Assembly (NCBI GenBank): GCA_029265815.1
Contig: JAJUGU010000012.1
Span: 1 to 50,369, forward strand
Reading direction: 5' to 3'
From: Anaerolineaceae bacterium
GTDB taxonomy: Bacteria; Chloroflexota; Anaerolineae; Anaerolineales; Anaerolineaceae
DNA: 50,369 nucleotides
Within the stretch, counting starts at the first letter, position 1. Each line of letters opens with the position of its first letter. Positions 1-50,369 of the stretch are shown here, one piece after another. Under the pieces are notes generated by a model, which was not told the DNA's origin, did no database searches, and was given only the letters and a program-made list of their open reading frames with translations. Position numbers and translations under genes: made by a program.

Positions 1-705
1 CTGGATGACGCCGCCTACTCATGCGGTGGATGGATCTGGGAACAGGTGCGAAAGGGACAGGAAGTGATTGTGTGTACATTGTTTGCTGGAAGCCCTGTGG
101 GAATCGCTATTCCCCCTTTTGCGGGTCTTCTTCAGCAGACCTGGGGATTTCAGGGTGATGCCACCGCTGGGCGCCGCGCAGAAGATGTGGATGCCTGTGA
201 GTTTCTTGGTTGTACATGGCAACATCTGGAATTTCTGGATTGTATATATCGCTATCTTCCCAATCAGCGTCAACCATTAATCCATAACCTGAATGATCTC
301 TCTTCATCCATAAAATCCGATGAATATCCGCTGGTGGAATGGATTGCAACCAGGATGCGCAACCTGTATCCCAACGATAAGAATTTTCTGGCACCGCTTG
401 GAGCGGGTGGTCATGTGGATCACCGTATCACCCGCTGTGTTGCAGAAAGGCTTGGGGGTAGTCTTTCGTATTACCTGGATTTGCCATACGGCTCGATGAC
501 CCCTGATGAATTTTCGACACTTCTGCCAGCAATGGTTCGAATAGAAAAATATGAACTTTCAGCCCAAGGATTACAGGCCTGGCTGCAGGCGATCCTGTTA
601 TATCCTTCACAATTCCATTCTTTTTGGAGTTCCGTAGCAGAAATGGAAACCCAGATAACTGACTTTGCTCATTCATCGTTGGGCTGTTGTTTCTGGAAAA
701 GGTAA
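1..705 (+). CDS. PIG-L/LmbE-family deacetylase, 5' end outside window
   Basis: Frame 1 is open from the first base, so the gene begins upstream of the window and the apparent internal start at 46 is not real. The visible N-terminus LDDAAYSCGG fits the family metal-binding motif (A/H)PDDxxxxxGG, whose first His lies just outside. A second motif GAGGHVDHR at about residues 138-146 supplies the HxxH-type metal ligands. The family removes acetyl groups from GlcNAc-linked substrates using zinc (mycothiol, bacillithiol, glycopeptide or lipid pathways); the substrate here cannot be told. About 235 residues are visible, close to a full-length family member. It is followed after 32 bases by a small unknown gene. 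Confidence 0.85.
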   Translation: MDDAAYSCGGWIWEQVRKGQEVIVCTLFAGSPVGIAIPPFAGLLQQTWGFQGDATAGRRAEDVDACEFLGCTWQHLEFLDCIYRYLPNQRQPLIHNLNDLSSSIKSDEYPLVEWIATRMRNLYPNDKNFLAPLGAGGHVDHRITRCVAERLGGSLSYYLDLPYGSMTPDEFSTLLPAMVRIEKYELSAQGLQAWLQAILLYPSQFHSFWSSVAEMETQITDFAHSSLGCCFWKR

Positions 706-737
706 TTTTCTCGAGGTTAGATGATAAAAAAGGGATT

Positions 738-998
738 ATGCTATACTTTAAAAAAATGGAACATTTGTATTGGTCATCCTGGTCGGAAAAGATTCGCGAC
801 TCCAAATTGACAGGCCCTATGCTCGCGTTATTAGAAGGCACCGAGCCAATAAAATATGTGTTGTCGCAGGTGTTATTGGCTGTTCTGCCATTTCTTAATG
901 CTTCTTCGAGTTCTTCATGGAAAGCTTTTGCTTTAATGTTAGAAAATCCAGCAGATACCCGCTCCTTTGTTGCTTATCTGCGTGAGGAGAATTCGTAA
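738..998 (+). CDS. small hypothetical protein
   Basis: An 86-residue frame from ATG at 738 preceded by an AAGGG-like ribosome site at about 730. An upstream in-frame ATG at 687 lies inside the PIG-L gene, and another ATG at 756 is possible. No domain recognised. The middle holds a moderately hydrophobic stretch (VLSQVLLAVLPFLNA, about residues 47-61) and the end is polar. It sits between the deacetylase and the DUF6754-like gene on the same strand with only 5 bases to the next gene, so it may be co-transcribed. It could be a membrane-associated small protein or a spurious frame. Confidence 0.45.
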   Translation: MLYFKKMEHLYWSSWSEKIRDSKLTGPMLALLEGTEPIKYVLSQVLLAVLPFLNASSSSSWKAFALMLENPADTRSFVAYLREENS

Positions 999-1003
999 TT
1001 TCT

Positions 1004-1747
1004 ATGGACTTTATTGGATTCCTGATTATTATTTTGACGACTGCGGGTACGATTTTTTTCGCATCAAAAAGAATACGCGCAAAGTATCCCCCAGTCTTTC
1101 GCAAGATCGCAGCGATCGCAAAACTGCGCCGGGCGATCGGCTTGTCTGTAGAAGATGGCACTCGAATGCACGTAACGCTTGGCAGCGCCAGCCTGACTGA
1201 TCCTGCAAATACTTCAGCTTTAATTGGGTTAAGTTCTCTCCACCGTTTAGGGCAGTTAAGCTCCACCAGTGATCAGCCGCCGGTTTGCACTAGCGGGAAT
1301 GGCGGATTGACGCTCTTGAGCAAGGATGTTTTAAAAGCAGTATCAGTTGAAACAAATACTCGCGAGTTGTTTGATCCCGATCATGGGCATTTGACTGGAA
1401 TCACACCATTCAGCTATGCGGTTGGTGCATTTGATGTGCTGAGGCAACCGGGTGTCAATGCAAATGTGCTGATTGGTAATTTTGGAACTGAAGCGGGATT
1501 TTTCAGCATTACTTCAGAAACGAACACCGATTTTACCCTTGCCGCCAGTGATTCTATCACTGCTCAATCGATATTTTTTGCAACGACCAGGAATGTGTTA
1601 ATTGGTGAAGAACTCTACGCGATCCCTGCTTATCTGGCATACAGCCCGATGCACCTGGCCAGCCTACAGGTGCAAGATATCCTTCGCTGGCTGGTTGGGG
1701 GTGCGTTGATAGCCGGGGCGATCCTCAAGTTACTGGGTATCCTATGA
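1004..1747 (+). CDS. DUF6754-like membrane-anchored protein
   Basis: A 247-residue protein with a hydrophobic helix at residues 3-20 and another at about 228-245, leaving a roughly 200-residue domain between them rich in small and polar residues (for example LIGNFGTEAGFF at about 152-163). I recognise it as resembling the DUF6754 family seen in Chloroflexota genomes; function is not known. It overlaps the next membrane-protein gene by 4 bases (ATGA), so the two are translationally coupled, and it begins the run of envelope genes that leads to the MutL-like ATPase. The family call rests on recall of sequence character, not on a search. Confidence 0.65.
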   Translation: MDFIGFLIIILTTAGTIFFASKRIRAKYPPVFRKIAAIAKLRRAIGLSVEDGTRMHVTLGSASLTDPANTSALIGLSSLHRLGQLSSTSDQPPVCTSGNGGLTLLSKDVLKAVSVETNTRELFDPDHGHLTGITPFSYAVGAFDVLRQPGVNANVLIGNFGTEAGFFSITSETNTDFTLAASDSITAQSIFFATTRNVLIGEELYAIPAYLAYSPMHLASLQVQDILRWLVGGALIAGAILKLLGIL

Positions 1748-2361
1748 AGATTATCAATACCATTATTGCTATCATCTCAGGGGTCATTGTTTTGTTGGGA
1801 TATTTCATCCCTTCACCTTTAATCCAATCCATGCGTCAACCGTTGCTGGATTGGGCGATAATTTTAAGCGGCATTGCAGGGCTAATTGCGATTCTTAACC
1901 TGGTTTTCAGTGTTCATTGGAAGCGTCTTAAGGAAAATGGGGAATCAAAGGGTTTTAGTTTTGTCTTGTTTATTGCTTTTATCTTAACCTTGATAGCTGG
2001 AATATTTCTGGGCCCTTCAAATACCGGATTTCAAAAACTAGTCACCGCAGTACAGGTGCCAATAGAATCAAGTTTAATGGCTGTTTTAGCAATCACAATG
2101 GCTTTTTCAAGTATCAAGATGCTGCAGCGACAAAAAAATTGGATGGGTTTTGTTTTCTTTCTGAGCGTTGTTATTTTTTTGATTATTAATAGTGGTGTAC
2201 TGGCTTTTACTACTGATATACCAGTTATCAATGATTTACTATCAGGTTTCCATCAAGTACCTGTAGCCGGTGCGAGGGGAATTCTACTCGGAATTGCTCT
2301 GGGTAGTCTTGCTACGGGAATCAGAGTCTTGATTGGGTCTGACCGCCCCTATAATGGATGA
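1744..2361 (+). CDS. multi-pass membrane protein, function unknown
   Basis: A 205-residue protein with about six hydrophobic segments (near residues 5-22, 32-55, 68-88, 108-128, 136-155 and 178-200) and short polar loops. No enzymatic or transporter motif is visible. It overlaps the preceding gene by 4 bases and the following zinc-ribbon gene by 4 bases (ATGA at 2358-2361), which strongly suggests one polycistronic unit and probably a shared complex. I do not recognise a named family. Confidence 0.75.
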   Translation: MKIINTIIAIISGVIVLLGYFIPSPLIQSMRQPLLDWAIILSGIAGLIAILNLVFSVHWKRLKENGESKGFSFVLFIAFILTLIAGIFLGPSNTGFQKLVTAVQVPIESSLMAVLAITMAFSSIKMLQRQKNWMGFVFFLSVVIFLIINSGVLAFTTDIPVINDLLSGFHQVPVAGARGILLGIALGSLATGIRVLIGSDRPYNG

Positions 2362-4598
2362 CCATGGCTGATATCATTTGTCCAATCTGCAATCGGGTAA
2401 ACGAATCCAGCGCTATACGCTGCTGGTATTGCCAGGCAATACTGGTCAAAAATCAGCCAACAGGATCTGAAAATGATGCTGGAGAATACAGTGATATGCG
2501 TCAAGCAGGTACGGTAAACAAATCCGAACCAGCCTCTGAAAGTGGAAAAAACGAAGAAATTCCCGAGTGGCTTGCTCGAATTCGGCAGCTGGAAAAAGAA
2601 AAACGAGAAAAGTCACAAGGAGTAAATCCCTTCATTAACGGAGAATCACCAAAGGACGAGAATTCTGATTGGTTAAGTGCGCTCAGGCTCGAAGAAGAAT
2701 CCGAATCTGATTTTGGCGCACAGGAACCTGAAAGAGAAAGCTCTCCTTTGAGTGAATCAGAGTCTCTCACCAGTGAAAATTTACCAGAGCAAAGTTCCAC
2801 AAAGAAAGACGAAGAGGTTTCTGATGCCTTAGATTCTCTACTCGCCGAACTTGGTATCGGCACCTCAAATTCACTGGATGAATTAGTCGATTCTGTAACT
2901 GTTGCTGAAACTGCTGCAGAAAACAGTGAACAGGTAGAATCAGATTTCCTCGAAAGACTTGATTTTGGTGAGCGTAATGAATCTGAAAAGCCGACAGAGC
3001 AATTCATACCTGGATCGATATTGTCGGAAGAAATCACGGATATTTCTAAGAAATCTGACTCGCCCCCCAGATCCTCCAGGGAAGAGGAAACGATCATTTC
3101 TTCTCCAGAACCATCAGAACCGATAAATGAACCAGAACCCGAGTTTGATTTCCGATCAATTTCACAACTAGAATCAAACAACGAACCTGCCGGGAAAAAT
3201 GATTCAGATTTTGAAAATGAACCTGAATCGAATACTGACACTGAATCGGCTAGAGAAGAACAATCCCAAGAACTGCCGACTTTGGAAAGCAGTGGGATCA
3301 TTCCTCCAGGTACAGATGGTTCACGGCCTGTTTCGTTCGAAGATGATGATTTGCCTGAATGGTTGTCTTTGGAAGAGCCCGTTTCAGCGAAAAAATCTGA
3401 CGCGCGTAAAATTGAGCCTGCACCAATTGTTGAACCGGATTTAAGTAAACTCGAAAGGGCACACTTGCCAGCCTGGTTGCATGCCATACGACCTGTCGAG
3501 GCGGTTACGCCTTTGCAGCCCGCCCCAGAACCTACGAAAGAAAACGAAAAAACTGCTGACCAAGGGATTTTAGCAGGAATTGAAGGTGTACTGCGATCGG
3601 CGGACCTGACCGGTCAGGTTAAGAAACCGCCAGTGTATTCGTCTGGGATCGAAGTCAATGACCGGCAACGACAGAATGTCGCTCTTTATAAAACATTACT
3701 CGAAAGTGCAGACCTAGAAGAAATTGTGGGGGTCACTCAAAAGACTCCGCCAAAATCTAGCTTCATATTAAAAATTGTCGTGACGTTGGCTTTACTGGCA
3801 GCTGTGCTGCTGCCATTTTTCTCATACATGCCATTTGTTGTTTCTCCTGTTCTATTTCCTGCCGAAGTGATCAATACGTTTAGTGAGATTCAAAATTTGC
3901 CTTCTGACAAACCAGTCTTACTGGCAGCTCATTTTGAGGCAAGTCTGGCAGGTGAAATGAAATGGATTTCCATGGCTGTGATTGAACATTTAATGACCAG
4001 AAATATACCTATGACGGTGATGTCTACCAATGCCATTGGTTATGCTGTTCTAGAAGAAGAGATTCGCGACATTAGTTCAATTGAAACGAATTATTCCGTT
4101 GATGATCAGGTTGTTAACTTAGGTTATCTACCTGGAGGAACTCTGGGGATCCTCTCACTGACCCGCGATTTGCATCAGGCATTACCTTATACCACCAACA
4201 TCCAACCAGCCTGGGATCAGAAAGTTTTAATAGGAATCAATCAATTATCAGATTTTGGAGCCGTGATTGTTTTTACCGATAATGCTGATATTGTAAAAAC
4301 GTGGGTGGAACAGGTTGGAACCTCGGCGGACGTTCCTCCGATTCTTGCTGTCTTAAGTGCGCAGGCAGCTCCAATGACACAGCCATATTATGACAGCGGC
4401 CAGATCAAAGGGTTCGTTGCCGGAATGAATGGAAGCCAGTCATACGAACAAATCATGCAGAGGCCATATCACTCGACCCTGGCATTCGGCTCCTTCCAGT
4501 CGACGCTTCTGATAACAGCACTGATTATATTTATTGGCGGAGCAGTGAGTCTTATCCTTTCCTCTGGTGCGGGGATGAAGAAGGGGGCAGGAAAGTAA
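2358..4598 (+). CDS. zinc-ribbon, acidic-linker membrane protein with repeated P-x-W-L motifs
   Basis: A 746-residue protein. Residues 8-25 form a zinc ribbon (CPIC, ten residues, CWYC). Residues about 35-460 are a long, highly acidic, low-complexity linker rich in Glu, Ser and Asp. Inside it a short motif recurs: IPEWLARIR at W71, SDWLSALR at W105, LPEWLSLEE at W335 and LPAWLHAIRP at W373. A hydrophobic helix lies at about 470-490, followed by a predicted extracytoplasmic domain and a second helix at about 715-737 with a basic tail. The architecture suggests a cytoplasmic scaffold that binds partners through the WL motifs. Alternative start is ATG at 2364. Function unknown; the layout is read directly, the role is inference. 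Confidence 0.75.
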   Translation: MTMADIICPICNRVNESSAIRCWYCQAILVKNQPTGSENDAGEYSDMRQAGTVNKSEPASESGKNEEIPEWLARIRQLEKEKREKSQGVNPFINGESPKDENSDWLSALRLEEESESDFGAQEPERESSPLSESESLTSENLPEQSSTKKDEEVSDALDSLLAELGIGTSNSLDELVDSVTVAETAAENSEQVESDFLERLDFGERNESEKPTEQFIPGSILSEEITDISKKSDSPPRSSREEETIISSPEPSEPINEPEPEFDFRSISQLESNNEPAGKNDSDFENEPESNTDTESAREEQSQELPTLESSGIIPPGTDGSRPVSFEDDDLPEWLSLEEPVSAKKSDARKIEPAPIVEPDLSKLERAHLPAWLHAIRPVEAVTPLQPAPEPTKENEKTADQGILAGIEGVLRSADLTGQVKKPPVYSSGIEVNDRQRQNVALYKTLLESADLEEIVGVTQKTPPKSSFILKIVVTLALLAAVLLPFFSYMPFVVSPVLFPAEVINTFSEIQNLPSDKPVLLAAHFEASLAGEMKWISMAVIEHLMTRNIPMTVMSTNAIGYAVLEEEIRDISSIETNYSVDDQVVNLGYLPGGTLGILSLTRDLHQALPYTTNIQPAWDQKVLIGINQLSDFGAVIVFTDNADIVKTWVEQVGTSADVPPILAVLSAQAAPMTQPYYDSGQIKGFVAGMNGSQSYEQIMQRPYHSTLAFGSFQSTLLITALIIFIGGAVSLILSSGAGMKKGAGK

Positions 4599-4601
4599 CC
4601 T

Positions 4602-5264
4602 ATGACCGCGGAATTGATCTGGACCTTTGTGAGTTTTATTCTCACGGTACTTGTTTTCAGTTATCTTTTGGGTGACAACCCTCTCTTTAAATTTGTTTCA
4701 GCGTTATTTGTCGGAATTTCCGCAGGGTATTTCGCGGTAGTGATCATCTATCAGGTTATCCTTGCGCGTTTGGTTGCGCCGCTGCTGCAGGGATCACTTA
4801 TTTCGCTTATTCCTCTAGTGTTATCAGGATTATTGTTACTGAAACTCTCCCCCAGACTTTCGCGTGCTGGTGATATTTCTATGGCAGTTCTGGTGGGAGT
4901 TGGAGCGGCTGTTGCTGCAGGTGGTGCCGTGTTAGGCACTCTTTTTGGTCAGATGGAAGGAGCAATCAGTTATTTTGGCGCTCAGCCAAACGGAACTCCA
5001 ACTACGTTTTACAGGGTCGTGGAGGGGATATTCTTTCTCATTGGTACGCTTGCTGCGTTAGCGTATTTTCATTTTGGTGCCCGCCGCAAGAAGCAGGGCG
5101 AACAGAGACAACCTCTATTGGTGAGAATTTTCGCCTGGGTTGGAAAAATATTTATTGCCATCACGCTGGGAGCGGTGTTTGCCGGGGTGTTAACAGCTGG
5201 AATGACAGCGTTGATCGAACGCTCCGATTTCCTTATCCAAACTATCCTGAGCGTGATCAAATAA
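4602..5264 (+). CDS. multi-pass membrane protein, function unknown
   Basis: A 220-residue protein with about six hydrophobic segments (near residues 4-22, 28-56, 62-82, 92-115, 136-155 and 178-204). A basic cytoplasmic-type loop (RRKKQGEQR) lies at about 161-169. It starts 3 bases after the zinc-ribbon gene, with a GGAAAG-like ribosome site inside that gene. Together with the 1744 gene it gives the cluster two integral membrane proteins of unknown function. No transporter signature is recognised. Confidence 0.72.
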   Translation: MTAELIWTFVSFILTVLVFSYLLGDNPLFKFVSALFVGISAGYFAVVIIYQVILARLVAPLLQGSLISLIPLVLSGLLLLKLSPRLSRAGDISMAVLVGVGAAVAAGGAVLGTLFGQMEGAISYFGAQPNGTPTTFYRVVEGIFFLIGTLAALAYFHFGARRKKQGEQRQPLLVRIFAWVGKIFIAITLGAVFAGVLTAGMTALIERSDFLIQTILSVIK

Positions 5265-5273
5265 GGATTTAGG

Positions 5274-6998
5274 TTGAAAGAAACTTTTGAAGCAAACTCA
5301 GTTCTTGGGATCGATATTGGATCCATCAATACTCGTGCGATTTTGTTCGATGTTGTCGAGGATAGTTATCATTTCATCGCTTCTGGAGTGGCACCTTCTA
5401 CCCATATAGAGCCCTATTTCGATATTGGCCAAGGTGTTTTTGATTCCATTCTTCGCTTACAGGAAACTACTGGAAGGATGCTGCTGGATAACGACGGTAA
5501 TTTAATAATTCCTTCCCGGATTGGTGGAGAAGGCGTGGATCGATTTGTGGTCACCGTTTCTTGCAGCTCATTGATAAAGATTGTCACATTTGGCTTGCTT
5601 AATGATGTCTCACTTAATGCAGTTAATAAGCTGGCGTATTCCATTTTTAGCAAAGTAGTGGAAAGCATAGGTATTAACGATCGGAGGCCTTTGCATGTTC
5701 AACTGGATGCTGTGTTAGCTGCCGAACCTGATTTAATTCTATTTGCCGGGGGAACAGATGGCGGGGCCAGCCGTTCAATATTTCGAATGTCCAGCTTGAT
5801 TGCGAACATTCTTGAGATCATGCCCCCTGCCCGCAGACCACGAATTCTGTACTGCGGAAACGCAAAGCTTGGAAAACGCATTAACGATGGATTTTCGCGG
5901 CTCACACAGGTAAAAGTAACGCGCAATATTCATCCAACTATTGACGATGAAGTGCTCGAACCAGCATTAAAAGACCTGGATGAAATGGTTATGGATATGC
6001 AGCAAAAGAAACTGGGTGGCCTTGACCGGATGGCTCCTCTTTGCAGCACACCTCCTGTTCATTCCAACCAGGGTTTTCATGACGTGATTCGCTTCCTGGG
6101 CAGGCAATACGATCCTGCAAAAGGCGTACTGGCGGTTGATATTGGAGGAACCCATTCGGTGGCCGCTTACGCAAACCACAATTTTTCTACCCTGCACACC
6201 TTTGGCTATGGCTTAGGCACTGGAATATCATCCATTGCTGAAAAATCAGAGATCAAGAACCTGATGATGTGGTCTGATGGATCACATTCTGAAGAAGAGG
6301 TGATGGATTACCTCTGGCAGCGATCTCTTTATCCGAACTCGATTGCCTCTAATCAATCTGATCTTGATCTGGAATTGGCTGCCACCCGTCATATTCTCCG
6401 TTTGATCATGCGCGATCTAGAAATCCGCAGTGCATTGCCAACCAATCGCTTCGAGCCGATACTTATCAGTGGTTCGGCTCTCAACCGAACAATCACTCCG
6501 GAACAATCGCTTCTGGTCATCTTAGATGGTGTCCAACCGCTAGGTATTTGTCCTCTTGTCCTCGATAAACATGGGATGCTTTCACTTCTAGGTGCTGCTG
6601 GGAGACTCGATCCATTGTTGCCGGTTCAAGTTCTTGAATCAACAGCTTTTACCAACCTTGCCACGGTAATCAACGCGGTAAGTAGCGCAAAACCGGGCAG
6701 TGTTATCATGCAGGCGCGATTGGTCTATGCTAACGGCAGTTACCTTGATGCAGAAATTAAGCAAGGTTCGATTATTTCACTACCGCTTGCTTCAGGAGAA
6801 GCTGGTGAACTGCAGCTGAAAATGCTGCGTCGCACCGTGATCGAAGAAGTGAATATTTTTAACGAACCGTTTATGGTGAGGGGTGGAGTATGTGGGGTGG
6901 TGATTGACGCCCGCGGTCGACCGCTTCGTTTACCTGAAAATGCAGAGAAACGGCGTGAACTTTTTCACACCTGGAAATTTATGCTGGGTGGTAAATAA
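5274..6998 (+). CDS. MutL/GlmL-like ATPase (glutamate mutase L family)
   Basis: A 574-residue protein from a TTG start at 5274, preceded by an AAGGA ribosome site. The N-terminal LGIDIGSINTRAILFD (residues about 12-27) and an internal AVDIGGTHSVAAY (about 285-297) are phosphate-binding loops of the actin/ASKHA ATPase fold. The whole pattern, including LILFAGGTDGG near residue 155, matches the glutamate mutase L family, named for its position beside coenzyme-B12 glutamate mutase in clostridia and often proposed as a chaperone or reactivator. No mutase subunit or B12 gene is visible here; the neighbours are envelope proteins, so in this lineage its client is likely something else. That last point is inference. 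Confidence 0.8.
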   Translation: MKETFEANSVLGIDIGSINTRAILFDVVEDSYHFIASGVAPSTHIEPYFDIGQGVFDSILRLQETTGRMLLDNDGNLIIPSRIGGEGVDRFVVTVSCSSLIKIVTFGLLNDVSLNAVNKLAYSIFSKVVESIGINDRRPLHVQLDAVLAAEPDLILFAGGTDGGASRSIFRMSSLIANILEIMPPARRPRILYCGNAKLGKRINDGFSRLTQVKVTRNIHPTIDDEVLEPALKDLDEMVMDMQQKKLGGLDRMAPLCSTPPVHSNQGFHDVIRFLGRQYDPAKGVLAVDIGGTHSVAAYANHNFSTLHTFGYGLGTGISSIAEKSEIKNLMMWSDGSHSEEEVMDYLWQRSLYPNSIASNQSDLDLELAATRHILRLIMRDLEIRSALPTNRFEPILISGSALNRTITPEQSLLVILDGVQPLGICPLVLDKHGMLSLLGAAGRLDPLLPVQVLESTAFTNLATVINAVSSAKPGSVIMQARLVYANGSYLDAEIKQGSIISLPLASGEAGELQLKMLRRTVIEEVNIFNEPFMVRGGVCGVVIDARGRPLRLPENAEKRRELFHTWKFMLGGK

Positions 6999-7036
6999 TG
7001 GTACATTTATTGCAACTTAGTTGCCAGGAGTAAGCG

Positions 7037-8128
7037 ATGCACGCCCAGATGACGCATGTACACCCACTGGTTTTTATCCGCCGGAACCGAACCCTTCCTG
7101 TTCCGGGAGTGGTGACCGTTCGCACCGGCCAGAAGGTTTCTCCGATGGATATAATCGCTGAAGTGGAAATTCCAACACGGCATTACCTGGTAGATGTGTA
7201 CCGATCATTGGGAATGAAAACACCTGCTGACGCAGAAAAGTTGATTGATCGAAAACCCGGTGATCTATTACAGAAAAACGATATTATTGCTGAAACCGGC
7301 GGCATGTTCTCACGTGTGATTCGCACACCCGGACCTGGAAAGATCGTTTCTATTAGCGGTGGCAGGGTGCTGATCGAAGCAGAAAGCCGCAAGGTCACGA
7401 AAACTGCGGGGATGTCTGGCATGGTGACCGAGATTATCGAAGAACGCGGTGCGGTCGTTGAAACCAGCGGGACTCTCATCCAGGGTGTTTGGGGCAATAT
7501 GCAGAATGGATCTGGTGGACTTGTTGTTCAGCAGGAATACGTGGATGGCGAGTTGTTGCCTTCAGCGATTGGATTGAACGTCAGGCGGGCCGTGCTGGTC
7601 GCAGGATTTTGTAAATCTCCTGAAGCATTACAGGCCGCTGCAGCTGCAGAAGTCAGCGGGATTATTCTAGGAACGATCTCAGCATCGATAATCCCAATTG
7701 CCGAAACCCAGCCTTACCCGATCATTGTTCTAGGTGGATTTGGTAGATTTGGGCTGGACCCATTTTCGAAAAAAGTTCTTGTCTCAAGTTCTGGCCGCGA
7801 AGTAGCGATAAACGCTGTAAAATGGGATAGACTGACAGGTGAACGCCCTGAAATCATCATTTCATTACCATCTGACGGTGAACCGTATCCGGTTGAGGTG
7901 GAGTATGAATCAGGGCAAATTGTGAGAGTTCATGCCAGCGAACATATTGGTAAAGTCGGAACCATACAAAAAATCATTCCAGGATTAACCAGGCTTCCCA
8001 ACGGTTTGCGTGCATACGCTGCTGCTGTAAAATTTGAAAATGGAGAGATGGGTGTAGTACCTCTGGCGAATCTAGATGTACTGCATATGACGAGTGAATT
8101 TCTCGGCCCAACCGATGAAGGAGGATAA
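7037..8128 (+). CDS. conserved hypothetical protein with barrel-sandwich-like and KOW-like segments
   Basis: A 363-residue soluble-looking protein from ATG at 7037, preceded by a CAGGAG ribosome site. The N-terminal half contains beta-rich segments with repeated G(D/G)xL and PGPGKIVSISGGRVLIE patterns, reminiscent of lipoyl or barrel-sandwich folds. Near the C-terminus EHIGKVGTIQKI (about residues 298-309) resembles a KOW-like beta element. No catalytic motif is evident. Its place directly after the MutL-like ATPase (38-base gap) and before a membrane-anchored small protein makes a shared function likely. Family not recognised by name. Confidence 0.7.
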   Translation: MHAQMTHVHPLVFIRRNRTLPVPGVVTVRTGQKVSPMDIIAEVEIPTRHYLVDVYRSLGMKTPADAEKLIDRKPGDLLQKNDIIAETGGMFSRVIRTPGPGKIVSISGGRVLIEAESRKVTKTAGMSGMVTEIIEERGAVVETSGTLIQGVWGNMQNGSGGLVVQQEYVDGELLPSAIGLNVRRAVLVAGFCKSPEALQAAAAAEVSGIILGTISASIIPIAETQPYPIIVLGGFGRFGLDPFSKKVLVSSSGREVAINAVKWDRLTGERPEIIISLPSDGEPYPVEVEYESGQIVRVHASEHIGKVGTIQKIIPGLTRLPNGLRAYAAAVKFENGEMGVVPLANLDVLHMTSEFLGPTDEGG

Positions 8129-8130
8129 TC

Positions 8131-8715
8131 ATGGCACTGAATAATTTTGATGATGACCAATTTGAACCAGGTGGTTTCTCTGAAGAAACCCCACCACCCG
8201 AACCGGAAAGAAGGTCAGGAAGCCGAACCTTTGTGATTGTGATCACTATTCTGGGGGTGATATTCTTGCTGGCTCTGCTTCTTTTGCTTTTAGTGGCACC
8301 GAAGTACCTGGCCAATCAGCGGGCGCAACAGCAAGAACAGGCTGCGATCATCAACGCTGCCAATACAGCCACTGCTCTGGCAGCTACATCAATGGCAAAT
8401 CAGCAATTGACACAATCTGCTCAGACTGCCATCGCGCGAACGCCGACAGCTGGACCTACCAATACGCCGGTGGTGGTTATTGCTGCGAATACACCGGCAG
8501 CTGGAGGTTCAGGATTGACCGCATCTGAACTAGCGACTGTTGCGGCTTTACAGACACAGATGGCAAGCAGCGGTGCTGCAGCGACAGCCACAGCAACGGC
8601 ATTACCCAATTCAGGGTTTGCCGATGAGTTTGGTCTGCCGATGATGGCAGGTATGGCACTTGTTCTGGTGCTGGTAATTATTCTCAGCAGAAAACTCAGG
8701 TTATCCTCCCGGTAA
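8131..8715 (+). CDS. membrane protein with Ala/Thr-rich segment and sorting-signal-like C-terminus
   Basis: A 194-residue protein starting 2 bases after the preceding stop. A charged N-terminal tail (residues 1-30) precedes a hydrophobic helix at about 31-54, then a region rich in Ala, Thr, Gln and Pro (residues 60-155) of the kind exposed outside the cell. The C-terminus reads LPNSGF, then about 25 mostly hydrophobic residues, then a basic tail RKLRLSSR. That order (LPxxG-like motif, hydrophobic segment, positive tail) resembles a sortase cell-wall sorting signal, but no sortase gene is visible in the window and it may simply be a second membrane anchor. It closes the cluster before a terminator. 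Confidence 0.7.
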   Translation: MALNNFDDDQFEPGGFSEETPPPEPERRSGSRTFVIVITILGVIFLLALLLLLLVAPKYLANQRAQQQEQAAIINAANTATALAATSMANQQLTQSAQTAIARTPTAGPTNTPVVVIAANTPAAGGSGLTASELATVAALQTQMASSGAAATATATALPNSGFADEFGLPMMAGMALVLVLVIILSRKLRLSSR

Positions 8716-8730
8716 ATTCCGCTTAAAAAG

Positions 8731-8756
8731 TCCGGGGTCGTTTTCGCGACCCCGGA
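8731..8756 (-). terminator. rho-independent terminator for the minus-strand phosphohexomutase
   Basis: A perfect 10-bp inverted repeat (8731-8740 with 8747-8756, six-base loop). On the minus strand it is followed by a CTTTTT run, a good terminator tail for the gene ending at 8777. On the plus strand the following sequence is less T-rich, so it may also stop the plus-strand cluster, more weakly. Confidence 0.85.
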
Positions 8757-8776
8757 TGCTTTATTTAATCTTGTGA

Positions 8777-10237
8777 TTAAGAAACACTCTCAGCAATTGA
8801 TCTCCCGTATTTTAATAATTCCTTTACCATTTCGGTAGACCTGCCTTCAGCATATACTCTTAACACAGGTTCAGTACCTGAAGGTCGGATCAGCAGCCAG
8901 GAATCATCTGCGAAGATGTATTTCACACCATCCATTGCACTGACCTCAGCCAGTTTCTCACCGCCAAGTGTCTGGGGGGGCTGTTGCACCAGTTTTTCCA
9001 CCATTTTATCTTTGGCAACAGGGTATTTTAACCTCAGATCGACCCGGTCATAGAACACTGGACCGACTTCCTGCTGTAGATCTTCGACCATTTCGTAAAG
9101 GGTTGATTTTGATTCAGCAACCATCTCGATGATCAGCAACCCCATGAGTACCCCATCACCCTCTGGAATGTGACCGCTGAACCCAATGCCGCCTGATTCT
9201 TCACCACCGATAAGGACTCGTTCTTTCATCATATAATCAGCAATGTGATTGAAACCTACCGGGGTTTCGTGAACGGTTAACCCATATTTTTTAGCCAAGC
9301 GGTCGATCATGCGGGTGGTCGAAACGGTGCGTACTACCGAACCGGTCAGGCCGCGTTTTTGTACGAGATAGCGTAATGCGAGTGACATGATTTTATGCGG
9401 ATCAACGAAGTTACCCCGTTCATCCATGGCTCCAATTCGATCTGCATCTCCATCTGTGGCAATTCCGAAACTGCCCATACCTGCGCCAATCGCCCCGGCG
9501 AGTGCGCCCAGGTAGCGGCTGATCGGTTCGGGGTGTACACCGCCAAACCCAGGGTTCATTTCGCCGCGGATCTCTGTGATCTCACACCCGGTACCCTGCA
9601 GAAAACCCTTGATTACTCCCCGGCCCGAACCATACATGGAATCTATGACGAAACGTTGTGGATTTTCAGCTATGATATCGGTATTGATCAACGTCCGCAG
9701 ATGGTCGTAATAGGCTGGAATGGGGTTGAAGCGCTGGATCAGTTTTAATTCGCGTGCCTGTTCGAGATCCATCAGGTTGGGGCCGCGGCCTTGCTGCTCG
9801 TTATCGTTTAAATAAACTTCCACCCGGCGGCATTGTTCAGGCAACGCTGAACCACCGCAGGCAGACTTAAGTTTGACGCCGTTGTAGCGTGGTGCATTGT
9901 GCGAGGCAGTGATCATCACGCCGGCAATGGCGTTCAGGTTACGCACGGCGTGTGAAATGACCGGTGTGGGGGCATCTGCCTGAGAGAGGTAGACTGTGAA
10001 GCCATTGGCTGCCAGAACACGAGCCACTTCAATGGCATATCGATCAGATAGAAAACGTGTGTCGTAACCGATCACCATTTTTTTTGGGTCGGGTTCAGTA
10101 TCTAACTGGGTATCGTTTACCCAGTCGGCTGACGCCACCGCGTCTGCTATCGCTTGCGATACCAGACGCAGATTTGTGAATGTGAAAGTATCAGACATTA
10201 CAGCACGCCAGCCATCGGTTCCAAAATGAATCGTCAT
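8777..10237 (-). CDS. alpha-D-phosphohexomutase (phosphoglucomutase/phosphomannomutase type)
   Basis: A 486-residue enzyme with all four family landmarks: the phosphoserine loop ITASHNAPRYNGVK (about residues 106-119), the metal loop DGDADRIG (about 263-270), the sugar-recognition loop GGEESGGIGF (about 345-354) and the phosphate-binding loop RPSGTEPVLRVYAEG near residue 455. It interconverts hexose 1- and 6-phosphates. Glucose, mannose and glucosamine specificity cannot be told from motifs. The start ATG has a strong GGAGAAG ribosome site. It lies 31 bases downstream of the DUF389 gene on the same strand. Confidence 0.93.
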   Translation of the reverse strand: MTIHFGTDGWRAVMSDTFTFTNLRLVSQAIADAVASADWVNDTQLDTEPDPKKMVIGYDTRFLSDRYAIEVARVLAANGFTVYLSQADAPTPVISHAVRNLNAIAGVMITASHNAPRYNGVKLKSACGGSALPEQCRRVEVYLNDNEQQGRGPNLMDLEQARELKLIQRFNPIPAYYDHLRTLINTDIIAENPQRFVIDSMYGSGRGVIKGFLQGTGCEITEIRGEMNPGFGGVHPEPISRYLGALAGAIGAGMGSFGIATDGDADRIGAMDERGNFVDPHKIMSLALRYLVQKRGLTGSVVRTVSTTRMIDRLAKKYGLTVHETPVGFNHIADYMMKERVLIGGEESGGIGFSGHIPEGDGVLMGLLIIEMVAESKSTLYEMVEDLQQEVGPVFYDRVDLRLKYPVAKDKMVEKLVQQPPQTLGGEKLAEVSAMDGVKYIFADDSWLLIRPSGTEPVLRVYAEGRSTEMVKELLKYGRSIAESVS

Positions 10238-10268
10238 AAATCTTCTCCAAACAATATTGTGGGAATCA

Positions 10269-11483
10269 TTACCAATCAGGTGCAGGGGTTGCAGTCAAAA
10301 GCAGGTTTCGAAGCATCCATCCGTCCCTGCCGTCTTCCAATAAAATATGTACCCAGTACGCACCATCTACCATTTGCACTTCAGGAAGAACCTGAACCGG
10401 TTGATCATTGGGCACACTTGCCAGAATTGCGGCGTTGTATCCGGGTTCCACTCTCACATTCACCCCGTTGTAGGTCGGGCTGTATATTTTTGCCCATACA
10501 GGTGTGGGTTTTGGAGTGATGGTCACAGTAGGCGTTCGGGTTGGTGGGATGGTATTGGTGGGTAAGGGCGTTTCAAGTGATACGGAGGGTGCTGCAGACG
10601 GTATTTCAATTAAGAACGTTGGAGTCGTAGTTGCGGGATTAGTTGTAACCGCAGCTGCGGGGGTTAATGAGATGAAAGGTTCGATTTGTTTTTGTAATGC
10701 CGACCCAAGTGCACTGGAGACAACCAGCGTGTACAATGCTCCGCCCAGGATGATAGCTGTTAATAAATAGCCAAAAAAAGTGAACGGTCGTAGTTTTAAA
10801 ATCCCCAAGACAATGGTTCCAATTAAGATTACCCATGCGACGTAAACCGCGGCGACTTTTACTCCCTCAGGGAAAAATCCAGTAATGCCGCTGGTGAGAC
10901 CGAAACCAGCCACGGCGATGGGTGAATAGATTTCGTAAGCAAGGGGAACGCTTGCCACAAGCGAGCGTTGTTTGGGCATGCGCACTGTGAGGTAAATGGC
11001 CAACGCGGCACCAATGGTCAGCAGCAGGAAATCTGGGATGGAAAACGATGTGAAATGATATGCCTGTGTGAGCGATAAGTTGTCGAATAGCTTTGAAATC
11101 CATCCACCCAGTGCACCGCTGCCAAACACAAAAGCTGCGCTGATTACTAAACTACCAATCGAACGCATAAAGAAGGAAAGCGAACCAATGGCAGCTGAAA
11201 AGCCCAATCCAACAACGGGTACCATGAATGGAGCCAGCAGCGCACCGAGAATATAGATGGCTGGGCTGTCGAGCAAGATGGCCAGTGCGATCACCAAACC
11301 TGCGGTTAAGGAGAAAATGAAAAACTCCACACCTGGAATAAGACGTCTGGCAATTTCACCCACATAGAGGGCTCGTTCTGTTCTGCCAGTAGGAATGAGA
11401 AGCTTGCGCCTTCTCCGCCGTCTTGATTCGTCAATGCGGCTGCGCGGTTCAGAAGGGGTGAAATCCTGTGGAAAGTCGCTCAT
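10269..11483 (-). CDS. DUF389-like membrane protein with C-terminal SH3b domain
   Basis: A 404-residue protein. A very basic N-terminus (RRRRRRK near residues 21-27) precedes a multi-helix membrane region (about residues 50-265) containing LLDSPAIYILGALLAPFMVP, characteristic of the DUF389/TIGR00341 family. After a Thr/Pro-rich linker (about 285-325) comes a bacterial SH3 domain (about 330-395: NGVNVRVEPGYNAAILASV, then WVHI and DGWM), a module that commonly binds cell-wall peptides. The combination suggests a membrane protein displaying a wall-binding domain outside. It overlaps the HAD gene by 4 bases. The function of DUF389 proteins is unknown. Confidence 0.8.
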   Translation of the reverse strand: MSDFPQDFTPSEPRSRIDESRRRRRRKLLIPTGRTERALYVGEIARRLIPGVEFFIFSLTAGLVIALAILLDSPAIYILGALLAPFMVPVVGLGFSAAIGSLSFFMRSIGSLVISAAFVFGSGALGGWISKLFDNLSLTQAYHFTSFSIPDFLLLTIGAALAIYLTVRMPKQRSLVASVPLAYEIYSPIAVAGFGLTSGITGFFPEGVKVAAVYVAWVILIGTIVLGILKLRPFTFFGYLLTAIILGGALYTLVVSSALGSALQKQIEPFISLTPAAAVTTNPATTTPTFLIEIPSAAPSVSLETPLPTNTIPPTRTPTVTITPKPTPVWAKIYSPTYNGVNVRVEPGYNAAILASVPNDQPVQVLPEVQMVDGAYWVHILLEDGRDGWMLRNLLLTATPAPDW

Positions 11484-11959
11484 TGGCGCAGGGTTGCCTT
11501 CAATCGATCGGGATTGAGGAAGAGTTCGAATGCTGAAAGGATATCAGGTACAAGAATGTCAGAATTTAACATTGCTTCGACCGCAGTGCCTTCTGGAGAG
11601 AGCACACAGATCCCCAAGGCGGCACCTTTTAACATCAGGCGGTCGTTAGTTCCCTGTCCTATTGCTGCCACACTGGAACTGCCAAGTTTTTGCATAAACT
11701 CGACTTTTTGTTCGGCTTCACCGTTTGGCGTAGTACATTTCACAGAAGTAATGATACCGTTTAATTCTGCTTCAATGTATGAGAGTTTGCCGAAAGTGTT
11801 AGCACTCACCAGATGGATTTCTACCTGCTTGCTTATTTTTTCCAGTGCGCTTTTAACACCCGGGATGAGAATCCCATCGCGTGTGAGTGTACCGTTCACA
11901 TCGCAAACCAGGTGATTGATCTCGATAGTGCCTCGTCCCGGAACCGAACAGGAAATCAT
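11480..11959 (-). CDS. small HAD-superfamily protein (soluble P-type-ATPase-like)
   Basis: A 159-residue protein with a HAD motif I reading CDVNGTLTRDG (D20). The usual second Asp of DxD is Asn, as in the soluble P-type-ATPase-like HAD group (COG4087 type). A motif III/IV-like stretch AAIGQGTNDRLMLKGA follows at about residues 97-112. It could be a phosphatase with restricted activity; the substrate is unknown. The start ATG at 11959 has no ribosome site but a perfect TATAAT lies 6 bases before it on the minus strand, so its mRNA may be leaderless. It is translationally coupled to the DUF389 gene. Confidence 0.75.
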   Translation of the reverse strand: MISCSVPGRGTIEINHLVCDVNGTLTRDGILIPGVKSALEKISKQVEIHLVSANTFGKLSYIEAELNGIITSVKCTTPNGEAEQKVEFMQKLGSSSVAAIGQGTNDRLMLKGAALGICVLSPEGTAVEAMLNSDILVPDILSAFELFLNPDRLKATLRQ

Positions 11960-12010
11960 AGACTAATTATAATACAGTCATCAATTGGTCAAATCAGGTA
12001 AAATACCCCT
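11960..12010. promoter_or_regulatory. divergent promoter pair giving probable leaderless transcripts
   Basis: Minus strand: TATAAT at 11971-11966, exactly 6 bases before the HAD start, with a possible TTGACC -35 box (11992-11987, 15-base spacing). Plus strand: TAAAAT at 11999-12004, exactly 6 bases before the lipoprotein ATG. Neither start has a Shine-Dalgarno sequence, so transcription probably begins at or next to the start codon in both directions. Confidence 0.6.
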
Positions 12011-13030
12011 ATGACTACTTCAAACACTCACCGATTTCTGATTCTGGTTATAACCGGTTTGCTGCTGATAACTTTGGTTACAGGCTGCCAACCTCTCATT
12101 GAAACAGAAGAACCCGCAACAAACACTCCAGAACCAACCAATGCTGTCACTGCTGAACCTATTGTTGATTCACGAAAGTTGATTTTGGCAGACCCAGATG
12201 GAACTGCCAACCCTGAGGTTGTCTCATTTCTTACTGAGCAAGCCGTAGAAAATGGACTGGTTTTTGAGACAACAGCCGTGATCGATTCTGCTGCTCTGGC
12301 AAATGGAAACCATGTAGTCGTTTTCATCTCAAAACCCGATAACTTGCAAGATCTGGTTTCAGCGCTGCCGCAGACGCAGTTTATTGTCGCTGCAGACGTA
12401 GATCCTGGCGGGATGAACAATCTTTCTGTGATAAAAACACAAGCGCAGGATCTGGCTTTCATGAGCGGGTATTTGACAGCCCTCATTTCAGAAGACTGGC
12501 GCTCGAGCGGTCTCATTCCTAACGACACCAGCCTGGGTCTTAATTACAAAGACGCATTTGTAAACGGTGCGAGATATCTATGCGGTTTATGCGTCCCTTA
12601 TTGGGCTCCACTGATTTATTTCCCGGTGGTGGTCGAAGCATCCGCAACTGCCGGAGCTGACGCCTGGATCTCTCAATTTAATTTATTATCTGACAACGTT
12701 GTGTACACTGTTTTCGTTGATCCATCCATCGCACTTCCTGAAGTGCTCGAAAACCTGGCTTCATCAAATTACACGCTTGTCGGTAACGCTGGTACCTCCA
12801 CCCCTGAATCATTCACTGCTCTGTTGGGCTATGATTTGCTGCCTGGATTGAAAACGCTGCTGCCGTCGGCTCTGGCGGGTACAGGAGGGCAAACCTCAAA
12901 CGCTTCAATTACGATAACATCGTATGCAAGTGATGGACTGGTGACTCCGGCGAAAATTGACGCTTTTAATAAAGTTGCGACGGATCTTGCCGCTGGGTGG
13001 ATCAACCCCATAAGTGTGCCTGATCAGTAG
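12011..13030 (+). CDS. BMP/PnrA-like substrate-binding lipoprotein
   Basis: A 339-residue protein with a lipoprotein signal: hydrophobic residues 8-24 ending in LVTGC, with the lipidated Cys at about 26, then a Thr/Pro/Glu-rich linker. The body contains DLAFMSGYLTALISEDWRSSG (about residues 147-167), comparable to the AFLAGYLAA segment of the basic membrane protein (PnrA/BMP) family that binds nucleosides or other ligands for ABC import. No permease or ATPase gene is adjacent, so its partner is elsewhere or it acts as a sensor. Family assignment is from pattern recognition and is moderate. Confidence 0.65.
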   Translation: MTTSNTHRFLILVITGLLLITLVTGCQPLIETEEPATNTPEPTNAVTAEPIVDSRKLILADPDGTANPEVVSFLTEQAVENGLVFETTAVIDSAALANGNHVVVFISKPDNLQDLVSALPQTQFIVAADVDPGGMNNLSVIKTQAQDLAFMSGYLTALISEDWRSSGLIPNDTSLGLNYKDAFVNGARYLCGLCVPYWAPLIYFPVVVEASATAGADAWISQFNLLSDNVVYTVFVDPSIALPEVLENLASSNYTLVGNAGTSTPESFTALLGYDLLPGLKTLLPSALAGTGGQTSNASITITSYASDGLVTPAKIDAFNKVATDLAAGWINPISVPDQ

Positions 13031-13056
13031 TGCAGTAAGATAGCAAGATCAGCCAT

Positions 13057-13094
13057 AAAAAAACAGGAGCACACCTTGTGCACCTGTTTTTTTT
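13057..13094. terminator. bidirectional rho-independent terminator
   Basis: A 16-bp inverted repeat with one mismatch (13057-13072 with 13078-13093, loop ACCTT), flanked by an A-run on the left and a T-run on the right, so it works on both strands. It separates the convergent lipoprotein and sugar transferase genes; the transferase stop codon lies within its T-run. Confidence 0.9.
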
Positions 13095-13707
13095 ATTCCT
13101 GTTTGGTGCCCATGAATTCTGGCGAAGAGACGCTGCCTGGAGCGTTAATAGCTTCACGTTTAAAAACTTTTCCAATGGTCATGAAGAGAATCTTGATATC
13201 GAGTAAAAACGACCAGTTGTCTACATACCACACATCGAACTTAAACTTGTCTTCCCAAGAGATGGCATTGCGCCCGTTGACCTGTGCCCATCCGGTGATG
13301 CCTGGCAGCACGTTATGGCGGCGAGCCTGTTCAGGCGAGTAGCGTTCGAGGTAGGCAATCAACAGAGGGCGCGGTCCTACCAGGCTCATTTCCCCTTTGA
13401 TCACATTGACCATTTCCGGAAGTTCATCCAGGCTGGTTGAGCGCAAAAATTTTCCCAGCGCTGTGAGGCGTTCTGCGTCAGGCAGTGGTGAGCCGCTTGC
13501 ATCAAAAGTTTCCCGCATGGTGCGAAATTTGAAGAGTTTGAATATTTTTCCATCTTTGCCAGGCCGTTCCTGGGTAAAGATCACCGGCCGGCCGAGCTTG
13601 CCCCACACCAGCAGCGCTAGCCCCAGCATGAGCGGGCTGAGCAGGATCAGCAGTAAAACGCTGATCAGCAGATCAAAGATTCTCTTTGAGACAGGCGTCT
13701 TGTGCAT
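13093..13707 (-). CDS. membrane sugar-phosphate transferase (initiating glycosyltransferase)
   Basis: About 204 residues from ATG at 13707. A single hydrophobic segment (LLISVLLLILLSPLMLGLAL) follows KRIFD, and the catalytic domain shows FTQERPGKDGKIFKLFKFRT, STSLDELPE, LVGPRP and PGITGWAQVNGRN, the signature of bacterial polyprenyl-phosphate sugar-1-phosphate transferases. These transfer a sugar phosphate to undecaprenyl phosphate to begin capsule, exopolysaccharide or glycoprotein glycan assembly. A TTG at 13749 would add 14 residues and has a TAAAAT box 14 bases upstream; I prefer 13707 because the family usually begins shortly before KRxFD. No other glycan genes are adjacent. Confidence 0.9.
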   Translation of the reverse strand: MHKTPVSKRIFDLLISVLLLILLSPLMLGLALLVWGKLGRPVIFTQERPGKDGKIFKLFKFRTMRETFDASGSPLPDAERLTALGKFLRSTSLDELPEMVNVIKGEMSLVGPRPLLIAYLERYSPEQARRHNVLPGITGWAQVNGRNAISWEDKFKFDVWYVDNWSFLLDIKILFMTIGKVFKREAINAPGSVSSPEFMGTKQE

Positions 13708-13749
13708 GAACAACTCAATGGATAGAGAAGAATATTTAGTTGCAGGCAA

Positions 13750-14070
13750 GATTTTCTTCGCTTATTTTAACACTCTATACCATTTTGCATTTTCTTATCG
13801 AAAATTTTCGCTCTTTTTTTGCTGATCACATATATTCTATGACTTGACCGGAACGGCAATTTTTCAGAGTGAGGATTTTATTATCCATTGATTCCTATGT
13901 ATTACTCCACAATCGCGACTGTTGAAACAAAACTACTCCATACTCAATTAAGTCTTGCGGGATTATTCAGATGGTTCTGGAAAATCAGAAAACAGGAATG
14001 TTGAGCAGCAGAGGTGATTATCACAGACGTTTTCCGTTATAATAATCCATAACCTAAGAGGAGAAGCCAA
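13750..14070. promoter_or_regulatory. intergenic region with promoter of the selW-like/trpS/dtd operon
   Basis: This 320-base gap holds no credible gene. On the plus strand TATAAT occurs at 14038-14043, followed by an AGAGGAG ribosome site (14057-14063) 7 bases before the ATG at 14071. No convincing -35 box stands at 17 bases. On the minus strand a TAAAAT box lies about 14 bases before the alternative TTG start of the sugar transferase. The remainder shows nothing I can name. Confidence 0.5.
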
Positions 14071-14313
14071 ATGCAGATCACCATCGAGTATTGCGCTGTT
14101 TGACACTACACCACCAGTGCTGCCAGTCTGGCAGCGGAATTGCTCGAAACCTTCGAACCTGTCATTAAAAGTTTGATGCTGATTCCCTCAAATGGAGGAG
14201 CGTTCGAAGTCAAGGTGAACGATAGACTGATTTACTCAAAACTACAAACGAAACGGCATGCCGAACCAGGCGAGGTGAAAGCACTGCTGCGTAAATTTAT
14301 TGAGGAAGGTTGA
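14071..14313 (+). CDS. SelW-like (Rdx family) selenoprotein with in-frame UGA
   Basis: An 80-residue frame from ATG 14071 (ribosome site AGAGGAG) to TGA 14311-14313, interrupted by a TGA at 14101-14103 (codon 11). Reading that codon as selenocysteine gives MQITIEYCAVU-HYTTSAASLA: a beta strand followed by the redox motif CxxU, exactly as in the SelW/SelT/SelH Rdx thioredoxin-like family (IEYC-xx-U). The rest, ending VKALLRKFIEEG, fits the family length of 75-95 residues. A hairpin beginning 16 bases after the UGA (14119-14135) is a candidate SECIS. Rdx proteins are proposed thiol oxidoreductases. It sits 1 base before trpS and about 1.6 kb before selD. Needs selA, selB and selC elsewhere in the genome. 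Confidence 0.88.
14104..14140 (+). promoter_or_regulatory. candidate bacterial SECIS for the SelW-like gene
   Basis: Downstream of the UGA at 14101, GCTGCC (14119-14124) pairs with GGCAGC (14130-14135) around the loop AGTCT. The loop begins 22 bases after the UGA, within the usual range for bacterial SECIS hairpins, and contains GT as the SelB-binding loop often does. It lies inside the coding sequence as expected in bacteria. Folding and SelB binding are untested. Confidence 0.55.
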
Positions 14314-14314
14314 T

Positions 14315-15319
14315 ATGTCAGTTAAAAAAGGCCGTGTATTTTCAGGGGCAAGACCCACAGGACGCCAGCACATCGGTAACTATTTTGGTGCGATCAGTAA
14401 TTATGTGAAATTGCAGGAACAGTACGAATGCGTGTACTGCATTGTTGATCTGCATGCACTCACCACAATGGAAACAACGCAGGATCTGGCAAAGAATACC
14501 CTTGAAATGGCCTGGGATTGGTTGTCTGCTGGAATCGACCCTCAAAAATCCATCATTTTTGTTCAATCCATGGTACGTCAGGTGACCGAACTGCATACCA
14601 TCCTCTCGATGGTGACTCCTCTTGGAAAACTCACTGATCTACCAACCTTTAAAGATAAAGTCCGCGAAAATCCGAAGAACGTAAATTATGGTCTCGTTGG
14701 TTACCCGGTGCTCATGGCGGCAGACATCGTACTTTATCGCGCGGATATGGTTCCAGTTGGTGTGGACCAGTCTCCGCACATTGAATTTACCCGTGAGACG
14801 GTGCGTTCATTCAACTACCGTTACAACACCAATGTTCTCATTGAGCCCAAGATCAAGCTGACGGAATTTCCAAAGATCATGGGCATCGATGGTGTGAACA
14901 AGATGAGCAAGAGCCTTAACAACGACATTGAAATTGCCGCCACCGCTGAAGAGACCAGCGCAAAAGTGATGCAGATGGTCACTGATCCTGCGCGTCTCAG
15001 GCGGTCTGATCCAGGAAACCCTGATGTATGCAATGTGTTTTCTATGCATAAGATTTTTTCCACGCCAGAACAGGTGGAGATGGTCAACACCGAGTGCCGC
15101 CGGGCGGGGATTGGCTGCGTTGATTGTAAGAAGATGATGGCGGCGAATATGAATGCCTACTTCGCTCCCTTGCGCGAAAAAAGACGGGAATATGAAAAGG
15201 ATCCTTCTGCTACGTGGGATATGCTGCGTGAAGGTGCAAAACGCGCAAGTGTATTGGCCGAAGAGACCATGGTCGAGGTCCGCAAAGCTGTTGGGTTGCC
15301 ATCTTTGTTGAAGGAATAA
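14315..15319 (+). CDS. trpS: tryptophanyl-tRNA synthetase
   Basis: 334 residues from ATG 14315, just after the selenoprotein stop. The class I signature appears as [16 protein letters not shown] (about residues 9-24, the HIGH-type motif being HIGN) and as KMSKSLNN near residue 196. Also visible are the tryptophan-pocket region [20 protein letters not shown] and the usual bacterial length. It charges tRNA-Trp. An upstream in-frame TTG at 14300 lies within the selenoprotein gene and lacks support. The gene is in an apparent operon with the SelW-like gene and dtd. Confidence 0.96.
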
Positions 15320-15327
15320 CTGAAAAG

Positions 15328-15765
15328 ATGCGTGCGGTCATTCAGCGGGTTAATTATGGGCGAGTCACGATCAACGGCCGGGTCAACGCAGATATTGGCA
15401 GGGGATTGGTGATCCTGCTGGGGATCGGGCCGGATGACGATGAATCCAAATCTACCGCGCTGGCGAAAAAAATCGCCCAGCTGCGCATCATGGAAGATGC
15501 GCAGGGGAAGATGAACCTTTCTTTGCTGGATACCGGTGGAGAAGCGATCGTGGTTTCTCAGTTCACCCTCTTTGCCGATACCCGCAAAGGCAACCGGCCT
15601 TCATTTGTAAACGCTGCACCACCAGAGATAGCCAGCCCGCTTGTAGATCATTTCGTAAGTCAGTTACGAGCGCTGGGCATCCCAACGCAAACAGGTGAGT
15701 TTGGTGCCCACATGCTGGTTTCCCTTGAAAATGATGGCCCGGTAACCATCTGGATCGAAAATTAG
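15328..15765 (+). CDS. dtd: D-aminoacyl-tRNA deacylase
   Basis: 145 residues starting [17 protein letters not shown], with both family motifs: VSQFTLFAD (about residues 77-85, containing the SQxT motif) and [11 protein letters not shown] at the C-terminus (the NxGP motif). The enzyme hydrolyses D-amino acids and glycine from mischarged tRNA. Length matches the family. It follows trpS by 8 bases and is followed by a strong terminator, so it is the last gene of the selW-like/trpS/dtd unit. Confidence 0.96.
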
Positions 15766-15788
15766 AATACGAAACGTTTAATCCTGCG

Positions 15789-15825
15789 CAAGGGCAAACA
15801 ACCGTTTGCCCTTGTTGTCTTTTTT
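15789..15825 (+). terminator. rho-independent terminator after dtd
   Basis: A perfect 11-bp stem (15789-15799 with 15804-15814, loop AACC) followed by TGTC and a T6 run ending at 15825. It separates dtd from the selD promoter. Confidence 0.9.
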
Positions 15826-15871
15826 GCGGCTATTACGAAAAGATTTGCCGCTTTCAGGCTGTTAATTCCGC

Positions 15872-15884
15872 TATAATTCTTTAT
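15872..15884 (+). promoter_or_regulatory. -10 box next to the selD start, probable leaderless mRNA
   Basis: TATAAT at 15872-15877 stands 7 bases before the selD ATG at 15885, and no Shine-Dalgarno sequence fits between. The transcript would start at or within a base or two of the ATG. No strong -35 box is seen. Confidence 0.55.
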
Positions 15885-16952
15885 ATGGATATTCCTTCAC
15901 TTCATCCGTCAGGCAAACAGATCCGTCTGACCAGCCTTTCCACCTGCGCGGGTTGAGCCTCGAAACTGAGCGCGGATGCGCTGGCGCAGGTGCTGCGCCC
16001 TTTGCAGGAGATGTTCAATCCGGTTGACCATCCACAGCTACTGGTGGGTCTATCTTCACCTGACGACGCTGCGGTTTGGAAGCTCGATGAGCACCGCGGT
16101 TTGGTTTTAACCACCGATTTCTTTACACCGGTGGTAGATGACCCGCGTGATTATGGCCGAATCGCCGCCGCCAACAGCCTTTCGGATATCTATGCCATGG
16201 GAGGAACTCCATTTCTGGGACTCAATATTGCTGCTCTGCCGGCAGATCTTGACCCTGAGATCAGCGCGCAAATTTTCAGGGGCGGGGCCGAAATTGCGCG
16301 AGAAGCAGGAATGATCATTGGTGGAGGGCATACCATTCAGGATCGCGAACCAAAATTTGGGCTGGTGGCAGCCGGATTCGTTGAGATCGACCAGATGATC
16401 ACCAAATCTGGCGCGCGTCCTGGCGACAAACTTTACCTGACCAAACCGCTTGGGTTTGGCACAATTACCACTGCTTTAAAACGCCAGCAGGCAAGAGAAG
16501 AGGATGTGGCAGAAGCGGTTGATTGGATGATTAAACTCAATCGGCCAGCCAGCGAGGCCGCCCGGCATTGCGGTGTACATGGCGGAACCGATATTACCGG
16601 TTATTCCTTCCTGGGTCACGCTCTTGAAATGGCACAGGCCAGTGGTGTGGAAATGCGTGTGGCTTTCAATCAGATTCCATTGCTTGAAAACGCGGTCAGG
16701 TACGCGCAACAGTATATCTTCCCCGGAGGTGCCTACGACAACCGCAGTTTCTTTGGCAATCAGGTGATCTTTGAGAGGCAAATTGCAGAGCATCTTCAGA
16801 TGATGCTTTTTGACCCTCAAACCAGCGGTGGGTTGCTGTTATGTGTGCCAGAAGGGGAGAGCACAAAATTTGAAGAGATCATGTCGAACAGCAAGAATCT
16901 GTATTGGCAGGTTGGCGAGGTAGTAACCGGTTCTGGGGTAACGATCATCTGA
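15885..16952 (+). CDS. selD: selenophosphate synthetase containing selenocysteine
   Basis: Reading from ATG 15885 gives 355 residues with an in-frame TGA at 15954-15956 (codon 24). Translated as selenocysteine the N-terminus reads RLTSLSTCAGU-ASKLS, placing U exactly at the catalytic Cys/Sec position of SelD (family form GCGC/U-K). Downstream are SPDDAAVW, LTTDFFTPVVDDPRDYGRIAA, SDIYAMGG, GGGHTIQDREPKFGL and GGTDITGYSFLGHA, all SelD/PurM-fold landmarks. It makes selenophosphate from selenide and ATP, the donor for selenocysteine and 2-selenouridine. A frame starting at ATG 15990 alone would lack the catalytic residue. A short hairpin downstream of the UGA may be the SECIS. Confidence 0.95.
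15957..15985 (+). promoter_or_regulatory. candidate SECIS in selD
   Basis: AGCGC (15969-15973) pairs with GCGCT (15978-15982) around the loop GGAT, 12 bases after the UGA at 15954-15956. A short stem with a G-rich apical loop is what SelB recognises in bacteria. The stem is only 5 bp as drawn, so this is tentative. Confidence 0.45.
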
Positions 16953-16985
16953 GTTGGATGTCAGTCTGTTATAACTCCATTATGT

Positions 16986-16997
16986 TAAAATCGAGAC
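16986..16997 (+). promoter_or_regulatory. -10 box next to the uvrC start, probable leaderless mRNA
   Basis: TAAAAT at 16986-16991 is followed by six bases and then the uvrC ATG at 16998. There is no Shine-Dalgarno sequence. The spacing is the same as for the two divergent genes at 11959 and 12011. Confidence 0.55.
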
Positions 16998-18860
16998 ATG
17001 GTTGAAATTTCCGATCATCTCAAAGGGATCCTGGATACCCTGCCATTAAAACCGGGCTGTTATATCATGAAAAACGCAGCCGGTGAAGTGATCTACGTGG
17101 GTAAGGCGGTCAACCTGCGCAACCGCGTTCGTTCTTATTTTCAAGAACGGGCAGACATAGACCTTAAAACATCCAGATTGGTCCCCCAAATCAACGACCT
17201 GGAGTGGATCGTTGTTGGATCGGAACTCGAGGCATTGATCCTCGAAATGAATCTGATCAAGAAGCACCGGCCGCGTTTCAATGTGCGTCTTAAGGATGAT
17301 AAACGTTACCCCTACATCAAGGTTCATCTGGCTGATCCGTTCCCAAAGGTGACCGTCACCCGCCAGATGGTGAAGGATGGTTCGCGTTACTTTGGTCCTT
17401 ATACCAGTGTTTGGGCTGTACACCAGACCCTCGATTTACTGCGGCACATATTTACATACCTTACCTGTGATCGCGAGATCACCGGAAAAGATCCGAGGCC
17501 TTGTCTTTATTACGATATTAAACTTTGCAGCGGGCCCTGTATTGGTGCAATAAGCCAGCAGGAATACAACCAACTGATCACAGATTTATGCGCTTTTCTG
17601 GATGGATATACCGACCCCATTGTTTCCCGTTTGCAATCCGAGATGACAACCGCTGCAGAGGCATTAAATTTTGAAAAAGCGGCTCAATTGCGCGATCAAT
17701 TACATTCCATTGAGCGTGTGGTGGAAAAACAGAAAGTCATCACCAGCGATCAGACCAATTCAGATGTGCTTGCGATTGCCCGTTCGAATAATGAAGCCTG
17801 CATTCAGGTGTTTTTTATTCGGAACGGAAAACTATTGGGACGTGAATATTTTGTGATGGAGGGGACTGAAGAAATTTCGGATAATGAGGTGATGGCGGAG
17901 TTCCTCAAACAGTTCTACGCAGAAGCCGCCGTTATTCCAGACCGGGTGCTGCTGCCCAACGAGGTAGAAGAAGCGCAGATCATACGCCAGTGGCTCGATA
18001 CCCGTAAAGGTGGACAGAAAGTGGAAATTTCAGTGCCAAAGAATGGCACTGCCCAGGAACTGGTCGCTATGGCAACCGAAAACGCTGTGGAAACGCTGCA
18101 GGCATTGCGTTCGCAATGGGAGGCCGATAAAAGTAAACAAACCCAGGCGCTCACTGAATTGCAGCAGGCATTGAATTTGCCGGAACCGCCCAACCGTATT
18201 GAGTGTTACGATATTTCCAATACCCAGGGGACAGCATCAGTAGGCAGCATGGTGGTGTTTGAGCAGGGAACGCCCAGTAAAAACCTTTATCGCCATTTCA
18301 ACATCAAAACCGTGACCGGTCCGGATGATTTTGCCAGCATGGAAGAAGTGCTCACCCGGCGTTTCAAACGCTGGCAGGCTGCTCAAGAAAAACAGCAGGT
18401 CGGTGTAAAACCAGATCCATCTTTCTCTGTGCTTCCAGATCTGCTGATGGTTGATGGCGGCAAAGGACAACTTGGCCGAGCGGTGGCTGTGTTGCAGGGA
18501 TTTGGACTGGATCAGAATGTTCCAGTGGTGGGGCTCGCCAAGCAGCAGGAAGAGCTTTTCCAGCCGCACAAATCTGATTCTGTCATTCTCCCCCGCCATT
18601 CACAGGGGCTATATCTGATCCAGCGTATCCGCGATGAGGCGCATCGTTTCGCCATCACTGCTCATCGCAAAGCGCGTGGGAAGATTGGCGTTGCATCTCG
18701 ATTAGATGCCATCCCTGGCATTGGACCCAAAAGGCGTAAGGCGCTTTTGGAAAAATTTGGCAGCTTTGAAAGTATCAGACAGGCGACGCTCGAAGAATTG
18801 ATGCAGGTTCCAGGGATTAATGAGGAAATTGCGCTGGCAATCCAATCAGGGCTGGAATAG
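16998..18860 (+). CDS. uvrC: excinuclease ABC subunit C
   Basis: 620 residues with the full UvrC layout: GIY-YIG-type nuclease at the N-terminus (PGCYIMKNAAGEVIYVGKA, then NRVRSYF, residues about 18-50), Cys-containing central segment (RPCLYYDIKLCSGPC), UVR domain (EALNFEKAAQLRDQL, about 222-236), RNase-H-like C-terminal nuclease (IECYDISNTQGT and LLMVDGGKGQL) and a helix-hairpin-helix pair (IPGIGPKRRKALLEKFG and VPGINEEIALAI). It makes the dual incisions of nucleotide excision repair with UvrA and UvrB. It stands alone between selD and a terminator. Confidence 0.97.
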   Translation: MVEISDHLKGILDTLPLKPGCYIMKNAAGEVIYVGKAVNLRNRVRSYFQERADIDLKTSRLVPQINDLEWIVVGSELEALILEMNLIKKHRPRFNVRLKDDKRYPYIKVHLADPFPKVTVTRQMVKDGSRYFGPYTSVWAVHQTLDLLRHIFTYLTCDREITGKDPRPCLYYDIKLCSGPCIGAISQQEYNQLITDLCAFLDGYTDPIVSRLQSEMTTAAEALNFEKAAQLRDQLHSIERVVEKQKVITSDQTNSDVLAIARSNNEACIQVFFIRNGKLLGREYFVMEGTEEISDNEVMAEFLKQFYAEAAVIPDRVLLPNEVEEAQIIRQWLDTRKGGQKVEISVPKNGTAQELVAMATENAVETLQALRSQWEADKSKQTQALTELQQALNLPEPPNRIECYDISNTQGTASVGSMVVFEQGTPSKNLYRHFNIKTVTGPDDFASMEEVLTRRFKRWQAAQEKQQVGVKPDPSFSVLPDLLMVDGGKGQLGRAVAVLQGFGLDQNVPVVGLAKQQEELFQPHKSDSVILPRHSQGLYLIQRIRDEAHRFAITAHRKARGKIGVASRLDAIPGIGPKRRKALLEKFGSFESIRQATLEELMQVPGINEEIALAIQSGLE

Positions 18861-18871
18861 TTGACCAATCA

Positions 18872-18900
18872 AAAAGCACCTGGATCTTCCAGGTGCTTTT
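18872..18900. terminator. bidirectional terminator between uvrC and rhodanese gene
   Basis: A perfect 13-bp stem (18872-18884 with 18888-18900, three-base loop) with A-runs on the left and T-runs on the right, suited to stop transcripts from both convergent genes. Confidence 0.9.
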
Positions 18901-18905
18901 GGTAA

Positions 18906-19340
18906 TTAATTTCCTGTTACCACGGGCAGCCCGTCCGCAATCCAGCCGTTCATTCCGCCAACGATACTGGTGGTTCTTTCAAATCCAGCCGCTCGTAAAA
19001 TATCGCGGGCCTGTGAGCTTCGGTTACCGCTGCGGCATATGATCAATACATCTCGATCGGTTGGAATTTCAGAGAGACGGGATTGCAATTCGCCAAGTGG
19101 GATGAGGACGGCTCCATCTATATGGGCTTGAGCCCACTCCTCAGGTTGTCTCACATCGAGTAAAAAAGCGCCATCTTTGAAGTGTGAGGCTGCTTCGCTC
19201 ACACTGATGTTGGCTGACAGCGCTTCAGCTTCGGAACCTTTTCCCAGTAAAAATATCGCTGCAACCGTAATTAATACAACAATCACAACAGCAGATAGGA
19301 TCCATTTTGGTGAATTCTGATTCTTTGATTTTGTCGGCAT
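18906..19340 (-). CDS. membrane-anchored rhodanese-domain protein
   Basis: 144 residues: a basic start, one hydrophobic helix (about 13-33) and a single rhodanese domain. The domain shows LLDVRQPEEWAQAHIDGAVLIPLGEL (seen in two parts at about 60-85) and the active loop ICRSGNRSSQ with the persulfide-forming Cys at 102. The domain is probably outside the cytoplasm, where it may move sulfane sulfur. The family also includes non-sulfur roles. The start ATG has an AGAGG ribosome site. It is 55 bases from the peptidase gene on the same strand. Confidence 0.92.
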   Translation of the reverse strand: MPTKSKNQNSPKWILSAVVIVVLITVAAIFLLGKGSEAEALSANISVSEAASHFKDGAFLLDVRQPEEWAQAHIDGAVLIPLGELQSRLSEIPTDRDVLIICRSGNRSSQARDILRAAGFERTTSIVGGMNGWIADGLPVVTGN

Positions 19341-19395
19341 GGCAAACCTCTTTAGGTATATATGGTTCAGATGCTTTTAACTGGAATAAGTGTCA

Positions 19396-20346
19396 TTAAT
19401 AATTTTCAGATAGCTCCTCAATTCCTCTGATCAGGCAGTCCACGAGGCCGGGCTCAGATATCGAATGGCCGGCATCTGGGACAATGTTCAATTTCGAATT
19501 GGGCATGACACGTGAAAGTTCCAGCGCTGATATGACGGGGCATATCACATCATATCGCCCCTGGGCGATCCAACAAGGAATTTGTGGAATTCGTTTAAGC
19601 TCTTGGAGCAGGTATCCGTCATAAGGGAAGAAAAGATGATTGACCATGTAATGGCATTCGATACGCGCGAAGGCCAGCAACTCGCGATCGTCCATGCGGC
19701 GCACCTGGCGTGGGATGAGGCGGATGATATTCTCTTCCCAATCGTACCAGTGATTGGCGGCCTCGAATGCGAGGGCTTCATCGGGTGAGGTCAGACGTTT
19801 GTAATAGGCACTGACAATATCGCTTCTTTCATCTTCTGGGATGAATTGGATGTACTTTTCCCAGAGTTCCGGGTAAATTTGGGATGCGCCATTGACATAC
19901 AACCAATCGTGTTCTCTTTGAACGCCAAGAAATATGCCGCGCAGCACCAATCCGCGCACCCGATCAGGGTGATGGATGGCATAGGTTAAAGCCAGGGTAC
20001 TGCCCCATGATCCGCCAAATACGAACCAGCGTTCAATACCTAGAAATTTACGTATCTTCTCGATATCTTCCACCAGATACCAGGTGGTATTTTCGCGCAG
20101 TTCCCCCGAAGGGGTGCTTTTACCTGCGCCGCGTTGTGAGAAGATGACTACTCTGAACTTCTGTGGATCAAAATACCTGCGATAAATTGGCTGTGCTCCC
20201 ACTCCGGGGCCGCCGTGAAGGAAAATCACCGGAATGCCGTGTGGATTTCCGACCTGTTCGTAATACAGGGTATGTAAATCCGAAACCTTGAGCCATCCAT
20301 TTTGATAGGGTTCGATAGGAGGATACAACGGCCGCAATTCATTCAT
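19396..20346 (-). CDS. pip: proline iminopeptidase (alpha/beta hydrolase)
   Basis: 316 residues with the S33 peptidase pattern: oxyanion motif FLHGGPGVG (about 43-50), nucleophile elbow GGSWGS (Ser113), and C-terminal QGRYDVICP (catalytic Asp) and PDAGHS (catalytic His). It releases N-terminal proline from peptides. The usual DQRG(C/A)GRS is here SQRGAGKS at 70-77, with Ser replacing the common Asp. The length is normal. It is likely cytoplasmic, as no signal is seen. Confidence 0.93.
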   Translation of the reverse strand: MNELRPLYPPIEPYQNGWLKVSDLHTLYYEQVGNPHGIPVIFLHGGPGVGAQPIYRRYFDPQKFRVVIFSQRGAGKSTPSGELRENTTWYLVEDIEKIRKFLGIERWFVFGGSWGSTLALTYAIHHPDRVRGLVLRGIFLGVQREHDWLYVNGASQIYPELWEKYIQFIPEDERSDIVSAYYKRLTSPDEALAFEAANHWYDWEENIIRLIPRQVRRMDDRELLAFARIECHYMVNHLFFPYDGYLLQELKRIPQIPCWIAQGRYDVICPVISALELSRVMPNSKLNIVPDAGHSISEPGLVDCLIRGIEELSENY

Positions 20347-20508
20347 GTCTACCTCAATTCAAATGGGTACTGGTCAAGTAAAAATCTATCTGAATAATTA
20401 TATTCTGGAAAGAGACACCTGGTTACAGATTGGTTTGACAACATCCAATGCGCTGAATAAAATGTTATTATTATTAATTAAGGTGATAAATTTTTTGCAG
20501 GTGATTGA

Positions 20509-21651
20509 TTGAAAAAATGGCCTAATAAATATGTCATCGGCCTGACCGGAAATATTGGAACAGGCAAAAGCGTGGTACGCAGGATGCTGGAGCACCTGGG
20601 GGCGTATGGTATTGACGCGGATGCACTGGCACACAGGGCCATTGCCAAAGACGCTCCAGGTTATGATAAAGTTGTCGAGACCTTTGGCCGTTTCCTTCTT
20701 GCTCCTGATGAACAGATCGATCGTGCAAAATTAGGGCGTCTGGTATTCAGTGATCCAGATGCGCTGGCAACGCTGGAAAGCATCATTCACCCATTGGTCG
20801 TTCAAGCAGTTGATCTCTTGATCAAACGCGCGTCTCAAAAAGTGGTCGTCATTGAGGCGATCAAGCTCCTCGAAACGGATCTTGCGGACATGTGCGATGC
20901 CATCTGGGTGGTGTACACTCCTCCCGAGATACAATTACAGCGGTTAATGTTCAATCGTAATATGACCGAAAAAGATGCCAGGCAGCGGATTGCATCTCAG
21001 ATTCCTCAGGAATCGCGCTTTGCCCGCGCAAATGTGATCATTAAAAATGTTTCCACTTATCACGAAACCTGGCGGCAGGTAACCAATGAATGGCAGCGTC
21101 ATGTTCCTGCCAAACCGGTTGGCGAGCATCCTGTTTCACAGCCGGTCAGGCTTCCACTTGGTGAAGTCAATGTACAACGTGCGGGTCCTAAGAATGTAAA
21201 AGAGATTGCCCGTCTTTACAAAGAACTTTCTATAGATAAGAAAGATTTATCACCATCAGATGTCATGGAGGCTTTTGGCGAAAAAGCTTTCCTCTTGCTC
21301 AGGGTTGAAAATAATGTAATGGGGGTTCTTGCCTGGCAGGTTGAAAACCTGGTTTCGCGCACCACTGAGATCTTACTTGATCCGGCTCTGCCACCGGCGC
21401 AATATTTACCGATTCTTATCCGCGAAATGGAACATGCTTCAAACGATCTTCAATGCGAAGCTTCTCTTATTTTTGTTCCTCCACATCTCTCCCGGCATGA
21501 TTCATTGTGGAATAGCTTGGGCTATGTCGAGAAGAAACCCTCAGAATTAAATATCCTTGCATGGCAAGAAGCCGCAGAGGATTCGATGCCCAAGGATTCG
21601 GTGTTATTTTTTAAACAACTTCGTCCTGACCGGGTACTGAAGCCGATCTAG
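20509..21651 (+). CDS. coaE: dephospho-CoA kinase fused to a GNAT-like domain
   Basis: 380 residues from a TTG start at 20509 (AGGTGA ribosome site). Residues 8-195 are CoaE: P-loop GLTGNIGTGKS (11-21), the IDADALAHRA region (about 36-45) and the lid region NRNMTEKDARQRIASQ. This enzyme phosphorylates dephospho-CoA in the last step of CoA synthesis. Residues about 220-375 form an extra domain (VQRAGPKNVKEIARLYKEL, then WQVENLVSRTTEILLDP and NSLGYVEKKP) that looks like a GNAT acetyltransferase fold, although a clean acetyl-CoA loop is not obvious. The fusion is about twice the usual CoaE length. Confidence 0.9.
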   Translation: MKKWPNKYVIGLTGNIGTGKSVVRRMLEHLGAYGIDADALAHRAIAKDAPGYDKVVETFGRFLLAPDEQIDRAKLGRLVFSDPDALATLESIIHPLVVQAVDLLIKRASQKVVVIEAIKLLETDLADMCDAIWVVYTPPEIQLQRLMFNRNMTEKDARQRIASQIPQESRFARANVIIKNVSTYHETWRQVTNEWQRHVPAKPVGEHPVSQPVRLPLGEVNVQRAGPKNVKEIARLYKELSIDKKDLSPSDVMEAFGEKAFLLLRVENNVMGVLAWQVENLVSRTTEILLDPALPPAQYLPILIREMEHASNDLQCEASLIFVPPHLSRHDSLWNSLGYVEKKPSELNILAWQEAAEDSMPKDSVLFFKQLRPDRVLKPI

Positions 21652-21687
21652 GCCGAAGAATGTATGGTGTAACAAGTTCAGGTAGCC

Positions 21688-22572
21688 ATGATCGATCTCT
21701 GGAGTGAAATCGTATATATCTTCCAACGTATGACGTGGCTCAGCGTTCTGGATCTGTTCCTGGTTGCCGCGGTGGTGTTTGCGGTGCTTGTGCTGCTGCG
21801 CGACACTCAGGTGATGGTTCTATTGCGCGGGGTGATTTTTATCATTCTATTCCTGGCACTTGTTACCAGTTTAGTTAATCTTCCGGCTTTCTCCTGGTTG
21901 GTGAATACGATTGTGCCGGCGTTACTTTTTGCCATACCGGTTATTTTTGCCCCAGAGATCAGACGCGGTCTCGAGAAACTCGGCCGGGCCGGGTCAGGCA
22001 AGCTGCTCGTGCGGCGGCAAACAGAATCTCAGGCCAAGGTGATGGAAAACACCATTCGTGCAATCGTGACAGCAGCTTCGCGCCTCTCTGCGCGTGAACA
22101 CGGGGCACTGATTGTGATGCAGCGCGCCGACAGTCTGGAAGAATATGCCCGCACCGGTGTGCGGTTGAATGCTGCTGTGACACCCGAATTGCTTCTGCAA
22201 ATCTTTTATCCAAACACACCCCTGCACGATGGTGCTGTGATAATTGCCAATAATCAGATCGTAGCCGGTGCATGTGTCATGCCCCTATCTGCCAGCGGTA
22301 TTTTGACCCGTTCTCCAGATAGACAGATGGGGTTGCGCCACCGCGCAGCTTTAGGCACCTCGGAGGCAACTGATGCCATCACGGTGGTAGTCTCGGAAGA
22401 AACCGGCTCTATCTCCATCGCGCATAATGGGCGGATGATCCGGCGTTTGGATAGTGAACGGTTGGAGAATATTCTCTTGGCGTTTTATCAGCCGCGTGAG
22501 CCAATGCCTTTCCAGCTTAAACCGCTTGATTGGTTAAATAAGCTCTTTCCACAGCGGAAAGGTGATGAATAA
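21688..22572 (+). CDS. cdaA: diadenylate cyclase CdaA
   Basis: 294 residues: three N-terminal hydrophobic helices (about 16-38, 42-62 and 68-86) and a DisA_N cyclase domain with the two catalytic motifs DGAVII (181-186) and LRHRAALG (216-223). It condenses two ATP into cyclic di-AMP, which controls potassium and osmolyte balance and cell-wall homeostasis. An AGGTAG-type ribosome site precedes the ATG. The stop overlaps the cdaR start, so the two are coupled as in Firmicutes. Confidence 0.96.
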   Translation: MIDLWSEIVYIFQRMTWLSVLDLFLVAAVVFAVLVLLRDTQVMVLLRGVIFIILFLALVTSLVNLPAFSWLVNTIVPALLFAIPVIFAPEIRRGLEKLGRAGSGKLLVRRQTESQAKVMENTIRAIVTAASRLSAREHGALIVMQRADSLEEYARTGVRLNAAVTPELLLQIFYPNTPLHDGAVIIANNQIVAGACVMPLSASGILTRSPDRQMGLRHRAALGTSEATDAITVVVSEETGSISIAHNGRMIRRLDSERLENILLAFYQPREPMPFQLKPLDWLNKLFPQRKGDE

Positions 22573-23804
22573 TGCTCAACCGATTGCGCTCGTGGACAAA
22601 ACTACTTCCTACCCTGATCCTTTCGCTTCTGGTTGCGCTAACGGTTTGGGTTTTGGCAGTCACCTCTTCTGACCCCTCCGAAACCAGAGAATATCCGAGA
22701 TCAGTATCCATTGAGGTGATTGGGCAGGCAACAAACCTGGCGATCATCAACGATTTGCCAGAATCCATGACGCTAGAATTGCGCGCACCTGTATCGATCT
22801 GGGAGGTGTTAAATTCTGGCAAGGCTTCTGTACGCGCGTTCATTGATTTATCTGGTCTTAAAGAAGGTGATCACACCGTTCCGGTTGAAGTTCAGGTAGG
22901 TATCAAACCTGTTGAAGTAATTTCTTACACACCGGCTATGGTTGATGTATCACTTGAATCTTTGGTTAGTGAACAATTCGATATCAAAGTTGTTACCCGC
23001 GGTGCACTTCCCGTCGGTTTTCAATCCGAAGAACCGCAGCTTTCTGAAACAACTGCAACGGTTAGCGGCGCTGCATCGCGTGTGGAACAGGTGGCTGAAA
23101 TTCGAGTAGTGATCGATCTTTCCGAAGTCCGATCGGATATCAATCAGACAGTCACCCTTCAAGCTGTGGATGTAAACGGTATGAGTGTCCGTGATGTTAC
23201 AGTTTTTCCCAGTAAGATCACTCTGATTCAGGAAGTGGCTCAGCGGGGAGGATATCGAAATGTTGTTGTGAAGGTGGTGACCCAAGGGCAGATTGCAAAT
23301 GGATTCAGGTTAACCAGTATCTCTGTTTTTCCACCGACAATTACTGTGTTTTCTACTGATCCCACCATTGTTGATAACCTCCCCGGGTATATTGAAACAT
23401 TGCCCATCGATATCACTGGTAAAGAGGAAAGTTTTACCGAATCTGTTAACTTGAGATTAACCAGCAATCTCCAGGTCATTGGAACTTCACAGGTGGACGT
23501 CAATGTTGGGATTGAACCGGTGGAAAGCAGCCTAGCATTAACCGACGTAAAGGTCGAGACGATTGGGTTAGCCTCTAATCTGTCTGCAAAGATACTACCC
23601 GAGAAGGTCAATGTCATCCTTTCTGGTCCGGTACCTACCCTGCAGAATCTTTTTATCAATGATGTGCGAGTTTTAGTCGATCTTACTGGTGTGCTGCCCG
23701 GAACCTATTCAATGGAACCAGTTGTGTCGCTTAACATACCTGGATTGGCTATCGAAAGTATATCTCCTGCGGCATTTGAGATAACGATTACAGCAACCGA
23801 TTAA
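22572..23804 (+). CDS. cdaR: YbbR-domain regulator of CdaA
   Basis: 410 residues with one N-terminal membrane helix (about 14-32, LPTLILSLLVALTVWVLAV) and an extracytoplasmic region of tandem YbbR beta domains. Repeated phrases such as SMTLELRAPVSIWEVL, TATVSGAASRVEQVAEIRV and KVNVILSGPVPTLQNL mark successive repeats of roughly 80-90 residues. YbbR/CdaR partners bind CdaA and modulate c-di-AMP synthesis. The ATG overlaps the cdaA stop codon (TAATG). Regulation of the cyclase is known for the family and is inferred here. Confidence 0.92.
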   Translation: MLNRLRSWTKLLPTLILSLLVALTVWVLAVTSSDPSETREYPRSVSIEVIGQATNLAIINDLPESMTLELRAPVSIWEVLNSGKASVRAFIDLSGLKEGDHTVPVEVQVGIKPVEVISYTPAMVDVSLESLVSEQFDIKVVTRGALPVGFQSEEPQLSETTATVSGAASRVEQVAEIRVVIDLSEVRSDINQTVTLQAVDVNGMSVRDVTVFPSKITLIQEVAQRGGYRNVVVKVVTQGQIANGFRLTSISVFPPTITVFSTDPTIVDNLPGYIETLPIDITGKEESFTESVNLRLTSNLQVIGTSQVDVNVGIEPVESSLALTDVKVETIGLASNLSAKILPEKVNVILSGPVPTLQNLFINDVRVLVDLTGVLPGTYSMEPVVSLNIPGLAIESISPAAFEITITATD

Positions 23805-23870
23805 CGTGCTCTTGATAAAATTCCCCAACCCTGCCTTATTCGGGTAAAATTGGTAGTTAATTGAGGACAA

Positions 23871-25238
23871 ATGACTAAACCGGTAGTTGCACTGGTCGGT
23901 AGACCAAATGTTGGTAAGAGTACCCTATTCAATCGCCTTTGTGGTGAGCGGTTGGCTATAGTTGATGATACCCCGGGTACGACGCGTGACCGCCTTTTTG
24001 CAGAAGCAGAATGGTGTGGGGTAGTTTTTGATGTCGTTGACACGGGGGGGATCGATCCTGAAGCCGGTAGTCGGCGCGCACCACTCTCCATTGGTTCGGC
24101 TGAATTCATAGATGAAATCCGCTCTCAGGCAGTGATTGCAGTAAACGAAGCTGATGTGGTTTTTTTTCTGGTAGATGCGATCAGTGGAGTGACTCCTGCC
24201 GATATTGAAGTGGCCAATATACTGCGTAAATCGCAAAAAACGATCGACGGAGTAACCACCCCGCCGATTTTCCTTGTAGTCAACAAGGCCGATAGTTTCA
24301 AACAGCGCGACATGGTCAATGAATTTTACGAACTTGGACTGGGTGACCCCTATCCGATTTCTGCCGTTCATGGCACGGGAACCGGGGATTTGTTGGATGC
24401 TTTGCTAAAAGTATTTCCGAAACAGGAAAAAGAGACTGACGATGATTCAGTAAAAATTGCCATTGTTGGTAAGCCAAATGTGGGAAAATCCAGTTTGCTC
24501 AACCGATTGGTCGGCGAGGAACGATCCATCGTAAGCTCAATCCCAGGCACCACCCGCGATGCGGTAGACACCTCTATGGTGTATGAAGGCGTGCCGGTTA
24601 CGTTAATTGACACTGCGGGCATCCGCCGCCGTGGAAAAGTGGATCCGGGAGTGGAAAAATACAGTGTTGTTCGCTCGATGCGGGCGATTGAGCGCTGTGA
24701 TGTTGCGCTCCTGATGATCGATGCCGTGGAAGGGATTTCTGCCCAGGACGCACATATTGCAGGGTACGTGAAAGATGCATGGAAGAGTTCAGTGGTTATT
24801 GTTAATAAATGGGATGCGGTGGAAAAAGATACATACACCATGCAGCAGTTCACAGACCGCATCCGTACCGACTTAAATTTTATGGATTATGTGCCGATAT
24901 TGTTTATATCTGCCAAAACTGGCCAAAGGGTGGATCAGGTATTACCGCTTGCCCTGCGGGTTCAAGAAGAACGTCTTGCTCACATTAACACCGGTGCCCT
25001 GAATCGAATTCTGCAATCGGCTCAAGATGTGCATGCCCCAACCTCACGCACAGGAAGTGCTTTGAAGTTATATTATGGCACTCAGGTGCGGACAGATCCG
25101 CCAACATTTATGATCTATTGTAATAACCCCAAATTAGCTCATTTTACTTATTTGCGCTTCCTGGAGAATCAGATCAGAAAAGAGTATCCATTTACCGGGA
25201 CGCCCATTCGCCTTGTGATGAAACCGCGCAGCGAATAG
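23871..25238 (+). CDS. der: ribosome-assembly GTPase Der (EngA)
   Basis: 455 residues with two tandem GTPase domains: first GRPNVGKST (10-18), DTGG and NKAD; second GKPNVGKSS (about 207-215), DTAG and NKWD; then a KH-like C-terminal domain (TYLRFLENQIRKEYPFTGTPIRLVMKPR). It acts in 50S subunit maturation. A GAGGA ribosome site precedes the ATG. It follows cdaR by 66 bases and precedes lepB by 14 bases. Confidence 0.97.
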   Translation: MTKPVVALVGRPNVGKSTLFNRLCGERLAIVDDTPGTTRDRLFAEAEWCGVVFDVVDTGGIDPEAGSRRAPLSIGSAEFIDEIRSQAVIAVNEADVVFFLVDAISGVTPADIEVANILRKSQKTIDGVTTPPIFLVVNKADSFKQRDMVNEFYELGLGDPYPISAVHGTGTGDLLDALLKVFPKQEKETDDDSVKIAIVGKPNVGKSSLLNRLVGEERSIVSSIPGTTRDAVDTSMVYEGVPVTLIDTAGIRRRGKVDPGVEKYSVVRSMRAIERCDVALLMIDAVEGISAQDAHIAGYVKDAWKSSVVIVNKWDAVEKDTYTMQQFTDRIRTDLNFMDYVPILFISAKTGQRVDQVLPLALRVQEERLAHINTGALNRILQSAQDVHAPTSRTGSALKLYYGTQVRTDPPTFMIYCNNPKLAHFTYLRFLENQIRKEYPFTGTPIRLVMKPRSE

Positions 25239-25252
25239 ATAGCCAGGTTAAC

Positions 25253-25855
25253 TTGAATTCTGACCCTCAATTTGACACTTCACTTCCGGGTACTCCACTG
25301 ACAGAAATGGAACCGGTAAGCCATCCTTTCCGCACAGCGTTGATCGATATTCTACAAACGCTGGTACTGGCAGCTTTATTGTATTTTGGAATTGACGCCG
25401 TTTTTGCCCGTGTGAAAGTGTTGAATATCAGCATGCAGCCCACCTTTTTCGAAGGCGATGTTTTGCTGGTCAATAAATTAGCTTATAAACTGGGAGCCAT
25501 GGAAACCGGGGACGTGGTCATTTTTCACAACCCCAATGATCTCTCTGAAGACTATATCAAGCGATTAATCGGCAAACCGGGTGACCGGGTGGAAGTTGCA
25601 GCCGGGGTTGTTTATGTGAATGGGATCCCTCTCGATGAACCTTATATCGCAGAGAAACCCATGTATGAAGGCTCATGGCAGGTTCCTGATGATGCAATAT
25701 TTGTTTTGGGAGATAACCGTAACCAGTCTTCGGATTCCCATAGTTGGGGATTTGTCCCGTTAGAAGATGTAGTGGGAAAGGCCCTGATCGTCTATTGGCC
25801 GCCAAAGGCGATCACTATCATTACCCATCCCCAGATCGATGATAGCGGCAGGTAA
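25253..25855 (+). CDS. lepB: signal peptidase I
   Basis: 200 residues from a TTG start. One membrane helix (about 30-48) precedes the catalytic domain with the nucleophile Ser60 in NISMQPTF, the general base Lys103 in YIKRLIGKPGD, and the conserved GDNRNQSSDSHSWGFV box. It cleaves signal peptides of exported proteins at the outer face of the membrane. It is probably co-transcribed with der. Confidence 0.95.
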   Translation: MNSDPQFDTSLPGTPLTEMEPVSHPFRTALIDILQTLVLAALLYFGIDAVFARVKVLNISMQPTFFEGDVLLVNKLAYKLGAMETGDVVIFHNPNDLSEDYIKRLIGKPGDRVEVAAGVVYVNGIPLDEPYIAEKPMYEGSWQVPDDAIFVLGDNRNQSSDSHSWGFVPLEDVVGKALIVYWPPKAITIITHPQIDDSGR

Positions 25856-25922
25856 ATTCACAATTGTAATTCCTGCATTTTTTTCCGTTTTATGATAATG
25901 TTAATGGTAAGATATAACGATT

Positions 25923-26228
25923 ATGAGTGACGAAACCTTTTCTCAGATTGATCCTGTATTCCCGTGCCGTGAGTGCCAGGCTGGCCACATGCATAGGGAT
26001 TATGTAGCATATTTCACCTGGCTGGGTGATGAATTAATCTCTGTACCTGATTTTCCTGCGTGGGTTTGTGATATCTGCGGACGATGTGAATATGATGAGA
26101 ATGCTCTCACACGCCTGACCCTGTTATTGAGTCCGAACGCCGGAAAAACCCTTTCACCGACACGCATTCATTCTCGCAAGGCAGCTGCCAAGCAAAAAGT
26201 TCAGCGGCCAACTCAATCTGAATCATAA
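25923..26228 (+). CDS. YgiT-type zinc finger protein
   Basis: 101 residues with two Cys pairs, CRECQ (about 15-19) and CDICGRC (about 52-58), and the VPDFPAWVC phrase of the YgiT/MqsA-N type zinc finger. In other bacteria such domains are often antitoxins of toxin-antitoxin pairs or accompany DNA-binding domains, but no toxin gene is adjacent and no helix-turn-helix follows; the C-terminus is basic. A TATAAC box lies 4 bases before the ATG, and the promoter is not certain. A terminator follows immediately. Confidence 0.75.
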   Translation: MSDETFSQIDPVFPCRECQAGHMHRDYVAYFTWLGDELISVPDFPAWVCDICGRCEYDENALTRLTLLLSPNAGKTLSPTRIHSRKAAAKQKVQRPTQSES

Positions 26229-26258
26229 CCCCCGGTATAACCGGGGGTCTCTTTTTTT
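26228..26258 (+). terminator. terminator after the YgiT-type gene
   Basis: A perfect 8-bp GC-rich stem (26228-26235 with 26241-26248, five-base loop) followed by CTC and a T7 run. Confidence 0.88.
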
Positions 26259-28368
26259 ATGGAGAAGGAAGGTAAATTTCAACAGGCACTGGCTGCCAGG
26301 CTGCATCGCGTTCGTGACTGGGGTAGCCAGTTAAATTGAACACTTCGTTGCGGGCAATATCCATCACGTAGATTTCAGCGTTTCCGTCGCGTTCTGAAGT
26401 GAATAGCAGCATCGATCCATCTGGTGACCAGTATGGCGCAGAATCAGACCCAGAATCTGTCAATTGTGTCACACCACCGCCGCGTTCAGCAAAAGGCGCA
26501 ATGTAAATATTACGTTTACTACCGGTCGTGCGTGTATAAGCGATCAGTTTTCCATCCAGGCTCAGATTTGGTTCTGAAACCAATCCCAGCCGCCCTTCAA
26601 CGGTCGAACGGTCAAAGTATTTGGATTCATCAAAGAGGCTGAATTTATCGCGCATATACAGGACGTCGACTCCATTGATTGATTGAACGAACAACAGGAA
26701 TTCACCATTGGGCGTCCAGGTGGCGTACAATTCAGCCCACTGGTCGCTTAATCGGGTCTGGTTAGAACCATCTGCATTCATTAAGAATAGTTGAGGGGTC
26801 TTGTCTTCGCGGTAAAAACTGGTGAAGGCGATCTTTTCACCGTCAGGCGACCAGGCAGCGTACCAGTCATTGTTTGCCCTGAGGCTGATATCTACCGGTT
26901 GAGGATTGGGCTGGCTGAGATCGAGCAGCCAGATATCGTCTTCCAGAGGGATGCCATTCGAAGACCGCCCGCTGTTAAACCCGGAATAGATTAATTTTGT
27001 GCCGTCAGGAGAAAACGAAGGTTTTGATTTATCGCCTTCATCGAAAGTAACCTGCACTGGATTGATTCCCCGCAGGTTTCCATCCTCGTCTCGAACAACG
27101 TCCATCATCCAGACCTGAAAATAACCATCCGCCTGGCGGTTGCTTACGTATGCTACTTTTCCACCCGTTCCCGCAGGCAAATAAGCAGGCAATATTGTTT
27201 CAGTTGGAAAAGGGACATCCGTTACAACTGGCGTCTCTGTATTCACAGCTGGTGTTTCGAGAGCGGTGGTGGGTTCTTCAGTTGCCAGGGTTGCCAGAAC
27301 TGTAGGAGATTCAGTGGTTACAACGGGTGGAAGACTGGTTTGTACCGGTGAAGTGTGAAAAACGCCCAGTTTTTCAAGGATGAAAAATCCGCTAATGCCC
27401 ACAAGCGCGACGGCGCATAACGCAATGATCAAACCAACCGGTGATCTCCGGGCTCTGCTTTTAACCTCAACCGCAGGCGGTGTGAACTGTGGAGGAGGAG
27501 GGGGTGTAAAAGGGCGGTTGGCAGCGACAATCGTCTTTTGATAAGGGGCAGGTTCAGGCAGTGGGTGAGTATTGCATAACGCATTGATAAAATCAGTGAT
27601 CGTACCAAACCGCTCTTCTGGCTTGACCTGCAAAGCTCTGTCAATGGCTTTGCATACATGATCAGGCAGATCGGGTTTTGCGATTTTAAGGGAAACATAC
27701 TCCTGACTGCCCATCATTCGTTGGGCGCTGTCTATGGGTGGAGTTCCGGTAAGCAAGTAATAAAGGGTGGCAGCCAGACTGTATTGATCTGAGTAAGGAC
27801 CGGTTCTCAGACCGCTCACCTGTTCGGGGGGAGCATAACCGGGTGTATAACCCCATGCACCTGAAAGCGTCTCTTGCGAGGGATCCCCCGTTTTTGCAAT
27901 GCCGAAATCTACCAGAACCACATCTCCTTCTGGCGTGAGTTTAATATTTGCAGGTTTCACATCTCGGTGGAATATGGGAGGTTTCTGGTTGTGCAGATAA
28001 TTCAGCGCGTTGCCCAGTTGTTCTGCCCATTTGATAACTTGTGACAGAGGAAAAGAATGTTTATTTTCCATCAAGGTTCGCAAGTCTTCACCGGCGATAT
28101 AATCCATCACCAGGTACTGGCTCTCACCGTCGGTAAAATAATCAATCACACGCGGAAGGCTGGGGTGTTTGAGCGCTGCCAACATGCGTGCTTCTCGGAT
28201 GAACTGTTCGGAAGCATGGGGATTCAGATTGTGGTTGGCTTTGACTGCTACCAGGGTAGCCAGACTCTGATCTTCGGCCAGGTACACTTCTCCCATGCCT
28301 CCCTGGCCCAGCTGCTTCAGTATTTTGTATCGAGATTTGAGCAAAAAACCGGGTTCAAGCTGTGTCAT
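26257..28368 (-). CDS. transmembrane Ser/Thr protein kinase with TolB/PD40-like propeller
   Basis: 703 residues from ATG 28368, chosen for its AAGGTGG ribosome site; a longer frame starts at 28416. The kinase domain has the glycine loop LGQGGMGEVY (about 20-29), VAVKAN lysine, HRDVKPANI catalytic loop, DFG (VDFGIAK) and APPEQ. A membrane helix follows at about 313-335, then a Thr/Pro linker. The extracellular part has repeated propeller blades (KPSFSPDGTKLIYSG, AAWSPDGEKIAFTS, APYWSPDGSMLLFTS). This is a bacterial Hanks-type receptor kinase that may sense an external ligand. No cognate phosphatase is adjacent. Confidence 0.93.
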   Translation of the reverse strand: MTQLEPGFLLKSRYKILKQLGQGGMGEVYLAEDQSLATLVAVKANHNLNPHASEQFIREARMLAALKHPSLPRVIDYFTDGESQYLVMDYIAGEDLRTLMENKHSFPLSQVIKWAEQLGNALNYLHNQKPPIFHRDVKPANIKLTPEGDVVLVDFGIAKTGDPSQETLSGAWGYTPGYAPPEQVSGLRTGPYSDQYSLAATLYYLLTGTPPIDSAQRMMGSQEYVSLKIAKPDLPDHVCKAIDRALQVKPEERFGTITDFINALCNTHPLPEPAPYQKTIVAANRPFTPPPPPQFTPPAVEVKSRARRSPVGLIIALCAVALVGISGFFILEKLGVFHTSPVQTSLPPVVTTESPTVLATLATEEPTTALETPAVNTETPVVTDVPFPTETILPAYLPAGTGGKVAYVSNRQADGYFQVWMMDVVRDEDGNLRGINPVQVTFDEGDKSKPSFSPDGTKLIYSGFNSGRSSNGIPLEDDIWLLDLSQPNPQPVDISLRANNDWYAAWSPDGEKIAFTSFYREDKTPQLFLMNADGSNQTRLSDQWAELYATWTPNGEFLLFVQSINGVDVLYMRDKFSLFDESKYFDRSTVEGRLGLVSEPNLSLDGKLIAYTRTTGSKRNIYIAPFAERGGGVTQLTDSGSDSAPYWSPDGSMLLFTSERDGNAEIYVMDIARNEVFNLTGYPSHERDAAWQPVPVEIYLPSP

Positions 28369-28476
28369 AATCCACCTTGAATTATGGAGGTTTATCGATG
28401 TTTTAATCATATCCAAAATACAAGAAAAGGGAAATGATATAATCAGCCAATCCTTATCGATGGAGTAAAAAATTCC

Positions 28477-28836
28477 ATGTCAAAAAAGAATAAAAGTTCA
28501 GATGAAGTATTGGTTCATAAGAAAATAAATGGCTGGTCTCTGACGAGCCTTTTACTGCCTGTGATCTTCATTGTCGTGCTTCTATTGCCGTGGCCTTCTA
28601 TGTTCATTTTACGAGATGACGTATTGGTCCCCAGGTTTATTCGTTGGGGTGCGGCTTTTGTTACTGGATTATTCATGATTATTACCGGAATTATTGGACT
28701 TGTGCGCAACAAGAAAAATGCTGGCCAGTATAAAGCGTCATGGCTGGGAATTATTGGTATCATTCTCGGGGCGGTCTTCTTTTTGCCTTCCGCTTTCTTC
28801 CTCGGTGATTATCTGATTTATACATTTCTGAGTTAA
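28477..28836 (+). CDS. small multi-pass membrane protein
   Basis: 119 residues with a charged Lys-rich start (SKKNKSSDEVLVHKK) and three hydrophobic segments (about 21-42, 53-73 and 88-115). It has a GGAG ribosome site 10 bases before the ATG. It is divergent from the kinase, and TATAAT at about 28438-28443 may be its promoter. No family recognised. Confidence 0.6.
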   Translation: MSKKNKSSDEVLVHKKINGWSLTSLLLPVIFIVVLLLPWPSMFILRDDVLVPRFIRWGAAFVTGLFMIITGIIGLVRNKKNAGQYKASWLGIIGIILGAVFFLPSAFFLGDYLIYTFLS

Positions 28837-28885
28837 CTGTCGTTCTAAGCCATCTCGCCTTCGACTGGAAGAAAGTACAACAATT

Positions 28886-28917
28886 CCCGCCAGAAAACAT
28901 GGCGGGTTTGTTATTTT
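28886..28917 (+). terminator. terminator after the small membrane protein
   Basis: A 7-bp stem (28886-28892 with 28900-28906, seven-base loop) followed by a T-rich stretch (TTTGTTATTTTT). Confidence 0.75.
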
Positions 28918-29041
28918 TCAGTATAAAGGATCCACGCTGAAGCTCTTGATTTTTCTGAATCGCGATACCTGAAGGTGTTGTACTATAGAAGGTGAATCGT
29001 GATTTCAAATTAAATTATTGGCGTATTCAACGGAGATGAAA

Positions 29042-29950
29042 ATGACTCAGGTGAATCATCCATCACAGCAAGACATCGACAGCGTCTTTGATTTCATGAA
29101 AAAGTGTGATATTGCGGAATTTGGTGAACCAGATACGATGTTTGAAGATCTGGAACAGCAGTGGGGAGAAATAAACATCCGACAGGATGCCTGGCTGGCC
29201 TTTGATGAGCAGGGGCAGGTGGTTGGATACTGTGATTTTGCCAAAGAAAATGAGAGCTTTAAGATTGATATTTACATTCATCTTACACTTTCGCCCGATG
29301 GTGTAGAAGATGAGCTAATGAGAAATTGTTTAGATCGGATTCGCAAAATTGCATCAGCTCACAACCCAGATAAAATTCCCGGTCTGGTTGGGTATGCGAT
29401 CCATTCAAATGTTCGCCAATGTCAGATTTACGAAAAGTATGGATTTGAGCGGGTAAACCATCATTTTCGCATGCAGATTGACTTTGTAGAACCTGTTGCA
29501 CCGCCACAATGGCCGGCACCATTCCGGCTGGATACCTATCACGAGACAGATGAAATGGAACTTTACCAGTTGATTCAGTCTGCTTTTAATTGGCCGGGGC
29601 ATATCACGCCGTCATTGGAATCTTGGCGTCAGCACATCTTCCGTGGCGGGCGATTTGATCCACAGCATTTCATTTTAGTTCGTAATGCAGAAAGATTGAT
29701 TGGTGCGGCATTATCTTATGACGAAGGGGTTCAAGGTTGGATCAGGCAACTGGCGATCCACAAAGATTATCAAGGAAAAGGTTTGGGTTCCATGCTGCTG
29801 CGGCAAATGTTTAGCATTTACAGCCAGAGAAATATCCCGCGTGTTGCGCTGGGGGTATCATCCACAAACGAGAAAGCCTGTCAATTTTATGAAAGGCATG
29901 GAATGTATCGCAGCAGACATTTTATTGAATATCGAAAAAAGCTGGAGTAA
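29042..29950 (+). CDS. tandem GNAT acetyltransferase
   Basis: 302 residues from ATG 29042, selected for its GGAG ribosome site 6 bases upstream. Two GNAT domains are visible: the N-terminal half (about 1-140) with QCQIYEKYGFERVNHHF, and the C-terminal half (about 155-300) with the acetyl-CoA loop QLAIHKDYQGKGLGSMLLRQM and ACQFYERHGM. Only the second carries the Q-x-x-G-x-G/A loop, so the first may be catalytically silent, as in mycothiol-synthase-like double GNATs. The substrate is unknown. Confidence 0.88.
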   Translation: MTQVNHPSQQDIDSVFDFMKKCDIAEFGEPDTMFEDLEQQWGEINIRQDAWLAFDEQGQVVGYCDFAKENESFKIDIYIHLTLSPDGVEDELMRNCLDRIRKIASAHNPDKIPGLVGYAIHSNVRQCQIYEKYGFERVNHHFRMQIDFVEPVAPPQWPAPFRLDTYHETDEMELYQLIQSAFNWPGHITPSLESWRQHIFRGGRFDPQHFILVRNAERLIGAALSYDEGVQGWIRQLAIHKDYQGKGLGSMLLRQMFSIYSQRNIPRVALGVSSTNEKACQFYERHGMYRSRHFIEYRKKLE

Positions 29951-29986
29951 ATCACCGGGAGGGTAGTTTGACGGGAAGGAAAGACT

Positions 29987-30508
29987 ATGTGGAAAGGACC
30001 AGAAAACCTATCGTCTGAAGATAGACCAATTTGGTCGGGACGTTATCAGGTGAGGGCTGAGATTACTTACCGTGACCGGCGTGGAAAACCCTCAACACTG
30101 CAGGTAATTCATTTTCAGCCGGATATGACCGAAGACGAAGCAGTGACTCTCCTTGACCCTCTTGGTATTACACGGGAAACGAAAGATTTTCACAACATCG
30201 TTTCGCAAGCGAGAGACACCTTTTCGAGTGACCAGGCGGAGGCTTTGGTTGTTTATTTAAACAAACGCAAGGGTACCAGGGCGTATGTGAAGCCTGCATA
30301 CGTACCAATACCAGGCCTAATAGGGGCAAGTGCCATTCCCTTACTGCCATCTATGCGCGACCGAAGTGTCTATAAACTCTATCTTGAACCCGGTTACGAT
30401 CTAGATTTCAGAGTAGAAGCGGTCAACATCAAGGTTTACATCAATATGGCACATTTTTTCAGGGAAATAAAAGAATATGAAAATCCGGCAAACGGAAATA
30501 ATTCGTGA
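29987..30508 (+). CDS. hypothetical protein
   Basis: 173 residues from ATG 29987 with an AAGGAAAG-like ribosome site. The sequence is soluble and beta-rich with a conserved-looking central stretch (AYVKPAYVPIPGLIGASAIP) but no recognised domain. It follows the GNAT gene by 36 bases on the same strand. Confidence 0.55.
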   Translation: MWKGPENLSSEDRPIWSGRYQVRAEITYRDRRGKPSTLQVIHFQPDMTEDEAVTLLDPLGITRETKDFHNIVSQARDTFSSDQAEALVVYLNKRKGTRAYVKPAYVPIPGLIGASAIPLLPSMRDRSVYKLYLEPGYDLDFRVEAVNIKVYINMAHFFREIKEYENPANGNNS

Positions 30509-30579
30509 TGACTTTGATGCGTTAATAGATTTTTTGAGCAGATTTGAAACAGGGAGATCACAGGAAGGCAGGGTGAAAA

Positions 30580-30744
30580 ATGATTTTGAATTTGATCGGT
30601 ATCCCATTGTTCATACTACTGATCATTTCACTCTTAGGATTGGTGATTGGATTCATTGTAAAAAAGAAGAAACTTGTGCAGGTTTCTTTTATAACGCTGG
30701 TGGTTGTGGTTATGATCTATTTCATTCTTTCGTTTATTTTTTGA
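30580..30744 (+). CDS. 54-residue two-helix membrane peptide
   Basis: Read directly from the sequence: ATG at 30580, TGA at 30742-30744. The peptide starts MILNLIGIPLFILLIISL and has two hydrophobic helices (about 2-26 and 34-54) around a KKKK turn. A purine-rich ribosome site (GGCAGGG) lies about 6 bases upstream. Its membrane-hairpin character argues that this is the real gene here, rather than the overlapping 92-residue frame at 30477-30755. Function unknown; such hairpins can be toxins, complex subunits or holin-like proteins. Confidence 0.5.
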   Translation: MILNLIGIPLFILLIISLLGLVIGFIVKKKKLVQVSFITLVVVVMIYFILSFIF

Positions 30745-31067
30745 AGAAATTTTGATATTTTGGCCACTTGCCTTGTAGTTGGGATTGAATTAATTTTTGA
30801 ATAAACGAATCAAAAGTCCCTGGAGGTAAATTGCCAAAGGGTAGCGGTTGAGAATTCAATAACTGATGGGGGTATAACGAGATTTGGTCAGATATAAAAA
30901 AGCAGCTACCAGTAAGGTTTTCACCGCGCCGCGAAAAGAATGGATCTGTCAATGCTATTCATAGATTTTTAGAATATATTAGATGTGATTGAAACAACAA
31001 ACTTCAGGCTTTAGCTCTCAATTTTCATCTGGCCAGCCTCCCCTGAGATTTTTCTGGAGGATTTATG
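30745..31067. other. gap without a supportable gene
   Basis: This 323-base stretch has only one short minus-strand frame (30734-30952, 72 residues) with no domain, no clear ribosome site and overlap with the plus-strand peptide. I see no repeat, terminator or RNA gene here. Confidence 0.4.
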
Positions 31068-31828
31068 TTAAATAATCATAGCGATCCCGAGAACGGCGAA
31101 AACGCTACTAGCGGTCCGATTCAAGATCACATCTGGCACCCTGTTCGCGAGGCGGGTAGATAATATACCACTCAGTACGGCTGCAATTGTGATGATGATC
31201 CCAGCAGCATAGTTAACGTTACCTTGAGGTCGTACCCCACAATGTCTAAAACAGCGGTCATCGTTATGATCAGGGAGGATGTTCTCACGACCAGACGAGG
31301 GGGATATTTTAAAATCCCGAGTAGCAGAAGCAGAAACATCAATCTTCCGCCTGCATCGAATAACCCACGAATGACACCTAGAATCAACCCGAATCCAACT
31401 GTGATTAATTGATTCTCTGCATTCATGGCTGAAGTTTAGAATCAGAGATTTCGCGTGCTGGTCATCTATTTTTCAACCACATTGATATGGTCATTAGAAA
31501 TAAAAAAAGACAACAAATCCTTTACTCATCAATTCATTTGGCACAGCGAGATTGGCAATTAGTGCACCTCCCTGTGCGTCAAGGATTGTTATAAGCGTCA
31601 GCCAAAACAGAGTATTAATTTTCACATTGACCTGAAGATAATGAGTAATGGCTACAATCAGTGGTGTGACCATAGCCACACTAAGGCTTGTGCCTGCTGA
31701 GGTGTGCGCAGGGTACCCTAGTAAAAGGATTGAATCGGGTAAACCAATAGATCACTGCCGGCACCCGTGATGCCAACGATCAATCCGGTGGCGAGTCCAA
31801 TCAAAGCTTCAATCTCAAAAGCGATCAT
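31068..31828 (-). pseudogene. TauE/SafE-type permease, broken
   Basis: Pieces of one membrane permease are spread over different frames. From ATG 31828: FEIEALIGLATGLIVGITGAG, then a stop. In another frame: GYPAHTSAGTSLSVAMVTPL, matching the TauE/SafE signature G-x-P-P-H-x-A-V-G-T-S, until a stop near 31494. Then MNAENQLITVGFGLILGV (31426-31172) repeats the domain: ILGVIRGLFDAGGRL and YPPRLVVRTSSLIITMTAV. A last frame, GIIITIAAVLSGILSTRLAN, runs to the stop at 31068. TauE/SafE proteins export sulfite, sulfonate or other anions. At least two frameshifts and one stop make it non-functional as one chain. Confidence 0.85.
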
Positions 31829-31930
31829 GAACAGCGCAATCTGATCTCGTCAGAAATAATACATGATTATTTCGGATCAATTCCAGGATGGGAATCTTTA
31901 TCTTATGTTAGATAGATGTGAATATTGATA

Positions 31931-31954
31931 AAAAAAGACCCGACAGGGTCTTTT
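31931..31954 (-). terminator. terminator after tRNA-Gly
   Basis: A 9-bp stem (31933-31941 with 31946-31954, loop GACA). On the minus strand it is followed by a T-run, so it ends transcription of the tRNA gene. Confidence 0.85.
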
Positions 31955-31957
31955 AGG

Positions 31958-32028
31958 AGCGGGCAACGGGAATCGAACCCGTCTAAGTAGCTTGGAAGGC
32001 TACCGCACTACCACTATGCTATGCCCGC
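31958..32028 (-). tRNA. tRNA-Gly(UCC)
   Basis: The minus strand folds as a tRNA: acceptor arm GCGGGCA with TGCCCGC, D arm with AGTGGTAGT, anticodon stem GTAGC/GCTAC around loop CTTCCAA (anticodon TCC, glycine), T arm GACGGGTTCGATTCCCGTT, discriminator T. The 3' CCA is not encoded (CCT follows). Length is 71 bases. Confidence 0.96.
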
Positions 32029-32072
32029 ATCACGCAAGCGATTATAATACAACCTTTGCAAAAAAGGCAAGG

Positions 32073-32106
32073 TTATCGGCGGGGAGAGGAATCTCCCCGC
32101 CGATAA
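32073..32106 (-). terminator. strong hairpin after pepF
   Basis: A perfect 15-bp stem (32073-32087 with 32092-32106, loop GGAA), placed 5 bases after the pepF stop on the minus strand. The T-run on the minus strand is not immediate (AACCTTGCC, then T6), so it may work as a terminator or a 3'-end stabiliser. Confidence 0.65.
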
Positions 32107-32111
32107 AAAAA

Positions 32112-33923
32112 TTAGCCAACCAGTTCACAATAACGCTCTACGCGTTTTTCAATGACCTTGATGCTGTTTTGCCAGAAAGTCTTGTTGCGGATGTCAATGC
32201 CAAAGCGTGATGCCACATCAGCTGCACTGGCTTCGCCCGTACTTGCAAGCAGGTCCATGTAATCTTTTACGAAGGCAGAACCGCGTTCCTGGTAAATGGC
32301 ATACAGGCCGATGCCAAACAGAAGGCCAAACGCGTAAGGGAAGTTATAAAATGAAAGCGCTGCGGAATAATAGTGAGGTTTCCACGTCCACATCCATTTT
32401 TGTAGATAGCGTTCGTCAAGACCATCTCCATACGTTGCTTTTTGGGCATCGAGCATGATCTCGCATAATTCATCTGCGTCAAGTTCGGTTTTTTCTCGTC
32501 TTTCGAATACTTCTTTTTCAAACAAGTAACGAGAGAAAATATCTACAATGACCTGAGAATCGTTGTTGAGCTGCGTTTCAAGGATGGCAAGCTCTTCTTG
32601 CCTGTTTTTCGTTTCTTTGAGTGCAGCTGACGTAACGATGGTCTCGTTCATAATTGAAGCAGTCTCAGCCAGGGTCATTGGAGTGAACTTCTGGATTTCG
32701 GTTTTGCCTGCTTTTATGGCACAGTAGTTGTGGAATCCATGGCCAAGTTCGTGCGCCAACGTGGATACTTGATCTAGTGAACCGTCGAAGTTGCTCAGAA
32801 TGCGGCTTTCTCCAACTCCAGGCACTTCCATACAAAAAGCGCCGCCACGTTTCCCTTCACGCTGTTCGGCATCAATCCAATGATGATCAAAGGCATATCG
32901 GGCAAACGACTCTAATTCTTGAGAGAAATTTGTGAAATTTTTAAGAATAAACTCTTTGGCTTCGTCAAAAGAAAAGGTGGATTTCATTTCACCCACCGGC
33001 GCAAACAAATCCCACCAGGCCAGTTTTTCTTTGCCTAGAAGCTTTGCTTTGGCTTTAAAGTAACGGCGGAACATTGGGAAGGATTCTTGCATGGTGCTGA
33101 GCATGGCTTCTAATGTCTCGCGATCGATATGAGCGAAATCGATCGCACTGTGCAGGGCGTCCTTGCGACCGCGGTGGCGGTTGAGGGTATTTACTTCTCC
33201 CTTAATCCCGTTAATGCAGGCTGCCAGGGGCTCTTTGACAGATTCCCACATTTTGTTTTCTGCTTCATATCCACGGCGGCGGATTTCAGCATCTGGGTGA
33301 CTGCGCAAGTTGATCAGGGCAGGCGCAGGCAGTTTTTGAACTTTACCGTCCAACTCGAATTCAACACTCAGCTGAGAAGTGATCGTTCCCTGCAATTTTT
33401 CCCAGGCGTTTGATCCGCTCAGGCTCAGTTCTGAAGCAAGTACTTCTTCTGCTTCTGACATTAAATATTTGCTCTGTTTCACTGTTTCTTCGAGAAAATA
33501 TTTATGTGCTGACAGAACAGGATCAGCTTTCACCATCTCGGGAAGCCGGTCTGCAATTTTGCCAAACCATTTGAGTAAAAGTACATCGACCCTATCTCTT
33601 TTTACTCTTACCTGGTCGTATTCAGAGAGTTTCTTAAGCGCTTCTTTATTATAAGAGTCAGTAGCAATGAACGATTCAAGATATGCACGCAAGGTTCCAG
33701 AAACTAAAAGAAGCTGGTTATATTTCTCAATCAGTACACTGGCAAAATTGGCCAGTTTGTTGGTTTCGCTTTTTGAGTCCAAATCAGCAGCTTTTTCTCG
33801 TAATAATGCCTCTTCTTCGTCAATTAGATTTTTAAATTTTTCGAAATCACTGGCATATTCTGGAGATGATAAGGAAGGGTAAACATTTGACAGATCCCAG
33901 CGAGGTGGTTTTTGTGCTGACAT
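32112..33923 (-). CDS. pepF: oligoendopeptidase F (M3 metallopeptidase)
   Basis: 603 residues with the M3 zinc motif STLAHELGHGFHNY (HExxH: HELGH) at about residue 392 and the downstream Glu segment ETASIMNETIV. N-terminal WDLSNVYPSL and C-terminal YNFPYAFGLLFGIGLY are typical of the pepF/M3 family. It cleaves short peptides in the cytoplasm. An AAGGAG ribosome site precedes the ATG. The gene stands alone. Confidence 0.95.
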   Translation of the reverse strand: MSAQKPPRWDLSNVYPSLSSPEYASDFEKFKNLIDEEEALLREKAADLDSKSETNKLANFASVLIEKYNQLLLVSGTLRAYLESFIATDSYNKEALKKLSEYDQVRVKRDRVDVLLLKWFGKIADRLPEMVKADPVLSAHKYFLEETVKQSKYLMSEAEEVLASELSLSGSNAWEKLQGTITSQLSVEFELDGKVQKLPAPALINLRSHPDAEIRRRGYEAENKMWESVKEPLAACINGIKGEVNTLNRHRGRKDALHSAIDFAHIDRETLEAMLSTMQESFPMFRRYFKAKAKLLGKEKLAWWDLFAPVGEMKSTFSFDEAKEFILKNFTNFSQELESFARYAFDHHWIDAEQREGKRGGAFCMEVPGVGESRILSNFDGSLDQVSTLAHELGHGFHNYCAIKAGKTEIQKFTPMTLAETASIMNETIVTSAALKETKNRQEELAILETQLNNDSQVIVDIFSRYLFEKEVFERREKTELDADELCEIMLDAQKATYGDGLDERYLQKWMWTWKPHYYSAALSFYNFPYAFGLLFGIGLYAIYQERGSAFVKDYMDLLASTGEASAADVASRFGIDIRNKTFWQNSIKVIEKRVERYCELVG

Positions 33924-34060
33924 AAGGTCTCCTTAGAATTAGTAATAACATTTTGATTATAAGTCAAATCGCAATACAATATGGTTGCTAGAATACGACA
34001 ACTTCTTCAATTTCTCGTATATATTAATAATGAAAAAATACCAAGAAAGGGAGCTGTAAT

Positions 34061-34726
34061 ATGAGCGATCAGTATGTAAACCAGGAACGTAGGGATGTCA
34101 GTGGATTTTCACGTTTACTTTTCAAGGGGGTGGGGAAGATCGAATTAGAACAGGGTGACCATGAGGAATTGACCATCGAAGCGAATCAGGAAGTTCTCTC
34201 TCGTATTCATACAGACGTTAAGGACGGATTACTAACCATTCACTATGAATCGGATTGGAAGGACTGGACCGGAGTTCGTTTCCTTGGTGGAGATAAAATC
34301 GTTTTCCGCCTGATGATGCGTGAAATAAAATCTCTTGCCATCTCTGGGGTCGGAAATATCGATGCGGCTCGGATTGCATCAGACCAGTTGGAATTAGCCC
34401 TTTCTGGCCCTGGAGTCATGACTATTGGAACGCTTAACGTTGGCACATTAAAACTCGATCTTTCTGGTGTGGGTTCAATGGACCTGGCTGGAACGGCAGC
34501 CAATCTTGAAGTTGCACTGAGTGGAGCAGGCACAGTGAAGGCATCGCGCCTTGAAGCTGATAAGATCACCGTAAGGTTGTCAGGTGTTGGCACTGCAACA
34601 GTGTGGGCGAAAACTGTTTTGGATGCATCCATCTCAGGGGCAGGTGTGATTGAGTATTATGGAAAACCGCAGATTATTGAAAAAAGTTCCGGCCTTGGTG
34701 TGTTAAAATATTTGGGTTCCAGGTAA
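34061..34726 (+). CDS. head-GIN (DUF2807) domain protein without signal peptide
   Basis: 221 residues with the repeated SGxGxx pattern of the DUF2807 head-GIN fold: LAISGVGNIDAA, LALSGPGVMTIG, LDLSGVGSMDLAG, VALSGAGTVKAS and VRLSGVGTATV, each adding a turn of a beta helix. Proteins of this group are usually exported adhesin-like proteins with a signal peptide; none is visible here. The start has a GGGAG ribosome site 8 bases upstream. Its role is unknown, and its neighbour is the ECF S component 32 bases downstream. Confidence 0.85.
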   Translation: MSDQYVNQERRDVSGFSRLLFKGVGKIELEQGDHEELTIEANQEVLSRIHTDVKDGLLTIHYESDWKDWTGVRFLGGDKIVFRLMMREIKSLAISGVGNIDAARIASDQLELALSGPGVMTIGTLNVGTLKLDLSGVGSMDLAGTAANLEVALSGAGTVKASRLEADKITVRLSGVGTATVWAKTVLDASISGAGVIEYYGKPQIIEKSSGLGVLKYLGSR

Positions 34727-34758
34727 TCAATCTGGTATAACTATTTGAGGAGTTAGAA

Positions 34759-35349
34759 ATGCCACAGAATCGGACGAGGAAAATTGTTGTCACCGCAGTT
34801 CTTTCAGCCATTACAATAGTTTTAGGATTACTTCCAATGGGGGGGTATATCCCCTTTGCCGGGATTTCAATCACCATTCTCACTATCCCGGTCATCATTG
34901 GTGCAGTACTTGAAGGACCGATCGTTGGTGCAGGAATTGGTTTGATATTTGGTTTGACCTCTATGTATCAGGCTGCAACTGCGCCCAAGAGTCCGCTCGA
35001 TCCATTGTTTGTGAACCCCTTACTGTCTGTAATTCCGCGCATGCTGATTGGGCCGGTTGCATGGCTTGTCTGGAGTGCTTTAAAGCGCTGGAAGGTTATT
35101 GGTCTTCTTGCGGCTGGATTCTTTGGAAGCTACACAAACACAGTTTTTGTGTTGGCCGCCTTGGGATTGATCTTTGGAAAAGACAGCCGTGTGCTTGAAG
35201 TATTTGGCGACCAGGTATGGAAAGCCCTGGGCGGAGTTGCCATTGCATCCGGTGCGCCTGAAGCAGGTGTGGCGGCAGTAGTGGTATTAATTGTCACTGC
35301 AGCCTACCTGCAATTTACCTTTGGCAAGAAAAAAGGTGCGAATCTGTAG
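34759..35349 (+). CDS. ECF transporter S component (substrate-binding)
   Basis: 196 residues with about six hydrophobic helices and the features of small ECF S components: a basic start, VVTAVLSAITIVLGLLP, PFAGISITILTIPVIIGAVLEGPIVGA and Ala/Gly-rich helices. S components bind a vitamin or metal and dock on the EcfT/EcfA module. The resemblance is to the pantothenate/unknown-substrate S subfamily, but the substrate is not determined. It lies beside, and convergent with, the minus-strand ecfT. Confidence 0.85.
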   Translation: MPQNRTRKIVVTAVLSAITIVLGLLPMGGYIPFAGISITILTIPVIIGAVLEGPIVGAGIGLIFGLTSMYQAATAPKSPLDPLFVNPLLSVIPRMLIGPVAWLVWSALKRWKVIGLLAAGFFGSYTNTVFVLAALGLIFGKDSRVLEVFGDQVWKALGGVAIASGAPEAGVAAVVVLIVTAAYLQFTFGKKKGANL

Positions 35350-35372
35350 CTCGAAATAAATCTGATACACAG

Positions 35373-35414
35373 ATAATTGTCTCACACGCAGAAGATGGCG
35401 AGTGAGACAATTAT
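35373..35414. terminator. hairpin between convergent S-component and ecfT genes
   Basis: A perfect 13-bp stem (35373-35385 with 35402-35414, 16-base loop) that includes the ecfT stop codon. T-runs are weak, so it is a possible bidirectional terminator. Confidence 0.5.
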
Positions 35415-36203
35415 GTTTAATAACAGAAAACCTGCGTCCTTCATTGTAAATCTCATTTCTGTCATGCTTGTGCGATGGTTCATGTATCCATAGGCACGTG
35501 CGTCCATAGCCAGAGCCAGATTTTCGGCCCGGCGTAGGCTGATGACGAAAAGTGGCACAATCAGGGGAAGAATCTGTTTGATCTTATTCAACAATCCTCT
35601 GCGTTTGGTCTCCCATTCAGCTCCTCGCGATGCCTGTGCTTTTGCGATTCTTTCCGCTGTCTGTGCCATAAGGGGAACGAAGCGCAAGGTGATCTGGAGT
35701 ACCATCACAAAATCCATGGTGCGAATTTTTATGTAGTTGAGCGGATTCAACAACCGCTGGATCCCCTGGCTTAATTCTGAAGTAGAGGTGCAGAAAGAGG
35801 CAAGACTGAGAAGCAAGATCAATGTGATAAAGCGCATTAATAGCATGGCACCGGCCAGAACACCACTGACGGTGAAATGCAATTTCCAGATAGAGAAAAG
35901 GATGTTTGGATCTTGCCTTGAGGAATAAAAGAAAATCTGCAAAATAGAAAAGATAATCAAAAATGGCAGAGGAGCAAGCAGACTCTTTAATGCGAATTTC
36001 AGATCAATCTTTGCGACAATCGTCAACACAATGAGGAAACCCAGACCTATGCATAACCCGAGCAGTGATTTACTGAAGGTAAATGCAATCACCAACAGCA
36101 AAACGAAAAGCACCTTCGTGCGGGGGTCGAGTTTATGAAGGAATGAGCCTGTGGGAACGTACTGGCCGAGAGGAACACGTGAGAGGAAATCAAATTCACT
36201 CAT
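35382..36203 (-). CDS. ecfT: ECF transporter T component
   Basis: 273 residues with about five to six membrane helices and the coupling-helix motifs AKAQASRGAEWE (Ala-Arg-Gly type, about residue 190) and ALAMDARAYGY (about 231), which grip the two ATPases. N-terminal YVPTGSFLHKLDPRTKVLFVL is typical of EcfT. It overlaps the ATPase gene by 8 bases, so it is co-translated with it. Confidence 0.94.
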   Translation of the reverse strand: MSEFDFLSRVPLGQYVPTGSFLHKLDPRTKVLFVLLLVIAFTFSKSLLGLCIGLGFLIVLTIVAKIDLKFALKSLLAPLPFLIIFSILQIFFYSSRQDPNILFSIWKLHFTVSGVLAGAMLLMRFITLILLLSLASFCTSTSELSQGIQRLLNPLNYIKIRTMDFVMVLQITLRFVPLMAQTAERIAKAQASRGAEWETKRRGLLNKIKQILPLIVPLFVISLRRAENLALAMDARAYGYMNHRTSMTEMRFTMKDAGFLLLNIIVSLAIFCV

Positions 36204-37935
36204 GATTGATTCCTCCGCGGATATTTCTTAATGCAGTAAATAACTGCTCAACCGTAACCGTACGAACGGGTACTGACCAGCCCAGTTCGCGCAGTTTTCC
36301 TGCCAATCGTACAACAGTAGGTTGGCCGAGGGCAGCGGTTTCGATCAATGCTGCGTCATTGAACAGATCTGCAGTGTTGCCTGTGCGCAGGGCGCGGCCA
36401 TTAGCCATAATGGTCATATTTTTGGTGAGTTCGGTAATGTCACCCATGCTGTGTGAACTCAGGATGAGATCGATTCCCTGACGCTGTGAGTCCTTAAGGA
36501 TTCCATGCAAATTACGCCGTGAAGCAGGGTCGAGCCCTGCGGTGGGTTCATCCAGGATTAGCAACCTTGGCTGCAGCGCTAGTGTAGCTGCAAGCGCGAC
36601 CTTGCGTTTTTCGCCTCCGCTGAGTGTGTACGTTACCCGATCTTTAAATTTTTCGAAGTTCAGGCCAACTGTTTCCATTGCCTGCTGAACACGTTCGCGT
36701 AAACCTTCCTTGCCGTAAAGCATGCGCGGTCCAAAGGCAATCTCATCCCCAACGAATTGCTCAAAGAAATAGATTTCAGGATTCTGAAACACCAGGCCGG
36801 CAAACCTGCGTACAGCTTTAATATCCAGATTTGGATCGGAAAAGTCATAGGGTCCAATATGCATAACGCCGGTTTGAGGGCGGTAGAGGCCATTGAGATG
36901 TTGCAGCAGTGTGGATTTGCCGGAACCGGTTGCCCCCGCAAAACCATGTGCCGCACCAGAATTGACTTGCAGGGAAATATCGAACAGGGCTTGATGTTCG
37001 AGGGGCGTTCCAGGGAGGTATGTGTGATTCAGATTTTCGATGGTTATCAATGGCTCTGAATCAGAAGGCACTTTAAAGGCTTCCATTTGCTTTTTAGGAC
37101 CAGGGTACTGCGGCAGCAAACGCATGGCTTTTTCGAAATCATTTGGTAAATCAGCGAACAGTGGGTGCAGCATGCGAATTTCGTGCAGCAACAGGTGCGT
37201 CATGGGCTGTTCCAGGCCGCAGTCTTTGAGCAATTGCAGATTTTCAAACAAAGATTTTGGAGAACCGTCGAAAGCAATATTGCCCTGATTCATGACCAAC
37301 ACCCGATCAGCGCGCGCGGCTTCTTCCATAAAGTGTGTGATGAAGAGGACCGTGATCCCTCGTTCATGAAGCTCGTGCATTTCGTTTAATACATCCTGTC
37401 TGCCGCGCGGGTCAAGCATGGCAGTGGATTCATCAAAAATCACACATTCGGGCCGCATCGCCAGAACACCGGCCAGCGCGACGCGCTGTTTTTGGCCAGC
37501 CGAGAGCAGGTGGGGTGGGCGGTATTTCTGGTTGGCCATTTTCACCGTAGTCAGTGCATCGGCAACGCGCGCCCTGATTTCAGCAGGTTCAATACATAAA
37601 TTCTCAGGTCCGAAAGCCGTGTCTTCTTCGATGACAGAGGCAACAATCTGATCTTCGGGATTTTGAAAAACCATGCCCACGCGTCTGCGAATTTCGACCA
37701 GATTCGCCGCATCGGTGGTAGCCTGACCGTTAATGAAAACCTGCCCCCGGGTTGGGAGCAGAAGTGCATTACAGTGACGAGCTAACGTTGTTTTTCCTGA
37801 CCCGTTTGCCCCAACGATCGCGACCCATTCTCCGGGTTCTATGCTGAAGGAAATATGATTCAAGGCCGGGGGGTCGGTTTCAAGGCTTCCGGGATGGCGG
37901 TAGATGACATTCTCGAACTTAATTAATGGCGGCAA
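36196..37935 (-). CDS. fused double ATPase of an ECF transporter (EcfA-EcfA')
   Basis: About 579 residues. I chose a TTG start at 37935 because TCTGGAG lies just upstream; an upstream TTG at 37956 is possible. Two ABC ATPase domains lie in one chain. First: GANGSGKTTLA (Walker A), VFQNPEDQIVA (Q-loop), LSAGQKQRVALAGVL (signature) and CVIFDES (Walker B). Second: GATGSGKSTLL, VFQNPEIYFFE, LSGGEKRKVALAATL and LLILDEPTAGLDP. The first signature is LSAGQ rather than LSGGQ. Together with EcfT and an S component it powers vitamin or metal uptake. Confidence 0.93.
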   Translation of the reverse strand: MPPLIKFENVIYRHPGSLETDPPALNHISFSIEPGEWVAIVGANGSGKTTLARHCNALLLPTRGQVFINGQATTDAANLVEIRRRVGMVFQNPEDQIVASVIEEDTAFGPENLCIEPAEIRARVADALTTVKMANQKYRPPHLLSAGQKQRVALAGVLAMRPECVIFDESTAMLDPRGRQDVLNEMHELHERGITVLFITHFMEEAARADRVLVMNQGNIAFDGSPKSLFENLQLLKDCGLEQPMTHLLLHEIRMLHPLFADLPNDFEKAMRLLPQYPGPKKQMEAFKVPSDSEPLITIENLNHTYLPGTPLEHQALFDISLQVNSGAAHGFAGATGSGKSTLLQHLNGLYRPQTGVMHIGPYDFSDPNLDIKAVRRFAGLVFQNPEIYFFEQFVGDEIAFGPRMLYGKEGLRERVQQAMETVGLNFEKFKDRVTYTLSGGEKRKVALAATLALQPRLLILDEPTAGLDPASRRNLHGILKDSQRQGIDLILSSHSMGDITELTKNMTIMANGRALRTGNTADLFNDAALIETAALGQPTVVRLAGKLRELGWSVPVRTVTVEQLFTALRNIRGGINHE

Positions 37936-37956
37936 TACAGCTCCAGAAAAAAGCAA

Positions 37957-38478
37957 GTGTTGTGATTCATGCGGGTATTATACCGGATTACAGAATTGTA
38001 ATGAGTGACTATTATCCCTCGTATGGATTACGAATGGGTGGAGAAGAATGTTTGATGGATTTGACAAACGGAATCGTTGTTGTTCTTGTGAAATATTGAC
38101 TAACATTTTCATTCACATCAAAATTTGAATAAGATTTCTAGATAAAGTATTTAGAATGAATTTTACTTAGTTCTTCTCCTACTGGTAACTTTTTTGCGAA
38201 ATATTTATAAATAACTTAGAAACTGAGTTTCAAAATATTGAGGGTTGCGCAAAAAATTTAATATTCAATTTTTTCAGTGATTAAATTACATTGGGAAAAC
38301 ATTTTTTGTTTTATTGTTCCCTATCATTTTTTGGTTCTATATTAATGGAATAATAGTTATAAAAAAAATTCTATAAATATGGAAATATTTATATATGCTT
38401 GACAAAAATTTTTTCCGTGAGTTAATACCAAAAAACTAGAATCAGGGGAGAAGATTAAGTAATCAGGAGGGTAAACAA
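37957..38478. promoter_or_regulatory. AT-rich gap with putative cmr operon promoter
   Basis: About 520 bases, strikingly AT-rich, with no credible gene. A perfect TTGACA (38399-38404) is followed after 17 bases by a weak -10-like TTAATA (38422-38427). The cmr1 GTG at 38479 has an AGGAGG ribosome site (38465-38470). I see no repeats or RNA gene; the left part could hold an ATPase-operon promoter on the minus strand. Confidence 0.5.
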
Positions 38479-39385
38479 GTGAGGTCACAAGAATTCAAAT
38501 TGAATACAGTATCTACTTGTTTCATGCATGGTGCTGATAATAGTAAAACCTCAGTTCCCGAATTGCGCGCTCCTGCCATTCGTGGAGTTATGCGATATTG
38601 GTTTCGTGCCGTTGCCGGAGGTTTATTAGGCGATAGAAAACTTCTTGAATTACATCAGATTGAGTCTCAAATTTTTGGAAACACCGAAGTTGGCTCTACT
38701 TTTCAAATACGAATTCCACATCAAAATCTTCAAATAGAAGAGAATTTTTTATTACCACACCATAAACGAGCATTAAAGAATGGTTTAAAAGCTGATCAAT
38801 CATTTAGGATTATTCTCTCAGCACAGCGACCGGTTAATGATATTCTTTGGGATTCTATTATTTCTACTTTTGAAGCTGCGGTCGCATTTGGCGGATTTGG
38901 CCTTCGTTCTAGGAGAGGATATGGAGTGCTTCAATTAAGCGGATCAAAAATGATTCAAAATAATGATATATGGGCTGAAGAGATGACCAGAATAGCCCAA
39001 ACTGTAGTAAAAAATATCCAAAACATGGCGGAATCTGCTGGATTTGCCACGATCCAATTAGCAAACGAACCAACTTCATTCCCGTGCATTAATAAAAAAG
39101 GTATTGTGGCTATTGGAAGAAATCCATATCCAAATGCTCAAGCAGCTGTCATAGGTTTCATGGATCACGTGCCACAAAAAAAATTGGTTGGGATATACCG
39201 GTAGTAAATCTACAGGAAGGCAGGCTTCGCCTCTCTGGGTAAAACCAGTGAAAATCAGGGAATCATATTATCTACAATTTGTCGTTTTGGCCTCATCTTT
39301 TCAAGAATCAGATTACTTTCAATTACATGAATTTATTAAACAAAAATGTTCTAAGGAACTTTCTATTGAAGGGTGGAACGCATGA
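38479..39385 (+). pseudogene. cmr1: type III-B RAMP protein Cmr1, frameshifted at an A8 run
   Basis: From GTG 38479 the first 241 residues carry the Cmr1 N-terminus: STCFMHGAD, then PELRAPAIRGVMRYWFRAVAGGL, and the Gly-rich FGGFGLRSRRGYG. The frame ends at 39204 just after an A8 run (39176-39183). The next frame continues with GYTGSKSTGRQASPLWVKPV, the expected Cmr1 C-terminal region, and ends at 39383-39385 with a TGA that overlaps the cas10 ATG in the usual ATGA way. Removing one A restores one reading frame of about 300 residues. Cmr1 is a head subunit of the Cmr effector complex. It may be a real mutation, transcriptional slippage or a sequencing error. Confidence 0.82.
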
Positions 39386-41100
39386 AAGAGTCTATCTTTA
39401 TTTTTACATTTTCTCCAGTTCAATCCTTTATTGCAGAGGCAAGAAGGGCATCAGATCTTTTTGTGGGAAGCCGCATATTAGTCGAATTGGGAAGGCCTGT
39501 GGCAAAAGTTATTCTGAATGAAAATGGAAGACTTATTTATCCCAATAATTTGCTCGGGGATATCCCAAATAAAATTGTTGCAGTTATTGATTATGACCGG
39601 TACGAATCTATTTCTGAAAAAGTGAAACAGGCATTTTTCAAGAAATGGCAAGAGATTGCTGAATCGACTAAACCGATATTTCTTCAACGAGAACCCAAAC
39701 CAGATAATTCGTGGGAAAACATTTGGGCACGACAGGTAAAAAACCAATGGGAAATCTTCTTTTCATGTGTTGTTATTGAAGGTAAAGAATTCAAAGAGTG
39801 CCTTTCAAGAGTGAATAAAGCGTTGGAAGCCAACAAAAGAACCCGGGTTTTCTTTAATGATGAGAATTCTTTGGAAACAGGATACAAAGATACATTATCC
39901 GGAAAGAGGTCGGCTCTACACACCGAGTTTTTTGATGCTCGAGAATACTGGACTCAATTATCCAACAGTTTTCATGATTCAAAGATTAAGCATGATGGTG
40001 TCGAAAGATTAGATGCTATTGGCTCAATCAAACGATTTTCTTCAATCGCAACAGAGGAGCATTTTCCATCTACTAGTACGATCGCATCAAGTGATTTCCT
40101 TAAGCGCATATTATTAGCAAACGAAGGCGAACAAGCTCTAAAAAAATATCGAGAGTTTATTGAAGAATTGGGATGCTTCAAAGTAAGCTCAAGTGCTATT
40201 TGGCCATTCGATGGGGACCTATTTTATATAAATCTGCTGACAAAAAAATTTTTTAATAAAGAGTATGGTTTGAGCTCAATTACAGATGAACAGATTCGCG
40301 TGGTTAGAGATCGCCTCCGGCAGTTAATACGAATCGCTGGTTCACCCTCTCCTTATTATTCTCTTATCGCTCTTGATGGTGATTCAATGGGGGATTGGAT
40401 TAGTAGTAGTGAATCAGAACAAGAGTGTGGTGAGATTAGTAGAAAATTAGATGAGTATTCATCCTCTATCCGAAGCTTAGTTTCAGGGGAAAATGAATAT
40501 TGCGCAAAAATTATCTATAACGGCGGCGACGATGTTATGGCCATGGCGCCAATTTCAACCGCAATTCCATTTGCGATAAAAATGGCAAATGTTTTCAACG
40601 AAAAAACCGGGGGAAGAAGTGCATCGGCTGGGATTGTCATATGCCATCATCAATCGCCACTGAGCAGTGCGATTAAGTCTGCCAAGGATGCAGAATCTGA
40701 AGCAAAGAAGGTTAACGGAAAATCAGCAGTTTGTGTAAAAGTAATAAAACGCAGTGGAACACCATATTCAGTATATTCGCACTGGAAAGACCTTTCATCT
40801 CCTTATGAATTTTTAGTTGATGCTCTTAAAAAGAAACAAATTTCATCAAATTTTGCTTACGAACTAATAAACGAGGCTCAAACCATTGGTTATATTAGTA
40901 AAGAGGCACAGCATGCAACCATAAAAAGGCTGGTCAAACGTCATAAATTATCGAATGAACTTAATGTCGATCAGGCCATTTCAGCATTACTTAACTGGAG
41001 AGCTTCACTGGATTGGGATGATGAGGAACCAGGATTAATTCGGCTCGCAAGATGGATTGTTTTAACTCGATTTGTAGCCCAGGGAGGAACTGGAGAATGA
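39382..41100 (+). CDS. cas10: Cas10/Cmr2, GGDD present, HD domain absent
   Basis: 572 residues from ATG 39382 (an upstream GTG at 39373 is less likely). It starts directly with the palm-type IFTFSPVQSFIAEARRASDLFVGS, has the first palm motif ALDGDSMGDW near 330 and the cyclase motif IIYNGGDDVMAMAP with GGDD at 381-384, followed by SASAGIVICHH and AKDAESEAKK. The N-terminal HD nuclease domain found in many Cas10 proteins is missing, and the protein is correspondingly shorter. The palm makes cyclic oligoadenylates when target RNA is bound, which would feed the CARF proteins downstream. It overlaps cmr1 and cmr3 by ATGA. Confidence 0.95.
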   Translation: MKESIFIFTFSPVQSFIAEARRASDLFVGSRILVELGRPVAKVILNENGRLIYPNNLLGDIPNKIVAVIDYDRYESISEKVKQAFFKKWQEIAESTKPIFLQREPKPDNSWENIWARQVKNQWEIFFSCVVIEGKEFKECLSRVNKALEANKRTRVFFNDENSLETGYKDTLSGKRSALHTEFFDAREYWTQLSNSFHDSKIKHDGVERLDAIGSIKRFSSIATEEHFPSTSTIASSDFLKRILLANEGEQALKKYREFIEELGCFKVSSSAIWPFDGDLFYINLLTKKFFNKEYGLSSITDEQIRVVRDRLRQLIRIAGSPSPYYSLIALDGDSMGDWISSSESEQECGEISRKLDEYSSSIRSLVSGENEYCAKIIYNGGDDVMAMAPISTAIPFAIKMANVFNEKTGGRSASAGIVICHHQSPLSSAIKSAKDAESEAKKVNGKSAVCVKVIKRSGTPYSVYSHWKDLSSPYEFLVDALKKKQISSNFAYELINEAQTIGYISKEAQHATIKRLVKRHKLSNELNVDQAISALLNWRASLDWDDEEPGLIRLARWIVLTRFVAQGGTGE

Positions 41101-42173
41101 ATCAGCGATTCTTTTTTCACCCCATCGATGTGTGGCTATTCCGAGATGGAAAACCATTTTCGGCAGGTGGTGATCATCGGGCAGAGAGTATTTTCCCGCC
41201 ATTTCCAACAGTTGTGCAAGGAGCAATTCGTTCCAAAGAACTTGCTCTTAAAAATATCGACCTCACCGATAAAGATGCCATTCGCAATGCAGTAGGCGGC
41301 CCTTCTGATTTCAAAGCCCTTCGTCTTAAAGGTCCTTATCTGGCACAGCAAAACGGAGCCGATAAGGTTACCAGGTTCTTTCCTCAACCGGCGGATGCAA
41401 TTTCTTGTGATGTAAGCAAGCATATAATTCGACCTCTTAGTAAACCTGAACGACCCTCACCAGGGTTGAAAACGAATTGTCCTACCAGCAAATTATTGGG
41501 ATTGGATGAACCATTGACTAAAGGTGAGAGCGGACTTTGGTTATCAGAAGAAAGGCTGCTCGATTATCTTGATGGTAAAGAGGTAATCGGTATCCCATCC
41601 AATCAACTATTTGAGAGAGAAAACCGTTTCGGGGTTGGAATTGATTCATCACAAATGACCTCCATTGAAGGGTTGATATATGAGGTAAATTACATCAGAC
41701 CTTGTAAAAATGTAGGTTTAGCAATTGAAATGTCAGGATATTTAAACTGGCCAGATAGAGATTTGATCCTTTTTGGTGGAGAGAACAGAGCTGCTGAGTT
41801 TTCGCGTTGCGAATTTTCAATTGATTTTTCAATCCCAGAAATTTTTCCAAGACAATTTAAGATTTATTTTCTGACTCCTACATATTTCGAACCAGGATGG
41901 ATCCCAGGGAATTGGGAAAAATTCTTTAATGGAAAAGTTGAGCTGGTATCTGCTGCACTCAACAGATCTGAAATCATCGGTGGATTCGATATGACTCAAA
42001 GCTCCAATAAAGCGGGTATGAATCGGCCATCGAGACGTTTTGTGCCAGCTGGAAGTGTATATTATTTTGAGTGTGAACGACCTGTGAGCTTGCGACCAGA
42101 TCTCATTCAAAATGCAATTACTGATTTTGCACCTGAGATCGGGTTTGGACAATTCATAGTTAAGGAGTGGTAA
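41097..42173 (+). CDS. cmr3: type III-B RAMP protein Cmr3
   Basis: 358 residues from ATG 41097, which overlaps the cas10 stop (ATGA). It starts FFFHPIDVWLFRDGKPFSAG, followed by FPPFPTVVQGAIRS, both characteristic of Cmr3, and near the C-terminus shows PSRRFVPAGSVYYFE. Cmr3 pairs with Cas10 at the foot of the complex, binding the 8-base crRNA tag. The sequence appears intact. Confidence 0.93.
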   Translation: MNQRFFFHPIDVWLFRDGKPFSAGGDHRAESIFPPFPTVVQGAIRSKELALKNIDLTDKDAIRNAVGGPSDFKALRLKGPYLAQQNGADKVTRFFPQPADAISCDVSKHIIRPLSKPERPSPGLKTNCPTSKLLGLDEPLTKGESGLWLSEERLLDYLDGKEVIGIPSNQLFERENRFGVGIDSSQMTSIEGLIYEVNYIRPCKNVGLAIEMSGYLNWPDRDLILFGGENRAAEFSRCEFSIDFSIPEIFPRQFKIYFLTPTYFEPGWIPGNWEKFFNGKVELVSAALNRSEIIGGFDMTQSSNKAGMNRPSRRFVPAGSVYYFECERPVSLRPDLIQNAITDFAPEIGFGQFIVKEW

Positions 42174-42175
42174 CC

Positions 42176-43075
42176 ATGTTTGAAGCAAAAGCAATGATGT
42201 ATCTCTACGTTGAGACTCCACTACACGCCGGAACTGGACGGGGGCTTGGTTCGGTTGATCTTCCGATTCAACGCGAGCGAACTACAGGTTATCCAATTCT
42301 TCAGGCAAGCGGTATAAAAGGCAGCATGCGTGCAGAAGCCCAGAAAAGAATGAGCCGAGAAATGGACAAGTTTGTTACGATATTTGGGCCTGACACAAAG
42401 GGTGCCGCTGAGCATGCTGGAGCACTCTCCTTGGGGGATGGGCGATTGCTGCTTTTTCCAGTTCAATCCTTGTCAGGCACTTTTGCATGGACAACCAGCC
42501 TGGAGACGCTGGCGCTTTTTCGCCGATCAGCAGCCATGATGGACATTTCGGTCGATTGGCAAATACCTGATAATGAACCTGAAGGTCAAGAAGCCTGGGT
42601 GAATAGCAAGAAATTAATGGTTGGTAATTCTGTGGTTCTAGAGGAATCAGATTTCAATGCGACCGAGACTGAGTTTGCGCATTGTGTTGGCAAATGGATT
42701 GCTGAGAATGCGCTCCCTGCGGGCGCAGAGTATGATTTCTGGAAAAATCAAATACAGAAAAAACTGTGCATCCTGCCAGAGAACTCATTCAGAGATTTCG
42801 CTTTGTATTCAACTGAGATCCAAACTCACATCAAATTAGACCCCGATACAAAGACAGTTGAAAATGGTGCATTATGGATATCCGAGAGTCTTCCCTCTGA
42901 TTCTCTTCTGTACGTTCCGATGATGGCTACTCGATCACGCAATAGCAACATAAATATGGCTGCATCAGAAATACTTCAATCCTTACGTTCTTTAGAAATT
43001 AATCGAATTCAGATGGGCGGGGATGAAACAACGGGACAAGGTATTGTTTCGGTTACTTATGGAGGTCTCGGATGA
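42176..43075 (+). CDS. cmr4: type III-B backbone RAMP protein Cmr4
   Basis: 299 residues from ATG 42176 with an AAGGAGTGG ribosome site. The N-terminal HAGTGRGLGSVDLPIQRERT (17-36) contains the catalytic Asp28 that cuts target RNA every six bases in Cmr complexes, followed by GIKGSMRAEA. The C-terminus ends GGDETTGQGIVSVTY, the Gly-rich loop. It overlaps cmr5 by 4 bases and appears intact. Confidence 0.95.
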   Translation: MFEAKAMMYLYVETPLHAGTGRGLGSVDLPIQRERTTGYPILQASGIKGSMRAEAQKRMSREMDKFVTIFGPDTKGAAEHAGALSLGDGRLLLFPVQSLSGTFAWTTSLETLALFRRSAAMMDISVDWQIPDNEPEGQEAWVNSKKLMVGNSVVLEESDFNATETEFAHCVGKWIAENALPAGAEYDFWKNQIQKKLCILPENSFRDFALYSTEIQTHIKLDPDTKTVENGALWISESLPSDSLLYVPMMATRSRNSNINMAASEILQSLRSLEINRIQMGGDETTGQGIVSVTYGGLG

Positions 43076-43458
43076 ACTCGAAAATTTCCTTCCAACAATC
43101 AATAGAACAGGAAAGAGCATCAGTAGCCTGGGATTGTGTTCAGAGGATGCTTATGAATCCAAATAAAAAGGAATATGGGCAGCTTGCGAAAAGGGCACCA
43201 GCAGATATTCAAATCTCCGGTCTTGGGCAAACCCTTGCTTTTTGGAAAGCTAAAGGTGAAAATTATCATCGACAATTATTCAAGGATGTTTCTGACAGAG
43301 TGATTCATTATTTAAAAATTGATGTGAATGATAAAGAGGATCTGCTTGTCTGGATCATGAAGCGTGCATCTACTGATCAATACAGGCTGGCAACAGCAGA
43401 AGCGATCGCTTTTTTAGGATGGGTTAAAAGGTTCGCAGAAGCAGAACTGATGGAGTAA
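43072..43458 (+). CDS. cmr5: type III-B small subunit Cmr5
   Basis: 128 residues, mostly helical, with a pattern matching Cmr5: SIEQERASVAWDCVQRM at the start, a central GLGQTLAFWKAKG and ATAEAIAFLGWVKRFAEAEL at the end. Small subunits stack along Cmr4 to bind target RNA. The ATG overlaps the cmr4 stop. Confidence 0.93.
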   Translation: MNSKISFQQSIEQERASVAWDCVQRMLMNPNKKEYGQLAKRAPADIQISGLGQTLAFWKAKGENYHRQLFKDVSDRVIHYLKIDVNDKEDLLVWIMKRASTDQYRLATAEAIAFLGWVKRFAEAELME

Positions 43459-43462
43459 TTCT

Positions 43463-44565
43463 ATGCAGTATCCAATTTTGGCAAAAAGCGCTGAGTTATG
43501 GTCTATCAACCGCACCACAATCATCGGTCAAAATGCAAGTCTAATCTTCCATCGCTATGCTCCTGTCTGGATAAAAGAAGATGGTTTTAAGGAAACAGAA
43601 AAAAGAGATGGCTTGCAAGCGGTTATCAGTGCTGCGGCTCATGCAGACAAAGACTTGTTGAAAGCGTTGGTTTTTCGCTGGAGAAGCCTGGCTTCCAAAT
43701 CGAATGCCGAACCGTTTTCTCTTGTTACGGATTGGCGCTTGATTCCAGGTTTGGGATCGAAAGGACCCCTTGAAGTAGGTTTTACATTCGATTTTTACGG
43801 CTATCCTTCCCTTCCTGGCAGTTGCCTTAAAGGGCTTGCACGTGCCATGGCAAGAATTGAGATTTTTGAGGCCATCGGGGCACAAGACGAAACCTCACTA
43901 AAACAGCTCGATCAGATTCTGTCCAAGGAGGAGGTAGATCCTTCGCATCCGGGCAAAAATGCTTTTCAGGATGCCTGGGAACAAAAATATCCGAATACAG
44001 ATCAATCTGTCTTTTGTAAAGCCATGGACTTTCGGATGATTTTTGGAACGCCCGCTAAAGCAGGCAGAGTATTATTCCAGTCCAACCATTGCTCCAACGG
44101 ATGATCAGAATCCAATTCCGATTTTTTTTTATTACAGTGGCTCCTGGAACGAAATTCAGTTTTGCGGTTGGTTGGCGAAGTAGCAATTCCGCTCTAACAG
44201 AAGAAGAAATTCGTTTACGAACGATGGCAGAGAACTGGTTGAAGGATGGGTTGACTCTGCTCGGAGTTGGCTCAAAAACGAGTGCCGGCTACGGATTGTT
44301 CTTTAGTGAACATGGCGCAGAAGTAAGCAAAAAAATCGAAGAAAAAGAGTCTCTACCACCCATTCCTTCCGCACCGATCATTCAAAAACAGGGCAGAATA
44401 TCTTCTATCCGTCCTGATCTGAAAAGTGGTAGGGTGCAGGATGATAACGGAGTTGAGTACACATTTAACACAGAGGTTCTCTCTCCAAAAGGATGGACTC
44501 CGGCAAGAAGGACACCTGTAAAATTTGACATTCAGGGTGAAAGAGTCATCAGGATAACAAAATAA
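43463..44565 (+). pseudogene. cmr6: Cmr6, apparent internal deletion and frameshift at a T9 run, OB-like tail
   Basis: The first frame (213 residues, ending at 44104) has the Cmr6 landmarks PLEVGFTFDFYGYPSLPGSCLKGLARA and FRMIFGTPAKAGRVLF. Then the reading shifts by one: YYSSPTIAPTDDQNPIPIFF (44073-44130 region), which corresponds to the end of a longer Cmr6 segment whose preceding part (roughly 30 codons, by memory of the family) is missing. A second shift at a T9 run (44122-44130) leads into FITVAPGTKFSFAVGWR and VGSKTSAGYGLF, to the stop at 44565. The tail GRISSIRPDLKSGRVQDDNGVEYTFN resembles a cold-shock-type OB fold. Cmr6 is a head subunit of the complex. Confidence 0.8.
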
Positions 44566-44566
44566 T

Positions 44567-45370
44567 ATGAACAAATTTACCTGGCAAGACTTGTTGAATT
44601 TTGTTATCACGTTGGTAATGGGATACGCTGTAAACATCCTCAGCGACAAGCTTGACATGCCAACCTGGCTCGCGGCAACGGTTATTTTGGTTGGGTTTAT
44701 TGCAGTTATAGTGCTATCCCTATCCAGAAAATTCCATACGGTTGTGGGTACGTATATCCAAACCACCCTGAGGAATGTGAATGAGGAACGTCAGCATGCC
44801 CACAAAGGTTTGATTGTTCCCTTATCCATGTATAACCGGACTATTTCTGAAGAGTTGCTTGCCAAGTTGCAAGTTGCGGATTATTCAGAATTGGATTTTG
44901 AGGAGTCTAACCTTGCCCCGGCCATTAAAGCCATTGAGGTAAACAAATCACAGATCACTCATTGCTGGATTCTGGCAACCGAGTCTTCTGATCCGGAAAA
45001 ACCCGGGTCTAAAGATTTTGTTCCAGCAATGATCAATTATATAAAAACAGAAAAGGGAATCACTAACTGCGAATTTCATTACGACAAGGCCATCACAATT
45101 GATGACGATGCCTTGATCACTCAAAAAAACCGTTTTATTGTTGAAGAAATCTTCAAAAATGCCAATCATTATGGATTAAAACCTAAAGATATCATCGCCG
45201 ATTGTACCGGAGGATTTAAGAGTATTACATTAGGTATTTTTCTGGCCTGCCTTGATCGCGAAAGAGATATTTTGTTTATCGGCACGAAGTATGGTGAAAA
45301 TGGAAAACCGGGTGGGCCAACAATTCCGATCATTACAAAGTTTTCAGTGAAAAATAGCGAAGGAGAATGA
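44567..45370 (+). CDS. two-helix membrane CARF-like protein (putative cOA-gated effector)
   Basis: 267 residues. Two hydrophobic helices (about 9-24 and 32-52) come first. The soluble part has GLIVPLSMYNR (81-91), a beta-strand entry like the first CARF strand, and the ligand-loop phrase IADCTGGFKSITLGIFLACL (210-229), which matches the CARF D-x-TGG-x-K motif. The architecture recalls Cam1 (membrane helix plus CARF), a type III effector that depolarises the membrane, although Cam1 has a single helix. It lies 1 base after cmr6 in the same operon. The membrane-effector role is inferred; CARF identity is from motif and context. Confidence 0.7.
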   Translation: MNKFTWQDLLNFVITLVMGYAVNILSDKLDMPTWLAATVILVGFIAVIVLSLSRKFHTVVGTYIQTTLRNVNEERQHAHKGLIVPLSMYNRTISEELLAKLQVADYSELDFEESNLAPAIKAIEVNKSQITHCWILATESSDPEKPGSKDFVPAMINYIKTEKGITNCEFHYDKAITIDDDALITQKNRFIVEEIFKNANHYGLKPKDIIADCTGGFKSITLGIFLACLDRERDILFIGTKYGENGKPGGPTIPIITKFSVKNSEGE

Positions 45371-45385
45371 TCCAGGAGGTTGCCC

Positions 45386-46282
45386 ATGATCTACCTTGCC
45401 CTCGTGGGTGAACAGCCAATGCCTGTGCTTCTGCCGCTCTGGCAAGAAAAAGGGTTTACTTCTGTTCAGTTGATCGCCTCTGAAACCACCCGGCCAGTTG
45501 CCGAGTTCCTCGCAGATTTTATCTGCAGCGACCCTGCCATGGGGGTAAGAAAAGTTCACCCTGTAATGGTCGTGGATGCCTATGATCTTGAAAAAGCGAG
45601 TGTTGACCTCAATGACCTTCTGGCAAAGCACCGCTATCACAGGGCTGTGTTCAATCTCACCGGTGGAACGAAAATGATGAGTATCGCTGCCCAGCAGGCC
45701 GCCGCAGGAACGCACGCATGTCTTTTGTATGTATCCACTGAGAAGCGCAGCCTGATTTACTTCTCTCCCAATTCAAAAGGCATGCAAACCATTCCCATTC
45801 AGGTAAAAGTGACGGTGGAACAGTATTTCAACGCGCATGGGTTTGAATGCAGCGAAAGCCAGAATTTTGGCTTGCGCGAGTGCGAGGTCCCGCCGCCCAA
45901 AGAGGGCGACGCGCTCGAAGACCGGGTTTATGATCTGCTGTGTCAATCGGGGTTGTTCGATGATGTGCGGCGCAACGTGTTTATTCGCCGCACCCATGGC
46001 AGCAGCGAAGTCACCAATGAGCTCGATGTGGTGGCCTCCAGCGGGGGTAACTTGGTGGTGTGCTCCTGCAAATCTGGCAAGGTAGACAATCAGGCGTTGT
46101 ATGAACTGGCTTCGCTTTCACGTCGTGAAGTCGCCGGCATCTATTGCGGCAGGGTGCTGGTATCTTCAAAAAAGACGCTTCTTCCGGGGGTGGTCAACCG
46201 CGCTGCGCAAGATGGCATCCGCGTCATCACTGCCGGTGAATTAGAACACGCGGCCCGCATTGCGTATGAAACGATTCTTTAA
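45386..46282 (+). CDS. Card1/Can2-like CARF plus PD-(D/E)XK-like protein
   Basis: 298 residues from ATG 45386 with an AGGAGG ribosome site. The N-terminal CARF domain has IYLALVGEQPMPVLL and FNLTGGTKMMSIAA (LTGGTK at 91-96). The C-terminal domain carries GDALEDRVYDLL (E179), then NELDVVASSGGNLVVCSCK (D214, K229), the order of a PD-(D/E)XK nuclease as in the DUF1887/Card1/Can2 family. The usual acidic residue of the E-x-K step is Ser227 (SCK), so activity needs checking. Family members cut nucleic acids when cyclic tetra-adenylate is bound. It is shorter than typical Card1. Confidence 0.82.
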   Translation: MIYLALVGEQPMPVLLPLWQEKGFTSVQLIASETTRPVAEFLADFICSDPAMGVRKVHPVMVVDAYDLEKASVDLNDLLAKHRYHRAVFNLTGGTKMMSIAAQQAAAGTHACLLYVSTEKRSLIYFSPNSKGMQTIPIQVKVTVEQYFNAHGFECSESQNFGLRECEVPPPKEGDALEDRVYDLLCQSGLFDDVRRNVFIRRTHGSSEVTNELDVVASSGGNLVVCSCKSGKVDNQALYELASLSRREVAGIYCGRVLVSSKKTLLPGVVNRAAQDGIRVITAGELEHAARIAYETIL

Positions 46283-46291
46283 CAGGTGATT

Positions 46292-46681
46292 ATGATCATT
46301 ATTAATTTTTCTCATCCTCTCACTCAAGAAAATATGAAGCAGATCGAGGAGCTGACCAAAGATAGCATCAGTCAGGTGTTCAATATCCACACCCAGCTCG
46401 ACCCCGCACGCCTGTTTGCACCGCAGGTGCGCGCGTTGATCAACGAAGCCCGCATAGACCCCGTGCTGCTGCAGACCACACCCATTGTGGTCAATCTGCC
46501 GTCGCTGGCGTCTATCGCCGCGCTTGTGATGGCAGAATTGCACGGCAGGATGGGGTATTTCCCTGCAATTTTACGCATGAGGTTGGTTGAAGGCGCGGTG
46601 CCGCCGCGCTTCGAGGTGGCTGAGCTGATTGATCTTCAGGCCGCGCGGGATACCGCCCGCGCTCTGCGTGTGGAGGGGTGA
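46292..46681 (+). CDS. csx15: Csx15-like protein, predicted ring nuclease
   Basis: 129 residues from ATG 46292; a GTG at 46286 would add two residues. It starts IIINFSHPLTQENMKQIEELT, followed by VNLPSLASIAALVMAELHGRMGYFPAILRM, which I recognise as the small CRISPR-associated Csx15 family. Csx15 has been placed among CARF-related small proteins predicted to degrade cyclic oligoadenylate (ring nucleases). Its position next to two CARF proteins fits signal control. The family call is moderate and the activity is inferred. Confidence 0.7.
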   Translation: MIIINFSHPLTQENMKQIEELTKDSISQVFNIHTQLDPARLFAPQVRALINEARIDPVLLQTTPIVVNLPSLASIAALVMAELHGRMGYFPAILRMRLVEGAVPPRFEVAELIDLQAARDTARALRVEG

Positions 46682-46684
46682 GCA

Positions 46685-47497
46685 GTGCCAGAATCGGTGG
46701 TCATCGAAGTTCATGCGCTCAATTCGGGCAGCCTTTTAAACAGCAACGGCCTCATCCTGCACTCCGCCTGGTTCGGTGCGCTGGCGCAGGGCAGCTCTGA
46801 AATCGTCGACCGGATGCATGATCAGCAGGTGAAACCTTTCACGATCAGCCCGTTGATGGGCCTCACCGCCGACCAGAAAGGGGTGTGTGCTTTCTCGGCG
46901 GGCCAGAGAGCCTGGTTCCGTGTTACCATCCTGGCCGATGAACTTTCGGAGAGCCTGGCGCAATGGAGTGATACGTTGAAAACCGGCGCAACAATAAATA
47001 TGAAAGATACTTTATGGCAGGTGGACCGGGTGGCGTTGGGTTCTGATGAGCATTTATGGGCGGGAAGGATGACCTATGAAAACCTGATCCAGGTGGTTCA
47101 GGGTTCTCGGGTTAAGGGGCGCTGGACGCTGGAGTTTGCCACACCGATGACCCTCAACGGATCGCGCTTTCCTTGTCCTTTTCCGCAGCCTGAAAGCCTG
47201 GTGCGTTCCTGGCTCGAACGCTGGCAGGTCTTTGCTCCGTTTTTTCTCACTGATGAGCTGCCTTCTCAGGCGCGTGAGTATTTGTGCGTAGAAGAATACC
47301 GTCTGCATACTGAAACGATACGCATGCATGGCATCCGCCTGCCGGGATGCGTGGGGCGCATCACCCTGCGCGACCGGGGCATGTCTGGCGCGATGCGCCA
47401 GACGCTTGCTTTGTTGGTGGAATTTTCCTTCTTCTGCGGCAGCGGTTACAAGACGACCCAGGGGCTGGGGCAGACGCGGGTAGTGAGGAGGGAGTAA
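46685..47497 (+). CDS. cas6: CRISPR endoribonuclease Cas6
   Basis: 270 residues from GTG 46685. The Cas6 pattern is visible: a ferredoxin-like start with a candidate catalytic His at LILHSAWF (His26), a second half beginning ATPMTLNGSRFPCPFP, and the C-terminal Gly-rich loop CGSGYKTTQGLGQTR (249-263). It cuts pre-crRNA within the repeat, probably leaving the 8-base tag ATTGAAAC. It is followed by the RT gene 20 bases later. The codons are GC-rich compared with cmr genes. Confidence 0.9.
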   Translation: MPESVVIEVHALNSGSLLNSNGLILHSAWFGALAQGSSEIVDRMHDQQVKPFTISPLMGLTADQKGVCAFSAGQRAWFRVTILADELSESLAQWSDTLKTGATINMKDTLWQVDRVALGSDEHLWAGRMTYENLIQVVQGSRVKGRWTLEFATPMTLNGSRFPCPFPQPESLVRSWLERWQVFAPFFLTDELPSQAREYLCVEEYRLHTETIRMHGIRLPGCVGRITLRDRGMSGAMRQTLALLVEFSFFCGSGYKTTQGLGQTRVVRRE

Positions 47498-47517
47498 AGG
47501 AACCGGAAAGGGGGATA

Positions 47518-48432
47518 TTGACGCTGCTGGATCTTGTGCTGGATATGAGAAATCTCACCTGCGCCTGGGATGCGGTGGCAGATAACGCGGGTATCGCGGG
47601 CAGCGATGATATTTCGATCATCCGGTGGCGCAGGAACTGGGAAGAGCGTCTGATCGATCTGGCACGCGCGGTGCGCTGCAACCATTATAAGCCGCATCAA
47701 TTGCGCACTCGCAAGGTTCCAAAAAGAGGGCAGGGTGGTTATCGGATCCTGCGCATTCCAACCGTAACCGACCGCGTGCTTCAGCGCGCCTGCGCGCAGG
47801 TTCTCATGCCTCTGTATGAATCCTGTTTCCTCGATTGCAGTTATGGCTACCGTCCGAAACGCGGCTTGCGTGAGGCGGTGCAGCAGATCATCATCCTTCG
47901 CGAGAATGGCTGCAGCCTGGTGTTGAGCGCTGACATTGACGCGTTTTTTGATACCGTGGATCATGAATTACTGCTGCGTTTCTTGCACACCGACTTGCCC
48001 GATGAAAGCCTGCTGCATCTGATCCAGTCCTGGTTGTCAATTGGTGCAGTATCTGCCAGACAGACAATCGGGATTCCCCAGGGCAGCCCCATCTCTCCAC
48101 TGCTGGCAAATATCTATCTGCACCGCTTTGATCTTTCGATGCGCTCCAATGGCCTAAACCTGATCAGATACGCAGATGATTTTGTCATCCTGTTTTCTCA
48201 CGCAGACGATTCAGAGAAGATTCATCGCATCGTCGAAGATGCGCTGCTTGCCCTCGGATTAAGGTTGGAACCCTCGAAAACTTTTATGACCAGTTTTGAG
48301 CAAGGGTTCACGTTCCTTGGGGTCAGATTCTATCGCGATGAATACTGTTACACCTGGGAAGACAAGGAAATTTGTGTCAGCGGCGATGAAGTGGATTGGT
48401 TGTTCACGAAATATGGCGGCGAATACGAGTGA
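47518..48432 (+). CDS. CRISPR-associated stand-alone reverse transcriptase
   Basis: About 304 residues. I place the start at TTG 47518, after an AAGGGGG ribosome site; the frame is open further upstream inside cas6 but without a site, and ATG 47545 is another option. RT motifs are complete: RILRIPTVTDRVLQRA (motif 1/2 region), LSADIDAFFDTVDHE (motif A, Asp139/141), GIPQGSPISPLLANIYL (motif B) and RYADDFVIL (YADD 218-221, motif C). They resemble the group II-intron-derived RTs fused to Cas1 in type III systems, but here the RT is a separate gene between cas6 and cas1. It may allow RNA-derived spacer capture. No maturase or endonuclease domain follows. Confidence 0.92.
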   Translation: MTLLDLVLDMRNLTCAWDAVADNAGIAGSDDISIIRWRRNWEERLIDLARAVRCNHYKPHQLRTRKVPKRGQGGYRILRIPTVTDRVLQRACAQVLMPLYESCFLDCSYGYRPKRGLREAVQQIIILRENGCSLVLSADIDAFFDTVDHELLLRFLHTDLPDESLLHLIQSWLSIGAVSARQTIGIPQGSPISPLLANIYLHRFDLSMRSNGLNLIRYADDFVILFSHADDSEKIHRIVEDALLALGLRLEPSKTFMTSFEQGFTFLGVRFYRDEYCYTWEDKEICVSGDEVDWLFTKYGGEYE

Positions 48433-48447
48433 AAGGAGAGGGAGAAA

Positions 48448-49440
48448 ATGCCAGGTTTATATGTGATGGAGCCTGGTTCGCGCATTGAAATTGAACACCA
48501 GAGAGTGCTGGTTACTCTCGAGGATGAGATCTTATTCCGCGTGCCGGTTCACAAGGTCAGCCATATTGTGCTTATTGGCAGGGTCGGGCTCACCACGCCA
48601 GCGCTGCATGTCCTTCTTGAAAAGAATATCCCTGTGATTTTTCTTGACGCCCAGGGCAGGTACCTGGGGCAGATGACACCTGCCTTATCAGCAAACCTGC
48701 CCCTCAGGCAGCAGCAATTCAAACGCAACGATGACCCCGATTTTGCCCTTTCATTTTCCAGAAGCATTGTCGCCGGAAAGATCCATAATCAGGCGGTTCA
48801 GGCCAGGCGTTGGTCTCGCTACACCGATGGGATTACAGAAGCGATGATCAACGCGCTGAAAGAAAAAGAGCGAGAGGCTCAAGAATCTGGCGATATGACT
48901 TCTCTGCTGGGCATCGAGGGCAGCGCAGCCAGGGCGTATTTTGAGATGATGCAAAAGGTCATTGCACCCGAGTGGGGGTTTACCGGCCGTAACCGCCGGC
49001 CGCCAAAAGACCCGGTGAATGCCATGTTGAGTTTTGGTTATACCTTGTTAACCTATACCATGTGCTCCGCTCTGCAAATCGTTGGTTTGGACCCGTATTT
49101 AGGGTATTATCACGCGGAGGGATACGGCAGGCCTTCGCTGGCGCTTGATCTAATTGAGGAATTTCGCATACCTGTCATTGATAATCTGATCACAGGTTTG
49201 ATCAATCGTGGGCAAATTAAAGTGCAAGATTTTTCGACTTGTGAAGAAGGCGTATGGATGAATGACCAGGCAAAAAGAATTTTTATCAGAGCGTTTGGCC
49301 GCAAATTGTCGCAAAGTGTGAAAACTCACGAAATCAAGCGGGGGATCTCTTATCAGAAGCACATGGAGGTTCAGGCGCGCAAAGTAGCCAGGTATATACA
49401 ACAAACGATTGAAGCATATAAGCCGTTTGAAACGAGGTAA
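48448..49440 (+). CDS. cas1: CRISPR integrase Cas1
   Basis: 330 residues from ATG 48448 with an AAGGAG ribosome site. The N-terminal beta domain is followed by the helical active-site domain with LLGIEGSAARAYF (Glu157), GYYHAEGYGRPSLALDLIEEFR (His222, Asp234 and Glu237) and RRPPKDPVNAMLSFGYTLL. These are the metal-binding residues for spacer integration. No RT is fused to it. It forms the integration complex with Cas2, and probably with the adjacent RT. Confidence 0.97.
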   Translation: MPGLYVMEPGSRIEIEHQRVLVTLEDEILFRVPVHKVSHIVLIGRVGLTTPALHVLLEKNIPVIFLDAQGRYLGQMTPALSANLPLRQQQFKRNDDPDFALSFSRSIVAGKIHNQAVQARRWSRYTDGITEAMINALKEKEREAQESGDMTSLLGIEGSAARAYFEMMQKVIAPEWGFTGRNRRPPKDPVNAMLSFGYTLLTYTMCSALQIVGLDPYLGYYHAEGYGRPSLALDLIEEFRIPVIDNLITGLINRGQIKVQDFSTCEEGVWMNDQAKRIFIRAFGRKLSQSVKTHEIKRGISYQKHMEVQARKVARYIQQTIEAYKPFETR

Positions 49441-49442
49441 AA

Positions 49443-49736
49443 ATGGCGCGGAAGGAAATGTATGTCGTGGTTTATGACATCAGTAATGATAAACGGCGCA
49501 CGAAACTGCATAATAAACTGCTTGATTTTGGCACCCCTGTGCAGTATAGTGTTTTTGAGTGCCATCTAGATCAAAAAATGAAAAAAAAGATGGATGAAGG
49601 AATAAAAAAGATCCTTCGACCGCGAAAAGATTCGCTGCGTGTTTATGCAATTTGTGCAAATTGCGAAGTGAAAATAGAAATTCATGAACCAAAAAAGAAG
49701 GAAAGCGAAAATTCACAAAATATAATTCTGGAGTAA
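49443..49736 (+). CDS. cas2: CRISPR-associated protein Cas2
   Basis: 97 residues with the Cas2 ferredoxin-like signature MYVVVYDISNDKRRTKLHN (Asp in VVYDIS) and QYSVFECHLD, followed by DSLRVYAICANCEVKIEIH. It is the structural core of the Cas1-Cas2 integrase. It starts 2 bases after cas1 with a GAGG ribosome site. The C-terminus is Lys/Glu-rich. Confidence 0.96.
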   Translation: MARKEMYVVVYDISNDKRRTKLHNKLLDFGTPVQYSVFECHLDQKMKKKMDEGIKKILRPRKDSLRVYAICANCEVKIEIHEPKKKESENSQNIILE

Positions 49737-50011
49737 ATTACCAGTTGCGATATCCCCCCCGGGTAAAACAGAAAAAAGAGGTTATCGCAAGAATTGAAAA
49801 CGACCCCCCACAGGTGGCGGTTAAGAGGTGAAAAAATGACGAAAAAAGGGGAAAAAACCAGTAAAAATGTGATAACCTCAACAGGAGAGAAAGAAAAAAG
49901 AGGTTATCGCAGAACGAGTAAAACCGCCACAGGTTGCAGGATGATGAAATCATACCCCCACAGATTGCACATTTTCTTGTATAATGATGAATGTAACCCC
50001 CAGGGGTTGCA
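49737..50011 (+). promoter_or_regulatory. CRISPR leader with repeated motifs and pre-crRNA promoter
   Basis: An AT-rich leader of about 275 bases between cas2 and the first repeat. TATAAT at 49980-49985 would start transcription about 20 bases before the array; the -35 is unclear. A 19-base direct repeat occurs at 49771-49789 and 49893-49911. A 16-base degenerate unit resembling CCCCCACAGGTTGCAG occurs four times (49805, 49924, 49955 and 49997), the last ending at the first CRISPR repeat. GATAACCTC (49871-49879) is inverted with GAGGTTATC (49900-49908). Confidence 0.7.
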
Positions 50012-50369
50012 GTAAGAATCCCTGTTCCCGCATAGTCGGGATTGAAACCCAAACAGCTTCGTGCTGCCGTTCGAGAGAACGATCGTAAGAATCCCTGTTC
50101 CCGCATAGTCGGGATTGAAACATGTAATTATGTGCAACAAAGGGGTACCACTATGAATTTTGTAAGAATCCCTGTTCCCGCATAGTCGGGATTGAAACCC
50201 TATAACAATGCCAAGACACATAAAAACAACCGGAACGTAAGAATCCCTGTTCCCGCATAGTCGGGATTGAAACTTGTAATAATCACCATCATCATATTTG
50301 GCCGGTGTGCCCTGGCTGAGTAAGAATCCCTGTTCCCGCATAGTCGGGATTGAAACCCCCGTGATCACC
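50012..50369 (+). CRISPR. CRISPR array, five repeats visible, continues past the window
   Basis: Identical 37-base repeats start at 50012, 50085, 50162, 50237 and 50320. Each begins GTAAGAATCCC and ends CGGGATTGAAAC, so the crRNA tag ATTGAAAC fits type III. Internal CCCG/CGGG and AATCCC/GGGATT allow hairpins. Spacers are 36, 40, 38 and 46 bases (50049-50084, 50122-50161, 50199-50236, 50274-50319), with a fifth cut at the window end. The array is co-directional with the cas genes and its leader side is at 50011. Confidence 0.97.

Follow-up and report, generated by a model that had tools for sequence, protein, structure and literature searches.

A predicted SelW-like selenoprotein gene at the head of a likely selW-trpS-dtd unit in an Anaerolineaceae genome

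Genes and features of the locus

The stretch of DNA analysed here (the window) comprises 50,369 nt from an Anaerolineaceae bacterium. Its plus strand carries a short gene with an in-frame TGA, followed by trpS, dtd and selD, with these features:

14058..14063, +: ribosome-binding site GAGGAG, read from the sequence
14071..14313, +: selW-like (Rdx) selenoprotein gene, 80 residues plus a TGA stop, predicted from profile matches and a structural model
14092..14103, +: CxxU motif C8-A-V-U11, the putative Sec TGA being 14101-14103; UGA in 105 of 105 aligned loci
14118..14136, +: bacterial SECIS-type hairpin with loop GUC at 14126-14128, from comparative pairing; loop G in 105 of 105 loci
14315..15319, +: trpS, tryptophanyl-tRNA synthetase, starting 1 nt after the selW stop (profile matches)
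15029..15127, +: TrpS four-cysteine motif C-x21-C-x6-C-x2-C, a candidate [4Fe-4S] site by motif match (PMC2954223)
15328..15765, +: dtd, D-aminoacyl-tRNA deacylase (PF02580, 2.8e-54)
15788..15825, +: terminator-like hairpin of 12 pairs with a T-rich tail, the likely end of the selW-trpS-dtd unit
15885..16952, +: selD with an in-frame UGA at 15954-15956 (CAGU), from a profile match and relatives
15969..15982, +: SECIS-type hairpin in selD, 5 pairs, loop GGAU 17 nt past the UGA, also present in relatives L237 and L238

The GAGGAG box is separated by a 7-nt spacer from the ATG at 14071, which is followed by nine more sense codons, the in-frame TGA at codon 11, 69 further sense codons and a TGA stop at 14311-14313. 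Read-through of 14071-14310 yields a protein of 80 residues. The initial annotation, made from the letters alone, had described a short gene with a good ribosome site and a TGA at codon 11 that standard ORF calling misses. That description holds, and the six-frame list contains zero ORFs of at least 60 amino acids on 14071-14299. As a control set we collected the window's TGA read-through frames with at least 6 codons before and at least 35 after the TGA and less than 45% overlap with longer ORFs. Among the 16 such frames, the selW frame ranks first by the strength of its SECIS-like hairpin (-12.0 kcal/mol); the runner-up (-11.3 kcal/mol) is on the strand opposite the beginning of the selD ORF. 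A Pfam scan of 6 of the 15 other frames, including the -11.3 one, gave zero matches at cut-off, the best being DUF308 at 0.007. A phage origin of the region was considered and rejected, with zero matches among phage records.

The Rdx profile (PF10262) aligns across the TGA, as had been anticipated, and the protein has a normal family length: with Cys at the TGA, residues 2-75 cover profile positions 1-74 of 74 (1.3e-21), and with X at that site the match is still 2.2e-19. TIGR02174 also matches above its cut-off (6e-17, Cys at the site), while NCBIfam NF041051 scores the protein at 77.5, under its own cut-off of 88. A profile built from 46 relatives finds the structures 2fa8, 3dex, 2p0g and 2obk, and more weakly mouse SelW (2npb, 2.1e-5).

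An AlphaFold model made from a 46-row alignment with Cys at the site has a pLDDT of 88.5 and was used in place of an alignment-free run (62.9). Its predicted secondary-structure order is strand-helix-strand-strand-strand-helix. In a Foldseek search the first 21 ranks are SelW-related or other bacterial relatives with a query TM of 0.85-0.91, mouse SelW being rank 23; the model thus predicts the thioredoxin-like fold of SelW relatives. The four bacterial structures share this fold (query TM 0.85-0.90) and sequence family at 31-41% identity in structural alignments, and presumably carry Cys at the Sec site.

SelW-like selenoproteins are a known bacterial family (accessible text of PMC1794560 and PMC2398784), to which the window protein adds a member with the same CxxU, length and family profile. 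It differs in its trpS and dtd neighbours, a setting within the order for which the literature search described below gave no precedent. A close precedent for the gene's appearance comes from Epsilonproteobacteria, where, according to the available portion of PMC4607533, SelW genes were missed in annotation and the TGA is followed by a hairpin of 5/6 bp with an invariant loop G. The window gene is alike in both respects and belongs to a different phylum; the term 'trpS' does not occur in the text of that paper.

Conservation of the UGA, the hairpin and the Sec machinery

Our sample consisted of 201 genomes of the order (Anaerolineales), including that of the window. An Rdx match was obtained in 113 genomes; in the other 88 the gene is missing or escaped the search. 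Among the 118 match rows, 114 contain exactly one TGA; the remaining four start past the Sec site (three paralogues with an LFUN motif, described below, and one row at a contig end). Loci of 105 of the 113 Rdx-positive genomes, window included, were read at the sequence level, those left out being G032, G042 (main copy), G055, G063, G076, G143 (cut), G189 and G191. All 105 have U at CxxU and Cys three residues earlier. The base after the UGA is C, A or G and never T in 108 rows, a count that includes the three LFUN paralogues, which were excluded from the hairpin alignment.

The initial annotation had also proposed that a hairpin follows the TGA and might be a SECIS element, and this proposal stands up to comparison with a published model. 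The window hairpin has 8 pairs, one of them a basal G-U, and a 3-nt loop GUC that begins 22 nt past the TGA; the paired columns, numbered from the T of the UGA, are 18-25 with 29-36. The bacterial SECIS model, as given in the accessible part of PMC13188914, calls for a loop of 3-9 nt with an upper stem of 4-16 bp, a G in the first two loop positions, a UGA-loop spacing of 16-37 nt and an MFE of at most -7.5 kcal/mol. The hairpin falls within all four constraints (3-nt loop and 8 pairs, G first, 22 nt, -12.2 kcal/mol), the energy being that of bases 10-48 from the UGA; the hairpin alone gives -12.0 kcal/mol, there with a 5-nt loop and 7 pairs.

As a single fold, the hairpin with its flanks is unremarkable (z -0.27; 69 of 200 shuffles were equally good) and so proves nothing alone; the SECIS evidence is comparative. 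All 105 loci have G as the first loop base. In the 104 distinct rows, with identical rows counted once, 79.7% of cells are paired against 71.2 +- 0.7 when the 3' letters are shuffled, and cells with double changes number 113 against 31.5 +- 10.5. Sliding the pairing partner leaves only 21-51% of cells paired. Since the hairpin RNA is also coding, a second shuffle was restricted to synonymous codons of rows with the same residue: 663 paired cells were observed against 631 +- 4.8, a value reached by 0 of 2000 shuffles. When the count is instead of rows that form six or more of the seven inner pairs, the synonymous shuffle is less clear-cut (66 against 59.5 +- 2.5, reached by 15 of 2000). Both shuffles break sequence relatedness. 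By these counts the hairpin pairing covaries beyond what the protein requires.

The helix is uneven. All inner seven pairs form in 46 of 105 rows and at least six in 66 of 105; the outermost pair is unpaired in 51 of the 104 distinct rows. In 25 rows columns 24 and 30 are G-G and that pair is missing, and many of these fold into a shifted hairpin. RNAalifold predicted zero pairs for the 105-row alignment, perhaps because of the shifted hairpin in about a quarter of the rows; the pairing evidence therefore comes from pair counts and the synonymous-codon shuffle. In the protein, the residues seven and ten codons past Sec (alignment columns 22-24 and 31-33) co-vary, with I-M in 26, V-A in 26, V-T in 14 and T-V in 10 of 104 rows, counted irrespective of relatedness; this is as expected if RNA pairing constrains the protein.

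Cys homologues in relatives, which had been hoped for as added support, did not turn up in the order: no Rdx protein with Cys at the Sec position was found in the 201 genomes. Outside the order, 30 loci from the phylum were read, 3 of them from the same class and 27 from other classes; 23 have Sec and 7 have Cys at the site, and all seven Cys forms are from other classes. The Rdx search therefore does recover Cys forms outside the order, and their lack is a fact about the sampled order. There, Sec is retained or the gene is absent, without Cys replacement, in what looks like a clean natural experiment. The same tendency has been described for SelW-like proteins generally, their Cys forms being very rare or missing in organisms that contain Sec (accessible text of PMC1794560); ocean samples held 427 Sec forms and 56 Cys forms (PMC2398784, in the part available).

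The genome appears equipped to decode such a UGA. Its other contigs carry selA (565 bits, above cut-off), selB (340 bits, cut-off 242) and tRNA-Sec (70.9 bits, cut-off 47, with ARAGORN in agreement), on three different contigs, and selD, scored with Cys at its UGA, reaches 363 bits inside the window. The Sec-decoding trait (selA, selB, selC and selD) is thus complete in gene content, which bears out the initial suggestion that the locus implies a Sec machinery, probably an active one judging from these genes. Across the 201 genomes, 103 have both Rdx and an over-cut-off SelB, 10 Rdx only, 46 SelB only and 42 neither (Fisher 4e-10, with shared ancestry uncorrected). Eight of the 10 Rdx-only genomes have tRNA-Sec above cut-off. 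For the other two, G002 and G066, no tRNA-Sec turned up either; the scoring took in 150 of 643 candidates for G002, and G066 is 87% complete.

The selD gene presents a second in-frame UGA. Its listed ORF begins too late, at 15990, past this codon. Both the UGA and a like hairpin are kept in relatives L237 and L238; folded singly, the selD hairpin has a z of only -0.74 against shuffles. This UGA (15954) and the selW-trpS-dtd operon are additions to what the initial annotation had claimed.

Gene neighbourhood and the candidate Fe-S TrpS

Gene order was read at 104 Rdx loci, the window and the three LFUN paralogues being excluded. In 87 the next gene on the same strand is trpS, in 12 dtd directly follows selW, in 2 a convergent trpS follows, and 3 end 295-411 bases past the UGA, too soon for a neighbour call. 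The 87 selW-trpS loci span 9 of the 15 families of the sample, and 65 of them also have dtd within the available flank. Counting the window, 59 of 87 loci have a distance of -30 to +20 nt from selW stop to trpS start, as measured with automatically chosen starts; a 4-nt overlap occurs in 15 of 87.

We consider selW likely to be the first gene of a selW-trpS-dtd transcription unit. The region has three terminator-like sites against 2.8 in shuffles, so that their count is no evidence, and the site at 15788..15825 has the longest stem of the three. With this hairpin separating dtd from selD, a common transcript that also includes selD is doubtful; the order dtd-selD occurs in the window, L237 and L238, and the other loci with sequence past dtd showed no selD there.

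The operon as a general property of Rdx genes was rejected: trpS or dtd was found in 0 of the 30 phylum loci outside the order, with at most 1.5 kb of flank. Likewise, Rdx was found in 0 of 9 loci within the flank of Fe-S trpS genes from Desulfobacteraceae or Deltaproteobacteria (153 bases upstream in the case of L247). For SelW-like genes of metagenomes the reported neighbour is peroxiredoxin (accessible text of PMC2398784 and PMC13188914). A literature search, with most subscription papers outside it, found no paper on SelW with trpS and, judged by title among the papers listed, none on a selenoprotein with TrpRS and D-tyrosyl-tRNA deacylase.

The TrpRS of Thermotoga maritima binds a [4Fe-4S] cluster through C-x22-C-x6-C-x2-C, and its homologues have C-x(21-24) (PMC2954223, in its accessible part). 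The window TrpS, known here from sequence, fits this homologue pattern with C-x21-C-x6-C-x2-C; it adjoins selW, whereas the accessible text on the T. maritima enzyme mentions no selenoprotein neighbour. The motif C-x(19-26)-C-x6-C-x2-C occurs in 76 of 88 TrpS frames of at least 150 aa at Rdx loci, window and two convergent frames included. The 12 frames that lack it comprise 8 of family f9, the 2 convergent ones, L045 and L058. In the eight f9 loci (L104-L109, L111 and L112) the slot behind selW is occupied by a distant, motif-less TrpS with 35-39% identity to that of the window, as if TrpS had been replaced in place; the ninth f9 locus, L110, has the four-cysteine motif. Three genomes with a selW-linked Fe-S trpS, G013 (L184), G062 (L185) and G125 (L186), have a second, motif-less trpS elsewhere.

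Among 28 Rdx-negative genomes whose trpS was read, a non-random choice taken among the matches listed, the motif is present in 14 and missing in 14. A hidden Rdx upstream of trpS was sought in the 14 with the motif; 13 were informative (G116 has no upstream sequence), and all 13 stayed below inclusion level, with a best E of 0.03 (G128). A strict pairing of Rdx with Fe-S TrpS was accordingly rejected, given these 14 Rdx-negative genomes with Fe-S TrpS, the 8 non-Fe-S f9 loci and the 12 selW-dtd loci. The pattern looks like an ancestral grouping of selW, trpS and dtd in the order, from which selW and the Fe-S TrpS were lost or replaced independently of each other. Part of the gene linkage could come from shared descent alone.

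A scan with the TrpS next to selW yielded 11 assemblies titled Anaerolineaceae, Anaerolineae or Chloroflexi, at 70-86% identity. An intact Sec Rdx lies just before trpS in 6, none is present in 4, and L246 has a relic. These assemblies overlap with the 201 genomes in at least one case, L245 apparently being the contig of G190 (both 9156 long and with TrpS at 81% identity).

Readings of the locus

Homology, UGA conservation, hairpin covariation, machinery genes and the predicted fold all support the assignment of 14071-14313. By these sequence-based criteria the gene almost certainly encodes a SelW-like selenoprotein of the Rdx family, and the hidden CxxU selenoprotein first proposed for this position is upheld by a full-length Rdx match, C-A-V-U, the hairpin and the machinery genes. 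We infer Sec insertion, a redox activity with its direction, and a partner along the following lines. Ribosomes would reach the UGA at codon 11, where SelB with Sec-tRNA-Sec, placed by the hairpin at 14118-14136, would insert selenocysteine. The product would be a small thioredoxin-like protein whose active site, C-A-V-U, sits in the loop that follows strand 1. It would act as a thiol oxidoreductase in which the selenol of Sec-11 attacks and Cys-8 provides the resolving thiol.

We know of no established cellular role for bacterial SelW-like proteins. The trpS gene order in 9 of 15 families offers a testable lead on the SelW partner; operon linkage suggests where to look for a function and does not count as evidence for one. 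Since selW is first in the likely selW-trpS-dtd unit, its client may lie in tRNA charging, for example the Fe-S TrpRS. SelW might be a dedicated redox partner of tRNA charging that maintains the Fe-S TrpRS, at its cluster or its cysteines, or else something shared with DTD, in the reduced state, while the UGA at the head of the unit ties synthesis of these proteins to selenium supply. This proposal is tentative and on balance unlikely; if true, bacterial SelW would gain a defined pathway. The identity of the enzyme is independent of this guess.

A regulatory role, beside or instead of the enzymatic one, would have the head UGA couple translation of trpS and dtd to selenium supply. The short selW-trpS distances and 4-nt overlaps suit such coupling, but the protein sequence is conserved, half of the Rdx-negative genomes read keep Fe-S trpS without selW, and 12 loci have selW directly before dtd with trpS missing. 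We regard this role as quite improbable; it is compatible with a SelW-like selenoprotein as what the gene encodes.

The 69-codon open frame after the TGA could instead be translated from an internal start, leaving the N-terminus untranslated. Against this, conservation extends to the residues ahead of the TGA, where 46 aligned rows show an invariant Cys-8 and a nearly invariant Tyr-7, and the GAGGAG box fits the ATG at 14071; a fold without strand 1 and CxxU would, moreover, presumably lose its active site. An internal start is very improbable.

It is scarcely credible that this is a decaying Rdx gene, formerly with Cys, whose TGA simply terminates translation. Such decay would agree with the broken-looking relic upstream of trpS in one relative, L246, but the codon is TGA, and never TAA, TAG, TGC or TGT, in 105 of 105 loci, the flanking frame and loop G are kept, and the hairpin pairing is kept beyond the protein sequence. 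Genome-wide reassignment of TGA to another residue (for example Trp or Gly) without Sec, for which we found no support, has a practically negligible probability, given that TGA terminates the Rdx genes themselves in 30 of 88 loci (window included), that Sec machinery genes are present and that the residue is Cys in the 7 phylum loci without TGA.

The SelW-like selenoprotein has two kinds of relatives that depart from the usual form. The relic in L246, a Chloroflexi MAG, lies at about 2370-2500, upstream of an Fe-S trpS; its start is out of frame and its middle missing, while the UHYT part and the C-terminus can be recognised. In this one case the sequence is consistent with a loss that passed through no Cys stage.

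The other is a second Rdx-like gene with an in-frame TGA in (L/I)LFUN, found at L113:1462-1704 (+), L114:1474-1716 (-) and L115:1489-1716 (-) in genomes G042, G075 and G066, which belong to one genus and make up 3 of the 10 genomes of that family. Two of the three match Rdx, at 8e-7 and 7.5e-6. Besides the operon, this paralogue from beyond the window is worth following. It retains Sec but departs from the usual CxxU, the C-x-x ahead of Sec being either lost or displaced. Its loop is shorter by four residues, and there is a conserved Cys at the place of the normal Rdx P-S-x-G-G loop. Possibly the resolving Cys has moved elsewhere in the LFUN paralogue.
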